Positions 1 through 64,000 of a stretch of DNA of 64,000 nucleotides are shown piece by piece. Source of the stretch: an uncultured Opitutaceae bacterium (GTDB lineage: Bacteria > Verrucomicrobiota > Verrucomicrobiia > Opitutales > Opitutaceae). The translations under genes were made by a program, and so were the position numbers. Numbering within the stretch: the stretch's first letter is position 1; every line of letters begins with the position of its first letter. The notes beneath the pieces were generated by a model. It did no database searches, was not told where the DNA came from, and was given only the letters and a program-made list of their open reading frames with translations. The stretch is from positions 1 through 64,000 of the forward strand of contig CAITBM010000013.1 in NCBI GenBank assembly GCA_903890485.1. Direction: 5' to 3'.

Positions 1-9
1 GCTCCGGTC

Positions 10-29
10 AGGCCCGCCGAGCCGGGCCT
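10..29. terminator. Weak hairpin at left edge, possible terminator of an upstream gene
   Basis: A 7-bp stem (AGGCCCG with CGGGCCT) closes a 6-base loop. Only two T residues follow, so a rho-independent terminator is not well supported. The gene it would serve lies outside the window. Confidence 0.25.
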
Positions 30-161
30 TCCCTCCGCCAGGGATGGACAACCAGCGTCAGTTGTATCAACATCAACATATCCAGACCGACTCAAAGGGT
101 GACTCGAAAAGGTGGATCCGCTCACTTGAACCGGTGGCGTGCATCTTGCCATGAAGTCCCG

Positions 162-1853
162 ATGAGGCGCGCCGTTCGCGCTCCCGTCATGGCTCTCGTC
201 CTGTCGGGCGCCCTCTCGGCCCGCGGGGCTGACAGCTCCCGGGCGGCCTCCGAGGCCGAGGACACGGTTCGGCTTGAGCCGGTGTTCGTCGAGGCGGCGA
301 GCCTTAATCCCTGGATGTATTTCAGGGTGCCGGGATTCGAGGTCATCTCGCACTGCCCGGATGATTTCAACCGGACGTATGCGCGCGCCCTGGATCGGGC
401 GAACGCGGCGAAGCTCGCGGTCCTGCCCGAGGATTTCTGGGGGAAGCTCGCGACCCCGATGAAGATCATCCTCTACAACCGCGAGCCCGGCCAGGGCGAC
501 GGATTCAACCGGGCCAAGCCGATCGACCTGAGCTGGCTTGCCGGGGACGAGGGCAGCCCGCAGGGGCCGTACTCCATAGTGAAGAGCTACCCCACGGTCG
601 TGGGTGACGGGGACACGTTCATCAACTGCGGCAACTACTGGAGCCTGCTCTCCGACACCAAGGATTTTTACCTAGACCCGGACAGCGAGATCCTCCTTCG
701 GAGCCGGACGCCGCAGCTGCCAGTCTGGTTCGTGGCCGGACTCGTTGGCCCCGGGGGCCTGCTGACCGGCCGGGTGATCGAACCCTCGATCGGGGGAGGG
801 GACACGGTCGTTATCCCCGCGGTCGTCTGGGGCTCCAAGGCGGCGACGGAGGCGATCCTGAAGGATCCGAAGGCCCCGCGGACGGTCCCCGGGCTCAAGG
901 GGTTCTTTGGCGAGGGTGCGGCGGCGGCCGATCCGGTGGGTTGGAATGCCGAGGCGGGCCTTCTCGTGAGGTGGGGGCTCTTCGGGCGGGAAGCTGACGG
1001 AAGCGACCACCGGGAGGGGTTCCTGGGACTCGTGCGGGCGTCCTGCTCGGGGCCCTTGACTGAGGAGCTGTTCAGGAGTTTTCTGTCGAGGGACTTTGCG
1101 CAGGCGGATGCTGAACTGAGGGCCTATGTGACGGCTGCCGTATCCGGCCCGGTGAGGCTTCCCCTCCCGGCGGACCCGTCGGGAGCCGCCGAGATCCGCG
1201 AGGCGACGCCCACGGAGGTTGCCCGGATCGTGGGAGACTGGGGGCGGCTCGAGGGAAAATCCGTTGGCATCCAGAACGTCGCCTACCAGAGGGAATGCCT
1301 TGAGCAGGCGGACCGGCTCTTTGAGCGGATCTACGCCCGGCAGACCAGCGATCCGGATTTCCTCGCGGCCTTCGGGCTCTACGCGCTCCAGGTGGGCGAC
1401 ATGAAGCGGGCGCGGGAGACCCTTGAGGATGCGACGGGAGCCGGGGTCGTCAGGCCCCGGGCCTATGTCGAATTGGCGCGGATTCGCCTGAGGGATGCGC
1501 TCCCCTTTGCCGAGCAGGGGATAGGGGACCTGGGCGAAAAGGACTATCAGGAGATCCTGCGCCTCCTGCGGGCCGCGGAGCGCCAGATGCCCGACCTCCT
1601 CGCGATCTACCAGCTGAGAGCCCACGCCATGGAGCATGCCCCCGCCACCCCCGGCCTCGCCGAGATGGCCGGCCTCGAGAAGGCCGTGGGGCTTTTCCCG
1701 AGGAACGCGCGGCTGGCCTACAAGATCGCCACCCTCTACAAGCGTTTTGGCTACCCGGACGCCGCCTCGCGGGTCATCTCCCGGTCCCTTGCGGTCGCGG
1801 AGGACACGGAATCCCGGACGCTCCTGGGCTCGTTTGTGTCCCGGGACCGGTAG
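162..1853 (+). CDS. Secreted hypothetical protein with C-terminal TPR-like helices
   Basis: No family is recognised with certainty. The chosen ATG gives a 563-residue protein opening with a basic, hydrophobic signal peptide (MRRAVRAPVMALVLSGALSA) and a likely cleavage after ARG or nearby; the longer reading starts at a GTG at position 99 and puts 21 residues before the signal. The middle contains the block NPWMYFRVPGFEVISHC and the phrase KIILYNREP. The last 170 residues (from about LFERIYARQTSDPDFLAAF) look like tetratricopeptide-type helical pairs. There is no HExxH or other obvious catalytic motif. It is followed 130 bases later by a secreted fucosidase on the same strand, so both probably act in the periplasm or outside. 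No clear Shine-Dalgarno sequence precedes the start. Confidence 0.75.
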   Translation: MRRAVRAPVMALVLSGALSARGADSSRAASEAEDTVRLEPVFVEAASLNPWMYFRVPGFEVISHCPDDFNRTYARALDRANAAKLAVLPEDFWGKLATPMKIILYNREPGQGDGFNRAKPIDLSWLAGDEGSPQGPYSIVKSYPTVVGDGDTFINCGNYWSLLSDTKDFYLDPDSEILLRSRTPQLPVWFVAGLVGPGGLLTGRVIEPSIGGGDTVVIPAVVWGSKAATEAILKDPKAPRTVPGLKGFFGEGAAAADPVGWNAEAGLLVRWGLFGREADGSDHREGFLGLVRASCSGPLTEELFRSFLSRDFAQADAELRAYVTAAVSGPVRLPLPADPSGAAEIREATPTEVARIVGDWGRLEGKSVGIQNVAYQRECLEQADRLFERIYARQTSDPDFLAAFGLYALQVGDMKRARETLEDATGAGVVRPRAYVELARIRLRDALPFAEQGIGDLGEKDYQEILRLLRAAERQMPDLLAIYQLRAHAMEHAPATPGLAEMAGLEKAVGLFPRNARLAYKIATLYKRFGYPDAASRVISRSLAVAEDTESRTLLGSFVSRDR

Positions 1854-1983
1854 GGACTCCTTCGCTCCCGGGAAGCTATCCCCTTGTCGGGGACTCCCCA
1901 ATCCTGTCTAAATGCCGGGCGAAGGCCCCGGTTTCTCGTTCGAAGCCGCGCCCCCTTCGCGGAATCCCCAACCCTCCTGCCGC

Positions 1984-3363
1984 ATGCCCATGCTCCCTGT
2001 ATCGCGCCTCCTCAAGCCCCTCGCGGTTGCAGCCTCGCTGCTTCTTTCCGTAATCCCGGCCGCCCGGGCCGGCGCCGCGGACCCCGCCCCGGACCGCATG
2101 CAATGGTTCCGCGACGCCAAGCTGGGAATCTTCATCCATTGGGGGATCTATTCCCACGGGGTCGGGAGCGAGTCCTGGGCCTTCCACAATGGCGACACGA
2201 CCTATGAGGCCTACATGTCCCAGGCCGGGACCTTCACCGCCTCGGCCTACCACCCCGAGGAATGGGCCCGGCTTTTCTCGGAGGCAGGGGCGCGCTATGC
2301 GGTCCTCACGAGCAAGCACCACGACGGCTTCGCCCTCTGGGACACGAAACTCTCCAAGTTGAACGCCAAGGACGGCTCGCCCGCCGGCCGCGACCTGATC
2401 GGCCCGTACTGCGAGGCGCTCAGGAAGGAGGGCCTCAAGGTCGGCCTGTATTTTTCCAACCTGGACTGGTCTCACCCGGACTATGCGAGCGTCCTGCCCC
2501 CGGTAGCCGACCGCTCGGATCCCCAGTTCAAGAACCGCTTCGGCTACCCGCAGGGCCCGGAAAACCCAGAGGCGTGGACGCGGTTCCTGGCGTTCCACCG
2601 CGGGCAATTGAGGGAGCTCGAGAGCCGGTTCAAGCCCGACCTGATCTGGTTTGACGGGGATTGGGAGAGGACGGAGGGCCAGTGGCAGTTCAAGGAGCTC
2701 CGGCAGCAGCTGCTCGAATGGAACCCGGACGGGATCGTGAACGGGCGCATCGGAAAGTACGGCGACTACCTGACCCCGGAGCAGTATATCCCCCTGGTCC
2801 CGCCGCCCTCGGTCTGGGAGCTCTGCGCCACGGTGAACGACTCCTGGGGTTACCAGATCAAGGACCACAACTTCAAGAGCGTCCGGCAGGTTGTCCGCAT
2901 GCTCGCGGAGTGCGCGGGGATGGGGGGAAACCTGCTCCTGGACGTCGGTCCGAGGAGCGACGGCTCAATCCCCGATGAGGACGTCCAGGTGCTCAGGGGC
3001 CTGGGCCGCTGGACGCACAAGCACGCCGAGGCCCTCTATGGCACGGTTGCCGGACTTCCCGGGGGCTATTTTTACGGGGCCACCACGCTCAGCAAGTCCC
3101 GCGACACCCTCTACCTGTTCTGCTTTGACCGGCCCAACGGCCAGGTCGCCGTCAAGGGCATCCGAAACCCGGTCCTGCGCGTGAGCGTGGTGGGCGGCCC
3201 GGAGCTCCCCTCGAGAAAAATCGGCGGCGCCGAATGGATGCGGATGCCCGGGGTCCTCTGGATCGACGTTCCGGAGTCGGCCCTCGATTCCGAAGCGACG
3301 GTGATCAAGGTGGAGCTAAAGGGCCCGCTCGACCTGGCGACCGAGCCCGAGCGCAAGGGCTAG
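1984..3363 (+). CDS. Secreted alpha-L-fucosidase, GH29 family
   Basis: Hydrolyses alpha-linked L-fucose from glycans with retention of configuration. The catalytic domain starts soon after the signal peptide with FRDAKLGIFIHWGIYS and KHHDGFALW, both typical of GH29, and the nucleophile region reads LIWFDGDWE; the Asp of WFDG is residue 224 from the chosen start. The start at 1984 places a hydrophobic signal peptide (LLKPLAVAASLLLSVIPAARA) at the N-terminus; a longer reading from 1912 adds 24 residues lacking any family match. At 459 residues the length is normal for a GH29 enzyme with a short C-terminal beta domain (from about residue 340). Role inferred: breakdown of fucose-containing polysaccharides or glycoproteins outside the cytoplasm. 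Confidence 0.93.
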   Translation: MPMLPVSRLLKPLAVAASLLLSVIPAARAGAADPAPDRMQWFRDAKLGIFIHWGIYSHGVGSESWAFHNGDTTYEAYMSQAGTFTASAYHPEEWARLFSEAGARYAVLTSKHHDGFALWDTKLSKLNAKDGSPAGRDLIGPYCEALRKEGLKVGLYFSNLDWSHPDYASVLPPVADRSDPQFKNRFGYPQGPENPEAWTRFLAFHRGQLRELESRFKPDLIWFDGDWERTEGQWQFKELRQQLLEWNPDGIVNGRIGKYGDYLTPEQYIPLVPPPSVWELCATVNDSWGYQIKDHNFKSVRQVVRMLAECAGMGGNLLLDVGPRSDGSIPDEDVQVLRGLGRWTHKHAEALYGTVAGLPGGYFYGATTLSKSRDTLYLFCFDRPNGQVAVKGIRNPVLRVSVVGGPELPSRKIGGAEWMRMPGVLWIDVPESALDSEATVIKVELKGPLDLATEPERKG

Positions 3364-3369
3364 TCGTCC

Positions 3370-4743
3370 TCACCCCGCAGCCGGCGGGCCCACTGCGTGG
3401 GCCCGGCTCCGCTCGGCGTACGCGATCCAACGCCTGGACCTCCACCGGCGCTGCATGAGGAGACCGCGCAGCCATTCGTCGGAGAGCATCGCGATCCAGA
3501 CCCCCACCAGGCCGAGCCCGAGCTTCAGGCCGAGGAACCAGGCGAGCGGCACCCAGACCAGCCACATCGACAGAACAGCCATCTGGATCGGGAAGCCGAC
3601 GTCGCCGGTCGCGCGGAGCGAGCTGATGACGATCACGTTGAAGACGCGCCCGGGTTCCAGGATGACGCCGATCCACAGCAGGACGACCCCGCCCGTGATG
3701 ATGGCCTGGTCGTGGGTGAACTGGCTGAGGAGGAGGTGGCCCGCGAGGGCCAGGAGAAGCATCGCCGCAGTCACGATCACCAGTCCCGTGCGCAGGCTCG
3801 AGAGGAGCCGGTGGTAGGCCTCCTCAAACATGCCTGCACCCACCAGGTGACCGATCAGGATCTCGGTGCCGAGGCCGATCGAGAAGCTGAAGAGCATCGC
3901 CATCCTCTGGATCTGGAGCGTGTAGGACTGGATCGCCAGGCTCTGGCTGCCCATCCTGGCGACGAAGGTGGTGACCAGCAGGAAGGCCGTCCAGTAGGTC
4001 ATCTGCTCCCCTGCGGCGGGCAGCCCGATATGGAGGATCCGCCTGACCTTGCCCCATTGGATGGAGACGAAGTCCCAGGCCCTCAGGCGCAGGTGAATCC
4101 GGTAGTCGAGGAGGATCCACAGGGCGACGCACGCCGCGCACCGGCTCACGATCCCGGAAAGGGCGACCCCGAGGACCCCCATCGGCGGGCATCCGAAGAG
4201 CCCGAAGAGGGTGACGGAGTTGCCGATCACGTTCAGGACGTTCTGGCCCAGGGTGACCAGCATCGCGTCCCGGGTGTGGTGGTGGGCCCGGAGGACGGCG
4301 GCGATCGAGATGTTCATGGACTCCATGAAGAGCGTCCCCCCCATGAGAGTGAGGAAGGGGAGCGCGTACTCCATCAGGCTGCCCGGCAGCTGCATGAGGT
4401 GGAGCATCGGGAGCGCCAGGAAGTAGACCGCGGCGCTAAAGCCCGCGCCGAGCCAGGTGTTGACCGCGATCGCATTGGAGGCGATCGAGTCGGCGCCGGC
4501 CCGGTCCCTGGCCCCCAGGTGGTGGGTGATGACCACGCTTGTCCCGATCCCGATGAAGTTAAACGCGATAAGGAAGAAGACGAGGACCTGGTTGGAGACC
4601 CCGAGGGCGGCCACCGCGCCGTCGGAGACGTGGCTCACCATGAACGTGTCGACGGTCCCGATCATCATGCGCAGGGTCTGCTCGACAAAGATGGGCCAGG
4701 CTATGGCAAGGAGGCCCTGCTGGGCTGGGGGATTCGGGGACAT
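3370..4743 (-). CDS. MATE family multidrug/Na+ efflux transporter
   Basis: A 457-residue inner-membrane protein with about twelve hydrophobic segments and the two-fold internal repeat expected of the MATE family. It opens with AIAWPIFVEQTLRMMIGTVDTFMV, the usual first-helix pattern of these exporters (helix 1 of the N-lobe), and the second lobe starts near LHIGLPAAGEQMTYW, a recognisable repeat of the same pattern. Such proteins expel cationic drugs or metabolites by Na+ or H+ antiport; the substrate cannot be told from sequence. It converges on the fucosidase gene with only 6 bases between stop codons and stands alone as a single-gene unit. Confidence 0.93.
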   Translation of the reverse strand: MSPNPPAQQGLLAIAWPIFVEQTLRMMIGTVDTFMVSHVSDGAVAALGVSNQVLVFFLIAFNFIGIGTSVVITHHLGARDRAGADSIASNAIAVNTWLGAGFSAAVYFLALPMLHLMQLPGSLMEYALPFLTLMGGTLFMESMNISIAAVLRAHHHTRDAMLVTLGQNVLNVIGNSVTLFGLFGCPPMGVLGVALSGIVSRCAACVALWILLDYRIHLRLRAWDFVSIQWGKVRRILHIGLPAAGEQMTYWTAFLLVTTFVARMGSQSLAIQSYTLQIQRMAMLFSFSIGLGTEILIGHLVGAGMFEEAYHRLLSSLRTGLVIVTAAMLLLALAGHLLLSQFTHDQAIITGGVVLLWIGVILEPGRVFNVIVISSLRATGDVGFPIQMAVLSMWLVWVPLAWFLGLKLGLGLVGVWIAMLSDEWLRGLLMQRRWRSRRWIAYAERSRAHAVGPPAAG

Positions 4744-4857
4744 CGGTTGGGGAAGCGTGCATACGCGCGCGGTTCCGGGCCGATGTCAATCGGAGTTAGG
4801 GGGCGAGGGGATTGCGTTGGCCAGGGGCCCGAAAGCTGCTTATCGAAGCCCACTCTG

Positions 4858-5913
4858 ATGACCCGACGCTATAGTCTTCTTGGCCTCGCCCTTTTCTTTG
4901 CCGCCCTCCTGCCGCAGCGGGCCGCTGGAGCCCCGGTCCAGGTGAAGGTCGTGGTGGTGGCCATGTTCGAGGCGGGGGAGGATACCGGGGATGTCCCGGG
5001 GGAATTCCAGTACTGGGTCGAGCGCGAGAAGCTCGACCGCGCCTGGGACTTCCCGCAGGGGGAACGCCGCCTAAGGTCCACGCCGGACGGGAGTATCCTG
5101 GGCGTCGTGACCGGGGTGGGCACGATCCACAGCGCCGCGACCATCATGGCCCTGGGACTGGACCCCCGGTTCGACCTCTCGCACGCCTACTGGGTCGTTG
5201 CCGGGATCGCGGGGGCCAATCCCAATGTGATGGCGCTCGGGTCGGCCGCATGGGCGGAATGGATCGTCGACGGTGACCTCGGCCACGAGATCGACGCCCG
5301 GGAGATGCCTGCCGGCTGGGAGACCGGGCACCTGCCGCTGCGCAAGAAGCTTCCCTACGAGACCCCGATGGTGGCCCCCGAGGGTCAGGTCTTCCACCTG
5401 GACCCGGCGCTTGTGGATTGGGCCTACCGGCTGACGCGGGACACCGTGCTCGCCGACAGCGAGCCCCTGGCCCGGCACCGCGCGCTCTACGCCGGCTACC
5501 CTGCGGCCCAGAAGCCACCCTCGGTGATCAAGGGCGACAACCTCGCATCCATGAACTACTGGCATGGCCGGCAGATGAACGCCTGGGCGGAGGCCTGGGT
5601 GAAGTACTACACGGGAGGGAAGGGCACCTTTGCGACCAGCGCCATGGAGGACACGGGCACCGTCCAGAGCATCACCTGGCTCGCCCGGGCCGGGAGGGCG
5701 GACGCCAGCCGGGTTCTCGTCCTGAGGACGGCGTCCAACTTCGACATGCAGTGGGAGGGAGCAACCGCGATCGAGAGCCTCTCGGGGGAGAGCCTCTCAA
5801 AGGGGTACTCGGCCTACCTGCCGTCGCTCGAGGCGGCGTACCGGGTGGGAAGCCGCGTTGTGCACGAGCTCGTCGGCGGCTGGGCCGTCTACGAGAAGAC
5901 GCCGCCCCGCTAG
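4858..5913 (+). CDS. Secreted purine nucleoside permease (NUP) family protein
   Basis: A 351-residue protein of the NUP family (founder: Candida albicans purine nucleoside permease). It has a signal peptide (YSLLGLALFFAALLPQRAAG) and the family motifs VVVAMFEAGEDTGDVPGEFQYW near the N-terminus, WVVAGIAGANPN, and ATSAMEDTGT. The fold is related to nucleoside phosphorylases, so bacterial members may act as periplasmic nucleoside-binding or cleaving enzymes rather than membrane permeases; it has no membrane helices after the signal. The start is the ATG at 4858; the open frame continues back to 3397 but that part is only the reverse of the MATE gene. It converges on acetolactate synthase with 16 bases between stops. 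Confidence 0.87.
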   Translation: MTRRYSLLGLALFFAALLPQRAAGAPVQVKVVVVAMFEAGEDTGDVPGEFQYWVEREKLDRAWDFPQGERRLRSTPDGSILGVVTGVGTIHSAATIMALGLDPRFDLSHAYWVVAGIAGANPNVMALGSAAWAEWIVDGDLGHEIDAREMPAGWETGHLPLRKKLPYETPMVAPEGQVFHLDPALVDWAYRLTRDTVLADSEPLARHRALYAGYPAAQKPPSVIKGDNLASMNYWHGRQMNAWAEAWVKYYTGGKGTFATSAMEDTGTVQSITWLARAGRADASRVLVLRTASNFDMQWEGATAIESLSGESLSKGYSAYLPSLEAAYRVGSRVVHELVGGWAVYEKTPPR

Positions 5914-5929
5914 GGGCGGCACGGGCGCG

Positions 5930-7705
5930 CTACTTCAGGAGCATGTCCTTCACCGTCTTGCCAGCGGGGATCATGGGAAGCACGTGCTCGGTGTACGGGA
6001 CCACGACGTCCAGGACGAACGGGCCGTCGCAGTCGAGCATCTCCTGGATCGCCGAGCGCAGCTCGCTCTTCTTGATCACGCGCCGTCCCTTGACGCCGTA
6101 GCCCTCCGCGATCTTCACGAAGTCGGGGTAGAGGGCGTCGGGGTTCTCGGGGCTGCCCACGTTGTTCTCGTCGCCGAGGATCGTGTTGCCGCGGACGCTG
6201 CCGTAGAAGCGGTCCTCCCACTGGACAACCATGCCCAGGTGCTGGTTGTTGAGGATCATCGCCTTCGCCGCGATCTTCTCGATGTGGGCGGTGGCGAGCT
6301 CCTGGATGTTCATCGCAAAGGAACCGTCCCCGTCGATGTCGATCACCTGCTTGTCCGGGCACGCCACCTTGGCGCCAAGCGCCGCCGGGTAGCCGAAGCC
6401 CATGGCGCCCAGCCCCAGGGAGCTGATGTAGCGCCTCGGCTCGTCGAAGCGGTAGAACTGCGCGGCCCACATCTGGTGCTGGCCGACGCCGGTGACGACG
6501 ATCGCGTCGCCCTTGGTGAGCTCGTAGAGGACCTTCACGGCCTCCTGCGGCTGGATGTGCTTGTTCGGCTCGTAGCTGAACGGGTGCTCCTTCTTCCACT
6601 TCGCGAGCTGAGCATGCCAGGCGGAGGTGTCCGGGGGCGTGAACTTGGAGGCCTTCGCGAGCTCGTTCAGGCGCCCGAGGGCGTACTTCACGTCGGAGAC
6701 GAGCGCCATCGAGACGCGCTTGTTCTTGTTGTGCTCGGAGGCGTCGATGTCGATGTGGACGATCGTCGCCTGCGCCGCGAACTTGCGGGTGTCGCCTGTG
6801 ATCCGGTCGTCGAAGCGGGCGCCCACCACGAGGAGGAAGTCGGCCTCGTCGACCGCCCAGTTGCCGTAGGCGGCCCCGTGCATGCCGAACCACTGGAGGG
6901 AGAGGGGGTCAGTCTCGGGGAAGGCCCCGACGCCCATCAGCGTCGTCGCGACCGCGATGTTGGCCTTCCTGGCGAAGGCGCGCAGCTCGGCCTCGGCGCC
7001 GGCCGAGATGATGCCGCCGCCGGCGTAGATCACCGGCTTCTTCGCGGCGCCTGCGAGCGCGAGCACCTTCCGCAGGCTCTCGTCGTCCGCTTGGTGCACC
7101 TCGGAGAGGATCGGGTTCCTGAACTCGACCGTCGCCGGGAACACCGGCTTGAACTTCGCCTGCTGGACGTCCTTCGGGATGTCGATCACGATCGGGCCCG
7201 GCCTGCCGCTGCGGGCCAGGTGGAAGGCCTCCTTCATGATCTTCGGCAGCTCGTTCACGTCCATCACGAGGTAGGAATGCTTCACGATCGGCAGCGTCAT
7301 CCCGAAGAAATCGGTCTCCTGGAATGCCATCTTCCCGATGAATTCCTTTTTCACCTGGCCGGTGATCGCGACCAGGGGGATCGAGTCCATGTACGCGTCG
7401 GCAAGCGCCGAGACCAGGTTCGTGGCGCCCGGGCCGCTGGTCGCCATGCACACCCCCACCTTGCCGGTGGCGCGCGCATAGCCCTCGGCGGCGAAGGATC
7501 CGCCCTGCTCATGGCGGGGCAGGATGACGCGGATCTTGTCGGTCCTGGCGAGCGACTGGTGGAGCTCCTGCGAGGCGCCACCCGGGTACGCGAAGATGAC
7601 GTCAACCCCTTCGCGGATCAGGCACGCGACGACGGCGTCGGAGCCCTTCATTTCGGGGCCGATGTCGGCCTTTGGAAACGGCGTGGGTGAGGCGTGTGTC
7701 TTCAT
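5930..7705 (-). CDS. ilvB: Acetolactate synthase large (catalytic) subunit
   Basis: Thiamine-diphosphate enzyme that condenses two pyruvates, or pyruvate with 2-oxobutyrate, in the first shared step of valine, leucine and isoleucine synthesis. At 591 residues it has the usual three domains: N-terminal PYR domain with the catalytic Glu in [15 protein letters not shown], central FAD-type domain, and C-terminal PP domain with the diphosphate motif [19 protein letters not shown] ending at [12 protein letters not shown]-dependent acetohydroxyacid synthase rather than a catabolic ALS is suggested by the full-length central domain and the EDRFY region. No small regulatory subunit (ilvN) lies next to it, which is unusual; it is a monocistronic gene here. 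Confidence 0.95.
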
Positions 7706-7798
7706 GGCGGGTTGCTTTGTAAAAAGCCCTCTATCGGAATAGAATCGGGCGATCGAGGCAAGCCTCCTGAATGGCCCTTCCCTCGGCGAGAATGCACC

Positions 7799-8188
7799 CT
7801 AGGGTGCTGTGACGTGTGCCGGGGCGCCTGCAAGTTTCCTGCGCTCCACCAGGAACTGCTCCATCTCCTTTGCGGTCGACTCAAAGAGAAGGTGAAAGCG
7901 CACGGCAAAGGTCTCCCAGTGGGTGAATTGACCGCTCCTGAGCAGCGAGCGTTCCCTTTGGCATAATCCGACCAGCCGAGCCCATCCCAGGCTAGAAAAA
8001 CAACCGATGAAGCCGTGGAGCAATCCTTCGATCTCCTTGGGGTCCTTTGCCAGGCAAACCCGGGCCAGTCGGACCTCGCGGGTCCGGACGTCGATGCGGG
8101 CCGCATCGAGGAGCTGCTCCAGGAAGTCGAGGGACGCGAGGGAGCGTCCTTCGCCCAGGATCTCGTCCAGGTGCCCAGGGTCTGACAT
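7799..8188 (-). CDS. Small HPt (histidine phosphotransfer) domain protein
   Basis: A 129-residue helical protein. The segment LLHGFIGCFSSLGWARL matches the HPt core (pattern HxxxG then LG then L), so the His at about residue 56 is the likely phosphorylation site; the Lys usually found three residues after the His is replaced by Ile, which weakens the match. The start is the ATG at 8188; the open frame runs further back without family sense. Immediately upstream lies the first 25 or so residues of a receiver domain in another frame, so the gene may be the surviving end of a larger hybrid phosphorelay protein. A typical SD sequence is lacking (AGGAGG sits about 28 bases upstream). Confidence 0.55.
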   Translation of the reverse strand: MSDPGHLDEILGEGRSLASLDFLEQLLDAARIDVRTREVRLARVCLAKDPKEIEGLLHGFIGCFSSLGWARLVGLCQRERSLLRSGQFTHWETFAVRFHLLFESTAKEMEQFLVERRKLAGAPAHVTAP

Positions 8189-8295
8189 GGGGACGCCGGA
8201 CTGGAGCCGTGCCGCCTCCTTAGCCGTACGCTGTCGCGCACGATATCGTGATCGTCGATCACGAGGATGCGGTGTTGCTTGGGTTGGGTTTCCAT
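8189..8295 (-). pseudogene. Truncated response regulator receiver domain (5-prime stub)
   Basis: From the ATG at 8295 the frame reads METQPKQHRILVIDDHDIVR, a textbook receiver-domain beginning with the acidic pair DD, followed by DSVRL. After that the receiver pattern is lost: no phosphoacceptor Asp, Thr/Ser or Lys positions follow and the reading becomes Arg/Ser/Pro-rich low-sense sequence. Most of the domain therefore appears to be deleted or shifted, with the junction near 8225-8235 just before the HPt reading frame. Interpretation as a decayed gene is inference. Confidence 0.5.
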
Positions 8296-8686
8296 GGCCG
8301 ATCCTAATCCAGAAGCGGGCGGGTTGTGCACCGCGTCCCATTGCTTCGTCCGGCGTGGATTGAGCCGGACCCATTGAAATACAAAATGTCAGGCAGTTTT
8401 ATGAATGCCACTCTTGCACCTTATCCTCAAGTGTCGAGTGCAGCACGTCATTTATTGCCCTAGTTGGAGTATATATTGTTGCAGCGTAGTATATTTGTAC
8501 AGGTGTCTGCCCTCAGTCCCTGGTGGTGCGTGCCTTCGGGCGTCTCGTCAGGAATTGGACTTAGGCCAATCCACGGTGCTCTGTGGCCCGTCGCGGTCTT
8601 TCGTGGGATTGCGATCAGGCGTGGGCTTGCAAAAGGCACCGACGTTTAGGATTGGCGCCTGGCCCTCAAAGCCAGTTGCTTGGGGT
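8296..8686. other. Gap with AT-rich block and possible structured RNA
   Basis: About 390 bases without a convincing gene. The part at 8450-8500 is much richer in A and T than its surroundings and contains TATATT twice (8472-8477, 8490-8495), resembling -10 elements, though no good -35 partner is seen. The following 180 bases hold several local inverted repeats, e.g. ATTGG/CCAAT near 8555 and GCCCGTCGC with GCGAT...GTGGGC at about 8590-8630. A non-coding RNA (for instance 6S-like, about 180 nt) is possible but neither SRP RNA, tmRNA nor RNase P motifs are present. Confidence 0.3.
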
Positions 8687-9490
8687 GTGCTTAAGCTTCT
8701 GTTTATCGGTGACATCGTGGGAAAACCCGGGAGGGAGATCGTCGAGGACCGAGTCCCGCGCCTCAGGCGGGAATTGGGCGTCGATTTCGTGATCGCCAAC
8801 GGGGAAAACTCGGCGGCGGGCAGCGGCATCACCGCCACGATTGCCCGCTCGCTCCTGGACTCGGGGGTCGACGCCATCACGCTCGGGGACCACGTGTGGG
8901 ACCAGCGGGGATGGGAGAACGACATCGGCCAGATTGACCGTGTCTGCCGCCCTGCGAACCTCCCGGCGGCGTGCCCCGGATGGGATCACGTCGTCATTTC
9001 TGCCAGGGGGTTCCGCGTGGCGGTCTTCACGGTGCTGGGCCGCCAGTACATGAACATGAAGGCCGAGGATCCCTTCGCTTGCGCGGACCGGATGATCGAG
9101 CGTCTTAAGGGACAGTCCGATGCGATCATCGTGGAAATCCACGCCGAGGCGACGAGCGAGAAGCAGGCGCTCGGTTGGCACCTGGACGGGCGGGTGACCG
9201 CGGTCCTCGGGACCCATACGCATGTGCCCACGGCGGATGCGCGCGTGCTCCCGAAGGGAACCGCCTTCATGTGCGATGTCGGGATGAGCGGGCCCTATGC
9301 GAGCGTCCTCGGCCGCGAGGTGGCCCCGGTGATCTCGCGCTTCATGGACGGGATGCCCAAGCGCTTTGAGGTTGCCACCGGCGACGTGCGCATGTCCGCC
9401 GCCCTGGTCGACATCGATCCCTCGATGGCAACGGCCACGAGGATCGAGCTGGTGACCGAGAGGCGCGATCCCGCCCCGGTCAAGACTTGA
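8687..9490 (+). CDS. YmdB-like metallophosphoesterase (TIGR00282 family)
   Basis: A 267-residue dinuclear-metal phosphodiesterase of the family whose Bacillus member YmdB hydrolyses 2',3'-cyclic nucleotides. Metal-binding motifs are visible in order: FIGDIVGKPG at the N-terminus, ANGENSA, GDHVWDQ, VEIHAEATSEK, GTHTHVPTAD and CDVGMSGPY. The start is taken as GTG at 8687 because family members begin two or three residues before LLFIGDIVG; the open frame extends to 8405 but that stretch has no family similarity and overlaps the AT-rich gap. Cytoplasmic; role probably in signalling or RNA 3-prime end processing. It converges on accA, the two stops overlapping by about ten bases (9480-9490). Confidence 0.9.
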   Translation: MLKLLFIGDIVGKPGREIVEDRVPRLRRELGVDFVIANGENSAAGSGITATIARSLLDSGVDAITLGDHVWDQRGWENDIGQIDRVCRPANLPAACPGWDHVVISARGFRVAVFTVLGRQYMNMKAEDPFACADRMIERLKGQSDAIIVEIHAEATSEKQALGWHLDGRVTAVLGTHTHVPTADARVLPKGTAFMCDVGMSGPYASVLGREVAPVISRFMDGMPKRFEVATGDVRMSAALVDIDPSMATATRIELVTERRDPAPVKT

Positions 9491-10460
9491 CGACCCCGGC
9501 CTCCTCGTAGGTCCCGATATGCCGGTAGCGCGCGTAGCGCGTCTCCAGCAGCTTCTCGGTATCCAGGGCGCGAAGGTCGTTCAGGTGCTTGTGGAGCGCG
9601 TACTTGAGCGCTGCGGCCGCCTGCGCGGGGTCGTTGTGGGCCCCGCCTAACGGCTCGGCGATCACCTCGTCGATGGCGCCCAGTTTCTCAAGGTCGTCCG
9701 CGTCAACCTTCAGGGCGGCCGCCGCCTTGGGCGCCGCGGCCCCGTCCTTCCAGAGGATCGCCGCGCAGCCCTCGGGCGTGATCACCGAGTAGTAGCTGTT
9801 CTCAAACATGAGCACGCGGTCGGTGACGCCGATCCCGAGCGCCCCGCCCGATCCGCCCTCCCCGACGACAACCGAAAGGGTCGGGGTCTTCAGCATGGCC
9901 ATTTCGCGCAGATTGACGGCGATCGCCTCCGAGACGTGCCGCTCCTCCGAGCCCACTCCGGGGAACGCCCCAGGCGTGTCGATAAAGGAAAGGACCGGGA
10001 TCTGGAATTTCTCGGCCAACTTCATCAGCCGGAGGGCCTTCCTGTATCCCTCGGGCTGCGGCATGCCGAAATTGCGGGTGATGCGCTCCTTAGGGTCGCG
10101 CCCCTTCTGCTGGGCGATGATCATGACCGCCTGGCCGTCAAAGAAGGCAGTACCCCCCACGAGGGCCCGGTCGTCGTTGTACTGCCTGTCGCCGTGGAGT
10201 TCCTGGAATCCCTTGCAAATCATCGCCACGTAATCGAGCGCGTACGGGCGCTTTGGATGGCGCGCCAGCTGCACCTTCTGCCAGGGCGAGAGGTTCGAGT
10301 AGATATCCCGCTGCAGCGCCTCGATCTTCTTCTCGATAGATCGGGTCTCCTGGAGCATGTCGACGTTGTTCTCGATCGACTGCTGGCGAAGCTCGTCGAG
10401 CTGGCGGGCCAGCTCGCGCAGGGGCTTCTCAAACTCCAGGGTATAGGTCGGAGATTCCAT
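9480..10460 (-). CDS. accA: Acetyl-CoA carboxylase carboxyltransferase subunit alpha
   Basis: Transfers carboxyl from biotin on BCCP to acetyl-CoA, making malonyl-CoA for fatty acid synthesis, as an alpha2-beta2 complex with AccD. The 326-residue length is normal. Characteristic blocks: LEFEKPLRELARQLDEL at the N-terminus, PWQKVQLARHPKRPYALDY, FHELHGDR-type FQELHGDRQYNDDRALVGG, and the glycine-rich GEGGSGGALGIGVTDRVLM followed by ENSYYSVITPEGCAAILW. AccD and the biotin carboxylase genes are not in the window. The upstream 66 bases separate it from the TPR gene on the same strand, so cotranscription is possible. Confidence 0.97.
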   Translation of the reverse strand: MESPTYTLEFEKPLRELARQLDELRQQSIENNVDMLQETRSIEKKIEALQRDIYSNLSPWQKVQLARHPKRPYALDYVAMICKGFQELHGDRQYNDDRALVGGTAFFDGQAVMIIAQQKGRDPKERITRNFGMPQPEGYRKALRLMKLAEKFQIPVLSFIDTPGAFPGVGSEERHVSEAIAVNLREMAMLKTPTLSVVVGEGGSGGALGIGVTDRVLMFENSYYSVITPEGCAAILWKDGAAAPKAAAALKVDADDLEKLGAIDEVIAEPLGGAHNDPAQAAAALKYALHKHLNDLRALDTEKLLETRYARYRHIGTYEEAGVVKS

Positions 10461-10526
10461 AGTTGGGTGCGGACGGCCCCAAATTTACCGGTGCGCCCTT
10501 CCCGGTGTCAACGGGGGCGACGGGCG

Positions 10527-10895
10527 TCAACGCAACCCGCCTGCATCGGCCTGGCCAGGGGGCGAGCTGAGCTCGTCCTTCCAGCTCTGGACCCGGGCCT
10601 GGGCGCCATAGTGCTCGGCCTTGGCCTTGTCGCCGCGCTCCATCCACGTGCGAGAAAGGGTGGCGATCGCCAGAGGGTCGCTCGGCCTGAGCGCGAGAGC
10701 CCGTTCACCCGCTGCTAGGGCGTCGTCGAGGCGCCTGAGCGCCAGGTTGATCTCGGCCGTCGCATGCCAAGCCTCGAACGAATCGGGCGACGCCTGCGTC
10801 GCCCGACCGAGCTTTTCCAGGGCGACCTCGGGATCGCCCGAAATATAGTCGAAGGTAGCGTCCTCGATCAGAGCTTGAAGCTCATCGGGACTCAC
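10527..10895 (-). CDS. Small TPR protein
   Basis: A 122-residue protein made largely of three tetratricopeptide-like helical pairs: the first near DYISGDPEVALEKLGRAT, the second at AWHATAEINLALRRLDDAL, the third at PLAIATLSRTWMERGDKAKA. No signal peptide, so probably a cytoplasmic scaffold or binding protein. Its ATG overlaps the stop codon of the upstream yceI-like gene by four bases (ATGA arrangement), so the two are translationally coupled. The partner bound is unknown. Confidence 0.8.
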   Translation of the reverse strand: MSPDELQALIEDATFDYISGDPEVALEKLGRATQASPDSFEAWHATAEINLALRRLDDALAAGERALALRPSDPLAIATLSRTWMERGDKAKAEHYGAQARVQSWKDELSSPPGQADAGGLR

Positions 10896-11479
10896 TTCTT
10901 CAGGTCGGCCTCGACCGTGATGGAGACGGCGACTTCGTTGCCGAGGGCGGTGCCCAACCAGGCGGGGCCGTTCACGCCGAAATCGGAGCGGTTGAGCGTG
11001 ACCGACGCGTCCCAGCCGGAGAGCTGCGCGCCCATCATGCCCGGGCCAAAGCCGAGGCTCGTGACCTTCAGGACCACTTCCTTGGTGACCCCGTGGATAG
11101 TCAGGTCGCCCGCCACGTCAAACGTGCTGTCGCCGGTCTTCTTCCAGGATTTGCTGGTGAAGGTGATCGTGCTGAACTTGCCGAGATCGAAGAAGTCGGG
11201 CGACTTCAGGTGGGTGTCGCGCTTCTCGTTGGCGGTGCTGACGCTGCCGACCTGGATGGCGGCGACGACCGAGCTTTTCTCGAGGTTGTTGCGGTCGACG
11301 GTGATCGTGCCGCTGAACTGGGTGAAGGTGCCGGGGACCTTGGTGAAGAAATGGCGGACGGAGAAGCCGACCGAGGAATGCACGGTATCGATGGCGTAGG
11401 TTTCAACGGCGGCGGAGGCGGCGGAGGCGAGACCAGCGACAAGGGCCGCGAGGACGAGTGACTTGGATAGGAGCTTCAT
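10892..11479 (-). CDS. Periplasmic YceI-like lipocalin-fold protein
   Basis: A 195-residue exported protein with a signal peptide (MKLLSKSLVLAALVAGLASA) followed by the YceI pattern: ETYAIDTVHSSVGFSVRHF, then KSPDFFDLGKFSTITF and DLTIHGVTKEVVL, which are the three most conserved blocks of the family. YceI proteins bind polyisoprenoid or amphiphilic molecules in a lipocalin-like barrel; some respond to alkaline or osmotic stress. The start at 11479 is preferred over an in-frame ATG 39 bases upstream because it puts the signal peptide at the very N-terminus. Coupled to the downstream TPR gene. Confidence 0.92.
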   Translation of the reverse strand: MKLLSKSLVLAALVAGLASAASAAVETYAIDTVHSSVGFSVRHFFTKVPGTFTQFSGTITVDRNNLEKSSVVAAIQVGSVSTANEKRDTHLKSPDFFDLGKFSTITFTSKSWKKTGDSTFDVAGDLTIHGVTKEVVLKVTSLGFGPGMMGAQLSGWDASVTLNRSDFGVNGPAWLGTALGNEVAVSITVEADLKK

Positions 11480-11551
11480 AGGATTCAAATTTAGGTGTGA
11501 AGGGACACCCAACGGCATAATCGGCCGGAAAGCAACCCAACAAGTGTTGTT

Positions 11552-12637
11552 TTACTTTATGAGCATGGCGTCCCCATAGCTAAAAAAGCGGTACTTGAGG
11601 GCTATAGCGTCTTTGTAAATATCTAATAACCAATCGATACCGTCGGTAGATCTCGGGGTGAGGAAGGCGGCCACCAGGCAGAGCAGGGTGGAGCGCGGTT
11701 GGTGAAAATTGGTGATCAGGGCGTCGACCCCCTGGAATGTCCCTGGGGGGGTGATGAAGAGCTTGGCCTCGCCGAGGAGGTCGTGGGGAAGGGGCTTCGA
11801 GTTGCGGGCGAGGAAGTCCTCGATCGTCCGGACCGAGGTGGTGCCGACGGCGATTCGCCTCCCCGAAAAGGGCGGGAAAAGCGCGCGCTGGGTGGCGACC
11901 GGGATCTCGTAGATCTCGCTGTGGATGCGGTGCTCCTCGATCGTCTCGGTGGAGATGGGGCGGAACGTTCCCAGGCCCACATGGAGGGTGAGGTCGGCCG
12001 TGCCAATGCCCCTGTCCCCGATCTCCTTCAGGAGCTCGGGGGTAAAATGCAGGCCGGCGGTGGGGGCGGCCACGGCCACCTGCCGATTCCTGTCGGCATA
12101 CACCGTCTGGTAGCGCTCGCGGTCCAGGTCCCTCTCGGAGTTGTCCCCGCGGGAAATGTACGGGGGCAGGGGCACATCTCCGTCGCGGTTCGCGGCCTCG
12201 ACTACGGAGCGCCCCTCGGGCGAGACAAACCGCACCACGACGGACCCTTCGCCCGCCGATTCCGTGACCGTTGCCCTGAGGGCGCCCCCGGCGATCTCGA
12301 AGGTGGCTCCCGGCTGCAGCTTCCGCCCGGGCCTGACCAGGCATTTCCAGGATTCACCCGTCGACCCGGGCTCGCCCGTCCGTTGCAGGAGGAAGCACTC
12401 GACCTTGCCGCCGGTCGGCCGCGTCCCGTGAAGCCGGGCGGGAAGGACCGCAGCGGTGTTCCGGAATAGCGTATCCCCGCTCCCCAGGTAACCGGGTAGG
12501 TCGGAAAACATGCGGTGCTCGACCGTCCGGCTCGCCCGGTCCACCACGAGAAGCCGGGAACCGTCGCGGCGCGCAGCGGGATGCTGCGCGATCAGCTCGG
12601 CAGGCAGGTCGTAGTTGAAGCGTTCAGTGGGGATCAC
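11552..12637 (-). CDS. queA: tRNA preQ1(34) S-adenosylmethionine ribosyltransferase-isomerase
   Basis: Adds the ribosyl part of SAM to preQ1 at tRNA position 34, giving epoxyqueuosine. The GTG at 12637 gives 361 residues beginning VIPTERFNYDLPAELIAQHP, which matches the conserved QueA start (FDYxLPxxLIAQxP); an open frame goes back to 12874 but that part is the reverse of the divergent gene's promoter region. Further family blocks: DTLFRNTAAVLPARL, APTAGLHFTPELL, HVGLGTFRPI, and the C-terminal LITNFHQPRSTLL. The leader is pyrimidine-rich with no SD. Other queuosine genes are not in the window. Confidence 0.95.
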   Translation of the reverse strand: MIPTERFNYDLPAELIAQHPAARRDGSRLLVVDRASRTVEHRMFSDLPGYLGSGDTLFRNTAAVLPARLHGTRPTGGKVECFLLQRTGEPGSTGESWKCLVRPGRKLQPGATFEIAGGALRATVTESAGEGSVVVRFVSPEGRSVVEAANRDGDVPLPPYISRGDNSERDLDRERYQTVYADRNRQVAVAAPTAGLHFTPELLKEIGDRGIGTADLTLHVGLGTFRPISTETIEEHRIHSEIYEIPVATQRALFPPFSGRRIAVGTTSVRTIEDFLARNSKPLPHDLLGEAKLFITPPGTFQGVDALITNFHQPRSTLLCLVAAFLTPRSTDGIDWLLDIYKDAIALKYRFFSYGDAMLIK

Positions 12638-12794
12638 GGGAAACCAAAGGGGGAGGGTAGGGAACCGCCGGCCGGCCGGACCGTCAACCGCGCTCGCAGA
12701 TCGGGGTTGAGGTTGCAGGGCTCTTGGCCCATCCCCGGGAGGAAGCCCCCAAGAGCATGAACCCCTCCCTCCGCGCGCGCGGAATCTGAAACCG

Positions 12795-13628
12795 ATGAAG
12801 AGCCGTACCGTCGTCTTTCTCCTAGTTGCGATCGCGGGCGCGTGCGGATGGCTCCTGGGAAGGCGGCACATCACGTATGCCGAGCCCGGGGTCCCCTTGG
12901 CTTGGGTGACGCCTCCCCCTGGGGGAGTGGCGCCGCCACAGCCCTTGGCCCCGTCCCCCGGTCAGTCCCCGTTGGCTCCTCCGGCGCCGGGGGGCAAGCT
13001 GGCGGCCAATCACGCGGCGCTCACCCCAGCGATGGTGGAGCATATCCGCAGCATGATGCTCCAGGAGGTGGCCCTTCGCTATTCCCCGTATTTCGCGAAG
13101 GCGCACCTCCCCAATGACAAGGCGAAGCTCCTGCTCGATCTCCTGGTCGACCAGTGGACCTCCGGCCTTGAACCCGGAATCCAGAAGGGCCCGAGCGGGG
13201 AGGATCCCGCGGCAGCCGACATCAGGATGATCAAGGACCTGATCGGGGAGGATGGGTACCGCGACCTCCAGAGCATGGGCCGCGACTACGCTGCCGCCCA
13301 GACCGCAGCCGAGACCCTGGGCGCCGTGGAGAAGGCCGCGGGTAGGGTCGCGCCCGAGTTGCGCCCTGCCGTCGAGGCGGCGCTCGCCACGATCGACCCG
13401 GCCGCCGGGACCGGCGACCTGGTGACCTCGGGGGCGGAACCCACGGCGGAGGTCCAGCGCCAGCTCCGCGAAAAGCAGGCCGCCGTGCTTCAGGCGGCCC
13501 TCGACAAGATCGGGACCGGCATGACCGCAGCCCAGCAGCAGGCGCTCACCGCGTACGTAAACGGGAAAACCGAGACCAGCATCGAGTTCGCCATCATGAT
13601 CTGGAAGGCGAACCACCCGAAGGGCTAG
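12795..13628 (+). CDS. Membrane-anchored hypothetical protein with Pro-rich linker
   Basis: Not recognised. The 277 residues begin with a signal anchor (VVFLLVAIAGACGWLLG), followed by about 45 residues rich in proline and glycine (PPPGGVAPPQPLAPSPGQSP) and then a mainly alpha-helical region containing LRPAVEAALATIDPAAG and a heptad-rich stretch with REKQAAVLQAALDKIG. This suggests a tethered periplasmic helical domain on a flexible linker. The gene diverges from queA and converges on korB with only 12 bases between stops. Confidence 0.7.
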   Translation: MKSRTVVFLLVAIAGACGWLLGRRHITYAEPGVPLAWVTPPPGGVAPPQPLAPSPGQSPLAPPAPGGKLAANHAALTPAMVEHIRSMMLQEVALRYSPYFAKAHLPNDKAKLLLDLLVDQWTSGLEPGIQKGPSGEDPAAADIRMIKDLIGEDGYRDLQSMGRDYAAAQTAAETLGAVEKAAGRVAPELRPAVEAALATIDPAAGTGDLVTSGAEPTAEVQRQLREKQAAVLQAALDKIGTGMTAAQQQALTAYVNGKTETSIEFAIMIWKANHPKG

Positions 13629-13640
13629 GCGCCCCTACTG

Positions 13641-14546
13641 CTAGCGCGCCTTGCGGAAGGACGCCTGGAGGAGGTCGAGGTCCGCTGCGCCCTTCGTGCG
13701 CTCGCGGGCCTTGGTGATCAGTCCCTTCTCTAGAGCGTTCTTGGTCGGGCGCGGCGAGTCGTAGAAGACGCCGAAGCGGCCCGGCCAGGCCTCCGAGGCC
13801 AGTTTGAAGGCCGCCACGAGGTCCGTCGGGTCATGGTTCTCGACCTGGAGAAACTGGCCGCCCTTTCGCGGGTTGGCCGCGTCGAAGGCCCCCTCGTAGA
13901 ACTCGACGCACTCGGAGAGGATCTCGACGACCGAGAACCCGTCGTGGCGCGCGGCCTTCTCCATCATGTCGATCATGTGGTTCACCTGGGTGGCGTGGCT
14001 CCGGGCGACAAAGGTGGCGCCGCTGTTGACGAGAGTCCGCATCGGGTTGATCGGCTGGTCGATCGCGCCCGTCGGGTCGGTCTTCGACTTGAAGCCAATG
14101 GGCGAGGTCGGGGACGTCTGCTTCTTGGTCAGGCCGTAGACCGAGTTGTCCATGATCACGTAGGTCAGGCGCACGTTCTTCCTGGCGGTGTGGACCAGGT
14201 GGTTGCCACCGATCGAGAACCCGTCGCCGTCGCCGCCGAAGACGAAGACGTGGAGGTCGTCGCGCCCTAGGCTGACGGCCGCCGAGAACGGGAGAGAACG
14301 GCCGTGGATGAAGTGGCCGCCGTGCGTGTTCACGAAGTAGGGGAAGCGCGACGAGCAGCCGATGCCGGCCATGGTGACGATCTTCTCCTGGGGGTACTGC
14401 AGGCGCTCGAGGACGCGGTAGAACGAGGCCAGTACGGCGAAGTCGCCGCACCCGGGGCACCACGTCGGGTGGTCCGCGGTCAGGGCCTTCTTGGTGAGGG
14501 GGGCGCCCGGGGCTGCCGGGGCGGGGCTTAACGTGGCTGAGGACAT
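13641..14546 (-). CDS. korB: 2-oxoacid:ferredoxin oxidoreductase, beta subunit
   Basis: Thiamine-diphosphate subunit of a two-subunit 2-oxoacid (probably 2-oxoglutarate) ferredoxin oxidoreductase, forming acyl-CoA and reduced ferredoxin. From the ATG at 14546 the protein has 301 residues. Seen: WCPGCGDFAVLASFYR and GIGCSSRFPYF supplying cysteines for a 4Fe-4S cluster, HGRSLPFSAA, and the diphosphate motif GGDGDGFSIGGNHLVH leading to MDNSVYGLTKKQTSPTS. The open frame continues back to 15305 but only as the reverse of korA. It lies 29 bases after korA, in an intercistronic gap consisting of a C-rich tract in the coding strand; there is no SD. 2-oxoglutarate is the likely substrate by family, not proven. 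Confidence 0.93.
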   Translation of the reverse strand: MSSATLSPAPAAPGAPLTKKALTADHPTWCPGCGDFAVLASFYRVLERLQYPQEKIVTMAGIGCSSRFPYFVNTHGGHFIHGRSLPFSAAVSLGRDDLHVFVFGGDGDGFSIGGNHLVHTARKNVRLTYVIMDNSVYGLTKKQTSPTSPIGFKSKTDPTGAIDQPINPMRTLVNSGATFVARSHATQVNHMIDMMEKAARHDGFSVVEILSECVEFYEGAFDAANPRKGGQFLQVENHDPTDLVAAFKLASEAWPGRFGVFYDSPRPTKNALEKGLITKARERTKGAADLDLLQASFRKAR

Positions 14547-14552
14547 GGAAAA

Positions 14553-14575
14553 GGGAGGGGGTTGGGGGAGGGGGG
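14553..14575 (+). other. G-quadruplex-forming motif between korA and korB
   Basis: On the plus strand four G-runs (3, 5, 5 and 6 bases; 14553-14555, 14557-14561, 14564-14568, 14570-14575) are separated by loops of 1, 2 and 1 base. This fits a very stable quadruplex on the template strand of the korA-korB transcript; the mRNA would carry the complementary C-rich tract directly before the korB start. Confidence 0.6.
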
Positions 14576-16402
14576 TTACTGGGCTGCGGTCTCCGCAAGG
14601 CGGCGGTTCACGCCGTCGATGATCTCGCTCACCTTGAAGGTGAGGCCGTCCGTCTTCGCGATGCTCTGGATATGAGCCTGCGCCAGGCGCGCCCTCAGGA
14701 GCATCGCCAGTTGCCCGTAGCCGTAGACTCCGGGGTCGTTCATCTCGACCACCTGCACGCTCCGGTAGCGGCTGAAGATCTCGCCAAGGCCCTCGGGGAG
14801 CGGGTTCAGGTGGCGAAGGTGGAGCTGTCCGGTCCGGATGCCGGCCTTGCGCAGCCGGGTCACCGCCTCGCGAACGGGGCCCCAGGTGGATCCCCAGCCG
14901 ACCAGGAGGACCTCGCCGTCCGGGTCGCCGTGGACCTCGGGCTTCGGCAGTTCCAGGCCGAGCGCCTTGATCTTGTCCCGGCGCTTGGCGTTCATCTTCT
15001 GGTGCATCTGGGGGTTGCCCGACGGGTGGCCGAGCTCGTCGTGCTCGAGGCCCGAGACGGTCGGGTATTTGCCGGATGCGATGCGGGCGCCCGGGGGCGC
15101 GTGGCGGGTGACGGCGTCCAGGGGATAGGGCTTGAAGTCGCCGGGACGCTCCGAGAGGTCGGGGGCCGGGTCGACCATCAGCTTCGCCAGGTCGGGCTCG
15201 TCGAACGCCTCGATCCGGGTGGCGAGGCCCTGGTCCGAGAGGATGATGACGGGGGTGCTGTACTTGCGCGCGATCTGGGCGGCCTCCAGGGCCACGTAGA
15301 AGCACTCCTCCACGTTCTTCGGGGCCAGGACGACGCGCGGCGTGTCGCCGTGGCTTCCATAGAGAGCCTGGAGGAGGTCGCTCTGCTCGACGTTGGTCGG
15401 CAAGCCTGTGCTCGGCCCGCCGCGCTGGACGTTAATGACGATCAGCGGGATCTCGGCCATGGTGGCCCAGCCGAGCGCCTCCATCTTCAGCGAGAGCCCC
15501 GGGCCCGAGCTGCCCGTGACGGCGAGGTGCCCGCTGTAGGAGAAGCCAATGGCGTAGGAGATGGCGGCCAGTTCGTCCTCGGTCTGCACGAAAAGGCCCC
15601 CGTACTTGGAGAGCTCCGTCCGAAGGACCTCCATGATGGAGGACCAAGGGGTGATCGGGTAGCCGGCGCCGTAGCGCACTCCCGCCGCGATCAGCCCGTA
15701 AGTGAGCGCCGTGTTGCCGTCGAGCGTCACCTGGTGGCGGCCGGCGGCCGAGACCCGAGGCGCGTCAAACCGGAAAAAGCACTGGCGAAGGCCCTCGGCC
15801 GGATAGCCGTAGCCGGCGTCAAAGGCCAGGAGTGCGTTGCGCACGATGTCCTCGGCCCTGCCGCCGAAGCGGTCCTTCACGAGCGTGGTCAGCTTCTCGA
15901 CATCCAGATCGAAGAGACGGGCCAGGAGGCCCAACACGAAGAGGTTCTTGCCCTTGTCCTTGGAGGAGCCTCCGACCGCCTCCACGGTGCGGGCCGTGAT
16001 GGGGAGACCGACCGACGTGAACCGGTGGTCGTCCGGGTTGGGCTTAACGTGGTCCGTGTCGTAGAGGAGCACGCCGCCCGGCTTCAGGAAGCCGATGTGG
16101 TTCTGGTAGCTGTCCTGGTAGAACGCGACCAGGAGGTCGGCCTGGTCGCCGGCGGAGAGGATCTCCCCGGTGCCCATGCGGACCTGGAAGATCGATGGTC
16201 CCCCGGAAATCGTGGCCGGTATGGTCATGTACGTCATGACCTCCTGGTCGGAGCGCCCCGCCAGGCGAGCGAGGAATCCTCCGATCGTTTGGATGCCGTC
16301 CTGCGAATTGCCGGCGAGGCGGATGACTACGTCCTGGATGGGCCTCGGCGAGATTGCCGTCGACGCACCATCCATGGGGTTCTCTGACGTGGATGAAACC
16401 AT
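14576..16402 (-). CDS. korA: 2-oxoacid:ferredoxin oxidoreductase, fused gamma-alpha subunit
   Basis: A 608-residue partner of korB. The N-terminal third (about residues 24-210, IQDVVIRLAGNSQDGIQTIGG to GRAEDIVRNALLAFDAGY) is the gamma-type domain, and the rest is the alpha (PYR) domain starting near LDGNTALTYGLIAAGVRYGAG, with YPITPWSSIMEVL and GSSGPGLSLKMEALGWA. This gamma-alpha fusion is the arrangement found in two-subunit KorAB enzymes, many of them in aerobes. An alternative start nine residues in (MDGAST) is possible. The tRNA and a small gap lie upstream. Confidence 0.93.
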   Translation of the reverse strand: MVSSTSENPMDGASTAISPRPIQDVVIRLAGNSQDGIQTIGGFLARLAGRSDQEVMTYMTIPATISGGPSIFQVRMGTGEILSAGDQADLLVAFYQDSYQNHIGFLKPGGVLLYDTDHVKPNPDDHRFTSVGLPITARTVEAVGGSSKDKGKNLFVLGLLARLFDLDVEKLTTLVKDRFGGRAEDIVRNALLAFDAGYGYPAEGLRQCFFRFDAPRVSAAGRHQVTLDGNTALTYGLIAAGVRYGAGYPITPWSSIMEVLRTELSKYGGLFVQTEDELAAISYAIGFSYSGHLAVTGSSGPGLSLKMEALGWATMAEIPLIVINVQRGGPSTGLPTNVEQSDLLQALYGSHGDTPRVVLAPKNVEECFYVALEAAQIARKYSTPVIILSDQGLATRIEAFDEPDLAKLMVDPAPDLSERPGDFKPYPLDAVTRHAPPGARIASGKYPTVSGLEHDELGHPSGNPQMHQKMNAKRRDKIKALGLELPKPEVHGDPDGEVLLVGWGSTWGPVREAVTRLRKAGIRTGQLHLRHLNPLPEGLGEIFSRYRSVQVVEMNDPGVYGYGQLAMLLRARLAQAHIQSIAKTDGLTFKVSEIIDGVNRRLAETAAQ

Positions 16403-16602
16403 GGGGTTCTATCGGGGGTTAACTTAACGGGGTATCAGACTATGAGTATCGGCTTTGTGAGCCTGCTGGGCCATGCAAAAAAAGGACTATTAGATCGGGA
16501 CGGCTCGGGATTTCCGTGCATTCGCCCGCCTTATGCTCCTCGCCAGACGGAATTTGGAACGGCGTGCAATCTAGGCCCTTCCTGGCCTCTCGCCACCCGC
16601 CC

Positions 16603-16635
16603 TTGACAGGGCCGGCGGCCACTGGTGGAGTGACC
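16603..16635 (+). promoter_or_regulatory. Possible promoter of tRNA-Thr
   Basis: A perfect -35 hexamer TTGACA lies at 16603-16608, 36 bases before the tRNA. The expected -10 zone near 16626-16636 (GGAGTGACCAT) is a poor match to TATAAT, so the assignment rests on the -35 box and position only. Confidence 0.3.
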
Positions 16636-16643
16636 ATTCTGTC

Positions 16644-16718
16644 GCCGGCTTAGCTCAGTGGTAGAGCATCGGTATCGTAAACCGAGGGTCGTCGGTTCAA
16701 CCCCGACAGCCGGCTCCA
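16644..16718 (+). tRNA. tRNA-Thr (anticodon CGU)
   Basis: A complete 75-base cloverleaf with encoded CCA. Acceptor stem GCCGGCT pairs perfectly with AGCCGGC; the D arm is GCTC/GAGC; the anticodon stem TCGGT/ACCGA encloses the loop ATCGTAA with CGT at the anticodon; the T arm is GTCGG/CCGAC around TTCAACC. The discriminator base is T. It reads the ACG threonine codon. Confidence 0.95.
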
Positions 16719-16761
16719 TTTCAGGTTGAGGATTCCGCCGAAGGACTTGGGCGATCCGGAG

Positions 16762-16793
16762 GGCGCGCTGAGGGGCGGGACCCTAAGCGCGCC
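16762..16793. terminator. Hairpin between tRNA-Thr and the response regulator
   Basis: An 8-bp perfect stem (GGCGCGCT with AGCGCGCC) plus an inner AGGG/CCCT pairing lies between the convergent tRNA and response regulator gene, touching the latter's stop codon. No T-tract follows on either strand, so a bidirectional transcription stop is only possible. Confidence 0.4.
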
Positions 16794-17200
16794 TAGCAGT
16801 CCAGGACGAGCGACCTGAGGGCCGACAGTTCGACCGGCTTGTAGAGGATCTTCTCGACGCCCATGTTCCGGTACTCGTGCTCGACGTCGTCGTTCAACTC
16901 CGAGCTCACGACGGCGATCAACCCGGGGTAGTGGATTTCCCTCAGCTTCATCACCAGCTCGAGGCCGTTCATGGTCTCCATGTGGTGGTCGGTGATCACG
17001 ACGTCGTAGACGCCCGGATTGGCCTTGACCAGGTCAAGCGCCAGCGCTCCGTCAGAGACGCATTCCACCTTGTGCCCCACCCGCGACAGCGCCAGCCGTG
17101 CGACTTCCCGGAGCTCCCTCATGTCGTCGACGTAGAGGATTCGCTTGACGTCCTCGGCGGCTACGACCCTGACGGATGGAATTGAAATGGCGGCTTTCAA
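16793..17200 (-). CDS. Single-domain response regulator (CheY-like receiver)
   Basis: A 135-residue protein consisting only of a receiver domain. Conserved positions are all present: acidic pair D25-D26 in ILYVDD, phosphoacceptor D71 in VVITDHH, Ser 99/100 in AVVSS, and K121 in ILYKP. It has no output domain, so it would act by protein-protein contact like CheY or as a phosphorelay intermediate. No histidine kinase lies nearby. The start is a TTG at 17200; an upstream ATG at 17211 opens a four-codon frame whose stop TGA overlaps this TTG, so the true start or a sequence error there should be considered. Confidence 0.88.
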   Translation of the reverse strand: MKAAISIPSVRVVAAEDVKRILYVDDMRELREVARLALSRVGHKVECVSDGALALDLVKANPGVYDVVITDHHMETMNGLELVMKLREIHYPGLIAVVSSELNDDVEHEYRNMGVEKILYKPVELSALRSLVLDC

Positions 17201-17270
17201 TAGCGACTCATATTGATTGGAGGCATTGACGCCAAAAAACCATACTTGTTTCGCCTAAACCTGCTAAATT

Positions 17271-17287
17271 TTGGCGAATCTCGCCAA
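17271..17287. repeat. Perfect inverted repeat between LON-domain gene and response regulator
   Basis: TTGGCGA and TCGCCAA are separated by three bases. Related GGCGA-like units recur at 17231 and 17251 in the same 100-base gap, which is AT-richer than average. It could be an operator for the response regulator or a short terminator of the preceding gene; there is no adjoining T-tract. Confidence 0.4.
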
Positions 17288-17299
17288 GCCCCTTCCAGC

Positions 17300-17977
17300 C
17301 TAGTTCGACGTGATCTGGTCGTCGGCAAGCCCGCCCTGGAGCTTCTTGTGGAGCATCGCGGCATCAATCTCCCCCCGCAGCAGGTACAGAAGCATCAAAA
17401 GCCGGCGGTTCACGTCCAGGGTTTCCAGGAGCTTTTGCTTCAGGGGCGGGTCGTCACAGAGGTTAAACGCCGCGATGTCGGCGAAGACCTCGGGGTCCTC
17501 GACGCCCTTCAGGAGGTCCGTCATGCCCTCGGACCCGCCGGGGCTCAAGCGGAGCTTGAGCCGGATCAGCCGCGTGAGCTCCTTCCTGAGCCGGGCGTTC
17601 TCGCCCGGCTCGGCCCCGGGCTCGCTGGAGAGGGCGCGGATCTTGATGCGGCGGTAGGGGTCCTCGGCTACGATCTGCTCGATCGAGACCCTGCAAAGGC
17701 CTTGCAGCAACAGGTTGGACGTCCCGTTTTCGTTCTTCTGGCAGGCCCGGACCAGCCCGATGCAGGCAACCCTGTGCGGGGGCTCTTCCGCCGGCGCCCC
17801 GGCATGGGTGTCCAGGCCGGCGACGGCGAAAATGCGATTGCTCTCGAGCACGTCGGCCAGCATCCGGCGGTAGCGGGCCTCGAAGATGTGGAGGGGCAGG
17901 AGGGCCTGCGGGAAGAAGGCCAGGTTCGGCAGGGTCATGACCGGCACCTCGTCCGGCACGTTGATCTCGACTTCCAT
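17300..17977 (-). CDS. LON peptidase substrate-binding domain protein
   Basis: A 225-residue cytoplasmic protein made of the Lon N-terminal (LAN) domain alone, without the AAA+ or protease parts. The family start is clear: VPVMTLPNLAFFPQALLPLHIFEARYRRM, followed by FAVAGLDTHAG and ACIGLVRA, with the conserved GLCRVSI near residue 115. The C-terminal half is helical and ends in KKLQGGLADDQITSN. Stand-alone forms are common and of unknown role; substrate or partner binding is likely. It stands 99 bases upstream of the response regulator on the same strand. Confidence 0.9.
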   Translation of the reverse strand: MEVEINVPDEVPVMTLPNLAFFPQALLPLHIFEARYRRMLADVLESNRIFAVAGLDTHAGAPAEEPPHRVACIGLVRACQKNENGTSNLLLQGLCRVSIEQIVAEDPYRRIKIRALSSEPGAEPGENARLRKELTRLIRLKLRLSPGGSEGMTDLLKGVEDPEVFADIAAFNLCDDPPLKQKLLETLDVNRRLLMLLYLLRGEIDAAMLHKKLQGGLADDQITSN

Positions 17978-18113
17978 GGGCGGAATCTGCCTCCAATCGC
18001 GCCATTTACAAGAATCTGGTCGAAAAACCCCGATTTAAGGCTAAGCCCCTTTAGCCCCGGGTCCCTCGGGATCCGGTCTCGCCCCTTCCCTTCATTCCGA
18101 TCCGCCGCCCCGT

Positions 18114-19475
18114 TTGATCCCGAGACCCAAGACCTGCCTGCCGCTCCTCTGGGCGCTCGTCCTCCCGGCCTCCGGGGCGCCGGTCCACGTCACGTACTGG
18201 GAGAAATGGGTCGGCTTTGAGGGCCAGGCCATCCAGGCGGTGATCGACCGCTTCAACGCGTCGCAGGACCGGATCGTGGTCGACTACTACGCGACCTCAT
18301 CGGTGGACCGAAAGACGCTCGTCGCCACCGCGGGCGGGGACCCCCCGGACATCGCCGGGCTCCACGAGCAGAACATTGCCACCTTTGCCGACGCAGAGGC
18401 GCTCGAGCCCCTGGACCGGTTCATCCGGGCCGAGGGAATGAGCAACGAGCAGTGGCTCGCAAGGTACTACCCGGTCTACGCGGGCATCTGCTCCCACGGG
18501 GGGCACGTCTACGCGGGGATCAGCACTCCCGCCGTGATGGCGCTCTACTGGAACAAGACCCTGTTCCGGGAGGCGGGGCTCGACCCGGAGAAGCCGCCCA
18601 GGACCCTTGCCGAGTTCAACGCCTACTCCAGGCGCCTAACGCGGCGCGACCCGGCGACGGGTCGCCTCACCCAGGTCGGGTTCCTGCCCCAGGACCCCGG
18701 CTGGTGGCCTTGGATCTTCTGCCGCTGGTTCGGCGGAAACCTCTACAGCGACCGCAGGATCACCTTCGCCACGGACCCGCGCAATGTGGAGGCCTTTGCC
18801 TGGATCCGCTCGTTCACCGAGTCCTACGGGCTGGACAACGTGAAGCGCCTGGCATCGGAGTTCGGGCCCTGGGCTTCCCCCTCGGCCCCCTTCTTCACCG
18901 GCAAGATCGCCATGGTCTTCCAGGGCGTCTTTTACGACAATTACATCCACCAGTATAAGCCGGGCCTGGACTACGGGGTAGGGCCCTGGCCCGAGGCCGT
19001 CCCGGGGGTGGACGACTTCGCCATGGCGGAGGCCGATGTCCTCACGATCCCCAGGGGCGCGAAGCACGCGCGCGAGGCCTGGGAGTTCATAAAGTACGTG
19101 AACTCGTCCAACCCCAACGCCCGGAGCCGGGAGGAGCTGGAGGGGGCCGAGCTCCTGGACCTGCTCCAGGTGAAGATCTCGCCGCTCAAGGTCTGGAGTC
19201 CGTTCTTCACCGACCACAATCCCCACCCGCACATCGCGATGATGCGCCGCCTGGCGTCGAGCCGCCATGCCACCAGCGTCCCGGACATGGGGATCTGGCA
19301 GGAGTATTACCGCGAGGTGATCTCATCCTTCGACCGGGTGAGGCTCCTGGACGCGACGCCCGAGGAGGCGCTCGGCTATTCGCAGGCGCGCCTCGACGCG
19401 AGCTGGGAGCGCTACCGCAGGAGCCTGGAGCGCCATGGCCAGTGGGCCGCTCTGGGGGAGACCTCGCCCCCATGA
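18114..19475 (+). CDS. Sugar ABC transporter, periplasmic substrate-binding protein
   Basis: A 453-residue solute-binding protein of the MalE/UgpB type. It starts at TTG 18114, giving a short signal peptide (CLPLLWALVLPASGAP). Binding-protein pattern: TYWEKWVGFEGQAIQAV, then TAGGDPPDIAGLHEQN and the mid-protein VMALYWNKTLFREAGL. Last residues are rich in Glu/Arg. Substrate probably an oligosaccharide; not determinable. Its stop overlaps the start of the first permease by four bases (ATGA), beginning a three-gene operon; no SD is apparent for this TTG. Confidence 0.9.
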   Translation: MIPRPKTCLPLLWALVLPASGAPVHVTYWEKWVGFEGQAIQAVIDRFNASQDRIVVDYYATSSVDRKTLVATAGGDPPDIAGLHEQNIATFADAEALEPLDRFIRAEGMSNEQWLARYYPVYAGICSHGGHVYAGISTPAVMALYWNKTLFREAGLDPEKPPRTLAEFNAYSRRLTRRDPATGRLTQVGFLPQDPGWWPWIFCRWFGGNLYSDRRITFATDPRNVEAFAWIRSFTESYGLDNVKRLASEFGPWASPSAPFFTGKIAMVFQGVFYDNYIHQYKPGLDYGVGPWPEAVPGVDDFAMAEADVLTIPRGAKHAREAWEFIKYVNSSNPNARSREELEGAELLDLLQVKISPLKVWSPFFTDHNPHPHIAMMRRLASSRHATSVPDMGIWQEYYREVISSFDRVRLLDATPEEALGYSQARLDASWERYRRSLERHGQWAALGETSPP

Positions 19476-20392
19476 CCCGCACCGAGAAAAAGCAGCTTCG
19501 CGCGGGGCTTGCCTTCACGAGCCTCTGGGTCGTGGGGCTTGCGGCGTTCACGGCCTACCCGGTCGTGGCCTCCCTCTATTACAGCTTCTGCGACTACTCG
19601 ATCCTGAAGAGCCCGGTCTGGTGCGGCCTGGAGAACTACCAGCAATTGGTGCACGACGGGCTCTTCTGGAAGTCGCTCAGGAACACGCTCTTTTACGCGG
19701 GCCTATCCGTGCCCCTGGGGACCGCCATGGCCCTCGGGCTGGCGATGCTCCTCAACTGCGAGACCCGGGGGCGCTCCCTCTACCGGCTCCTCTTCTTCAT
19801 GCCCTCCATCGTCCCCGTGGTCGCCTCGGCGATGCTCTGGCTCTGGATCTTCAACGGGGAGTACGGCCTGATGAACGGGTTCCTTAACCCGATCCTCGGC
19901 CTCTTCGGGCTCCACGGGCCGGCGTGGCTGGCGGACCCCTCATGGTCGAAGCCGGCCCTGGTCATCATGAGCCTCTGGGGCACGGGAAACGCGATGGTGA
20001 TCTACCTGGCGGGACTGCAGAACGTGCCCCACGAGCTCTATGAGGCCGCCGAGATCGACGGGGCCTCGGCTTGGCAGCGCTTCCGCCACGTGACGCTCCC
20101 GACGATCGCCCCGGTCGTGGCGTTCAACGCCATCATGGCGCTGATCGGCGCCATGCAGCTCTTCGCCCAGGCCTACATCATGTCGGAGGCCGCCAACGGC
20201 AACGGCAACGCCTCGGATGGCAACCCCGAGCGCTCGACCCTCTTATACTCGATCTACCTGTTCTCGACGGCGTTCCAGGACATCCGGATGGGGTACGCCA
20301 GCGCGATGGCGTACATCCTCTTCCTGATCACCGCGGCGCTCACCTGGATGGCGGCCCGGCTCTCGCGCAGCCGCACGGAGGACGCCCTCTAG
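19472..20392 (+). CDS. Sugar ABC transporter permease, MalF/LacF type
   Basis: A 306-residue inner-membrane protein with six predicted helices. It begins MTRTEKKQLRAGLAF and carries the cytoplasmic EAA loop EAAEIDGASAWQRFRHVTLP, through which it would contact the ATPase. Start at 19472 is chosen over an ATG at 19442 because it gives the four-base overlap with the binding-protein stop and lacks the irrelevant ten residues. Two bases separate it from the next permease. Confidence 0.93.
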   Translation: MTRTEKKQLRAGLAFTSLWVVGLAAFTAYPVVASLYYSFCDYSILKSPVWCGLENYQQLVHDGLFWKSLRNTLFYAGLSVPLGTAMALGLAMLLNCETRGRSLYRLLFFMPSIVPVVASAMLWLWIFNGEYGLMNGFLNPILGLFGLHGPAWLADPSWSKPALVIMSLWGTGNAMVIYLAGLQNVPHELYEAAEIDGASAWQRFRHVTLPTIAPVVAFNAIMALIGAMQLFAQAYIMSEAANGNGNASDGNPERSTLLYSIYLFSTAFQDIRMGYASAMAYILFLITAALTWMAARLSRSRTEDAL

Positions 20393-20394
20393 CC

Positions 20395-21534
20395 ATGTCC
20401 CGCGAACACACTGGATCTCGCTGGGTGGTGAGGGTGCTCCTCGCCGCATGCTCGGTGGCCTTCGTGCTCCCGTTTGTCTGGCTCGTGAGCACCTCCCTTA
20501 AGCCCATCGAGCAGACGATCTCGCTGCCGCTCACCCTGATCCCTCGGGAGTATTTGGCCGACGTGGGCGGCCGCAATGTGGAGGTGACCCTCGACTTCCA
20601 GGTGGCGAAGCCCGGAGCCGTGGTCCGCTACAGGTCCGGCGCCGATGCCGGAAAGCTGGGCTTCGCCACCGCGGCGCAGCTCGCGCACGGCCTGGACGCC
20701 GCCCTGGTGCATCCGGTCGACGCGGGAGACTGGCACGTGACCGAGAAGCAGGCCTCTGGGCAGGCGGCCGGCCAGCCGGCCTGGGATATCCTGGCCCGCG
20801 ACCGGGTCTCCTCCCGGGTCCACTTCCGCTGGGACAACTACCCGAAGGCGCTCGCCGCCCTGGGGGGCGATGCCGAGGCCGACCGGCACCGCGTCGGATT
20901 CTGGACCTTCCTGGGCAACTCGCTGGTCGTGGCGGTCCTGGGGGTCGTGGGAACGGTCCTCTCCAACGCCATCGTCGCCTACGGATTTGCGCGCCTCAGG
21001 TGGAGGGGCCGCGACGCGTTCTTTGCGCTGACCCTGGCGACCATGATGGTGCCGTTTCCCGTCCTGATGGTGCCCCTTTACGGCGTCTTCAAGGCCATGG
21101 GCCTCATCGGGACGCTCCTGCCGCTGTGGCTGCCTACCTGGTTTGGGAGCGCCTTCAACATCTTCCTCATGCGCCAGTTCTTCAGGACGATCCCCGAGGA
21201 ATTGAGCGAGGCCGCAAGGATCGACGGATGCAGCGAGTGGCGCATCTTCTGGAGGATCATCGTCCCGCTCAGCACGCCCGTCCTGGTCGTGTCGGCCCTC
21301 TTCCACTTCATTTTTGCCTGGAATGATTTCCTGGGGCCCCTCCTTTACCTGACCCGCAAGGACACCTACACCCTGGCCCTCGCGCTCGAGAGCTACCAGT
21401 CCCAGAACGGCGGGGTCCAGTGGCACTACCTGATGGCCGCGAGCGCCGTCACGATCCTGCCCGTGATCCTCCTTTTCCTGCTGGCCCAGAAGACATTCAT
21501 CCGGGGGATTGCGACCACCGGTTCGAAGAACTGA
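20395..21534 (+). CDS. Sugar ABC transporter permease, MalG type, with extra soluble insert
   Basis: A 379-residue permease that pairs with the preceding gene. Helix 1 (LLAACSVAFVLPFVWLVSTSL) is normal and the C-terminal domain from about residue 160 is a standard MalG-type permease with the EAA loop EAARIDGCSEWRIFWRIIVP. Between them is a stretch of roughly 100 residues (from about DVGGRNVEVTLDF to RVHFRWDN) with no hydrophobic helices, so it should form an extra periplasmic domain; ordinary members are 280-300 residues. No ATPase gene follows, so a shared MsmK/UgpC-type ATPase elsewhere is presumed. Confidence 0.9.
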   Translation: MSREHTGSRWVVRVLLAACSVAFVLPFVWLVSTSLKPIEQTISLPLTLIPREYLADVGGRNVEVTLDFQVAKPGAVVRYRSGADAGKLGFATAAQLAHGLDAALVHPVDAGDWHVTEKQASGQAAGQPAWDILARDRVSSRVHFRWDNYPKALAALGGDAEADRHRVGFWTFLGNSLVVAVLGVVGTVLSNAIVAYGFARLRWRGRDAFFALTLATMMVPFPVLMVPLYGVFKAMGLIGTLLPLWLPTWFGSAFNIFLMRQFFRTIPEELSEAARIDGCSEWRIFWRIIVPLSTPVLVVSALFHFIFAWNDFLGPLLYLTRKDTYTLALALESYQSQNGGVQWHYLMAASAVTILPVILLFLLAQKTFIRGIATTGSKN

Positions 21535-21710
21535 CGGGACGTGCCCGCTGGGACACAGACTGTGCCTTTGGCCCCAAAAGTGGGACAACATGGCATCTTT
21601 TTGGGCCTGCCCGCCCCTGCCCGAAAGATGGCCAAGTTTTTTAATTACCTGTTATAGAGATGGTAACAAAAACAGGGTGTTTGAGGCACACCCAGTGCTG
21701 ACAAGAGGGC
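21535..21710 (+). promoter_or_regulatory. dnaK upstream region with extended -10 promoter candidate
   Basis: An extended -10 element (TGT followed by TATAGA at 21653-21658) lies about 53 bases before the dnaK start; no good -35 box is found 17 bases upstream, which an extended -10 could tolerate. A longer-range hairpin (GGCCC at 21570 with GGGCC at 21603, with A4/T4 pairing) might terminate the sugar operon but has no T-tract. No CIRCE element (TTAGCACTC with inverted copy) and no clear sigma-32 box is visible. Confidence 0.35.
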
Positions 21711-23648
<1,938 letters not shown>

Positions 23649-23660
23649 GCATTTGCGGAT

Positions 23661-23682
23661 ACGGGGCGATTCGTCGCCCCGT
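23661..23682 (+). other. Intercistronic hairpin with TTCG tetraloop
   Basis: A perfect 9-bp stem (ACGGGGCGA with TCGCCCCGT) closes a TTCG loop, 13 bases after the dnaK stop and 30 bases before groES. No T-run follows. It may protect or process the dnaK 3-prime end, or partly terminate transcription. Confidence 0.6.
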
Positions 23683-23711
23683 TCCGACCTTCAACCCAAA
23701 ACCAAATCCAT

Positions 23712-24008
23712 ATGGCTAAAGTCAAAATCAGACCGATCGGAGATCGCGTCCTCGTGAAGCATCTCGAGGACAAAGAGCAGGTCCGCGGGGGTATCATCAT
23801 CCCGGACAGCGCTAAAGAGAAGCCGCAGGAGGCCGAGGTCATTGCCCTCGGCACCGGCAAGCGCGACGAGAGTGGCAAGGTTATCCCCTTCGAGGTGAAG
23901 GTGGGCGACCGCGTCCTCGTCGGCAAGTACGGCGGCACCGAGGTGAAGCTCGAGGAGCAGAAGTACACCCTCGTTCGCGAGGACGACATCCTCGGCGTGA
24001 TCGCCTGA
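23712..24008 (+). CDS. groES: Co-chaperonin GroES (Hsp10)
   Basis: A 98-residue GroES. It has [19 protein letters not shown] at the N-terminus, the mobile loop [19 protein letters not shown], and a family C-terminus [15 protein letters not shown]. Caps GroEL rings during folding. The leader is A/C-rich (ACCCAAAACCAAATCCAT) without a Shine-Dalgarno sequence, as also seen for groEL and cysK. It lies 44 bases before groEL. Confidence 0.98.
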
Positions 24009-24052
24009 GGCCGGTAACAACGAATCAGTAACCACAAAAAAGCTTAAACAAA

Positions 24053-25681
<1,629 letters not shown>

Positions 25682-25709
25682 TCCGCCTCAAAAGCCAATT
25701 AATCGCGAA

Positions 25710-25746
25710 CGCCCCGTCCTTGAAAAAGGCCGGGGCGTTTTTTTTG
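25710..25746 (+). terminator. Rho-independent terminator after groEL
   Basis: GC-rich hairpin: CGCCCCG then one mismatch then CCTT pairs with AAGG and CGGGGCG across a short GAAA-type loop, followed by eight T residues from about 25738. This is the clearest terminator in the window and separates the chaperone genes from the MBL gene. Confidence 0.9.
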
Positions 25747-25802
25747 CGCCGATGCCCGCCTTGCGTTGGGGCGGGCAAGGCCCAAGCGTTTCGGGGTCGA
25801 CC

Positions 25803-26582
25803 ATGGAGGTGATCATTCTAGGCAGCGGAACGTCGCAGGGGGTCCCGATGATCGGGTGCCGGTGCGCCGTGTGCACGTCGGCCGATCCCCGCAACAAGAG
25901 GACGCGCACCTCCGTGCACGTCGTGATGGACGGGCTCCACATCCAGGTCGACGCGGCGCCAGAGCTTCGCATCCAGTGTGTCCGGGAGGGCGTCGAGCGC
26001 CTGGACGTCTTCATCCTGACGCACGGGCACTCCGACCACCTGACAGGCATGGACGACCTTCGCCGGTTCTGCGACATGAGAGACGGGGGGGCGCTCACGG
26101 TCCACACGACCCCCGAGGGTGCGGAGAGGGTCCGCGCCATCTACCCCTACGCCATTGCCGACCGGGCGGAGATCCGGGGATATCCGGCCTTCAGGCTGCG
26201 GGAGATGCCCGCATTGATGGAACTGCCGCAGGGGACCATCGCCTCCACGCTCCTTCCCCACGGGTCCACCCAAACCCTGGGCCTAGTCTTCACCGAGCGC
26301 AGCACGGGCAGGCGGTTCGCGTACTACACCGATTGCAAGAGCCTGACTGAGGAAAGCATCGAGCTGGCGAAAGGGGCGGACGCCATGGTCCTGGACGGCC
26401 TGCGGCCGCTGCCGCACCCCTCCCACATGAGCATCGGCGAGGCCGTGGAGTCGGCGGCGAGGATCGGCGCCGGGCGCGTGTGGCTCACGCACCTGACCCA
26501 TCTGACCGACCACGCGGCCACTGAGGCGGGCCTTCCCAAGGGCATCTATCTCGCGCATGATGGGCTCAGGATTTATATATAG
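25803..26582 (+). CDS. MBL-fold metal-dependent hydrolase, PhnP-like
   Basis: A 259-residue cytoplasmic hydrolase of the beta-lactamase superfamily. The metal motif is LTHGHSDHLTG (HxHxDH), and the family feature GCRCAVC near the N-terminus, with its cysteines, resembles the structural zinc loop of PhnP. The second metal region includes YYTDCKSL and the C-terminal LTHLTHLTDH. PhnP cleaves cyclic phosphodiesters; related members act on other phosphoesters, so the substrate is uncertain. It starts at the ATG at 25803; an extra upstream ATG at 25752 adds 17 residues overlapping the terminator zone and is rejected. Confidence 0.88.
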   Translation: MEVIILGSGTSQGVPMIGCRCAVCTSADPRNKRTRTSVHVVMDGLHIQVDAAPELRIQCVREGVERLDVFILTHGHSDHLTGMDDLRRFCDMRDGGALTVHTTPEGAERVRAIYPYAIADRAEIRGYPAFRLREMPALMELPQGTIASTLLPHGSTQTLGLVFTERSTGRRFAYYTDCKSLTEESIELAKGADAMVLDGLRPLPHPSHMSIGEAVESAARIGAGRVWLTHLTHLTDHAATEAGLPKGIYLAHDGLRIYI

Positions 26583-26600
26583 GGTTCCTAACCCCTGTAT

Positions 26601-29231
26601 ATGACTCCTGGCGCCCGCTTCCTGGTGACTGGCCTTGTCGTCGTCTCGATTCTCGCCGGGCCATCGGTCCGCGCTTCGAGCCTCCCGGGGTCCCGGGTGA
26701 TCGAGGGGTCCGTGAGGCTGCCGGACCCGGGGGGAGCGACGATAGGCCGGGCTCGGATCGTGAGGACGACCCTTTCTGCCGGCGAACTTTCCACCCGGGT
26801 CTCCTTTTCGGTGTCCCTCAAGATGCGAGACCTGGCCGGGCTCCAGGCCATCGTTGCCTCGGGGGGAAGGCTGTCTTCCGCGGAGCTTGAGACTTCCTAC
26901 CTGCCGCTTCGTTCGGACTATGACCGTGTCTCGGCCTGGCTCAGCTCGCAGGGATTCGCCCCGACGCTCCAGGACCGCATGCACACCTCCGTCTTCGCTG
27001 AGGGTAGCGTGGAGCAGATCGCCCGGGTGTTCGGAGTGCAGTTTGCCCGGGTTGCCGTCGCCGACGGCGAGTACACGTCCGCGGTCACCGATCCCCAGAT
27101 GCCCGGGGACTTGGCGCCCCTGGTCCTGAGCGTCAACGAGCTCCAGCCCGAGTTTCGGCTGAGGCATGTCCAGCCCGCCGCCAGGCCGGTGCCCCTTGAT
27201 CTGGTTGGAAACGGGATCTTCGTCACGCCGGACAACGTCCTCGCGGCCTATAATGTTCCCACGAGCGCGACGGGTGCGGGCCAGGTCGTGGCGATCGTGG
27301 GGGAGGCCGCGGTGACAAACAGCTTCCTGACTTCGTTCTGGACCACGACCGGCGTGGCGCAGTCGGTATCGCGGGTGACGACCGTTAATGTCGACGGGAG
27401 TTCAGGCGGCTCCGGATCGAGCCTTCCCGCGGTCGAGGCGACCCTGGATGTCGAGTGGGTCGGGGCCATGGCGCCGGCCTCGAACATCCGGCTTTACCAG
27501 GCGCAGCAGATCTTCCAGAGCGTGACGGCGATCCAGAACGACCTGCCGAAGTACCCGACCATGTCCGTGATCTCGATCAGCTTTGGGAACACCGAGGGGG
27601 CGTACGGCGCGTCGCAGCTCCAGTCGTTTGCCCAGGTTGCCGCGACCATCGCGGCCCAGGGCGTGACGATCGTGGCCTCAAGCGGGGACAGCGGCTCAAA
27701 CCCCAACAACTCCATCGCGGCCGGCCAATACCTGGCGACAGCCCCCCTGGCCGTCGCCTATCCTGCGAGCGATCCGAGCGTCACCGGGGTCGGCGGGTCC
27801 ACGGTCACCTTCACCGGCAACTGGATGTACACGGGTGAAGGGGCATGGAGCCAGCTTTCGGACACCCAGCCCTCCGCGACCGGGGGCGGCGTCAGCTCAA
27901 CCTTTGCGAAGCCGTCCTGGCAGAATGGTGGATCGGTTCTTGCGGCCCAGACCAAGCGCTGTGTCCCGGATGTCTCCTCCATAGCGGACTCGGCGCTCCA
28001 GAACATCGTCCTGAGCCCCGGCTCCTCGCCGGGCTCCTACACCAACGTTGGGGTCCTCATCGTGGCGGACGATGGCAAGGGTGCGGCGACCGTCATGAAC
28101 GTGGGGGGCACCAGCCTCTCGTGCCCGGTGTGGGCCGGCATCGTGGCGCTCGTCAACCAGGGCCGGGCCAACGCGGGGCAGGGACCGATAGGGCTCTTGA
28201 ACCCCCACATCTACCCCTTGGCCGGCACCAACGCCTTCAATGATGTGAACGGCGGGACGAACGGGGCATACAGCGCGAATGTCGGCTATGACCTGTGTTC
28301 AGGGCTCGGAAGTCCGAACGTCGCAAACCTGATCACGGCGCTGTCGGGGGCCACGGGAGGCCACCACCGCCTGGTGAACCTGTCGGTCTGCGCCCAGGTG
28401 CAGACTGGGGCCAACATCGTGATCGCCGGCTTTGTGATCGGGGGCTCCTCCGGCGCCAAGGATATCCTGGTCCGGGGCGTGGGACCCGCCCTGACGGGGT
28501 TCGGGGTCTCGGGTGCGCTCGCCAGTCCTGTGGTGGGCGTCTACGACTCCCAGAACACGCTGATAGCGACCGACGCGGGGTGGGGGAACGCGTTGACCGC
28601 GGGAACTTCCGCCTCAGGGGCCACTTACCGCAACGCCACTGCTGCGGACATGACCACGACCGGGGCCTTTGCGCTGACGCCCGCCGACTCGGCGATGGCG
28701 CTTTCGCTTCCGGCGGGAAGCTACACGGTCCAGGTCTCGGGGGCGGGGGCGACCACGGGTGTCGCCCTCTCCGAGGTGTATGAGCTGAGCACCACCTCGT
28801 CTCAGACCCTCAAGAACATCTCGGCCCGTTGCTTCGTGGGGACGGGCTCCCAGGTGGCGATCTGCGGGTTCGTGGTGGAGGGCAACGAACCGGCCCAGCT
28901 CCTGGTCCGGGGCGTGGGACCCGCCCTTGCGGCCTTTGGCGTCTCGGGAACCCTCGCGCAGCCCTCGATCGGGATCTTCGACTCGACCAACACGCTAATT
29001 GCGAGCAATACGGGCTGGGGAACACCTCCGATCGCCGGAACCTCGACCGTCTCCGTTTCCTACCGACAGGCGACGGCTGCCGACATGGCCAACGTCGGGG
29101 CCTTTTCGCTCAAGGCGGGCTCCGCCGACTCGGCTATCGTCATCACCCTTCCGCCTGGGAACTACACAGCCATTGTTTCGGGCTCCAATTCCAGCTCCGG
29201 AACGGCTTTGGGCGAAGTCTACGAAATGTAA
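26601..29231 (+). CDS. Secreted S53 (sedolisin/kumamolisin) peptidase with tandem C-terminal module
   Basis: An 876-residue exported serine-carboxyl peptidase. It has a signal peptide (LVTGLVVVSILAGPSVRA), a Pro-kumamolisin activation domain (about residues 40-190) and an S53 catalytic domain (about 200-585). Catalytic residues are visible: E279 and D283 in VEATLDVEW, D363 in SSGDSGSN, and S505 in GGTSLS. The Ca-binding end matches FNDVNGGTNGAY and GYDLCSGLGSPN. The C-terminus holds two related modules of about 140 residues (590-735 and 736-876), each with VIAGFV/VAICGFV and LVRGVGPAL then FGVSG; this repeat is known from secreted proteins of Verrucomicrobia but has no assigned job. It probably digests extracellular protein at acid pH. 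Confidence 0.93.
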   Translation: MTPGARFLVTGLVVVSILAGPSVRASSLPGSRVIEGSVRLPDPGGATIGRARIVRTTLSAGELSTRVSFSVSLKMRDLAGLQAIVASGGRLSSAELETSYLPLRSDYDRVSAWLSSQGFAPTLQDRMHTSVFAEGSVEQIARVFGVQFARVAVADGEYTSAVTDPQMPGDLAPLVLSVNELQPEFRLRHVQPAARPVPLDLVGNGIFVTPDNVLAAYNVPTSATGAGQVVAIVGEAAVTNSFLTSFWTTTGVAQSVSRVTTVNVDGSSGGSGSSLPAVEATLDVEWVGAMAPASNIRLYQAQQIFQSVTAIQNDLPKYPTMSVISISFGNTEGAYGASQLQSFAQVAATIAAQGVTIVASSGDSGSNPNNSIAAGQYLATAPLAVAYPASDPSVTGVGGSTVTFTGNWMYTGEGAWSQLSDTQPSATGGGVSSTFAKPSWQNGGSVLAAQTKRCVPDVSSIADSALQNIVLSPGSSPGSYTNVGVLIVADDGKGAATVMNVGGTSLSCPVWAGIVALVNQGRANAGQGPIGLLNPHIYPLAGTNAFNDVNGGTNGAYSANVGYDLCSGLGSPNVANLITALSGATGGHHRLVNLSVCAQVQTGANIVIAGFVIGGSSGAKDILVRGVGPALTGFGVSGALASPVVGVYDSQNTLIATDAGWGNALTAGTSASGATYRNATAADMTTTGAFALTPADSAMALSLPAGSYTVQVSGAGATTGVALSEVYELSTTSSQTLKNISARCFVGTGSQVAICGFVVEGNEPAQLLVRGVGPALAAFGVSGTLAQPSIGIFDSTNTLIASNTGWGTPPIAGTSTVSVSYRQATAADMANVGAFSLKAGSADSAIVITLPPGNYTAIVSGSNSSSGTALGEVYEM
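28466..28927 (+). repeat. 27-bp direct repeat in the peptidase C-terminal modules
   Basis: The bases 28466-28492 and 28901-28927 are identical over 27 bases and encode LVRGVGPAL at the same place in each of the two C-terminal modules. The surrounding protein is only moderately conserved, so the module duplication is old while this core is retained. Confidence 0.85.
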
Positions 29232-29299
29232 GCAGACGAACGGGTTAGGACCGGGACATCGGATCTTGGCTGCCGTATGACACAGGTTGGGGCAAATCG

Positions 29300-29335
29300 A
29301 CTTGCCTTAATCCATACTTAATTAATGTAGATTGA
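29300..29335 (+). promoter_or_regulatory. AT-rich control region of the sulfur cluster
   Basis: The short region before the Rrf2 gene is AT-rich and centres on TTAATTAA (29318-29325), with a weak -35 match TTGCCT at 29302-29307. The palindrome could be an autoregulatory Rrf2 site. This is position-based inference. Confidence 0.3.
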
Positions 29336-29347
29336 AGTTCTACACCC

Positions 29348-29959
29348 ATGAAGCTTTCAAAGAAAGGCGAGTACGCCCTGCGCTCCCTCATCAACCTCGG
29401 GATAGCCGCGGAGATGAACCGCAAGCTGGTGCAGGTGTCGGAACTGGCGGAAAGCGAGCAACTGCCGGTCAAGTTCCTTGAGCAGATCCTCCAGGCGCTG
29501 AAGGAGGCCGGGATCGTCGAGAGCCAGCGGGGAAAGTTCGGAGGCTACCGCCTGGCGAGGCCGGCGAAGAAGATCTTCATCGGCGAGGTGGTTCGGCTGA
29601 TCGACGGGCCCCTGGCGCCCATCGGGTGCGTTTCCCAGTCGGCCTATGAGCCGTGCACGTGCCCGGACGAGGCCCACTGCGGGCTGCGCATGCTCATGCT
29701 CGACGTCCGCAACGCCATCGCCGCGATCCTGGATCGCTACACGCTTTCCGACGTCGTCGAGATCACGCTCCAGAAGATGGAGCGGGACAGCGTCTCGCTC
29801 CCGTTTTCGCCGGAGGTCGAGGGGGAGGCCCTTCCAACCCGGGTTCCCGCGCGGATCGCGCGCCGCCAGCTCGGCAAGCGCCCGCCCGGCGGGCGCGGCG
29901 CCCGGACCTCGCCGGCGGAGGGCATCCTTCACCACATCCTCGGGGAATATTCGATCTAG
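29348..29959 (+). CDS. Rrf2 family transcriptional regulator with cysteine cluster
   Basis: A 203-residue winged-helix regulator. The DNA-binding domain starts [17 protein letters not shown] and includes [18 protein letters not shown] and [12 protein letters not shown]. Four cysteines lie in the wing-to-dimerisation region, [22 protein letters not shown], close in position to the three [2Fe-2S] cysteines of IscR, so a cluster- or redox-sensing role is possible. Members such as CymR control cysteine genes. The location directly before yezD, the sulfate importer and cysK suggests it regulates them. An extended C-terminal tail (about 45 residues rich in Arg and Pro) is not typical. Confidence 0.9.
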
Positions 29960-29977
29960 ATCCAGACGCCCACTCCC

Positions 29978-30172
29978 ATGGACACCACCACCACCTCTCT
30001 TCAAGCCCCCTCCGAGCCCGAGTGGCTCGCCTTGGTCCGGGCCCAGGTCCGGGACCTCCGCTACGGGGTCGTGCAGCTGGTCGTCCACGACGGCCGGGTG
30101 ACCCAGATCGAGCGCACCGAAAAGGTGAGGCTAGCTTCCGACCGAACCGACAAGGCGCCCAAGCAGGGATAG
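29978..30172 (+). CDS. YezD family small protein (DUF2292)
   Basis: A 64-residue protein with the family core [20 protein letters not shown] followed by TEKVRL. YezD proteins are commonly found inside sulfate/sulfur assimilation loci and may bind a metabolite or a partner; function is not established. It sits 18 bases after the Rrf2 gene and 120 bases before the sulfate-binding protein, matching that usual context. Confidence 0.88.
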
Positions 30173-30291
30173 CCCCGGAACCCGCAATTTTCACCACCGG
30201 ACACCCGGAGGCCACCCACCTAGAACCGAATATGCCGATCGCGTACCAGACCCGTCCCCGGGAAGTGCGCCGGCGAATCCGATCCTCCTCC

Positions 30292-31311
30292 ATGACGTCA
30301 ATTCCCAGAATCAGCGCCCTTCGCGCGCTCCTTGCGACCCTGGCCGTCGCTCTCACCCTCTCGGCGGCCGGCGCCAAGACCATCGAGCTCCTCAACGTGT
30401 CGTATGACCCGACCCGTGAGCTCTATGTCGACTACAACCAGGCCTTCGCCGCCTATTGGAAGACAAAGACGGGCGACGACGTGGTCGTGAAGCAATCCCA
30501 CGGCGGCTCGGGCGCCCAAGCGCGGTCCGTCATCGACGGCCTCCAGGGCGACGTGGTGACCCTGGCGCTCGCAGCCGACATCGACAACATCCAGAGCCGG
30601 GGCCACCTCCTGTCCCCCGACTGGCAGTCGAAGCTCCCCGAGAACTCGACCCCGTACACGAGCACCATCGTCCTCCTTGTCCGCAAGGGGAATCCGAAGA
30701 ACATCAAGGACTGGGATGACCTCGTGAGGCCCGATGTGGCTGTCATCACCGCCAATCCCAAGACCTCGGGCGGCGCCCGCTGGGCGTACCTGGCAGCGTG
30801 GGGCTATGCGGAGCGCAAGTACGGAAGCAAGGACAAGGCCAAGGAGTTCATCACGGCCCTCTACAAGAATGTCCCGGTCCTGGACTCCGGGGCCCGGGGC
30901 TCGACCATCACCTTCACGCAGAAGGAAATCGGGGATGTCCTTCTTGCCTGGGAGAACGAGGCTTTCCTCGCCCAGAAGGAATTTGGCCCGGGCAAGTACG
31001 AGACCGTGGTCCCGAGCACGAGCATCCTGGCGGAACCCCCGGTGGCCGTGGTCGAGAAGGTCGCCGAGCGCAAGGGAACGACCGAGGTCGCGCGGGCGTA
31101 CCTTGAGTACCTCTACTCCGACGTGGGCCAGGACATCGCGGGCCGCAACTACTACCGCCCGAGGGCCCCTGCCGCCGCGGCGAAGTACGCCTCGACCTTC
31201 CCGAAGCTGGACCTCTTCACGATCGACCAGGTCTTCGGGGGATGGACCGTCGCGCAGAAGACCCACTTTGCCGACGGTGGCGTGTTCGACAGCATCTATA
31301 ACAAGAAATGA
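30292..31311 (+). CDS. Sulfate/thiosulfate ABC transporter, periplasmic binding protein
   Basis: A 339-residue binding protein of the Sbp/CysP family. Signal peptide [19 protein letters not shown]; then [18 protein letters not shown], typical of sulfate binders, followed by [21 protein letters not shown] and [16 protein letters not shown], in which Ser and Gly backbone positions bind the oxyanion. It supplies CysTWA. The start at 30292 is preferred to the ATG at 30232, which adds 20 charged residues before the signal. The upstream part of the open frame (from 29653) is the reverse shadow of the regulator. Confidence 0.95.
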
Positions 31312-31382
31312 AGCGACTCCAAGAAGCCAAGGCTTTGGGGCCGCTCGGGCGCCCGTGCGCCCGGTGTAGTCCCTAAAGCCGC

Positions 31383-32216
31383 ATGGCGACGCCCCGCACC
31401 TCACGCACCATCCTGCCCGGATTCGGGCTCTCGCTCGGGTTCACCCTGGCTTATCTGGGCCTGATCGTTCTCATCCCGCTTTCCGCAGCGTTCCTGCGGA
31501 CGGCGGGAATGAGCTGGCACGACTTCGTCGAGGCGGTCGACTCCCCCCGCGTCGTGGCGGCCTACCGGCTGACCTTTGGCGCCTCGCTTGCCGCGGGGCT
31601 GGTGAACATGGTCTTCGGGCTCGTCGTAGCCTGGGTGCTGGTCCGCTATTCCTTCCCCGGGAAAAAAATCATCGACGCCCTGGTCGACCTTCCCTTCGCG
31701 CTGCCAACGGCGGTAGCCGGCATCGCGCTCACCTCGCTCTACGCCCCAAACGGCTGGGTGGGCCGGTGGCTTGCGCCGCTCGGCTTTAAGGTGGCCTTCA
31801 CGTGGACGGGCGTCTTCGTGGCGCTCACCTTCATCGGCCTGCCCTTCGTTGTCCGCACGCTCCAGCCCGTTCTCCAGGAGCTCGAGCCCGAGATCGAGGA
31901 GGCTGCCTCAACCCTGGGAGCCAACCGCCTTCAGACCGTGATCCGGATCATCCTGCCGGAGCTCGCGCCGTCGCTCCTGACCGGGTTCGCGCTCGCCTTC
32001 GCGCGTGCGCTCGGGGAATACGGCTCCGTCGTCTTCATCTCGGGCAACATGCCGATGAAGACCGAGATCGTCCCCCTGCTGATCATCACGAAGCTCGAGC
32101 AGTATGACTACCGCGGGGCCACCGCGATCGCGGTCGTGATGCTCGTGGCCTCCTTCGTGCTCCTGCTCCTGATCAACCTACTCCAGAAATGGAGCCGCCG
32201 CTACCAGGCCATATGA
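31383..32216 (+). CDS. cysT: Sulfate ABC transporter permease CysT
   Basis: A 277-residue permease with six predicted helices. It begins ILPGFGLSLGFTLAYLGLIV and contains the CysT signature block LPFALPTAVAGIALTSLY and the EAA loop EIEEAASTLGANRLQTVIRI. It pairs with CysW for sulfate and thiosulfate entry. 71 bases follow the binding-protein gene; one base separates its stop from the cysW start. Confidence 0.96.
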   Translation: MATPRTSRTILPGFGLSLGFTLAYLGLIVLIPLSAAFLRTAGMSWHDFVEAVDSPRVVAAYRLTFGASLAAGLVNMVFGLVVAWVLVRYSFPGKKIIDALVDLPFALPTAVAGIALTSLYAPNGWVGRWLAPLGFKVAFTWTGVFVALTFIGLPFVVRTLQPVLQELEPEIEEAASTLGANRLQTVIRIILPELAPSLLTGFALAFARALGEYGSVVFISGNMPMKTEIVPLLIITKLEQYDYRGATAIAVVMLVASFVLLLLINLLQKWSRRYQAI

Positions 32217-32217
32217 C

Positions 32218-33156
32218 GTGAATCCCTGTTGGGGGATGCCGTGTGCTCCCCCAGGCTCCCTCCTCCCTAACACCCTTTTCTCCTTGGTCCCAACGCTCCC
32301 ACAGCCGACGTCCTCCCGCACCCTGAACGCTGCCCAGCGCCGCGCGAACAGGGATCCCGCATGGGCGCGGTGGCTCCTGACGGGCGTGGCGCTCGTCTTC
32401 CTCGCGTTCTTCCTGGTGCTTCCGCTCCTTTCGGTGTTTGTGCAGGCGTTCGCCAAGGGCGGAGCCTTCTTCCTGTCGGCCGTCACCGAGCCCGATGCGA
32501 TGGCCTCGATCCGGCTCACGCTCCTTACGGTGGCTATCGCCGTGCCGTCCAACGTGGTCTTCGGGGTCGCCGCCGCCTGGGCAATCACGAAATTCAGGTT
32601 TCCGGGGAAGAGCCTGCTCACCACCCTGATCGACCTTCCCTTTGCCGTCTCCCCGGTGATCTCAGGCCTCATCTACGTCCTCGTCTTCGGCGCCCAGGGC
32701 TGGTTCGGGCCGTGGCTGATCGAGCACAATATCCGGATCATTTTCGCCGTCCCGGGCATCATCCTGGCAACCACCTTCGTCACGTTCCCGTTCGTGGCCC
32801 GGGAGCTGATCCCGCTGATGCAGGCCCAGGGCACCGACGAGGAATACTCCGCCGTGACCCTTGGAGCGAGCGGATGGCAGACCTTCTGGAGGGTCACCCT
32901 GCCGAACATCCGCTGGGGGCTCCTTTACGGGGTCATCCTGTGCAACGCCCGGGCGATGGGCGAGTTTGGTGCCGTCTCCGTCGTGAGCGGTCACATCCGC
33001 GGCGAGACCAACACCATGCCCCTCCACGTGGAGATCCTCTACAACGAGTACAACATCGTCGGGGCCTTCGCGGTCGCCTCCCTTCTCGCGATCCTTGCCA
33101 TCGCCACCCTTGTCCTGAAATCGGTCGTCGAGTGGCGCCAGACGGGAAACGCATGA
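32218..33156 (+). CDS. cysW: Sulfate ABC transporter permease CysW
   Basis: A 312-residue permease. Family sequence starts around [19 protein letters not shown]; earlier residues from the GTG at 32218 ([11 protein letters not shown] and following) have no family match, so the real start may be an internal GTG or TTG, such as the TTG about 20 codons downstream. Signature: [19 protein letters not shown] and [16 protein letters not shown], followed by [19 protein letters not shown] near the end. The final ATGA overlaps cysA by four bases. Confidence 0.94.
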
Positions 33157-34208
33157 GCATCGAAGCCCACGGCATCCGCAAGAAGTTCGGGAGCTACACG
33201 GCCCTGGACGGCGTCGACCTAAACGTCCCGCAGGGGAAGCTCGTGGCGCTGCTCGGGCCCTCGGGCTCGGGCAAGACGACGCTCCTGCGCATCATCGCCG
33301 GCCTCGAGTTCCCCGACGCCGGCAGCGGGCGGGTGCTCTTCCACGGCGAGGACGTGACCGACCTGCCGGCCGGCAAGCGCAAGGTGGGCTTCGTCTTCCA
33401 GCACTACGCCCTCTTTAAGCACATGTCCGTCTTCGAGAACGTGGCCTTCGGCCTGAGGGTGCGAAACCGCGCAGCCCGCCCGTCGGACGCCTCGATCGCG
33501 GAGCGCGTGCACCGGCTTCTCGAGCTCGTGCAGCTGGACAACCTTGCCGGGCGCTACCCCTCCCAGCTCTCGGGCGGCGAACGCCAGAGGGTGGCCCTCG
33601 CCCGCGCACTGGCGGTCGAGCCCAGGGTCCTGCTCCTGGACGAGCCTTTTGGCGCCCTGGATGCGCGCGTCCGCAAGGACTTGAGGCGCTGGCTTCGCCG
33701 CTTCCATGACGAGATCCAGCTGACCACGATCTTTGTTACCCACGACCAGGAGGAGGCGCTCGAGATCGCCGACGAGGTGGTGATCATGAACAAAGCCCAC
33801 GTAGAGCAGGTGGGTACGCCCCAGCAGGTCTACGACCGGCCCGCCTCGCCCTTCGTCTACCAGTTCCTCGGAAACGTTAACGTGTTGAAGGTGCCGGCAC
33901 TTGAAGGCGCGGGCCGGCGAGGCCTCGGGCCCGAGGGTCCCGACCCGGAGGGCCAGATCTACGTCAGGCCCCACGACATCGAGCTCACGGCCCACGACGC
34001 GGGCAGCTCGGGCATTTCGGCCATCGTTCGCCACATCCATGCCGCCGGCCCCCAGGCCAGGCTCCTCGTCGAGCAGGTGCACAGCCGCGAGCACGTCGAG
34101 GTTGAGATCTCACGTTCCGAGCTCACCAACCTTGGGCTGCGCGTGAACGACCTCGTGCGGCTCAGGTTAAGGCAGGCGCACTCCTTCGACGAGGACTACG
34201 CCATCTAG
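33153..34208 (+). CDS. cysA: Sulfate ABC transporter ATPase CysA
   Basis: A 351-residue ATPase. Walker [11 protein letters not shown]-loop [21 protein letters not shown], signature [15 protein letters not shown], Walker [16 protein letters not shown] and switch His in [13 protein letters not shown]-terminal regulatory TOBE-like region from about residue 240 ([10 protein letters not shown]) is present, as in sulfate transporters. It couples ATP hydrolysis to CysTW. Its reading starts at the four-base overlap with cysW; the longer open frame back to 32361 is antisense noise. Confidence 0.96.
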
Positions 34209-34267
34209 CCTATCCCGGGCGAAGCGATTTTTTCACCCAAACTCAGAACCCAAAAACAACAACGCAT

Positions 34268-35251
34268 ATGGCAAAGATATATAACGACATCACGGAGACG
34301 ATTGGGAACACCCCCCTGGTTCGCTTGAACCGCACAGCGGCGGCCCACGGCGCGCAGGCTGAGATCCTGCTCAAGCTCGAGTTCTTTAACCCGCTCTCAA
34401 GCGTCAAGGACCGCATTGGTGCCGCGATGATTGATGATGCGCTAAAGAGCGGCCGCATCAACAAGGACACCGTCCTGATCGAGCCGACCAGCGGCAACAC
34501 GGGCATCGCGCTCGCGTTTGTCGCCGCGGCCCGCGGCCTCAAGCTGATCCTGACGATGCCCGAGACGATGACGACCGAGCGCCGGAAGCTCCTTAAGGTC
34601 CTCGGCGCCCGCCTGGTCCTGACGGAGGGGGCGAAGGGCATGAAGGGAGCGATTGCGAAGGCCGAGGAGCTCGCGACGAAGATCCCGAACAGCGTGATCC
34701 TGCAGCAGTTCGCCAATCCGTCCAACCCGGCCGTGCACCGCAGAACGACGGCCGAGGAGATCTGGAACGACACCGACGGCAAGGTCGACTTCGTCGTCTC
34801 CGGCATCGGCACAGGTGGCACCATCACCGGCATCGGCGAGGTCATCAAGGCGCGCAAACCTTCAGTCAAGGTGATCGCGGTTGAGCCGGCCGGCTCGCCT
34901 ATCCTCTCGGGCGGTCAGCCCGGCCCCCACAAGCTCCAGGGAATCGGCGCGGGCTTCGTCCCGGCCATCCTCAACACGAAGGTCTACGACGAGGTGATCA
35001 CGGTGAAGGAGGACGACTCGGCCCCGATCAGCAAGCAGGTGGCCAAGCTCGACGGCATCCCGGTCGGGATCAGCTCCGGTGCGGCCATCTGGGCGGCCAT
35101 CCAGGTCGCCAGGCGCCCCGAGAACAAGGGCAAGCAGATCGTGGCGATCATCCCGTCATCGGCTGAGCGCTACCTCTCGTCCTGGCTCTTTGCCGACCTG
35201 AGCGTCGAGAGCGATTCGATCGACGATCTCGTGCCTGCGGCCAAGGCCTAG
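34268..35251 (+). CDS. cysK: Cysteine synthase A (O-acetylserine sulfhydrylase)
   Basis: PLP enzyme that makes cysteine from O-acetylserine and sulfide, the last step of sulfate assimilation. It is 327 residues. PLP lysine K47 lies in [11 protein letters not shown]; the substrate loop is [16 protein letters not shown]; the phosphate-binding Gly loop is [15 protein letters not shown]. The family C-terminus is [14 protein letters not shown]. The leader is A-rich (CAAAAACAACAACGCAT) and lacks an SD. The reductive genes (cysD, cysN, cysH, cysI) are not in the window. Confidence 0.97.
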
Positions 35252-35269
35252 GGCTTTGGGTTGTTCTTG

Positions 35270-35315
35270 GTCCCGGCCCTGTCCCCTTCCCCGGGGGCGG
35301 GGGCCGGGACTTTTT
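35270..35315 (+). terminator. Rho-independent terminator after cysK
   Basis: A 10-bp GC-rich stem (GTCCCGGCCC at 35270 pairs with GGGCCGGGAC ending at 35310) followed by five T residues. The T-tract overlaps the stop codon of the convergent membrane gene. Confidence 0.88.
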
Positions 35316-36540
35316 ATTTGGGCCTGGCCGGCAGGGTGAGTATCCACCCCGGAGGGTTGATCGGGATCCGTGCCCCTTTGCCCGCGCGGATCTGTTCGGT
35401 ATAGCGGCCCCACTGCATGTCCGGGTAGGCGGATTCCCGGAGCCGCGGCGCATTCACAGCCAGGCACCAAAGGGCGACAGAGAGGGCGGCCCTTCCCGCT
35501 CGTCCCTTCTGGCACGCGAGGGTGCCGAGGAGCCAGATCGAGAGAAGCTGGGGGAGGAACATGTAGCGCGAGCTGGAATGGGCCACGAAGTACTCGTGGA
35601 GCGTCCAGCGCGTGCGGAAAAGCGATGCGCCAAGCACTAGGACAAGGGCGGCAGCGATCATGCGTCGCTCCGTCCTGTAGGCTCCATCCCGGAGCGCGAG
35701 ATAGCCAACGGCTCCCACGGTAGCGATCCCCGCCGCATATCCCAGCGCAACTCCCAGGTCCGCCGGCAGCAGGGAGCCGAGGAGCAGGGATGCGCCAATT
35801 CTGCGGCCCACGGCGGGGATCACCCGGAGCATGGCTAGGTGAGGGGCACCGGGGACTCCCGGGTCGTCCAGGGGTCCGGTGAAAATCAAATACCCCTGCA
35901 CAAAGCCGCAGGCTAGGACGACGGCCGCGAGGACTGCGCTCGGCGCGGACCTCCGAGAGGCGGCACGCCAGACGAAAAGCAGTGAGAGGATGCAGCTGAA
36001 GGGGCCGGTGAGGCCCAGGAAAAGGGCGGACAAGCAGTCGTGGACCCACTCGGCCCGTCCCGAGGGGTCGCGGGAAACCAGGAGAAGGACGAGCCCGGCG
36101 GCCAATACCCACTGCAGGTTAACGATGTTGAGCAGGACCTCGTACGTGTCCGGGACAAGGACGACGGCAAGTGCGAAGAGCCCCGCAGTCCGGGGGAGGG
36201 GACAACGCGGTGAAAGCGTCCGTGCCGCCACATAGAGCGTGAGCAGGGCCGCGGAGATTACAAAGATCGCAGGAACCCAGGCGGGATCCGCGCGGGCGGC
36301 CACCGCGGCGACGGACCTCGGCACCAGGTGGAGGTAGCCGGCGTAGGGCAAAAGGAGTGCCCTCGCGCCGATCGCGTACGCGCGCTCGTAGAAGTGCCCG
36401 TCCTCGGCCCACAGCTGCGGGTTTGAGAACGCCTGCGCCCTCCTCACCAGGAGGATCGCCGCGCAGGCGCACAGCACCAGCGCCCGCGGCGGCTCGGCCA
36501 GGAGCCGGAAGAATCTTCCCGATTCGGTTGCGGCGCCCAT
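35314..36540 (-). CDS. Polytopic membrane protein, paralogue 2
   Basis: A 408-residue protein with about ten hydrophobic segments and little soluble sequence, suggesting a GT-C-like membrane protein, but no catalytic motif that I can assign. It opens with RLLAEPPRALVLCACAAILLV and holds a strongly conserved stretch (CPLPRTAGLFALAVVLVPD then EVLLNIVNLQWVL) shared with the upstream paralogue. The C-terminus is soluble and ends with INPPGWILTLPARPK. Lies four bases after its paralogue; both follow ctaG. Confidence 0.8.
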   Translation of the reverse strand: MGAATESGRFFRLLAEPPRALVLCACAAILLVRRAQAFSNPQLWAEDGHFYERAYAIGARALLLPYAGYLHLVPRSVAAVAARADPAWVPAIFVISAALLTLYVAARTLSPRCPLPRTAGLFALAVVLVPDTYEVLLNIVNLQWVLAAGLVLLLVSRDPSGRAEWVHDCLSALFLGLTGPFSCILSLLFVWRAASRRSAPSAVLAAVVLACGFVQGYLIFTGPLDDPGVPGAPHLAMLRVIPAVGRRIGASLLLGSLLPADLGVALGYAAGIATVGAVGYLALRDGAYRTERRMIAAALVLVLGASLFRTRWTLHEYFVAHSSSRYMFLPQLLSIWLLGTLACQKGRAGRAALSVALWCLAVNAPRLRESAYPDMQWGRYTEQIRAGKGARIPINPPGWILTLPARPK

Positions 36541-36544
36541 CAGG

Positions 36545-37804
36545 TCATTTCTCCCTCCTCGGGAAATGCGTCCTCCACACCGGGGGGTTGGTCTCGACTG
36601 TGACGTCCTCGCCGGCGCGGATCTTTTCCGCGTAGGAGGGCCAGTTCAGGTCCTTAAGCGGCGCCTCGCGCAGCCTCGGCAGGTTGACCGCGAGGGCCCA
36701 GAGGGCCAGTGCGGCGCACACCCGCGCTGCGCGCCCCTTCTGGACGGCCCAGGAGATCAGGAGCCAAAGCGTGAAGAGCTGCGGCAGGTAGAAATAGCGC
36801 GCCCTCGTGTGCGGGACGAAGAAAAGAAACAAGCTGTGGCGCGTCCGGTAGAGGGCACCCGCCAAGACGACCGCAAGGACTAGACCCAGCAGGCGTCGTT
36901 CGACCCGGTAGGAGCCGGGGCCGAGGGATAGGTACCCGATCCCGGCCAGGGTGAGGATGCCGGCCAGGGTGCCAAACACCTGGTCCGTGTCCCTTGCCAG
37001 GAACGCCCCCATCATCGGTGAACCCCCGAGCCTCCTGCCAATGGCGGGAAGGAAGAGCCCTGCCGACGCCGCGGCCCCTGTCGTGTCAAAGGGGGAGGTG
37101 GGCTCGACGTAGACCAGGTACGCCTGGACCAGGGCGCAGGCGCAGATGAGGGCGCAGATCACGAGGCTTGCGCGGCTCCTTCGGGAGATCGCCCGGAGCG
37201 CGAAGGCGGGGGCAAGGAAGATGGAGAAGGGACCGGTGAGCCCGAGCGCCAGGGCCGCGACAAGGTCGTGGGCCCAGGAGCCGGGGCCCACGGGATCCCC
37301 GGAAAGGAGCAGGAGCACGAGGCCCGCCCCAAGCACCCATTGCAGGTTCACCACGTTGAGGAGCACCTCGTGCGTGTCGGGCACAAGGACGATCGCGAGG
37401 GCGCACAGGCCCGCGTACCGGGGCAGGGGGCAGCGCCGAGAGAGGGTGCGGCTGGCCACATAGAGCGTGATGAGGGCAGCGGCCCCGACAAAGACGGCCG
37501 GGGCAAGCGAGGGGTCGACCGAGGCCCCGGCCGCGGCCACCGCGCGGAGCACCATGTGGAAATACCCCGCGTCAGTCCCCAGGAACGCCTGCCAGCCCTG
37601 CAGCAGCGCCCGTTGGTAGAAGATCACGTCCTCGGCCCAGAACTGGGGGCGGCTCATGGCCTCGGCCCGGCGGAGCCCGAGGACCGCGGCGCAGAGCGCC
37701 AGGACGGCGAGCGCGGGCGGATCGGCGAGAAGCCGGGCCACCCTGCCGCGGGCGCCTAGCCCTCCGCGTTCCGGTTTGAGGACCTCGACCATTTGAAGAA
37801 GCAT
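36545..37804 (-). CDS. Polytopic membrane protein, paralogue 1
   Basis: A 419-residue paralogue of the next gene (aligned start RLLADPPALAVLALCAAVL). About ten membrane segments, with CPLPRYAGLCALAIVLVPD then HEVLLNVVNLQWVL; Asp/His near FYQRALLQGWQAFLGTDAGYFH. The reading from ATG 37804 overlaps the end of ctaG by 49 bases; a start at GTG 37746 or so after the ctaG stop (VARLLAD) would remove the overlap and matches the paralogue's start better. No function is assigned. Confidence 0.78.
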   Translation of the reverse strand: MLLQMVEVLKPERGGLGARGRVARLLADPPALAVLALCAAVLGLRRAEAMSRPQFWAEDVIFYQRALLQGWQAFLGTDAGYFHMVLRAVAAAGASVDPSLAPAVFVGAAALITLYVASRTLSRRCPLPRYAGLCALAIVLVPDTHEVLLNVVNLQWVLGAGLVLLLLSGDPVGPGSWAHDLVAALALGLTGPFSIFLAPAFALRAISRRSRASLVICALICACALVQAYLVYVEPTSPFDTTGAAASAGLFLPAIGRRLGGSPMMGAFLARDTDQVFGTLAGILTLAGIGYLSLGPGSYRVERRLLGLVLAVVLAGALYRTRHSLFLFFVPHTRARYFYLPQLFTLWLLISWAVQKGRAARVCAALALWALAVNLPRLREAPLKDLNWPSYAEKIRAGEDVTVETNPPVWRTHFPRREK

Positions 37805-38547
37805 ACGCCGAGCGCCGTCAGAGTCACGAGCATGCCGGAAATCTTCATGATGATCCCTGCCGTGAGCTGGTCATCCCCAGGCGAGAACCCGGCGATCAGC
37901 CTCGGGGCATACTCATAGGTCGGGTAGAGGATGTCGCTTGAGAACACGATGTAGGCGGAGACCGGGATCATCGTGACCTCGGTGGCAAAGAGGTAGATCA
38001 TCCGGACGCCGTAGCTCGGGGCCGGCAGGACCTCCGAGGGGCTTGCCAGGGGCCACCAGTACAGGAGTGAGACGGCGAGAAACATCAGGTGCTCGCCGAC
38101 GTGCACCAGCTTGTCCTGGAGCGTCCACTCGTAGAGGAACGGCAGGTGCCAGATGCTGATGACGAGCGTCGAGAGGACGGCGCAGGAGAACGGGCTCACG
38201 AGCCGGCCGATGCCCTTTTCCGCCCCGAGCGCCCGGATTGCCGGGTCGATTATCCAGGACGGCGTCCCCAGGAGGAGCAGGAGCGCCACCAGGTACATGA
38301 TCACGAGATGCTGCACCATGTGGGCCGAAAGGAGAAACCGCTCCGAGACCTGGTCCAGCGGCGAACCCACGGCCAGGTAGAAGAGGACCAGGGCCGAGTA
38401 GAAGAGGATCGCCTTGGACCGGGGAAACGGGGCTCCGGGGGCGAGCCTGCCGCGGAGCGGGCCAGCGAGGATCGCGAAGAGCCAGCCGGCTAGGATCAGG
38501 CCGCCCGTCAGGAACGGTTCATTGTGCCAGTGGCGCCAGTCTATCAT
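37756..38547 (-). CDS. ctaG: Cytochrome c oxidase assembly protein CtaG (caa3 type)
   Basis: A 263-residue membrane protein of the CtaG_Caa3 family (not the CtaG/Cox11 family). Seven hydrophobic segments; family motifs FLLSAHMVQHLVIMYLVA and IWHLPFLYEWTLQ with His residues that may handle copper. Last gene of the oxidase core; the start ATG at 38547 is 37 bases after the ctaF stop. The extended reading from 38622 adds 25 residues without family match. Confidence 0.92.
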   Translation of the reverse strand: MIDWRHWHNEPFLTGGLILAGWLFAILAGPLRGRLAPGAPFPRSKAILFYSALVLFYLAVGSPLDQVSERFLLSAHMVQHLVIMYLVALLLLLGTPSWIIDPAIRALGAEKGIGRLVSPFSCAVLSTLVISIWHLPFLYEWTLQDKLVHVGEHLMFLAVSLLYWWPLASPSEVLPAPSYGVRMIYLFATEVTMIPVSAYIVFSSDILYPTYEYAPRLIAGFSPGDDQLTAGIIMKISGMLVTLTALGVCFFKWSRSSNRNAEG

Positions 38548-38584
38548 TGGGTAGGGCCGGTTCCCCGGCCACTCCCCGGCCGGA

Positions 38585-38953
38585 TCAGGCGACCGTCCGG
38601 ACGATCGCAGCGGGTGCGTCAAGCGTCAACGGCTTGCTGTCGGCCACGCTGAAGAGCTTCAGGAGCGCCCACATCGTCCCGCCGGCCAGGACCAGGCCGA
38701 TGAAGAACAGGATCGTGCAGAACGCCTTGTCCCAGCGCAGGTGCATGAAATAGAAAATGACGAACATGAACTTCACGGTCGAGAGGATCACCAGGGCCGC
38801 GACTAGGATCCACTTCATGAAGGGAAGGTAGACGGTCACGAGCTCGAGGCCCGTGATGACGGCGAGAAGCATGGCGAGCTGGACGAAGATCCAGAACTTG
38901 CTCTGTTCGAGCTCGTGGCCGGAAGCGTGGGCGGTGGAGGCGGGGGCGATCAT
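38585..38953 (-). CDS. ctaF: Cytochrome c oxidase subunit IV
   Basis: A 122-residue small subunit with three membrane segments. It has the COX4_pro family pattern KFWIFVQLAMLLAVITGLE and FMFVIFYFMHLRWDK near the middle. Located between ctaE and ctaG, as in caa3-type operons. The N-terminal His-containing tail (STAHASGHELEQ) is short. No metal centre. Confidence 0.92.
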   Translation of the reverse strand: MIAPASTAHASGHELEQSKFWIFVQLAMLLAVITGLELVTVYLPFMKWILVAALVILSTVKFMFVIFYFMHLRWDKAFCTILFFIGLVLAGGTMWALLKLFSVADSKPLTLDAPAAIVRTVA

Positions 38954-38979
38954 GGGAAGGGTTCTTGGGCGGGGCCGGT

Positions 38980-39600
38980 TCAGAGGTACTCGAGCAGGTA
39001 GACGGCCGTGAAGATCACGATCCAGACGATGTCGACGAAGTGCCAGTAGAGGCCCATCGACTCGACGTCGATGGCGTCCTTCTCGGTCAGCCTGCCCGTG
39101 AACGAGTAGATCAGCATCGCCGTCAGCCAGATGACGCCGATAAGGACGTGGAGGCCGTGGGTGCCCGTGAGGGTGAAGAAGGTGGTCCCCAGGATCGAGT
39201 TGGTGATCGTCAGGTGCTTCTCAAAAACGAAGTTCCTGAACTCGTAGACCTGGCAGCCGAGGAAGATGAGCCCGAAGAAGATCGTCGTCAGGAGCGACCA
39301 GCGCAGGCTCTTCAGGTTGCCCTTCTGGATCGAGTTCACGGCGAGCGCCATCATGAGCGACGACATGAGGAGGATGAACGTCGAGAACGACGTCAGCTCG
39401 ATCGAGAACACGTCGCGCGCGTTCGGGGTGCCCGGGGGCGGGTGAAGCCGGTAGATCAGGTGCGTCGAGATGAGGCAGCCGAAGAACATGCAATCCGAGG
39501 CGAGGAAGGCCCACATCAGGAGCTTCTTGTTCGGGATGCCGGTGACTGTGGTCGAGTCGTGGTGGTGGTCGATGGCGCCTGCGGCCGCGGTGCTGCTCAT
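38980..39600 (-). CDS. ctaE: Cytochrome c oxidase subunit III
   Basis: A 206-residue subunit with five membrane helices, the short form that goes with an extended subunit I. Features: LLMWAFLASDCMFFGCLI, HLIYRLHPPPG, and the family motif TGTHGLHVLIGVIWL ending with HFVDIVWIVIFTAVYLLEYL. GGAA seven bases before the ATG could be an SD. The open frame extends to 40071 only as reverse shadow of ctaD. It lies 35 bases after ctaD and 26 before ctaF. Confidence 0.95.
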   Translation of the reverse strand: MSSTAAAGAIDHHHDSTTVTGIPNKKLLMWAFLASDCMFFGCLISTHLIYRLHPPPGTPNARDVFSIELTSFSTFILLMSSLMMALAVNSIQKGNLKSLRWSLLTTIFFGLIFLGCQVYEFRNFVFEKHLTITNSILGTTFFTLTGTHGLHVLIGVIWLTAMLIYSFTGRLTEKDAIDVESMGLYWHFVDIVWIVIFTAVYLLEYL

Positions 39601-39635
39601 GGAGATGGTTCCTTTTTCGGGTGGAGGGTGGGCTC

Positions 39636-41615
39636 TTAGTGGCCGGCGTGGTGGTCCTCGCTCTTGATCGACCCGTCCTCGTTGAGGTGGATATGGTAGC
39701 CGTCGTTGCCCTCGAGGGCCCAGAGGACCACCGAGACGAACATGATCAGGCCGCCCAGGATCGTGACCGCAACCTTCGGGCCCCAGAACCCGGGGTCCTG
39801 CGTCGTGCTGGCCGGGTCGATGACCGCGACGCCCAATGCGCCGATCAGGATGCCGACGCTGGCGAGGAAGGGATAGATCGACTGGTAGGGCATGTGGATG
39901 CCGCCGTGGGCCTCGTCTTCCTTCGCATGCTCGGCCTGCTCCTTTTGGATCTCCTCGGTGTGGCGCTTCTCGTACCACCAGCCGTCGCGGGCGTGGACGG
40001 TCGGGATAACCTTGAAGTTGTACTCCGGGGGCGGGTTCGGGAGGCTCCACTCCAGCGTGCGTGCGTCCCACGGGTCCTTCGAGGTCTTCTCACCCTTGAA
40101 GAAGGTGTAGATCATCGTCAGGAAGTAGATCGCCACGCCGATCGCCAGGATGAAGGCGCCGATCGTGGCCGTCATGTTCCCGACGTTCCAACCCATGTCG
40201 CCGTCGTAGGTGAACGTGCGGCGCGGCATGCCCTCCATGCCGAGGAAGTGCATCGGGAAGAACGTCACGTTGAATCCGACAAACACGAACCAGAAGGACG
40301 TCTTGCCCCAGAACTCGCTCACCTTGCGGCCGAACATGAGCGGGAACCAGTAGTGGATGCCGGCGAAGAGCGCGAAGAGCGAGCCGCCGATCAGGACGTA
40401 GTGGAAGTGGGCGACGATGAAGTAGCTGCCGTGCTGCTCGGCGTCGGAGGGGGCCGCCGAGTGCATGACGCCCGAGAGGCCGCCGATCATGAACATCCAG
40501 AGGAAGCCGATCGCGAAGATCATCGGGGTCCTCATGGTGAGGTGGCCGTTCCAGAGGGTTCCGATCCAGTTGAAGATCTTGACCCCGGTCGGAACCGCGA
40601 TCGCCATGGTCATGAGCGCGAAGGCCGCCGTCGCGGTCGTGCCCATGCCGGTCGTGAACATGTGGTGGCTCCAGACGCCGAACCCGAGGAACCCGATGGA
40701 GGCGCCCGAGAACACCACGATCGGGTAGCCGAAGAGGGGCTTCCTGGAGAAGGTGGGGAGGATCTCCGAGATGATCCCCATCGCCGGGAGGATCAGGATG
40801 TAGACCTCCGGGTGGCCGAAGATCCAGAAGAGGTGCTGCCAGAGGATGGGCAGGCCGCCGTTGGAGACCTCGAAGAAGTTGGTGCCGAAGAGCCGGTCCA
40901 TCATGATCTCGACCAGCGCGATCGTGATCGCGGGGAAGGACAGGACGATCAGGAACGACGTGAAGAGCGTCATCCAGGTGAACACCGGCAGGCGCATCAT
41001 CGTCATGCCGGGGGCCCGCATGTTGATGATCGTCACGATGAAGTTGAGCGCCGCGGCGATCGAGGCGACGCCCAGGAGCTGCAGCCCCATCACCCACATG
41101 TCGATCGCATGGGTGGGGCTGAAGTGGCGGGTGGTGAGGGGGGCGTAGCCGAACCAACCGGCATCGGGGGCACCGTCCTTCATGAACCAGCCGAGGTTCA
41201 GGATCACGGCGCCCACCGCGAACGTCCAGAACGAGAACGCGTTCAGCCTGGGGAAGGCGACGTCGCGCGCCCCAATCTGGAGCGGCATGATGAAATTGAA
41301 GAACGCCGCGCCCATGGGCATCACGACCAGGAAGATCATCGTCGTCCCGTGCATCGTGAACATCTCGCTGTACTGGGCGGAGGTGAGGAACGAGTTGTTG
41401 GGGACCGCGAGCTGGATGCGGATCAGGAGCGCCTCGAAGCCCCCGAAGATGAAGAAGAACAGGCCGGAAATCCCGTAGAGGAACCCGATCTTCTTGTGGT
41501 CGACGGTGGTCAGCCAGCTCAAGAGGCCCGTCTTCGCCGTGGGGCGCCAGAGGACGAGGGGCTTAGCTGCGGTTTCGCCCTTGGCGAGGAAATCGGATTT
41601 TGCCAGTGCTTCCAT
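39636..41615 (-). CDS. ctaD: Cytochrome c oxidase subunit I, caa3 type
   Basis: The catalytic subunit (659 residues). Haem and copper ligand motifs: MHGTTMIFLVVMP near the first haem ligand, HPEVYILILPAMG, WSHHMFTTGMG for CuB, and HFHYVLIGGSLFALFAG with the two haem ligands. After helix 12 come two extra helices (about IYPFLASVGILIGALGVAV and KVAVTILGGLIMFVSVVLW), as in caa3 oxidases whose subunit I carries the first two helices of subunit III. Starts at the ATG at 41615, eight bases after ctaC. Confidence 0.97.
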   Translation of the reverse strand: MEALAKSDFLAKGETAAKPLVLWRPTAKTGLLSWLTTVDHKKIGFLYGISGLFFFIFGGFEALLIRIQLAVPNNSFLTSAQYSEMFTMHGTTMIFLVVMPMGAAFFNFIMPLQIGARDVAFPRLNAFSFWTFAVGAVILNLGWFMKDGAPDAGWFGYAPLTTRHFSPTHAIDMWVMGLQLLGVASIAAALNFIVTIINMRAPGMTMMRLPVFTWMTLFTSFLIVLSFPAITIALVEIMMDRLFGTNFFEVSNGGLPILWQHLFWIFGHPEVYILILPAMGIISEILPTFSRKPLFGYPIVVFSGASIGFLGFGVWSHHMFTTGMGTTATAAFALMTMAIAVPTGVKIFNWIGTLWNGHLTMRTPMIFAIGFLWMFMIGGLSGVMHSAAPSDAEQHGSYFIVAHFHYVLIGGSLFALFAGIHYWFPLMFGRKVSEFWGKTSFWFVFVGFNVTFFPMHFLGMEGMPRRTFTYDGDMGWNVGNMTATIGAFILAIGVAIYFLTMIYTFFKGEKTSKDPWDARTLEWSLPNPPPEYNFKVIPTVHARDGWWYEKRHTEEIQKEQAEHAKEDEAHGGIHMPYQSIYPFLASVGILIGALGVAVIDPASTTQDPGFWGPKVAVTILGGLIMFVSVVLWALEGNDGYHIHLNEDGSIKSEDHHAGH

Positions 41616-41623
41616 GGTTCGAA

Positions 41624-42880
41624 TTACTTGAGGCTCTGCAGATAGTTGACCAGGGCATCCTCGTCCTCCGGGGTCAGCTTGATCCCGTTGGCCAGGTAGC
41701 CTGCGACCCACATCGTGTTCCCCGGCTTCACCTCGTTCGGGGCGTGGATCCAGCGGTGAAGTTGGTCGCGGTTGTTCTCGAGAAGGCCTGCGGCGATGGT
41801 CGAGCGGGCGCCGACGTGGGTGAGTTCGGGCCCGACCACCCCGATGTAGCCGTCTCCGCGGATCGTGTGGCAGCTGGCGCAGGTCTTCTGCGAGAAAAGC
41901 TCCCGGCCCTTCTGGATGAGGGCGGGGTTCTCCCCGGTAACGGGGGGAACCTGCTTGGCGCGCCAGGCATCCAGCGGCGAGGCGTCAAACGCGCTCGTGT
42001 AGCCCGCCTCGTTGCGGCGGAAAGTGCGGTACTCGGCAAACTGGGCCTTGGCCTGGGTCTGGTCGGCGCTGGCCACTTTGCGGGCGGGGGCCACCTGGGC
42101 ATTCACCCAGTCGTTGAACTCCTTGGGCCCCAGCGCGATAACACGGAAACGCATGACCGCATGGGATTCGCCGCAGAACTCGGCGCACTGGCCCCAGTAG
42201 TAGCCGGGATTGTCGGACTTCAGCCAGAGGTGGTTGCCGCGATTGGGCATCATGTCCACCTTCCCGGCCAGTTTCGGGATCCAGAAGCTGTGGATCACGT
42301 CCACCGTGCGAAGGGCGATCCGGACAGGGCGGCCGGCCGGGATCACGAGCTCGTTAGCGGTTGAAAACGGGGCGTTGATGATCTTGCCGGTCGGATCAAG
42401 CGTCTGTGCCGTCTCGCCCGGGTAGTCGAACTTGAACCACCATTGGTAGCCCGTCGCGGTGATCTCGTAGGCGTCGGCCTTGTCCTGGGACGGGACGTCA
42501 TAGGAGTACCAAATTCCGCTAAGTGTCGGAATGGCAATGATTACCAGAGCAAGGACGGAGGCGCCAATCAGGCTGATCTCGACGATCGGGTTGCCGTGGG
42601 CCTGCTCCGGCGGCTCGGCGTGCTCGTCGGCCTCGCCCTTCGCCCGGAACTTGATCATCGCGTAGGCCAGGACTGCGCCAACAACCACGAAGATGAACAG
42701 GGAGACCCAGCAGGTCGTGTAGAACAGGTCCATCTGGCGCCGGGCGACCGGGCCGTTGGGGTCAAACGTCGACTGGGGGCCGTCCAGCCAGAAGCAGCCG
42801 GACAGCAGGACGGTGCCCGAGAGGGCAGCCGCCGCTTTGAGAAAACGAGGAAATTTAGAGATGATTTGGGACAAACGCAT
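41624..42880 (-). CDS. ctaC: Cytochrome c oxidase subunit II with fused cytochrome c domain
   Basis: A 418-residue lipoprotein (lipobox LLSGC, C29) with two membrane helices. CuA site: H197 in VIHSFWIPK, C232, E234, C236, H240 and M243 in CAEFCGESHAVM. A C-terminal c-type haem domain with CASCH at 334-338 and Met 390 as probable axial ligand makes this a caa3-type subunit II, able to accept electrons directly from c-type carriers or the nearby copper protein. First gene of the oxidase operon; the ATG at 42880 lies in a divergent 260-base gap. Confidence 0.96.
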   Translation of the reverse strand: MRLSQIISKFPRFLKAAAALSGTVLLSGCFWLDGPQSTFDPNGPVARRQMDLFYTTCWVSLFIFVVVGAVLAYAMIKFRAKGEADEHAEPPEQAHGNPIVEISLIGASVLALVIIAIPTLSGIWYSYDVPSQDKADAYEITATGYQWWFKFDYPGETAQTLDPTGKIINAPFSTANELVIPAGRPVRIALRTVDVIHSFWIPKLAGKVDMMPNRGNHLWLKSDNPGYYWGQCAEFCGESHAVMRFRVIALGPKEFNDWVNAQVAPARKVASADQTQAKAQFAEYRTFRRNEAGYTSAFDASPLDAWRAKQVPPVTGENPALIQKGRELFSQKTCASCHTIRGDGYIGVVGPELTHVGARSTIAAGLLENNRDQLHRWIHAPNEVKPGNTMWVAGYLANGIKLTPEDEDALVNYLQSLK

Positions 42881-42971
42881 GGGTGCAGTCGAAGAGGAAC
42901 GCCGCCGGGAAACGGCCGCCAGACTCCCGGGTACAGTCAGAGAACATTCCGGCATTTCAAGCCATAATCCA

Positions 42972-43000
42972 TTACAATTACTATACCGGTGCATTAGGAT
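42972..43000 (+). promoter_or_regulatory. Candidate promoter of the azurin-like gene
   Basis: TTACAA (42972-42977) and TAGGAT (42995-43000) are spaced by 17 bases and match the sigma-70 consensus at eight of twelve positions. The leader to the gene start would be about 133 bases. The divergent gap also contains the cox operon promoter, which I cannot locate. Confidence 0.35.
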
Positions 43001-43139
43001 TAACAGGGTGCGACACGGGATGTCACCTATTAACCCGGCTTCACGAAGCATTAGGGATACCTATCGGCCTGGTACTAGCCGATTAAAACGCAGATTTCGG
43101 TTTGCCCTTCCGACCCTCATGGTTGACGGTCCGATTCCC

Positions 43140-43622
43140 ATGAATATTCGCCTTTTTCTCATCTCGGCACTCGTCGCCCTGGGCACCTGCGGGTGCGGCC
43201 AGAAGGACCCCTCAACGCCCTCCGCGGCGGTCCCCGCGGGCCCGCGGACCATTGAAATCACCGCCGGGGACACGATGAAGTACAGCATCACGGCGATCGA
43301 GGCCGCCCCCGGCGAGGAGATCAAGGTGGTCCTCACGAACAACGGGACCCAGCCGAAGGAGGTCATGGGCCACAACTGGGTGCTCCTGAAGGCGGGAACC
43401 GACGTTGCGGCCTTTGATGCCGCCGCGCTCATGTCCAAGGACACCGACTACATCCCGGCGGCCCTAGCCGGCCAGATCCTGGCAAAGATCGATCTGCTCG
43501 GGCCCCGCAAGTCCGGGGAGGCCGACTTCAAGGCGCCGACGACCCCGGGCGAATATCCGTTCCTGTGCACCTTCCCGGCCCACTACCAGACGGGCATGAA
43601 GGGCACGCTGACGGTCAAGTAG
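43140..43622 (+). CDS. Azurin-like type 1 copper protein
   Basis: A 160-residue exported cupredoxin. After a hydrophobic N-terminus (LISALVALGTCGCG; the Cys there may be lipidated but the lipobox is poor) comes an azurin-type domain with H78 in VMGHNW and the C-H-M loop C143, H148, M153 in FLCTFPAHYQTGMKG, which together bind copper. It probably carries electrons to or from the caa3 oxidase encoded divergently. Either of two in-frame ATGs (43119 or 43140) could start; the latter gives the better signal peptide. Followed by a terminator. Confidence 0.92.
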   Translation: MNIRLFLISALVALGTCGCGQKDPSTPSAAVPAGPRTIEITAGDTMKYSITAIEAAPGEEIKVVLTNNGTQPKEVMGHNWVLLKAGTDVAAFDAAALMSKDTDYIPAALAGQILAKIDLLGPRKSGEADFKAPTTPGEYPFLCTFPAHYQTGMKGTLTVK

Positions 43623-43645
43623 TTCCCACTTTAGGTCATTTGCCA

Positions 43646-43681
43646 GGCCCGTTCCGCCCCGAAAGGCGGGCGGGCCTTTTT
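43646..43681 (+). terminator. Rho-independent terminator after azurin-like gene
   Basis: Hairpin GGCCCG...CGGGCC with inner CCGCC/GGCGG around a CCGAAA loop, followed by five T residues. Confidence 0.85.
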
Positions 43682-43711
43682 GCTGGCCGGGATTTCAGGC
43701 CCGGGGGGGCC

Positions 43712-44149
43712 CTATGCCCCCTTGGCGGGCCACCACTGATAGAGGAAGAAGTAGACCAGGACCCCGGTTACCGAGACGTAGAGCCAGATGGGGAACGTGA
43801 TCCGCGCCCAGGCCCGGTGCCGCTCAAACTGCCCCTTCAGCGCAAAAATGAAGGTCCGCGGCACCAGAAACGCGATCAGCGCCGCGAGCGGGATGTGCGT
43901 CCAGAGGATCACGAAATAAACAGTGCGCGCCAGTCCCTCACCGCCGAAGGGCTGGGGGGCCCCGTGCTTGAGCGCGTGGTAAGTGAGGTAGAATGCGAGG
44001 AAGAGCGCGGAGGCCGCGGCCGCCGAGAGCATGCACGCGCGGTGGGCAGTCTTGTTGCCCTTCTTGATCAGGACAAAGCCCGCAATGATCAGGAGGGTGG
44101 CGATGCCGTTAAGGGTCGCCTCGATCGGAGGCAAGTCGTGTACCGTCAT
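43712..44149 (-). CDS. DUF420 membrane protein
   Basis: A 145-residue membrane protein with four helices. The family motifs NGIATLLIIAGFVLIKKGN and HRACMLSAAAASALFLAFYL with YHAL are present; histidines fall in HR, YH and WTHI. DUF420 proteins (YozB in Bacillus) neighbour oxidase assembly genes and may help haem or copper assembly; the function is not established. The start at 44149 overlaps the end of ctaB by four bases, so translation is coupled with it. Confidence 0.9.
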   Translation of the reverse strand: MTVHDLPPIEATLNGIATLLIIAGFVLIKKGNKTAHRACMLSAAAASALFLAFYLTYHALKHGAPQPFGGEGLARTVYFVILWTHIPLAALIAFLVPRTFIFALKGQFERHRAWARITFPIWLYVSVTGVLVYFFLYQWWPAKGA

Positions 44150-45036
44150 GGGTGGGAGGCGATCAGCCGGTCCGCAACCAGGGCGCCCAGCAGGAGGGGA
44201 AGGTAGGCCAGTGAGAAGAAGAAGAGGCGCCGGGCCCCCTGGTCGCGCTTGTCGGCCTTGAGGAATGCGAAGGCCCGCCACAGGAACGCCGCGCCCACCA
44301 GGGCCGCTGCGGCTCCGTACCAGAGCGTTGCGAGCCCGAGGATGGGGGGCAGGAGGCTCACGGCCACCAGGCAAAGCGTCGCCGTGAGAGACCAGCCCGC
44401 GACCTTTGCCCCGGACTCATCGCGCACCGGCAGCATCGGGAAATGCACGGCCGAATACTCGTGCCGGTAGGTCCACGCGATCGCCATGAAGTGGGGGATC
44501 TGCCAGAAAAACAGGATCCCGAAGAGGATCCAGCCGAGCGCGGAGACACCGCCCTCGGCGGCCGACCAGCCGATCAGGGGAGGGAACGCTCCGGCGATCG
44601 CCCCGACCTCGGTGCTCCAGCGGCTGGTGCGCTTCGCGGGGGTGTACCAGCCGAGGTACGAAGCAATGGTCAGCAGGGTGAAGAGGGCCGAGAGCTTGCC
44701 GACCTGGTAGAACATGAGGATCAGCGCGACAAAGCACATGCCCCAGCCCAGGACATAGGCCGACCCTCCGGGGATCTTCCCCGAGGGGATCGGGCGCTTC
44801 TCGGTCCGGTGCATCCGGCCGTCGGTGTCGCTCTCCATCCACTGGTTGAGTGCTGCTACCCCCCCGGCTGCAAGCGAGGCGCCAAGGGAGAGGAAGATCA
44901 GGCGCGAGGGGTTGTGCCCCGGGCGCGCCGAGAAATAGCCAACCATGGCGGTCAGGACCGAGAGCAGGCTCAGTCTCGGCTTGGTGAGTTCGAGATAGTC
45001 CGAGAACCGGGCGCTGGCGGGAAGGGCCTCGGTCAT
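44146..45036 (-). CDS. ctaB: Protohaem IX farnesyltransferase (haem O synthase)
   Basis: A 296-residue membrane prenyltransferase that attaches a farnesyl group to haem B. Motif NQWMESDTDGRMHRTEKRP (NxxxDxxxD with the conserved MxRTxxRP) and a second aspartate-containing loop at YRHEYSAVHFPMLPVRD are clear. It supplies haem O to CtaA. Overlaps the ctaA stop and the DUF420 start by four bases each. It starts with MTEALPAS; the longer open frame from 45462 is a shadow. Confidence 0.95.
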   Translation of the reverse strand: MTEALPASARFSDYLELTKPRLSLLSVLTAMVGYFSARPGHNPSRLIFLSLGASLAAGGVAALNQWMESDTDGRMHRTEKRPIPSGKIPGGSAYVLGWGMCFVALILMFYQVGKLSALFTLLTIASYLGWYTPAKRTSRWSTEVGAIAGAFPPLIGWSAAEGGVSALGWILFGILFFWQIPHFMAIAWTYRHEYSAVHFPMLPVRDESGAKVAGWSLTATLCLVAVSLLPPILGLATLWYGAAAALVGAAFLWRAFAFLKADKRDQGARRLFFFSLAYLPLLLGALVADRLIASHP

Positions 45037-46013
45037 GGGGCCGGGGTTCCCTCGATCGTGTCCCGATGGGCGAGCCAGGTGAGCCAGAAGGCGGTCGCAA
45101 GGGTGAGGGCCCCGATCAGCACGTGCACGGTGGTGATCGTGGGGTTGCGCATCGTCCGGATGATCGCCGCGCCGATGATGACCTGGAGGCCGAGGAGGCT
45201 GAGCAGGGTCGATGCTCCGGAGCGCATCGCCAGGGACGCCGAGCGGTCCCTCCAGATCGCGACCGCGTAGGACACGACGGCCAGCGTGAGGACGACGGCC
45301 ATGACCCGGTGGGCAAAGTGGATTCCGACCCGGAAATTCCAGGCCTCGGGAATCAGGCCCCCGTCGGGGTTCGACCAGGGGAACGTCGGGATTGCGAGCC
45401 CGGCGAAGCTGTGGCGCATGACGGCGGCGATGCCGAGCTGGATGAAGAGAAGGACGCAGCACACGCGGCCCAGGCGCCGGACCATGGGCCCCACCGGGAT
45501 GGGACTCCTAATCCACGCCGCCGAGCAGCCGATGGCGATCGCCAACAGCGTGCAGGCCAGGCCCTGGGCGAGGCAGGCGTGGAGCATCGCGAAGAGCCGG
45601 CCCAGGCTAGTGTCCACGGCGGCGACCTGGACCCCCTCAAGGAGGACGCGGAGGCCGCCGATCACGGCCTGGAAGACGACAAGGCCAACGGCAAAGAGGC
45701 TCAGGCGCCGCAGCCACCGGCGGCTCTCCGCCCGCCAGATCCAGGCGGCCAGGGCGATCGTGAGGATTGTCATCAGGCCGGCGCTCAGGCGATGCGAGTG
45801 CTCGGCGAACATCGCGATGTTGGTGAGCCAGCCGCTCGGGTTCAGGGATCCGTTGGACAGCGGCCAGTCCGGGAAGGCCATTCCCGCCCCGATGCTGGTC
45901 GTGAATGCGCCGAGCGTCACTAGGACGAACACCCACGTCGCCGCGAATGCCGAAAAGGCGGAGAGTCCGGGCTTGTGGCCCGGGGTTCGCGAGGGAAGGG
46001 GATCGGTGGACAT
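45033..46013 (-). CDS. ctaA: Haem A synthase (COX15/CtaA)
   Basis: A 326-residue membrane protein that oxidises haem O to haem A. Two four-helix repeats with conserved His: MFAEHSHRLSAGLM in the first and IHFAHRVMAVVLTLA in the second, plus HACLAQGLACT and HVLIGALTLATAF. GTG-free ATG start at 46013. First gene of the ctaA-ctaB-DUF420 unit, which lies divergently from the SCO gene. Confidence 0.93.
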   Translation of the reverse strand: MSTDPLPSRTPGHKPGLSAFSAFAATWVFVLVTLGAFTTSIGAGMAFPDWPLSNGSLNPSGWLTNIAMFAEHSHRLSAGLMTILTIALAAWIWRAESRRWLRRLSLFAVGLVVFQAVIGGLRVLLEGVQVAAVDTSLGRLFAMLHACLAQGLACTLLAIAIGCSAAWIRSPIPVGPMVRRLGRVCCVLLFIQLGIAAVMRHSFAGLAIPTFPWSNPDGGLIPEAWNFRVGIHFAHRVMAVVLTLAVVSYAVAIWRDRSASLAMRSGASTLLSLLGLQVIIGAAIIRTMRNPTITTVHVLIGALTLATAFWLTWLAHRDTIEGTPAP

Positions 46014-46100
46014 GGGATCCGTTGATAAGGGTTAGAAGGTAACATGGTGTCCCTCCCAATGGCTTTGACAATTTTTTCCTCCGACAGATTGGTGTTAACC

Positions 46101-47018
46101 ATGAGTTCTAATGCCGCACGGCAGTTTGCCTCCTGCGCCCTGGCGTGGGCCGGCATGGCGATGGCGGGCTGCGGCAGGGCCCCTGCGGACGCGCCGGCCC
46201 GGGCCCAGCAGGAAGCAGCGGTGCCCGCGGAGAGGCGCTTCCCCCTGACCGGCAAAGTGGTCTCGGCGGACCCCGCCAAGTCGGTCATGGTCGTCAGCCA
46301 CGACGAGGTGGTGGGCTACATGCCGGCGATGACCATGGAATTCAAGGTGTCGCGGGGGGACGCCAGCCTGGCGAAGCCGGGGGCGCGGATCCGGGCCGAG
46401 CTCGTGGTCGAGAAAGGCGGAGACCTCCGCCTGGAGAAGGTCTGGCCCGACGACAAGGCGGCGCACGACTCCGTCGACGCCGGCGCACGGATGCTGCACC
46501 AGGACACGATAGAGAAGGGCAGGCAGGCCTACCGCGAGGTGGGGGACAACGCGCCGGAGTTCGTGCTCTACGACCAGAACGGGCGTGTGGCCGACAGCGG
46601 CCGCTTCCGTGGGAAGCAGGTGATGCTCAACTTCATCTACTCGCGCTGCCCGGTGGCCAACATGTGCCCGCTCTCGACCACCAAGATGATCGCGACCCAG
46701 AAGCTGGCGGCCAAGGCGGGCGTCTCCGGCATCGAGTTCGTCTCGGTCACGCTCGACCCGGCCTACGACACGCCGGGGGTCCTCAAGGATTACGCCGACG
46801 CCCGCGGGATCGACACCTCAAATTTCTCCTTCCTCACCGGGCCGGAGCCCGCAATCAGGGACCTCCTCTCCCAGTTCGGGGTGATCGCCGTGTTCAAGGA
46901 CGGGATCCTGAACCACACGCTCGCCACGCTCCTGATCGACGAGAAGGGCCGGATCGCGTGGCGGGCCGACGGGAGCGCCTGGGAGCCCAGGGAGTTCGTC
47001 GAGCGGATGCACAAATGA
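46101..47018 (+). CDS. CusF-SCO1 fusion: copper chaperone of cytochrome oxidase
   Basis: A 305-residue lipoprotein (lipobox MAGC, C24). Residues about 47-115 form a CusF_Ec-type copper-binding domain (TGKVVSADPAKSVMVVSHDE, then GYMPAMTMEF with H67, M74, M77 and M79 as possible ligands). Residues about 150-305 form an SCO1/SenC domain with C183 and C189 in YSRCPVANMCP and H272 in NHTLATLL. SCO proteins insert copper into the CuA site of subunit II, here CtaC. The start is ATG 46101; an upstream in-frame ATG (46044) gives 19 more residues and a poorer signal. A TTGACA at 46065-46070 could serve as its -35 box. It is coupled to the next gene by a four-base overlap. Confidence 0.93.
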   Translation: MSSNAARQFASCALAWAGMAMAGCGRAPADAPARAQQEAAVPAERRFPLTGKVVSADPAKSVMVVSHDEVVGYMPAMTMEFKVSRGDASLAKPGARIRAELVVEKGGDLRLEKVWPDDKAAHDSVDAGARMLHQDTIEKGRQAYREVGDNAPEFVLYDQNGRVADSGRFRGKQVMLNFIYSRCPVANMCPLSTTKMIATQKLAAKAGVSGIEFVSVTLDPAYDTPGVLKDYADARGIDTSNFSFLTGPEPAIRDLLSQFGVIAVFKDGILNHTLATLLIDEKGRIAWRADGSAWEPREFVERMHK

Positions 47019-47944
47019 CCGGCCAGGCCCAGAGGCCCGCGCTTGGCCCCTTGGAGAGGCGCCGGATCATTTTGATCACGGCCGTTGCGGTGGCCCTCTT
47101 CGTGGGCGTTCGCCTGCTCCCAACCGGCACAAACTTGAGCCACATGGACTTCCGGGTGAAGGGGGGCAACGTGATCGAGTTTTGCGACCCGGCCAATCCC
47201 CAGTTTCTGCCGGTCGTGGCCGTGCGCTCGCCCGTGGCGCTCACCGTGCGCGCGACCGGTTCGGCCCGCGCGGGGGAGGTGGTCCATGCGACCCTCACCC
47301 TCACCACGTTCAGCGGCAAGCCGATCGCCCCGGAGGACCTCCTGGTCGTCCAGACGCGCCGGATTCACCTCCTGATCGTCGACCCCTCCCTCGACGACTA
47401 CCAGCACGAGCACCCCGAGCCCGGCCGCAATCCCGGCGAATGGGTCTTCTCGTTTCGGCCCCGCTTCGGGGGCACCTACCGGCTGTTCGCGGATTTCACC
47501 CCGGTGGCGACCAACCGTGGCCTCTATTCGGAGACCGAGCTCGCCGTGGACGGCCCCCCGAATCCGGTCGTCGCGGGAACGCAGGCCCCATCCTGGTCGT
47601 TTGTAGAGGGGGGCTATGCCTTTGCGCTCTCGCCGTCCTCGCCCATCCGGGCCGGGGTGCCGACCTCGCTCACGCTTTCACTCCGGCGGATCGACTGTGG
47701 CCCGGTGCCGGTCCAGCCCGTCATGAACGCGTTCGCGCACCTCGTGGCCTTCGACTCGGACCGGAGCGGCTTTGCCCACATCCACCCGAACGAATCCGAC
47801 GTGACAAGGGCCCCCGATCCCCTCCGGCCCCGCTTCACCTTCCGCCTCACGATACCGAGCGCCGGGCGCTACGTGGTCTGGAGCCAGGTGAACCTCGCGG
47901 GCACGGAGATCTACGCACCCTTCTGGTTCGACGTCGCCCGCTAG
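47015..47944 (+). CDS. Membrane-anchored His-rich protein linked to SCO
   Basis: A 309-residue protein with one N-terminal helix (IILITAVAVALFVGVRLL) and an extracytoplasmic part of two beta-rich halves. The first half contains LLIVDPSLDDYQHEHPEPG and GTYRLFADFTPVATNRG, the second HLVAFDSDRSGFAHIHPNE and GRYVVWSQVNLAG, i.e. a duplicated pattern with HxH or HxHP motifs. This resembles YtkA/FixH-like or metal-handling domains but I cannot name a family. The coupling with the CusF-SCO gene and the nearby copper oxidase suggest copper handling; this is inference. It converges on amn with one base between stop codons. Confidence 0.8.
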   Translation: MTGQAQRPALGPLERRRIILITAVAVALFVGVRLLPTGTNLSHMDFRVKGGNVIEFCDPANPQFLPVVAVRSPVALTVRATGSARAGEVVHATLTLTTFSGKPIAPEDLLVVQTRRIHLLIVDPSLDDYQHEHPEPGRNPGEWVFSFRPRFGGTYRLFADFTPVATNRGLYSETELAVDGPPNPVVAGTQAPSWSFVEGGYAFALSPSSPIRAGVPTSLTLSLRRIDCGPVPVQPVMNAFAHLVAFDSDRSGFAHIHPNESDVTRAPDPLRPRFTFRLTIPSAGRYVVWSQVNLAGTEIYAPFWFDVAR

Positions 47945-47945
47945 C

Positions 47946-48725
47946 CTAGAACTTCAGGTGTTTGACGGTGACACCCTTGTTGATCAGCTGGTTCAGGGAA
48001 TCGATCCCGATCCTCAGGTGGTCGCCCACGAAGTGGTCGTCGACCTTCCGGTCGCTCTCCACGGTCTTCACCCCCTCGGGCACCATCGGCTGGTCGGACA
48101 CGAGGAGGAGGGCCCCGGTCGAGATCCCGTTGGCGAACCCGACCATGAAGATGGTCGCCGTCTCCATGTCGACCGCCATGACCCGGATCCGCTTCAGGTA
48201 CTTCTTGAACTCGTCGTGGTGCTCCCAGACCCGGCGGTTCGTCGTGTAGACGGTGCCGGTCCAGTAGTCCCGGCGGTGGTCGCGGATCGTGGTCGAGATG
48301 GCCTTCTGGAGGGCGAAGGAGGGAAGGGCGGGCACCTCCGGCGGGAAATAGTCGTTGCTGGTTCCCTCGCCGCGGATCGCCGCGATCGGCAGGATGAGGT
48401 CGCCCACCTCGGCGCGGTGCTTGATGCCCCCGCACTTGCCGAGGAACAGCACGGCCTTCGGCGCGATCGCGCTCAAGAGGTCCATCACGGTCGCCGCGTT
48501 GGCGCTTCCCATGCCGAAATTGATGATCGTGATCTTGCCCGCGGTGGCGGTTGGCATCGGCTTGTCCCGGCCGTGGACCTGCACCTTGTGGGCCTTGGCG
48601 AAGAGGTCCACGTAGCGCTGGAAGTTGGTGAGGAGGATGTACGAGCCGAACTTGTCGAGGGGCAGCCCCGTGTAGCGGGGGAGCCAGTTCTTGACGATCT
48701 CCTGCTGGGTGACCAAGGCGCACAT
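47946..48725 (-). CDS. AMP nucleosidase
   Basis: A 259-residue enzyme of the short AMP nucleosidase family (about 260 residues), which cleaves AMP to adenine and ribose 5-phosphate. Phosphorylase-fold motifs: IINFGMGSANAATVMDLL, LFLGKCGGIKHRAEVGDLI and the substrate block RVMAVDMETATIFMVGF with Glu in ETAT. The start is ATG 48725; the open frame extends into lipA only as a shadow. The lipA stop is 14 bases upstream, so they may be cotranscribed. Confidence 0.9.
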   Translation of the reverse strand: MCALVTQQEIVKNWLPRYTGLPLDKFGSYILLTNFQRYVDLFAKAHKVQVHGRDKPMPTATAGKITIINFGMGSANAATVMDLLSAIAPKAVLFLGKCGGIKHRAEVGDLILPIAAIRGEGTSNDYFPPEVPALPSFALQKAISTTIRDHRRDYWTGTVYTTNRRVWEHHDEFKKYLKRIRVMAVDMETATIFMVGFANGISTGALLLVSDQPMVPEGVKTVESDRKVDDHFVGDHLRIGIDSLNQLINKGVTVKHLKF

Positions 48726-48739
48726 GGGGATAAAGGGGG

Positions 48740-49636
48740 TTAGGCTCCCGCCAGGGCGTTCTGGGTGTTCAGGTGCTCCTCGCCCGTGTACTTGAGCGAC
48801 TGCTCGTCGGCGTGGTAGCTCGAGCGCACCATGGCGCCGCTCTCGACGACCCCGAAGCCGACGGAGAGCCCGAACTGCTTCCAGTGGAGGAACTCCTCGG
48901 GCGGCACCCAGCGGTCGACCGGCAGGTGCTGCTTGGTCGGCTGGAGATACTGGCCCACCGTCAGGATGTTGACCCCGTCGCCCGCCAGGTCGCGCAGCGT
49001 CTGCTCGATCTCCTCGGCCCTCTCGCCCAAGCCGAGCATGATGCCGGTCTTCACCGTGAAGCCCCGGGACTTGGCGTGGCGCAGGACGCTCCGCGAGCGG
49101 TCGTAGCGGGCCTGCACCCGGACCGGCTTCTGCAGGCGCTCGACGGTTTCCACGTTGTGGTTGAAGATGTCGGGCTTGGCGTCGAGGACCGTGTCGACGT
49201 CCTCGGTCTTGCCCTTGAAGTCCGGGACAAGCACCTCGATCGCCGTCCTCGGGTTGCGGTTGCGCACGGCCCGGATCGTCGCGGCCCAGACCGAGGCCCC
49301 CCCGTCGCTCAGCTCGTCGCGGGCCACGCTCGTGATCACGCAGTGCCTGAGCGCCATCGTGGCCACCGCCTCGGCGACTCGGGCGGGCTCCCCCAGGTCG
49401 AGCTCGGTCGGCCGGCCCGTCTGGATCGCACAGAAGTTGCAGGAGCGCGTGCAGATGTTGCCGAGGATCATCACGGTGGCCGTGCCGCGGGACCAGCACT
49501 CGCCCAGGTTGGGGCACTGGGCGCTCTGGCAGACCGTGTGCAGCTTGTGGCCGTCCACTAGCCCCCTCACGGCGGAATAGGCGGGTCCGGCCGGCAGCTT
49601 CGCCCTGAGCCAGGAGGGTTTGCGGGTGGTGTCCAT
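48740..49636 (-). CDS. lipA: Lipoyl synthase
   Basis: A 298-residue radical-SAM enzyme that inserts two sulfurs into octanoyl chains on lipoyl domains. Both iron-sulfur sites are visible: CQSAQCPNLGEC (auxiliary cluster) and CTRSCNFC (radical-SAM CxxxCxxC), with the C-terminal RSSYHADE whose Ser is an auxiliary ligand. Required for pyruvate and 2-oxoglutarate dehydrogenase; LipB is not in the window. It is the first gene of a lipA-amn pair and diverges from lysS. Confidence 0.96.
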   Translation of the reverse strand: MDTTRKPSWLRAKLPAGPAYSAVRGLVDGHKLHTVCQSAQCPNLGECWSRGTATVMILGNICTRSCNFCAIQTGRPTELDLGEPARVAEAVATMALRHCVITSVARDELSDGGASVWAATIRAVRNRNPRTAIEVLVPDFKGKTEDVDTVLDAKPDIFNHNVETVERLQKPVRVQARYDRSRSVLRHAKSRGFTVKTGIMLGLGERAEEIEQTLRDLAGDGVNILTVGQYLQPTKQHLPVDRWVPPEEFLHWKQFGLSVGFGVVESGAMVRSSYHADEQSLKYTGEEHLNTQNALAGA

Positions 49637-49763
49637 CTGCGTGGGTCGGTCGCTGTTAATAGCCGCCTACGGTCACATGAATGGCCGCCAATCACAAGCA
49701 AGGAACGGAGCGGAACTTTCCGTTTGCCCCGAGGGCCCGGGTGCGGCAGGTTGACCCGCTCCC

Positions 49764-51254
49764 ATGAGCGAAATCCCGGCCGACATCTCCCATGACCAGC
49801 ACGCAGTGCGCCGGCAGAAGCTTGCCGACCTGCGGGCCTCGGGTACGGACCCCTTCCGCGCCGAGATCAAGACCACGCATTTCTCGGGCGAGGCCCTGAA
49901 GGCGTACGTCGACGGCCAGGACAACGCGGTCGCGGTCACGGTTGCCGGCCGCCTGGTGACGATCCGCGACATGGGCAAGAGCCAGTTCGTGAAGGTCCTG
50001 GACCAGGAGGGCGAGATCCAGCTCTACATCAAGAAGGACGTCGTGGGCGACGACGCGTATGCGGGCTTCAAGAAGCTCGACCTGGGCGACATCATCGGGG
50101 CCAAGGGAACCCTCTTTAAGACCAAGACCGGCGAGGTCACCGTCCGCGTGGAGTCGTTCGTCCTGCTCTCGAAGGCGCTCCGGCCCCTCCCTGAGAAGTG
50201 GCACGGCCTCGCCGACTCCGAGCAGGTCTACCGGCAGCGCTACCTCGACCTGGTCGTGAACCGCGAGTCGCGAAGCCGTCTCCTCATGCGCTCCCGGGTG
50301 GTCTCCTCGATCCGCCGGTTCCTGGAGGACCGCAAGTTTGTCGAGGTCGAGACCCCCATCCTGCAGTCGGTGGCCGGCGGCGCGGCTGCGAAGCCCTTCT
50401 CGACCCATCACAACGCCCTGGGCGTGGATTTCTTCCTGAGGATCTCTCTCGAGCTCTACCTGAAGCGGATGCTCGTCGGTGGCCTGGACCGCGTCTTCGA
50501 GATCGGGCGCAACTTCCGCAACGAGGGCATCTCGCGCAAGCACAACCCCGAGTTCACGATGCTCGAGCTCTACCAGGCCTACAGCGACCACCGGGGGATG
50601 ATGGTCCTGATCAAGGAGATGCTGACGACGCTCTGCCGGGACGTTTTGGGGACCGACAAGATCCTTCATCCCTCCAGCGGCCAGACGATCGACTTTGGTG
50701 GGCCGTGGCGCGAGGTGTCCTACAAGGACCTGATCCGCGCCGAGACGGGCGACCCGGACTGGTTCACCCGCAGCAAGGCCGAGCACGTGGCCGCCGCCGA
50801 GAAGCTGGGGCTCAAGGTCGAGGCCGGCTGGGAGGACTTCGAGGTGACCAACGAGATCTTCTCCAAGAAGATCGAGCCCTTCCTGATCCAGCCCACGTTC
50901 GTCCTCTACCTTCCGAAGGAGCTCTGCCCGCTTGCCAAGATCAACCGCGACGATCCGTCGACCCTCGACGTGTTCGAGCTGTGCATCGGCGGCATGGAGG
51001 TGGCGCCCGCCTATTCGGAGCAGAACGATCCCGACGTGCAGCGCGAGATGTTCGAGCGTCAGGCCGGCGGCGAGCCCCAGAGCGTGGACCAGGACTTCCT
51101 CCTCGCCCTCGAGCACGGGATGCCCCCGGCCGGCGGCATGGGGGTCGGCATCGACCGGCTGTGCATGCTGCTCGCCGGCACGGAGAGCATCCGCGACGTG
51201 ATCCTTTTCCCGCAGCTGCGGCCCGCGGAGACGAAGGCGGCCGACGGCGCCTAA
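49764..51254 (+). CDS. lysS: Lysyl-tRNA synthetase, class II
   Basis: A 496-residue class II synthetase. It has an N-terminal OB-fold anticodon domain (AVTVAGRLVTIRDMGKSQF to about residue 140), then the catalytic core with motif 1 RRFLEDRKFVEVETPIL, motif 2 RNFRNEGISRKHNPEFTMLE and motif 3 GGMGVGIDRLCMLL. The ending VILFPQLRP is typical. Ser/Met start at MSEIPADISHDQHAVRRQKL. Followed five bases later by the lolC/E gene. Confidence 0.97.
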   Translation: MSEIPADISHDQHAVRRQKLADLRASGTDPFRAEIKTTHFSGEALKAYVDGQDNAVAVTVAGRLVTIRDMGKSQFVKVLDQEGEIQLYIKKDVVGDDAYAGFKKLDLGDIIGAKGTLFKTKTGEVTVRVESFVLLSKALRPLPEKWHGLADSEQVYRQRYLDLVVNRESRSRLLMRSRVVSSIRRFLEDRKFVEVETPILQSVAGGAAAKPFSTHHNALGVDFFLRISLELYLKRMLVGGLDRVFEIGRNFRNEGISRKHNPEFTMLELYQAYSDHRGMMVLIKEMLTTLCRDVLGTDKILHPSSGQTIDFGGPWREVSYKDLIRAETGDPDWFTRSKAEHVAAAEKLGLKVEAGWEDFEVTNEIFSKKIEPFLIQPTFVLYLPKELCPLAKINRDDPSTLDVFELCIGGMEVAPAYSEQNDPDVQREMFERQAGGEPQSVDQDFLLALEHGMPPAGGMGVGIDRLCMLLAGTESIRDVILFPQLRPAETKAADGA

Positions 51255-51259
51255 GCCCC

Positions 51260-52489
51260 GTGCCCTGGTACCTCCACCTTGCCGCCAGGCAGCTTTTCCC
51301 GACGGGGCGGAGGTTCCCCTTCTTCACGATCATCTCCGCCCTGGGGGTTGCCCTCGGGGTCGCGCTCCTGGTGATCGTGATGAGCGTCATGGGCGGCTTC
51401 GCCTATGAGATCCGCCACCTGATCGTGGACACCGAGGGGGAGGTGCAGGTCAAGGCCAGGGGCCCGATCGGGGACTACGCCTCCGTCCTCGCGCTCGTGG
51501 GGTCGGTCCCCGGGGTCGCGGCCGCCACCCCGTACGCCAGCGACGCCGTCATGATCAAGTTTGGCGACCGGCCGGCCTTCCCCATGCTCCGGGGTCTCGA
51601 CCTCTCGAGCGTCGAGAAGGTGACCCCGCTCGACCGGTTCCTGATCGCCGGCTCCCTCAGGGACATGGACGACGACTCGGTGATCCTGAGCGACCAGATT
51701 GCCGCCAGCATCGGCGCCACGGTGGGCGACTCGATCGAGGTCTACTCCCCCCTGATCATCGAGAAGCTGAGCGCCGACTCCGTCTTTCTCCCGAGGCAGG
51801 TGCGCATCGTCGGGATCCTCCACATCGGGCACCAGCAGCTCGACAGCAGCACGGTCTACGGGACCCTGCGCCTGGCCCAGGACCTCTACGGGCTGGGCTC
51901 CTTGGTCCACGGCGTTAACGTCCGGCTCTCGCCGGGCGTTAACGAGGACGACGCCGTCGCGCGCATCAACCGGGTGCTCCCCGCCGACATCCGGGCCTTC
52001 TCCTGGGAGGACAGCTTCAGCGAGTTTCTCTGGGTGCTCAACCTGGAGCGGGGAATGATCTTCTTCCTCCTTCTCTTCATCGTGATCGTGGCCGCCTTCT
52101 CGGTCACCAGCTCCCTCCTGATCTCCGTCGTCCGCAAGACCCGCGAGATCGGGCTCCTCGGGGCCCTGGGGGGCAGGCCGATCCACGTGGCCGCCTGCTT
52201 CTGCGCCCAGGGGCTCTTCATCGGCATCCTGGGGACGGTGGCGGGGCTCGCCCTTGGGTTCACGGCGCTCGCATTCCGCAACAACGTGGTCCTGTGGGTC
52301 GCAAGGGTGACCCAGCGCGAGGAGGTCCTGCGCCGCTTCTACCAGTTCAGCGAGCTGCCCTCGCACACCTCGGCCTCGACGGTCGCCCTGATCGTGGTCC
52401 TCACGATCGTGATCTCGACCCTTGCCGGGCTCCTGCCCGCGTGGCGCGCAGCCCGCCTCAAACCCGTGGAGGCACTCCGCAATGAATGA
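51260..52489 (+). CDS. Lipoprotein-releasing ABC transporter permease (LolC/LolE family)
   Basis: A 409-residue inner-membrane permease of the LolCDE system that lifts outer-membrane lipoproteins off the inner membrane. Four membrane helices: one at the N-terminus (FTIISALGVALGVALLVIVM), then a large periplasmic domain (about residues 45-270), and three C-terminal helices with FSVTSSLLISVVRKTREIGLLGALGG, the FtsX-like motif. The GTG at 51260 is chosen since family members start with a few residues before the helix. Only one such permease is present, so it may form a homodimer as in many non-proteobacteria. Confidence 0.9.
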   Translation: MPWYLHLAARQLFPTGRRFPFFTIISALGVALGVALLVIVMSVMGGFAYEIRHLIVDTEGEVQVKARGPIGDYASVLALVGSVPGVAAATPYASDAVMIKFGDRPAFPMLRGLDLSSVEKVTPLDRFLIAGSLRDMDDDSVILSDQIAASIGATVGDSIEVYSPLIIEKLSADSVFLPRQVRIVGILHIGHQQLDSSTVYGTLRLAQDLYGLGSLVHGVNVRLSPGVNEDDAVARINRVLPADIRAFSWEDSFSEFLWVLNLERGMIFFLLLFIVIVAAFSVTSSLLISVVRKTREIGLLGALGGRPIHVAACFCAQGLFIGILGTVAGLALGFTALAFRNNVVLWVARVTQREEVLRRFYQFSELPSHTSASTVALIVVLTIVISTLAGLLPAWRAARLKPVEALRNE

Positions 52490-53144
52490 CCCGGTCCTAT
52501 CGGCCGTTGGCCTCAGGAAGCACTTCCGGAGCGGCGACTCGGTCCTTGAGGTTCTCCGCGGGGTCGACCTGGACGTCTCGGCCGGGGAAAGCGTCAGCAT
52601 ACGCGGCGAGTCGGGATCGGGGAAGTCCACGCTCCTCAACCTCCTTGCCGGGCTCGATAGCCCGGATGCCGGCTCGGTCTCGTGGGGCGGCTCGACCGAC
52701 ACCGGCGCCTCGCGCAGGGCCGCCTACCTGGGCATGGTGTTCCAGTCCTACTACCTGGTGCCTGAGCTCGACGCCTACCAGAACGTGCTCCTTGCCCGAC
52801 GGATCCTGGGCGGCCTCGACAAGGCCGCGAAGGCGCGAGCCCGCTCGCTCCTCGGCGAAGTGGGCCTGCTCGAGCGCTCCCACCACCTGCCCTCCCAGCT
52901 CTCCGGCGGCGAGCGCCAGCGGGTTGCCCTGGCCCGGGCCCTCATGAACGAGCCCAGGCTCATCGTCGCCGACGAGCCCACGGGAAACCTGGACGAACGG
53001 ACCGGCAACGAGGTGATCGAGCTCCTCCTCGGGCTCTGCAGCTCGGCAAACGCGGCCCTAATCCTGGTCACCCACAACCAGGCGCACGCCGCGAAGGCCC
53101 AGAGGAGCCTGCTGCTCACCCTGGGCGTCCTCGGGCCGGCCTAG
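52482..53144 (+). CDS. lolD: Lipoprotein-releasing ABC transporter ATPase
   Basis: A 220-residue ATPase: Walker A GESGSGKST, Q-loop MVFQSYYLVPELDAYQNV, signature [16 protein letters not shown], Walker B LIVADEPTGNLDERT and switch His in VTHNQ. The LolD/MacB subfamily is shown by EPTGNLD. It starts eight bases before the lolC/E stop, so the two are coupled. The open frame upstream of 52482 is shadow. Confidence 0.93.
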   Translation: MNDPVLSAVGLRKHFRSGDSVLEVLRGVDLDVSAGESVSIRGESGSGKSTLLNLLAGLDSPDAGSVSWGGSTDTGASRRAAYLGMVFQSYYLVPELDAYQNVLLARRILGGLDKAAKARARSLLGEVGLLERSHHLPSQLSGGERQRVALARALMNEPRLIVADEPTGNLDERTGNEVIELLLGLCSSANAALILVTHNQAHAAKAQRSLLLTLGVLGPA

Positions 53145-53196
53145 CGCCGGCGGTTTGTGGCTCGCCCCGGGGCGGCCGCGCGCTACGTTCGACGGC

Positions 53197-54174
53197 ATGT
53201 CCGCCCCCAAAATTCGCTGCGGCGTCGTCGGCGTAGGCTCGCTCGGCCAGCACCACGCGCGGATCTACGCGTCCCTTGCCGGGGCGGAGCTGGCCGGCAT
53301 CTTTGACAAGTCGGCCGCGCGGGCCTCCGAGATCGCCGAGAAGGTCGGCTGCCGCCGATTCGAGACCCTGGAGGAGCTTGCTGCCGGGTGCGACGCCGTC
53401 TCGGTCGTGGTCCCGACGGACCTTCACGAGAAGGTCGCGCTCCCGCTCCTTTCGGCCGGCTGCCACCTCCTGATCGAGAAGCCGCTCTGCGCCTCGCTTG
53501 AGGAGGCGGAGCGGGTGCTCGCCGCGGCCCAGGCCAAGAATTGCCTGGTCCAGGTCGGCCACGTCGAGCACTTCAACCCGGTCATGGCGTTCCTGGAGAA
53601 GGAGGCGAGCCGGCCGCAGTACATCACGGCCGAGCGGCTTGGCACCTACCAGGTGCGCGGCACAGAGGTCGGGGTCGTCCTGGACCTGATGATCCACGAC
53701 ATCGGCATCGTGCTCGCCCTGGTCAAGTCGCCCATAGCCAAGATCGACAGCGTCGGGATCAGCGTCCTCTCGAAGACCGAGGATATCGCCAACGCGCGGA
53801 TCGAGTTTGAGAACGGGTGCGTCGCGAACCTGAGCGCAAGCCGCATGAGCCTGAAGAAGGCCCGCGAGATCCGCATCTTCCAGGACAACGCCTACCTCTC
53901 GCTCGACTTCATGAACCAGTCCGGGCACCTGGTCCGCAAGAGCGACATCATCGCCTTCGGCTTGAAGATGAAGATCGGGCTGGTGAAGGCCGGCGATACG
54001 AGCTCGATCCCCGTCCACCAGATCCCCATCGAGAAGGGCGAGCCGCTCGCCCTGGAGCTCGCGCACTTTGTCGACAGCGTCGCCAGGAAGCGCCAGCCCA
54101 AGGTCGGGGCCGCCCTGGGCAAGAGCGCGCTCGAGGTCGCGATCGCGATCACCGAGCAAATCAGGAGGAAATGA
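53197..54174 (+). CDS. Gfo/Idh/MocA family oxidoreductase
   Basis: A 325-residue NAD(P)-dependent sugar dehydrogenase. N-terminal Rossmann domain with GVVGVGSLGQHHARIYAS; the family motif LLIEKPLCASLEEAE (EKP, with the catalytic Lys) and a second-domain stretch HDIGIVLALVKSP including His. It overlaps the following lpxB start by four bases. The substrate is unknown. Adjacency to lpxB suggests a sugar nucleotide for lipid A, as for GnnA (UDP-GlcNAc 3-dehydrogenase), but no GnnB-like aminotransferase is nearby. Confidence 0.85.
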   Translation: MSAPKIRCGVVGVGSLGQHHARIYASLAGAELAGIFDKSAARASEIAEKVGCRRFETLEELAAGCDAVSVVVPTDLHEKVALPLLSAGCHLLIEKPLCASLEEAERVLAAAQAKNCLVQVGHVEHFNPVMAFLEKEASRPQYITAERLGTYQVRGTEVGVVLDLMIHDIGIVLALVKSPIAKIDSVGISVLSKTEDIANARIEFENGCVANLSASRMSLKKAREIRIFQDNAYLSLDFMNQSGHLVRKSDIIAFGLKMKIGLVKAGDTSSIPVHQIPIEKGEPLALELAHFVDSVARKRQPKVGAALGKSALEVAIAITEQIRRK

Positions 54175-55325
54175 ACCTAGCCCCACCGTTTCCGCTACCG
54201 GCGCCGGCGGGCGGCGCGGCGGACCTCCTGGTGATCGCCGGTGAGCACTCCGGCGACGAGCATGCCGCCCGCATGGTCTCGGGCCTGCTCCGGCGCCGCC
54301 CGTCGCTGAGGGTTGCGGCGCTCGGGGGCGCCAAGCTTGAGGGTGCGGGGGCCCAGCTCCTCTTTGACCGCACGGCGCTTTCCGTCGTGGGGCTGGGCGA
54401 GGTGGTCAGGAACCTGGGCTTCTTTCGCAGGCTGATCGAGGAGACGGTCCTCTGGATCGGCCTCCACCGCCCGCGTGCGGTGTGCTTCGTGGACAACTCG
54501 GGCGTCAACCTGCGCATCGCCGAGGAGCTGCGCCTTAGGGGCATCAGCTCCAAGGGCGGGGGATCCGTGCGAACGCTCTACTATATAAGCCCGCAGATCT
54601 GGGCCTCGAGACAGGGCAGGCGCTTTGACATGGCGCGGAACCTGGACGCGCTCGCGGTCATCTTCCCGTTTGAGGTCGCTTGCTACGCGGACACCGGCCT
54701 GGAGGTCGATTTCGTGGGGCACCCCTTCATGGCCGCCGACTACGTTGCCCCCGTCCGCCATGATCCCTCGGGCCCGGTGCTCCTGCTCCCGGGCAGCAGG
54801 CCCAAGGCGGTGGGCCTCATCATGCCGGAGCTTCTCGCCGGGTTCATGCAATTCCTGAAGAAGGGCCCCGCGCGAAAGGCCGTCGTCCTGTATCCCGGGG
54901 CGGCTATTCGCTCCGTGTTGGAGTCGATGGCGCTCCCGCCCGAGGTTTCGCTTCAACAGACCGGCAGTCCCGTGGCCGCCGGCGCGGTCCTCACGAGCAG
55001 CGGAACCATGTCCATGCACTGCGCCCTGGCGGGCATCCCCGGGGCGATTGCCTACAGGACCGACCTTCTCACGTACCTGATGGGGCGTTGGCTGGTGAAC
55101 GTTCCGTTCCTGGGGATCGCCAACATCCTTCTGGGTGAACCCATGTACCCCGAGTATATCCAGGGGGCGGCCACCCCGGGCGCCCTTGCCGCGGAGCTCG
55201 CGGCGTGCCTGGCGGACCCTTCCCGGGCTTCCCGGACCCAGGCCCATTCTGGGGAGCTGAAGGCGATGCTCGTCAATCCCGCCGGGCTGACCGAGAGCGA
55301 CTGGATCTCCCGGAACCTGCCCTAG
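54171..55325 (+). CDS. lpxB: Lipid-A-disaccharide synthase
   Basis: A 384-residue GT19 glycosyltransferase joining UDP-2,3-diacylglucosamine and lipid X. Motifs: VIAGEHSGDEHAARMV at the N-terminus, YYISPQIWASRQGR, FVGHPFMA, LLLPGSRPKAVGLIMP and SSGTMSMHCALAGIPGAI. A clear SD (AGGAGGA) precedes the ATG, which overlaps the previous stop. The open frame back to 53817 is shadow. Confirms a lipid A-producing, Gram-negative cell. Its stop overlaps that of the convergent hemA. Confidence 0.95.
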   Translation: MNLAPPFPLPAPAGGAADLLVIAGEHSGDEHAARMVSGLLRRRPSLRVAALGGAKLEGAGAQLLFDRTALSVVGLGEVVRNLGFFRRLIEETVLWIGLHRPRAVCFVDNSGVNLRIAEELRLRGISSKGGGSVRTLYYISPQIWASRQGRRFDMARNLDALAVIFPFEVACYADTGLEVDFVGHPFMAADYVAPVRHDPSGPVLLLPGSRPKAVGLIMPELLAGFMQFLKKGPARKAVVLYPGAAIRSVLESMALPPEVSLQQTGSPVAAGAVLTSSGTMSMHCALAGIPGAIAYRTDLLTYLMGRWLVNVPFLGIANILLGEPMYPEYIQGAATPGALAAELAACLADPSRASRTQAHSGELKAMLVNPAGLTESDWISRNLP

Positions 55326-56413
55326 GTTCCCGTCCTTGGGGCCTCAGCCGGGGCGGCAGCGCCTGCACCCGGTGACTGCGGCTCGGCCGAGTCCAGGTAA
55401 CGCTGGACGTGGGCCCAGAGGCTTGAGGCGCGCTCCGCGAGGAGCTCCTTGCACCGGGCGACCTCAGCCTCTCGGGCCGCGCGGTTCGCCTCGGCGATCT
55501 TTGCCAGGTCGTCCAGATTGTAGAGAAAGACGTTCTGGAGGTTGGCCGCCTCGGGCTCGACGTCGCGGGGCATCGCCAGGTCGATCAGCAGAAGCGGACG
55601 AGCCGGCCTCGTCTTCATCGCCGCGGCCACGGCCGCGGTGCTCAGGATCGTCGTCGGCGCCGAGGTCGAGCAGACCACGACGTCGTAGCCGGCAAGGTGG
55701 GCGTCTCGTTCCTCGAACTTGACGGTCCCCACGCCGAGTCCCCCGGCGACCTCGACGGCCCTCTCGATGCGCCGGCTCGCGACGGCAAGATCCTCGGCCC
55801 CCCGGCTCTTGAACGCCTTCGCGGTCCCCTCTCCGATCTCGCCGGTGCCGAGCACAAGGACCTTCGCCGCGGCAAGGTTGCCAAAGATGTTGGTCGCCAG
55901 GTCGACGGCCACGTTGGCGATGCTGACGCGCCCGGACGATATCCCGGTGTTGGTGCGCACATGCTTTGCCGCCTGAAACGCCTTCTGGAAGAGTCGGTTT
56001 AAGACCGCGCCGGTCGACCCGTGCGTCTGGGCCGCGGCATAGGCGTCCTTCACCTGCCCGAAGATCTCATTCTCGCCGACTAGCTGGGAGTCCAGGCCGC
56101 TCGCCACCTCGAAGAGGTGGAGCGCGGCGTCCCTGCCGGTGAGGCGGATCCGGATCTTCTCAAACTCGCCGACCTGGAACTTCTGTCGCGCGCAGTAGAC
56201 CGCCTGCACGTGGTCGGCGGCCGCCTCGCTGGCGGCCACGCCGTAGAACTCCACCCGGTTGCAGGTGTTCAGGAGCGCAATCTCGCGAAGGCCGCCCACC
56301 GAAGTAAGCTCCTGGCGGAGCGCGGACTCCGAGTCCACGGCCAGCTTCTCGCGCACCTCGACGGGGGCGCTGTGGTGGGTCGCACCGATGACAAAGAGGC
56401 AGGCCTCGCTCAT
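55322..56413 (-). CDS. hemA: Glutamyl-tRNA reductase
   Basis: A 363-residue enzyme that reduces glutamyl-tRNA to glutamate-1-semialdehyde, the first step of the C5 haem route. Catalytic C51 lies in LLNTCNRVEFYGV; other blocks are GATHHSAPVEVREKLA, QLVGENEIFGQVKDAY, GRVSIANVAVDLA and the NADP loop VLVLGTGEIGEGTAKA. Its ATG overlaps the stop of the upstream cytochrome assembly gene by four bases. Relevant to the haem-rich oxidase block upstream. Confidence 0.96.
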   Translation of the reverse strand: MSEACLFVIGATHHSAPVEVREKLAVDSESALRQELTSVGGLREIALLNTCNRVEFYGVAASEAAADHVQAVYCARQKFQVGEFEKIRIRLTGRDAALHLFEVASGLDSQLVGENEIFGQVKDAYAAAQTHGSTGAVLNRLFQKAFQAAKHVRTNTGISSGRVSIANVAVDLATNIFGNLAAAKVLVLGTGEIGEGTAKAFKSRGAEDLAVASRRIERAVEVAGGLGVGTVKFEERDAHLAGYDVVVCSTSAPTTILSTAAVAAAMKTRPARPLLLIDLAMPRDVEPEAANLQNVFLYNLDDLAKIAEANRAAREAEVARCKELLAERASSLWAHVQRYLDSAEPQSPGAGAAAPAEAPRTGT

Positions 56414-57258
56414 TGCGTCGCCTGCGGCGCAGCCTTAGGGGTTACCGGGTGGCGGCTCGTGTCGACGGCGCCAAGCGACAGGAGCGCCGCTGCGAAGAGC
56501 GCAAGGCACGTCCAGGCAAAGCGCTTGGAAAGCAGCTTTCCGGAGACCCGGAGCGCGAACGCGAGGCTCGCCACGAGCCAGACCGCGACCGTGGCGGCGA
56601 GCTTGAAGAGCCCGACGCTGGCGGCGTCCCTCGACCAGTAGACCGACCCGAAGAGGAGTGCCAGGGTGAGGAGGACGGCGCCGGTTCCCAGGAGACGCAC
56701 CTCGATGTGGTCCAGGTCGAGGATCGAGGGCAGGAACGAGAACCATCCGCCGAGGCGCTTCGACTTGAGCGAGAAGTGCCGAAAGAGGAAGAGGGTGGAG
56801 GCGAGCGCCAAAAGGCCGAAGACGCCGTAGCTGAAGATTGCAAGGGAGGCGTGCAGTTCGAGCCAGGGGTTGCCGCCGAAGATGTGGGTGCGCCTGACGG
56901 CGTCCCAGGCCGGGATAGAGAGGGAGAGGATGGTGAGCGCCGCGCCCAGGCACGACGTGAAGTAGCCCAGGACGCTCGAGCGGAAGCGGACTCCGATCAA
57001 CAGGTAGAGGGTCGTGGCCGACCAGGCCGTGAACTGGAAGATCTCGAACTCGTTGCCGAGGGGGCAGCCGCCGTTCGCACGTCCCCGGATCCCGAGGCCG
57101 ATGAACTGCGCAATGTAGCCCACAAGGATTGAGCAATAGATGAGCACCCCGTGCATGCGGCCACCGCGCACGATGGATCCTGTGCCCAGGAGGAAGCCGG
57201 CCGTGTAGAGGCCCGCCGCGCACCAAAGCCATTGACGGTCTGACAGATCGAGAACCAT
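56410..57258 (-). CDS. Cytochrome c assembly (CcsA/HemX-like) membrane protein
   Basis: A 282-residue protein of the CcmC/CcsA superfamily with about eight helices. Recognisable core: RRTHIFGGNPWLELHASLA and the HASLAIFSYGVFGLLALAS segment with the conserved His; earlier NEFEIFQFTAWSATTLY replaces the classic WAD tryptophan-rich motif only partly. Location directly upstream of hemA with a four-base overlap fits the HemX/CcsA-like proteins found beside hemA. A role in haem transport or regulation of HemA is likely. The start is ATG 57258, preceding residues being outside the family. Confidence 0.88.
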   Translation of the reverse strand: MVLDLSDRQWLWCAAGLYTAGFLLGTGSIVRGGRMHGVLIYCSILVGYIAQFIGLGIRGRANGGCPLGNEFEIFQFTAWSATTLYLLIGVRFRSSVLGYFTSCLGAALTILSLSIPAWDAVRRTHIFGGNPWLELHASLAIFSYGVFGLLALASTLFLFRHFSLKSKRLGGWFSFLPSILDLDHIEVRLLGTGAVLLTLALLFGSVYWSRDAASVGLFKLAATVAVWLVASLAFALRVSGKLLSKRFAWTCLALFAAALLSLGAVDTSRHPVTPKAAPQATQ

Positions 57259-57567
57259 GGAGTAACAAGGATGCCCGAAGATGGGACGGCGGGCAAGCCT
57301 CGGAAGGAGGTGCGGCTCGGGGGCCATTATGTCGGGGGTCGCGCCCGCGGGTTAAGCCTTGGAGCGCCGGGGGTTGGCGGTGTTTGGACTGCCACGCGTG
57401 TCCGTCCCCGGGGAGGGTCGCCCGCTCATGAATCGGCGGGATTTCTTGAAGGCATCAGGTGTGGCGGGAGGGGTGTTTTTTGCTGCACCCCTTGGGCGGC
57501 CGCCGCTACCTGCCCCCGCCGGGCGGCTCGCTCACGCTCCCTCTCGCCTTCGCGTAGCCCTGGGGCG
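57259..57567. other. Gap containing only a gene remnant
   Basis: About 310 bases between the cytochrome assembly gene and the prolyl oligopeptidase. The only coding-like element is the orphan Tat signal (57428-57583). No convincing promoter was found, although the cytochrome assembly gene must be transcribed leftward from here. Confidence 0.5.
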
Positions 57568-57583
57568 TCAGTTGGCCGGCTGA
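57428..57583 (+). pseudogene. Orphan Tat signal peptide (remnant of an exported protein gene)
   Basis: From ATG 57428 the frame reads MNRRDFLKASGVAGGVFF, a textbook twin-arginine signal peptide (RRDFLK then a hydrophobic stretch and an AAP region). After about 32 residues the sequence turns to proline/arginine-rich low-complexity and stops at 57583, where the prolyl oligopeptidase gene begins to overlap on the other strand. The mature protein is missing. Such signals belong to secreted oxidoreductases or Gfo/Idh proteins common in Verrucomicrobia, but the lost enzyme cannot be named. Confidence 0.6.
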
Positions 57584-59757
57584 AACTCCCTGTGGCCGGT
57601 CTGCCAGAGCATGAAGGCGTACTGCCCGGCGAAGTTCTTGAACGTGACGGTCTTCTCCTCCGTGAAGTGCCCGTCGTCGTAGTTCACCTTCATGAGGACA
57701 GGCTTGCCCGAGGCGGTGGCGTTCTGCACGGCGGCCACGAACTTCCCTGGGAGCCACGCCGGCACCCGAGCGTCGTTCCAGCCGCCCACGCCCAGGAGAG
57801 CAGGGTAGAGCGAGCCCTGCTGCACATGCTGGAAGCCGTCCATCTCGTAGAGTGCGGCGCACTCCACGGCGTTCTTGACTGTGCCAAACTCCGGGATGTT
57901 GCCCGGCCCGTTGGGCCGGAACTCAAGCCTCATTGCGTTCGCATCGCCGACGTTGCAGACGGCCGCCGCGAAAAGGTCCGGCCGCTCGGTGATCGCGCGG
58001 CTGATCAGGATCCCGCCGGCGCTCGTGCCCGTGCCTGCGAGGCGCTGCGGGCTCGTGTAGCCCTTGTCGATCAGGTACTGGGCGCAGGAGAGGAAGTCCA
58101 TCCACGTGTTGGCCTTCGTCGTCTTGAAGCCCGCCTTGTACCAGGCCTCGCCCTTCTCCCCGCCTCCGCGTACGTGTGCGGTCGCCAGCACGACACCGTG
58201 GAGCGCGACCGAGTTCAGGATCGTGAACCGCGGCGACAGGCTGATGCCGTACGCCCCGTAGCCGGTGAGGATGCACGGGCTCGTGCCGTCGAGCTTCAGG
58301 CCCTTAATGTGGATGATGGATAGAGGGACCCTCGAGCCGTCGTGGCCGGTCACCTCGACCTCCTCGCTCACCAGATTCTCGAAGCCGGGATAGGAGACCG
58401 CCGTGTCGAAGATGCTCTTTGCGAACGTTCCCTTGTCTGCTGCGTAGTCGTAGAGCGTTGTCGGCAGCGTCCATGACGTGATTGAGACGATGCACCGGTT
58501 TGACCTCCAGTCGGGGCAGCCGATCCCCACGGTGCCTCTGGCGGGCAAGGGGACCGTCGAGGCGGCGCCGGTCGCAAGGTCGATCCTCACGATCTTGCCC
58601 ACGATCCCGTTGGAGTAGGTCACGAAGAGGTAGTCCCTCGACTTCTGGATCGACTGGATCGTGTCGGTGTCCTCGGGGAGCACCGTCTCGGCGTGCTTCC
58701 AGTCGGGGTGGGCGACGCGCGTCCGCACCACCTTGAAGTGTGGGGCGCCCTCGTGGGTCACCGCGTAGGCATAGTCCCCGTGGAAGGCGACGCCCCCTAC
58801 CAGGTTGTCTGAGGTGTCGCAGAGCACCGACCACTTGAGCGGCGGCCGGCCCGCGTCCGAGGCGGGGGCGTAGAACAGGCGGTTCTCACGCTGGACGGTC
58901 GACACGCGGCCGATCACGTATTTCGGGTAGGACTCGTCGATCGAGGCCTCGGGCTGCTCCTTCGGCGTGATTAAGAGCTCGGGGTTGCTCTCGTTGCTCA
59001 GGAAGTCCGGGTCGGCGGAGACGTTGGCCCCGAGGCGGTGGATCCTGCACTTGCGGTTCAGCTTGAAGTCGAGGCTCTTGGTGTCGCTCGTCTTCCCCGC
59101 GTCGTAGAAGAACGCCTTGCTGTCGAGCGTCCAGCCCATTGCACCGGCCGAGAGCGCAACCGTGTCGGGCAGGTAGGTCCCGCGGTCGACGTCTAGGACC
59201 CGGAGCTCCGAGTACTCGGCCCCGCCCGAGGTGAAGCCCACCACCACGAGCCGTCCGTCCACCGACGCCACGAAGCTCTGGATCGTCGCCGTGACCCCGG
59301 CCTTGTAGGCTGCCGGGTCGACCAGCAAATGCTCCTCGCCGGTCCAGCCCTGCCGGTAGTAGAGCTTCCCGACGTTCTCGCCGCCGAGCGTCTTCTTGTA
59401 GAAGACCCGGCCGTTCTCATAGGTGATCGAGGCGTAGGCGGCGGGCTTGAGCTTGTCGAGGGTCGTCCACTCCTGGACTAGGGCGTCCCGTCCCGGGATC
59501 CGTGCAAGGATTCCGTCGGTCAGCGTCGCCTGCGCCTTGAACCAAGCGGCGACCTCCGGGTCCTTCAGGTTCTCGATCCACCGGTAGGGGTCCAGGTAGG
59601 TCCTCCCGAAATAGGTGTCCTTTACGTCGACGGTCCGCGTCGCCGGATAGGTGAGCTGCGCCTGGCACGGCGCGACTAGGGCAGCCAGGAAGGCGAGCCA
59701 CAGCGGAGCGAGCCGGTTCGCGAGGGGCGTGCGCGCGATGCGTGCGGGAGTACTCAT
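57568..59757 (-). CDS. Secreted prolyl oligopeptidase (S9A)
   Basis: A 729-residue serine peptidase cutting short peptides after proline. A signal peptide (APLWLAFLAALVAPCQA) precedes the family start KDTYFGRTYLDPYRWIENL. The seven-bladed propeller spans roughly residues 90-460; the alpha/beta hydrolase domain follows. The Ser nucleophile S579 sits in GTGTSAGGIL (family: GGSNGG), the catalytic Asp is probably in WNDARVPAW, and His in YDDGHFTEE. Start is ATG 59757; a methionine two residues earlier is equally possible. A periplasmic digestive role is likely. Confidence 0.94.
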   Translation of the reverse strand: MSTPARIARTPLANRLAPLWLAFLAALVAPCQAQLTYPATRTVDVKDTYFGRTYLDPYRWIENLKDPEVAAWFKAQATLTDGILARIPGRDALVQEWTTLDKLKPAAYASITYENGRVFYKKTLGGENVGKLYYRQGWTGEEHLLVDPAAYKAGVTATIQSFVASVDGRLVVVGFTSGGAEYSELRVLDVDRGTYLPDTVALSAGAMGWTLDSKAFFYDAGKTSDTKSLDFKLNRKCRIHRLGANVSADPDFLSNESNPELLITPKEQPEASIDESYPKYVIGRVSTVQRENRLFYAPASDAGRPPLKWSVLCDTSDNLVGGVAFHGDYAYAVTHEGAPHFKVVRTRVAHPDWKHAETVLPEDTDTIQSIQKSRDYLFVTYSNGIVGKIVRIDLATGAASTVPLPARGTVGIGCPDWRSNRCIVSITSWTLPTTLYDYAADKGTFAKSIFDTAVSYPGFENLVSEEVEVTGHDGSRVPLSIIHIKGLKLDGTSPCILTGYGAYGISLSPRFTILNSVALHGVVLATAHVRGGGEKGEAWYKAGFKTTKANTWMDFLSCAQYLIDKGYTSPQRLAGTGTSAGGILISRAITERPDLFAAAVCNVGDANAMRLEFRPNGPGNIPEFGTVKNAVECAALYEMDGFQHVQQGSLYPALLGVGGWNDARVPAWLPGKFVAAVQNATASGKPVLMKVNYDDGHFTEEKTVTFKNFAGQYAFMLWQTGHREFQPAN

Positions 59758-59782
59758 CGGCATGGGGATTGGGGAACGGGCC

Positions 59783-60289
59783 TCAGGCACGGGGGGCCCA
59801 GGCGGCGAGGAAGGCGAGAATCTTGGCGGGGCTGTGGCCCTCGCCCTCCTCCAGCTCCCCGGAGTCCTTTGTGGTCAATTGCTTGCCGTCGGAATCTAGG
59901 ACGACAAGGACGGGGACACCATGGGCTATGGGGTTGCCGTAGCGCTCATTGACGTCCGCATTGCGGGCCTCTCCGTGGCGCTTGTTGATGTCCACCATCA
60001 CGACAATGAAGTCCTTCTCGAGGGCCTTTGATACGGACGGATCGGTCTCAAAGGTAGCGTGGAGGCGCTTGCACCAGATGCACCAGTTGGCCCCGAAATC
60101 CAGCAGCACCCGCTTGTGCTCCCGGGCGGCCTTGCCGAGGGCCTCGTTGATTTGCGCCGTCCCGCTCGCGTGGACGTCGTAGATGTCGGGACCCATCTTG
60201 GGGTATTCCGGATCGGCCCGCAGGACCGTACCCAGGAAGACGCAGGCGGCCAAAAGCAGGGCCATCACAGGCGGGTGTCTCGGGTTCAT
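59783..60289 (-). CDS. Periplasmic thioredoxin-like protein
   Basis: A 168-residue thioredoxin-fold protein with a signal peptide (VMALLLAACVFLGTVLRA) and redox motif GANWCIWCKRLH (CxxC). The later HGVPVLVVLDSDGKQL supplies the cis-Pro. It probably reduces or isomerises disulfides outside the cytoplasm. It lies 25 bases upstream of the peptidase on the same strand and may be cotranscribed. The start at 60289 is the first that gives a signal peptide; the open frame extending to 60946 is shadow of the methyltransferase. Confidence 0.9.
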   Translation of the reverse strand: MNPRHPPVMALLLAACVFLGTVLRADPEYPKMGPDIYDVHASGTAQINEALGKAAREHKRVLLDFGANWCIWCKRLHATFETDPSVSKALEKDFIVVMVDINKRHGEARNADVNERYGNPIAHGVPVLVVLDSDGKQLTTKDSGELEEGEGHSPAKILAFLAAWAPRA

Positions 60290-60344
60290 GGCGTTCGCAG
60301 AACGTTTCCCGAACTCGGGCGGGGTCGCAAGGGGGATCTCGGCC

Positions 60345-61484
60345 CTAGCGGACCCGCTTCCAGGATGCCACGAACATCGCGTTCGCGTCGAGCTCCTGCG
60401 GCATGAGGAGCATCCGGTGCGCCCCGTCCTTGGAAATCGCCAGCGGTGCCGGCTCGAAGTCGCGGTGCGAGGCCTCGAAGGTCTCGGCCACGCCGGTCGT
60501 CTCGCTTCGGGTGAGGGTGCAGACCGCGTACACGAGGCGGCCCCCGACCTTGACCGAGCGGGCCGCGTGCCCCAGGAGGGCCGACTGGACCGCCGTGAGT
60601 TCCCGGACATCCTCGATCGAGGTGGTCCAGCGCGCATGGGGATTCCTCTGCCAGGTGCCGACCCCGCTGCACGGGGCGTCGACGAGCACGCCGTCGCACG
60701 GGGTCTTAAACGGCGCCGAGGCGGCCCCGGTCCACACCGCCGTGCGGTAGTTGAACATTCCCGCCCTGGCGGCGCGCTTCTTGAGGACGGAGAGCCGGCG
60801 CACCGAGCGGTCCGTCGTCCAGAGCATGCCCTTGTTGCCCATGAGGTCCGAGAGGTGGAGCGATTTGCCGCCCTCGCCCGCGCAGGCGTCCCACCAGGTT
60901 TCCCCTGCCCTGGGGGCGCAGGCGTGCCCCACCAGCTGGGAGGCAAGGTCCTGGATCTCGAAGGAGCCTGTCTGGAAGCCGGCGGCCTTGTGGAGGTCGT
61001 CGGGTCCCGTGTACCTGAGCGCCGACAGGTGCTTCGGAACGGGGATATGCGGCGGGAGGACGGGACCCTCGCACCTGCCCAACTCGGCCGCGGTCTTCTC
61101 CAGGGCCGAGGCCTTGGCGCGGATCCACAGGGCGGGCTCGCGCTGGATCTGGCGCAGGTAGGGGAGCTTCAGCTCCGTCTCGCCCGCGAGCCACGTCGGG
61201 ACGGCGCGCGAGGCGAGCGCCTCGAGCTTTACCGATGCGGGATCCTTGTTGAAGCGCGCCTGGTAGCCCAGGGCCGCCAGCACCTTCTTCTGCAGGGACT
61301 GCCCCCGGTCGAGCCAGTTGATCCACCGGAAGTAGGTGAAGACGGCCCTACTGACCGAGCGCTTTCCGACGGCCCCCAGGGTCCGGTTGGCGACCAGGTA
61401 CTCGCGGAGCGCCGCATCCGCCGGCGTCCCGGGGCGGACGCCGTCGATCACGAGGGCGGCGTGGTTCTCTAGCGTCTGGCCCAT
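60345..61484 (-). CDS. RsmB/NOP family rRNA (or tRNA) cytosine-C5 methyltransferase
   Basis: A 379-residue SAM-dependent RNA m5C methyltransferase. Motifs: WWDACAGEGGKSLHLSDL for SAM binding, DRSVRRLSVLKKRAARAG, VLVDAPCSGVGTW with a catalytic Cys and YAVCTLTRSE with the second Cys (in place of TCS). The N-terminal part (about residues 1-130) is helical, resembling the NusB-like region. Substrate (16S rRNA C967 or other) is uncertain. Its start overlaps the dnaE 3-prime end by 16 bases. Confidence 0.9.
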   Translation of the reverse strand: MGQTLENHAALVIDGVRPGTPADAALREYLVANRTLGAVGKRSVSRAVFTYFRWINWLDRGQSLQKKVLAALGYQARFNKDPASVKLEALASRAVPTWLAGETELKLPYLRQIQREPALWIRAKASALEKTAAELGRCEGPVLPPHIPVPKHLSALRYTGPDDLHKAAGFQTGSFEIQDLASQLVGHACAPRAGETWWDACAGEGGKSLHLSDLMGNKGMLWTTDRSVRRLSVLKKRAARAGMFNYRTAVWTGAASAPFKTPCDGVLVDAPCSGVGTWQRNPHARWTTSIEDVRELTAVQSALLGHAARSVKVGGRLVYAVCTLTRSETTGVAETFEASHRDFEPAPLAISKDGAHRMLLMPQELDANAMFVASWKRVR

Positions 61485-64000
61485 CGGGAGTCCTGCTTGA
61501 GTTCCAGGGGCCGGGTCTCGATCCGAACCCCGGCTACGCACGGGTGCGACCTAAGCTGCTGGAAGGCGGGGGCCGAGAGCCTCCATGACAGGGCCTTGCT
61601 CGCCTCGGCGACCGGCGCCACTCCGCCCTCGAGCAGGATGGCAAACTCGATCCGGGTGTCTCCCTGGTCGCGCACGACCGCCTCACGCAGCGCCCGCATG
61701 AAGGCCTCAAGTCCGGGTTCGTCGGGCTTTAAGAGCCACGTGATCTTGCGCACCGTGCGCTGCACGGCCGCGTCAAGGGTATAGCATTCCTTCACGTTCA
61801 CGCGCGGGCCGTCAGCACCGCGAATGATGTTTCCCTGGACCAGGACGGGCGCGTTCTCGGCGAGGACCGAGCCGAAGCTCGCAAACGCATCGGCGAACAT
61901 GTTGAGCGCGATCGTCGCGTTGCGCGTGGCGAGCGTGAACGCGACCCAGGGCCTGTTGTCCTTCTTCGCGTATTTCTTGGCCAGGTTTGCGGCGATGCCG
62001 CAGAGCCGGAACTCGCCGCGGTCGGAGAGGCCCTGGAGCTCCTCGGCCGGCGCGGTGTCAATGGCCTCCCACAGGCCGGCGTAGGTGTTCATCGGGTGGC
62101 CGGAGACATAGAACCCGAGGAGTTCCTTCTCGAAGGAAAGGCGCTCATGGGCCGTGAACTCGGCCTCCTCCTTCGCGCCCCCGCGGGGCTTTCCGTTTCG
62201 CTCGGCCTTCGGCGCAGCGAGCTCCCCGAGGAAGTTGTCCTGGCCGGCCGCGCGGTCGCGGGCCTGCGCGGAGCTGGCGGCAATCGCCGCGTCAATCCCC
62301 TCGAAGAGCAGCTTTCTCCCGGCGCGGCTGAAATCGAATGCCCCCGTCTTGACCAGGTGCTCCAGGACGCGCTTGTTGACGGCGCGGCCGTCGACCCGCG
62401 TCGCAAAGTCCTCGAAGTCCGCGTAGGGGCCGTTCGCCTCGTGCTCCGCGATGATGCGCTGGGCGGCGAGTTCGCCGACGCCCTTGATCCCCGCAAGGCC
62501 GAAGCGGATCTTCCCTCCCACAGGGGTGAACATCTCGCGGGACTCGTTCACGTCGGGGCCCAGAACCTTCAGGCCCATCGACTCACACTCGGCCACGAAG
62601 TGCGCGACCTTGTCGGAGTTGCCGAGCTCGGAGCTGAGCATCGCCGCCATGAACTGGACCGGGTAGTTGGCCTTGAGGAACGCCGTCTGGTAGCTCAGGA
62701 GCGCGTAGGCCGCCGAGTGGGACTTGTTGAAGCCGTACCCGGCGAACTTGTTGAGGATGTCGAAGATCGCGTCGGAGGTCTTCTCGTCGATGTTGTGGAG
62801 CTTCTTCGCGCCGCCCACGAACTTGCCGCGCTCCTCGGCCATGGCCACGGGTCCTTCTTTCCCATCGCGCGCCGGAGCATGTCGGCTCCCCCGAGCGTGT
62901 AGCCGGCGATGACCCTTGCGGCCTCCATGACCTGCTCCTGGTACACCATGACGCCGTACGTCTCCCTGCACACGTCCTCGAGCAGCTTGTGCGGGAACTT
63001 GACCGTGCTCGGGTCCTTCTTGCCCCGGATGTAGTCGGGAATCCAGTCCATCGGGCCCGGCCGGTAGAGCGCGATCAGGGCGATGATCTCGTCGATCGAG
63101 GACACCTGGAGCTGCCGGCAGAGGTTCTGCATGCCGCCGGACTCCAGCTGGAACACGCCGGTCGTGCGGCCGGTGTTGAGCAGCGCGAAGGTCTTCGGGT
63201 CCTCGATCGGAACTTTCTCGATGTCGAAGGCGGGGTCGGCCGTCCTGCGGATGTTGTCCACGGCGTCGGCGATCACCGTCAAGGTCTTTAGCCCGAGGAA
63301 ATCCATCTTAAGGAGCCCCAGCTTGCCGACCGCATTCATGTCGAACTGCACCGTGACGTCGCCCTCCTGGAGCGTGAGCGGCACGAATTCCTCAAGGGGC
63401 TGGTCGGTGATGATGATGCCCGCGGCGTGCTTGCCCGTGTTTCGCACCATGCCCTCCAGCACCTTCGCCTGCTCGAAGATCTTCTTGGCGACGGGATTCT
63501 TCGTCACCTCCTCGCGGAGCTCAGCCGACTTGGCGACGGCCTGCTCAAGGGTGATGTTGAGCTCGTCGGGGATCATCTTGGCCAGGCGGTCCGCCTCGGC
63601 GTAGGGCAGGCTGTGGACGCGGGAGACGTCGCGGATCACCATCTTCGCCCCCATGGTCCCGTAGGTCACGATGTTCGCCACGCAGGCGTCGCCGTACTTC
63701 TTCCTCACGTAGTCGATTACCTCGCCCCGCCTCCTCATGCAGAAGTCGATGTCGAAGTCCGGAGGGGACACGCGCTCGGGGTTCAGGAACCGCTCGAAGA
63801 GCAGCTTGAAGCGCAGGGGGTCCAGGTTTGTGATCCCGAGCAGGTACGCGACCAGGCAACCGGCGCCCGAGCCGCGGCCCGGCCCGACGGGGATCCCCTG
63901 CTTCTTCGCCCAGTCGATGAAGTCCCAGACCACCAGGAAATAGTCGATGAAGCCGGTCTTCGCGATCACGCCGAGCTCGAACTCAAGGCGGTCCACGAGG
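61469..64000 (-). CDS. dnaE: DNA polymerase III alpha subunit, partial and frameshifted
   Basis: Catalytic replicative polymerase; the N-terminal part (PHP domain) lies outside the window. The right-hand frame (down to about 62850) holds [16 protein letters not shown], the catalytic [32 protein letters not shown] and [12 protein letters not shown] and reaches [13 protein letters not shown]. It then loses meaning, while the next frame resumes at once with [16 protein letters not shown] and continues [22 protein letters not shown], an HhH region ([13 protein letters not shown]), OB-fold and C-terminal tail to 61469. One base is apparently missing within 62845-62862. Joined, about 840 residues are visible, the normal extent of this part. 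Sequencing error is the simplest cause. Confidence 0.93.

Follow-up and report, generated by a model that had tools for sequence, protein, structure and literature searches.

T9SS C-terminal domains are terminal beta-sandwiches found on diverse secreted proteins, and SLH domains are helical, repeated modules that mediate surface attachment from either end of a protein. Closer to the modules analysed here are PPC domains. In protease E495, the tandem C-terminal PPC domains bind proteins, and the PPC residues D26, D28 and Y30 are key to this binding (PMC3327674). In Myxococcus, a FibA fragment containing two PPC domains was found in the extracellular matrix and in the spore cuticula (PMC3236237). 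The clostridial protein ColG carries a tandem of collagen-binding domains, s3a-s3b (5iku), at the C-terminus. PEP-CTERM and MYXO-CTERM sequences are C-terminal marks present on dozens of unrelated exported proteins (PMC11980579).

The window, a stretch of 64,000 nucleotides from an uncultured Opitutaceae bacterium, contains a peptidase gene whose product terminates in two related modules, hereafter the doublet. The organization of the gene is shown in Table 1.

Table 1. Features of the peptidase gene and its C-terminal doublet. Positions refer to the window, residues to the encoded protein.
Feature	Position	Strand	Basis
Gene for an S53 sedolisin (kumamolisin-like) peptidase that ends in the doublet	26601..29231	+	ORF, 876 aa
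Signal-peptide-like N-terminus (MTPGARFLVTGLVVVSILAGPSVRA), end approximate	26601..26675	+	sequence and export-signal heuristic
Pro-kumamolisin activation domain, residues 64-179	26790..27137	+	Pfam PF09286, E 5.1e-11
S53 catalytic domain, residues ~208-582	27222..28346	+	phmmer match to kumamolisin
PPC-like module copy 1, residues ~590-729	28368..28787	+	alignment A1, profile matches, AlphaFold2 pLDDT 94.6
28-base identical stretch, copy 1	28465..28492	+	0/2000 simulated runs this long
PPC-like module copy 2, residues ~736-876, reaching the C-terminus	28806..29228	+	alignment A1, AlphaFold2 model of the doublet
28-base identical stretch, copy 2	28900..28927	+	longest between-copy run in the ortholog L042 is 14

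Judged by its prodomain and by the Glu, Asp, Asp and Ser motifs, the gene product is an S53 sedolisin. A phmmer search matched residues 125-582 to kumamolisin (1t1e_A, E 2.6e-35). In the alignment with 1t1e, residues E279, D283, D363 and S505 coincide with kumamolisin motifs, and the aligned record has an alanine at the serine position matching S505. From these motifs, we take the four residues to be the catalytic positions. The first module begins seven residues after the catalytic domain. Bac_A_amyl_C matches the protein weakly (E 0.0052, below cut-off). The peptidase had no match in a defence-system search, and the plasmid collection searched gave no match. A scan of genome contigs with a single module returned one locus only. 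An ortholog, L042, is located on a contig of an uncultured Opitutaceae bacterium. Both module copies are present in L042 and are 71% identical to those of the window, and the part upstream of the modules resembles the window peptidase as judged by eye.

The preliminary description of this region reported two repeats of about 140 residues, which we confirm. The local alignment of the two copies scores 365, whereas none of 500 shuffles scored above 71, and the copies share 54% identity. The core motifs singled out there, LVRGVGPAL (residues 623 and 768) and FGVSG (residues 634 and 779), are present in both copies. The boundaries proposed for the repeats, 28366-29231, were correct to within a few bases, although 28366 itself is out of frame.

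Neither window module passed a Pfam or NCBIfam cut-off, and the Pfam PPC model (PF04151) is not listed for either of them. Among 27 copies analysed, PF04151 matched two weakly (best E 0.042) and the other 25 not at all at E<=1. GBD_IRG7_N, a galactose-binding model, matched four of the 27 weakly (best E 0.0017), and Por_Secre_tail matched one (E 0.11). On host L033, GBD_IRG7_N matched with an E of 0.00048 but, at 20.7 bits, stayed below its cut-off of 27. A profile search of PDB sequences yielded four matches (best E 0.33), none of which is credible and none of which is a collagen-binding domain.

Structure prediction, proposed earlier as a check, gave a beta-sandwich fold for the single module, modelled with high confidence by AlphaFold2 from 27 sequences (pLDDT 94.6, pTM 0.89). 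The underlying alignment, A1, comprises 27 of 31 domain rows, partial copies having been dropped. The eight best PDB rows, with Z scores of 8.1-9.7, correspond to the Tk-SP jelly roll, ColG/ColH collagen-binding domains and the ColA PPC domain. For instance, 3afg (C-terminal jelly roll of Tk-SP) has a Z of 9.7 and an rmsd of 2.3 A over 90 aligned residues, 1nqj (collagen-binding domain) a Z of 8.8 and 2.6 A over 92, and 5sv5 (ColA PPC) a Z of 8.6 and 2.4 A over 92. Unrelated beta-sandwiches, such as LipL32, TMED1 GOLD and PliG, are found just below the PPC group (Z 8.1), and Foldseek retrieved no structure at E<=0.001 for the single module (best E 3.1e-3). Alignment of the module profile with PPC domains from relatives using hhalign gave a probability of 94.9 and an E of 4.4e-8, over only 54 columns; a control alignment with six Ig domains gave a probability of 2.3. 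The PPC set (A3) was limited to the top 12 among 24 PPC matches. The PPC-like fold is thus well supported at the level of the model. Most likely, the module represents a divergent version of the PPC domain to which a further, conserved half is joined on the N-terminal side.

The module shares with the PPC domains of E495 and FibA the beta-sandwich and a core consisting of D-x-x-L-x-L-x-D-x-x-G, N-D and G-x-Y-T. As in these proteins, two copies are located at the C-terminus of exported proteins. In contrast to PPC domains, the module spans about 140 residues, since it includes the additional N-terminal half (LIRxxGPxL), which was left unaligned by hhalign. The D-x-D-x-Y motif is missing from the module consensus, whereas the PPC consensus of A3 keeps D-x-Y. 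The module consensus was derived from alignment A2 (44 of 140 copies at <50% identity), and residues R36, G39 and E136 (module numbering) are invariant in 44/44 of these diverse copies. Moreover, the module falls below Pfam thresholds, is carried mainly by non-peptidases, occurs also at the N-terminus, and has tens of hosts per genome. PPC domains proper were detected at E<=0.001 in 14 of 20 genomes, in 8 of them above the cut-off, and in none of the contigs of the genome of the window, indicating that the module forms a separate population. The module is therefore new to the catalogues searched, yet a divergent form of a known kind of domain. That no curated threshold is passed agrees with the preliminary description, which has to be amended by the distant relationship to PPC domains. 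No description of the module was found in the literature covered, which mostly excludes subscription journals.

A second AlphaFold2 model was obtained for the doublet from 23 hand-picked doublets (alignment A4; pLDDT 95.7, pTM 0.91). Going by pLDDT and pTM, it predicts that the two modules form one rigid unit with a fixed mutual orientation. ColG s3a-s3b has a closely similar single-domain fold and the same tandem location at the C-terminus, but the arrangement of the two domains differs in the model (Foldseek E 2.7e-6, TM 0.26). None of the 989 PDB chains aligned to the doublet reached a Z >= 8, and this is not evidence for a new arrangement.

The draft genome of the window (G000, 3.1 Mb) contains 28 module matches. 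In a complete relative (G018, 4.3 Mb), 71 copies in 38 proteins were identified by profile search. Additional genomes feature 93 (G091), 18 (G099) and at least 137 matches (G271; 150 of 199 candidates scored). In a phylum sample of 387 genomes, in which the best 11 candidates of each genome were scored and zero denotes none among these, 21 genomes have module matches: 18 of the 37 genomes listed from its own family, which is probably Opitutaceae given the contig of L042, one genome elsewhere in the order (G363) and two elsewhere in the class (G013 and G257). Counts are nearly bimodal, with either none or all of the best 11 candidates matching; the exceptions are G169 and G181, with two matches each, and G363, with three. 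A separate survey, in which the best 21 candidates were scored, agrees on the 19 family genomes shared by the two. LIRAIGPSL-like modules are presumably present in other phyla as well.

Host proteins were scanned with Pfam at E<=0.01 or, in part, at E<=1e-5, covering 15/15 hosts of G000 and 28/38 hosts of G018 (43 in total). Peptidase domains were found in seven: S53 or its prodomain in three, S8 in two, and M4 and trypsin-like domains in one each. Other hosts carry DUF5122, NHL or PQQ propellers, Ig-type arrays, an ice-binding domain, YHYH, cyclophilin, FG-GAP with laminin-G, CHRD with DUF1800, or no recognised domain. Ig-type domains are common to many hosts, and 587 host pairs among 64 hosts are alike outside the modules in blastp comparisons. 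By sequence, the hosts thus appear mostly unrelated apart from the modules, though not all mutually unrelated.

Export was assessed with a home-made signal-peptide heuristic, which was passed by 48/53 host ORFs compared with 48/145 neighbouring ORFs. The ORFs assessed had a closed 5' end and at least 250 aa, came from G000, G018 and one G160 contig, included two proteins counted twice, and form a set separate from that used below for placement. Three of the five misses look 5'-broken, and the remaining two, L115 and L126, look signal-peptide-bearing by eye. The preliminary description had placed the module on unrelated secreted proteins of this lineage, a claim borne out by the 28 and 71 matches, by the diversity of hosts and by the heuristic. 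It had also named two findings that would speak against it, absence from other secreted proteins and presence in cytoplasmic ones; neither was encountered, and no clearly cytoplasmic protein was seen among the hosts, export being judged by the heuristic.

Placement was analysed in 53 hosts, 15 from G000 and 38 from G018, the two ORF pieces of the frameshifted L031 being treated as one. A module is located at the C-terminus in 49 of them, with 1-7 residues left after it (within 4 residues in 47/49). C-terminal modules form a tandem pair in 43 hosts and occur as a single copy in six, one of which, L041, is a short fragment ORF. In the remaining four hosts, the module is N-terminal (three pairs and one single copy). 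No internal module was found in the 53 hosts. Two copies are consequently not obligatory, given the six C-terminal and the one N-terminal single copies, and the terminal placement of the module is well supported. Paired copies are separated by a linker of 5-13 residues, and some N-terminal doublets directly follow the signal peptide. Three N-terminal carriers with a visible C-terminus (L127, L132 and L133) have no copy there; in L031, the fourth, the contig ends before the protein does.

The 49 C-terminal hosts of G000 and G018 leave no room for a membrane tail after the module, which makes sortase-type processing unlikely in these two genomes. From other genomes, 23 additional host rows were inspected, a biased set as they are top-scoring matches; they comprise 17 C-terminal pairs, three C-terminal single copies, one being a 74-residue fragment, and one N-terminal pair. 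In the remaining two rows, from G169 and G181, the sole doublet is followed by a tail of about 55 residues that is Ser/Gly-rich and contains a hydrophobic segment and arginines. These tails matched no NCBIfam CTERM model.

The history of the pair was inferred from a tree of 127 of the 140 copies, in which branch support was not weighed; eight single copies and five copies fitting no class were left out. Along the tree, the label for first or second position switches 26 times, compared with 35-50 times in 300 shuffles. For 97/127 copies, the nearest copy in another protein occupies the same position, whereas copies of the same protein are sisters in only 4/63 pairs. When homologous hosts were left out, the nearest copy had the same position in 91/127 cases, and in 54/66 within G018 alone; none of 300 within-protein label swaps reached 91 or 54 (maxima 81 and 49). 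Host orthology or duplication is thus insufficient as a source of the signal. Given the same-position nearest copies, the rarity of sisters and the outcome of the swaps, the pair is an old unit that moved mostly whole between hosts. The earlier notion that the module was duplicated within the peptidase has to be abandoned: besides the rarity of sister copies, L042 already has both copies, which also excludes a recent duplication in the window peptidase. N-terminal pairs show no clear kinship to either first or second C-terminal copies. Overall, about half of the family genomes sampled carry the doublet, on unrelated hosts over which it has spread mostly as a pair.

The long stretch of identical bases noticed in the two window copies exists, but measures 28 rather than 27 bases. 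A run of this length was reached in 0/2000 trials of a codon-sampling simulation. Synonymous-codon identity between the copies is otherwise at chance level (38/75, simulated mean 36), so that the stretch, a single run far above expectation, is not the trace of a duplication. None of ten other pairs of the same genome has an excess identical run at P<0.05, and 4/33 pairs of G018 have milder runs of 16-19 bases at P<0.05, about two being expected by chance. Since the run was not attained in simulations and is absent from L042, a recent, short and local conversion tract fits best.

The simplest reading of a rigid, paired domain that stands at the end of many unrelated exported proteins is that of a handle with which they bind a shared ligand outside the cell. 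We infer, with a confidence that is no better than even, that the divergent PPC-like doublet is an extracellular attachment handle, the ligand and the role in retention being the conjectural parts. Hosts would be exported by Sec and would then leave the cell, possibly via the T2SS-like machinery of these genomes. The doublet would bind a common ligand, either a polysaccharide or a protein, at the cell surface or in the extracellular matrix. By analogy with the tandem PPC domains of E495 and FibA, binding may keep enzymes and adhesin-like proteins near the cell. In the case of the window gene, the S53 peptidase might be kept near the cell or near its substrate. In G169 and G181, the doublet may be insufficient for retention, given the hydrophobic-plus-arginine tail. 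Also counting against this reading are the limited kinship with PPC domains (54 columns, and unrelated beta-sandwiches at nearly the same Z), the hosts with a single copy, and PEP-CTERM, which was detected in all 20 genomes tested.

Alternatively, the doublet could be a secretion signal, a folded domain read in the periplasm by an outer-membrane machine (T2SS or T9SS-like) and perhaps then removed. The position of the module, no more than 7 residues from the end in 49/53 hosts, would suit such a role, T9SS C-terminal domains likewise being terminal beta-sandwiches, and GspD-like secretins were detected in 22/22 genomes tested. None of these secretins reaches the curated cut-off, and relatives without the doublet have them just as often, so that they do not discriminate between the two groups; export could use them, but the distribution of the doublet would be left unexplained. 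SprA was found in 0/22 genomes, the control genomes being silent too. Unlike T9SS C-terminal domains, the module is N-terminal in 4/53 hosts, and L127, L132 and L133 lack a C-terminal copy, which speaks against a machine recognising C-termini alone. In addition, MCP-03 reportedly does not need its two C-terminal PPC domains for secretion (cited in PMC3327674). We consider this explanation improbable. Of the two roles suggested in the preliminary description, surface anchoring and action in secretion, the former is favoured on indirect grounds: pairs also occur at the N-terminus (3/53 hosts, with a lone copy in one more), and none of the C-terminal hosts (49/49) has space for a membrane tail, as would suit a handle for binding or retention better than a secretion signal at the C-terminus.

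To a similarly low degree, the doublet may be an ordinary PPC-type pro-domain or substrate-binding domain of peptidases, which would aid folding, inhibit the enzyme or bind insoluble substrates before being cleaved. The PPC-like fold and profile similarity, the presence on S53, S8, M4 and trypsin-like peptidases, and the two C-terminal PPC domains of E495, which bind protein and are trimmed (PMC3327674), all point in this direction. However, 36/43 scanned hosts have no peptidase domain, and the D-x-D-x-Y motif used by E495 for binding is missing from the module consensus. A purely structural role, in which the doublet would shield exported multi-domain proteins at their ends as a cap or spacer without any ligand, is quite unlikely: the module is terminal in 53/53 hosts and its strongly conserved core residues (R36, G39 and E136) may be structural, but such a role would require neither a pair whose two copies are conserved separately nor a confinement to about half of the family genomes sampled, as scored on the best 11 candidates of each.

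The attachment handle resembles other terminal marks in part. Like PEP-CTERM and MYXO-CTERM, the doublet labels many unrelated exported proteins. In contrast to these sequences, it is a folded pair of about 280 residues, is followed by neither a membrane helix nor an arginine tail in 49/49 C-terminal hosts of G000 and G018, and also occurs at the N-terminus. PEP-CTERM coexists with the doublet in the same genomes and is neither a partner nor an alternative to it, as TIGR02595 was detected in 20/20 genomes, ten with and ten without doublets. SLH clusters offer a looser analogy, since they too comprise a few repeated modules placed at one or the other end of exported proteins; SLH domains are helical, however, and no SLH match is listed for any scanned host or module.

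The attachment handle may belong to a broader scheme, which we put forward only tentatively and regard as unlikely. The doublet would be the shared mark of a dedicated, undescribed retention system, parallel to PEP-CTERM, that docks dozens of exported enzymes and adhesins, by either end, onto one surface receptor or polysaccharide, and that is gained or lost whole between genera. The nearly bimodal distribution of the module makes a search for partner genes feasible. If the proposal is right, a module without annotation labels a considerable group of exterior proteins, with 71 copies on 38 proteins of a single 4.3 Mb genome. It would then offer a clear way of testing how enzymes are held outside these cells, and could be used to predict which unknown exported proteins remain at the cell surface.

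Positions of doublet genes, PPC-proper matches and genes flanking the S53 peptidase gene
Feature	Location	Remark
N-terminal doublet gene	L031:7274-8703	own genome; frameshift inside copy 2
DUF1800 protein with N-terminal doublet	L133:1372-4626	also CHRD and Calx-beta
Two neighbouring doublet genes	G010:C24:392037-398457	5.6 kb between
Adjacent doublet gene pair	L134:3-5097	
PPC-proper match in doublet host, 3260 aa frame	G018:C1:650667-650888	above Pfam cut-off
PPC-proper match in doublet host, 1426 aa frame	G018:C1:2812948-2813160	below Pfam cut-off
Hsp70 (PF00012), then GroES-like and GroEL-like ORFs	window 21711-25681	latter two by eye; upstream of peptidase
Rrf2 regulator (PF02082), DUF2292 protein (64 residues), extracellular solute-binding protein	window 29348-31308	consecutive genes; downstream of peptidase

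The position of the doublet, the tandem pair of PPC-like modules, varies among hosts. In the DUF1800 protein, it immediately follows the signal peptide. The broken gene of the Opitutaceae genome itself continues past the frameshift, which could be an assembly error, as Calx-beta-like sequence up to the contig end. In the L134 pair, the first gene carries the doublet at its end and the second at its start. The two G010 genes, the doublets of which score almost equally, appear to have arisen by tandem duplication not long ago.

Genomes G169 and G181 each have a sole doublet (loci L051 and L052), after which the protein runs on into a hydrophobic stretch and arginines. By eye, this tail resembles CTERM sorting tags; it matched none of the NCBIfam models. 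Two doublet hosts of G018, a complete relative, feature an additional match to the Pfam PPC model (PF04151) elsewhere in the same protein.

Beyond the solute-binding protein gene in the window, inspection by eye shows two genes for permease-like proteins and one for an ABC ATPase. By resemblance, we take the solute-binding, permease and ATPase genes to encode a probable sulfate transporter. Since the DUF2292 gene adjoins both this putative transporter and the Rrf2 regulator, its surroundings hint at a role for DUF2292 in sulfur supply.
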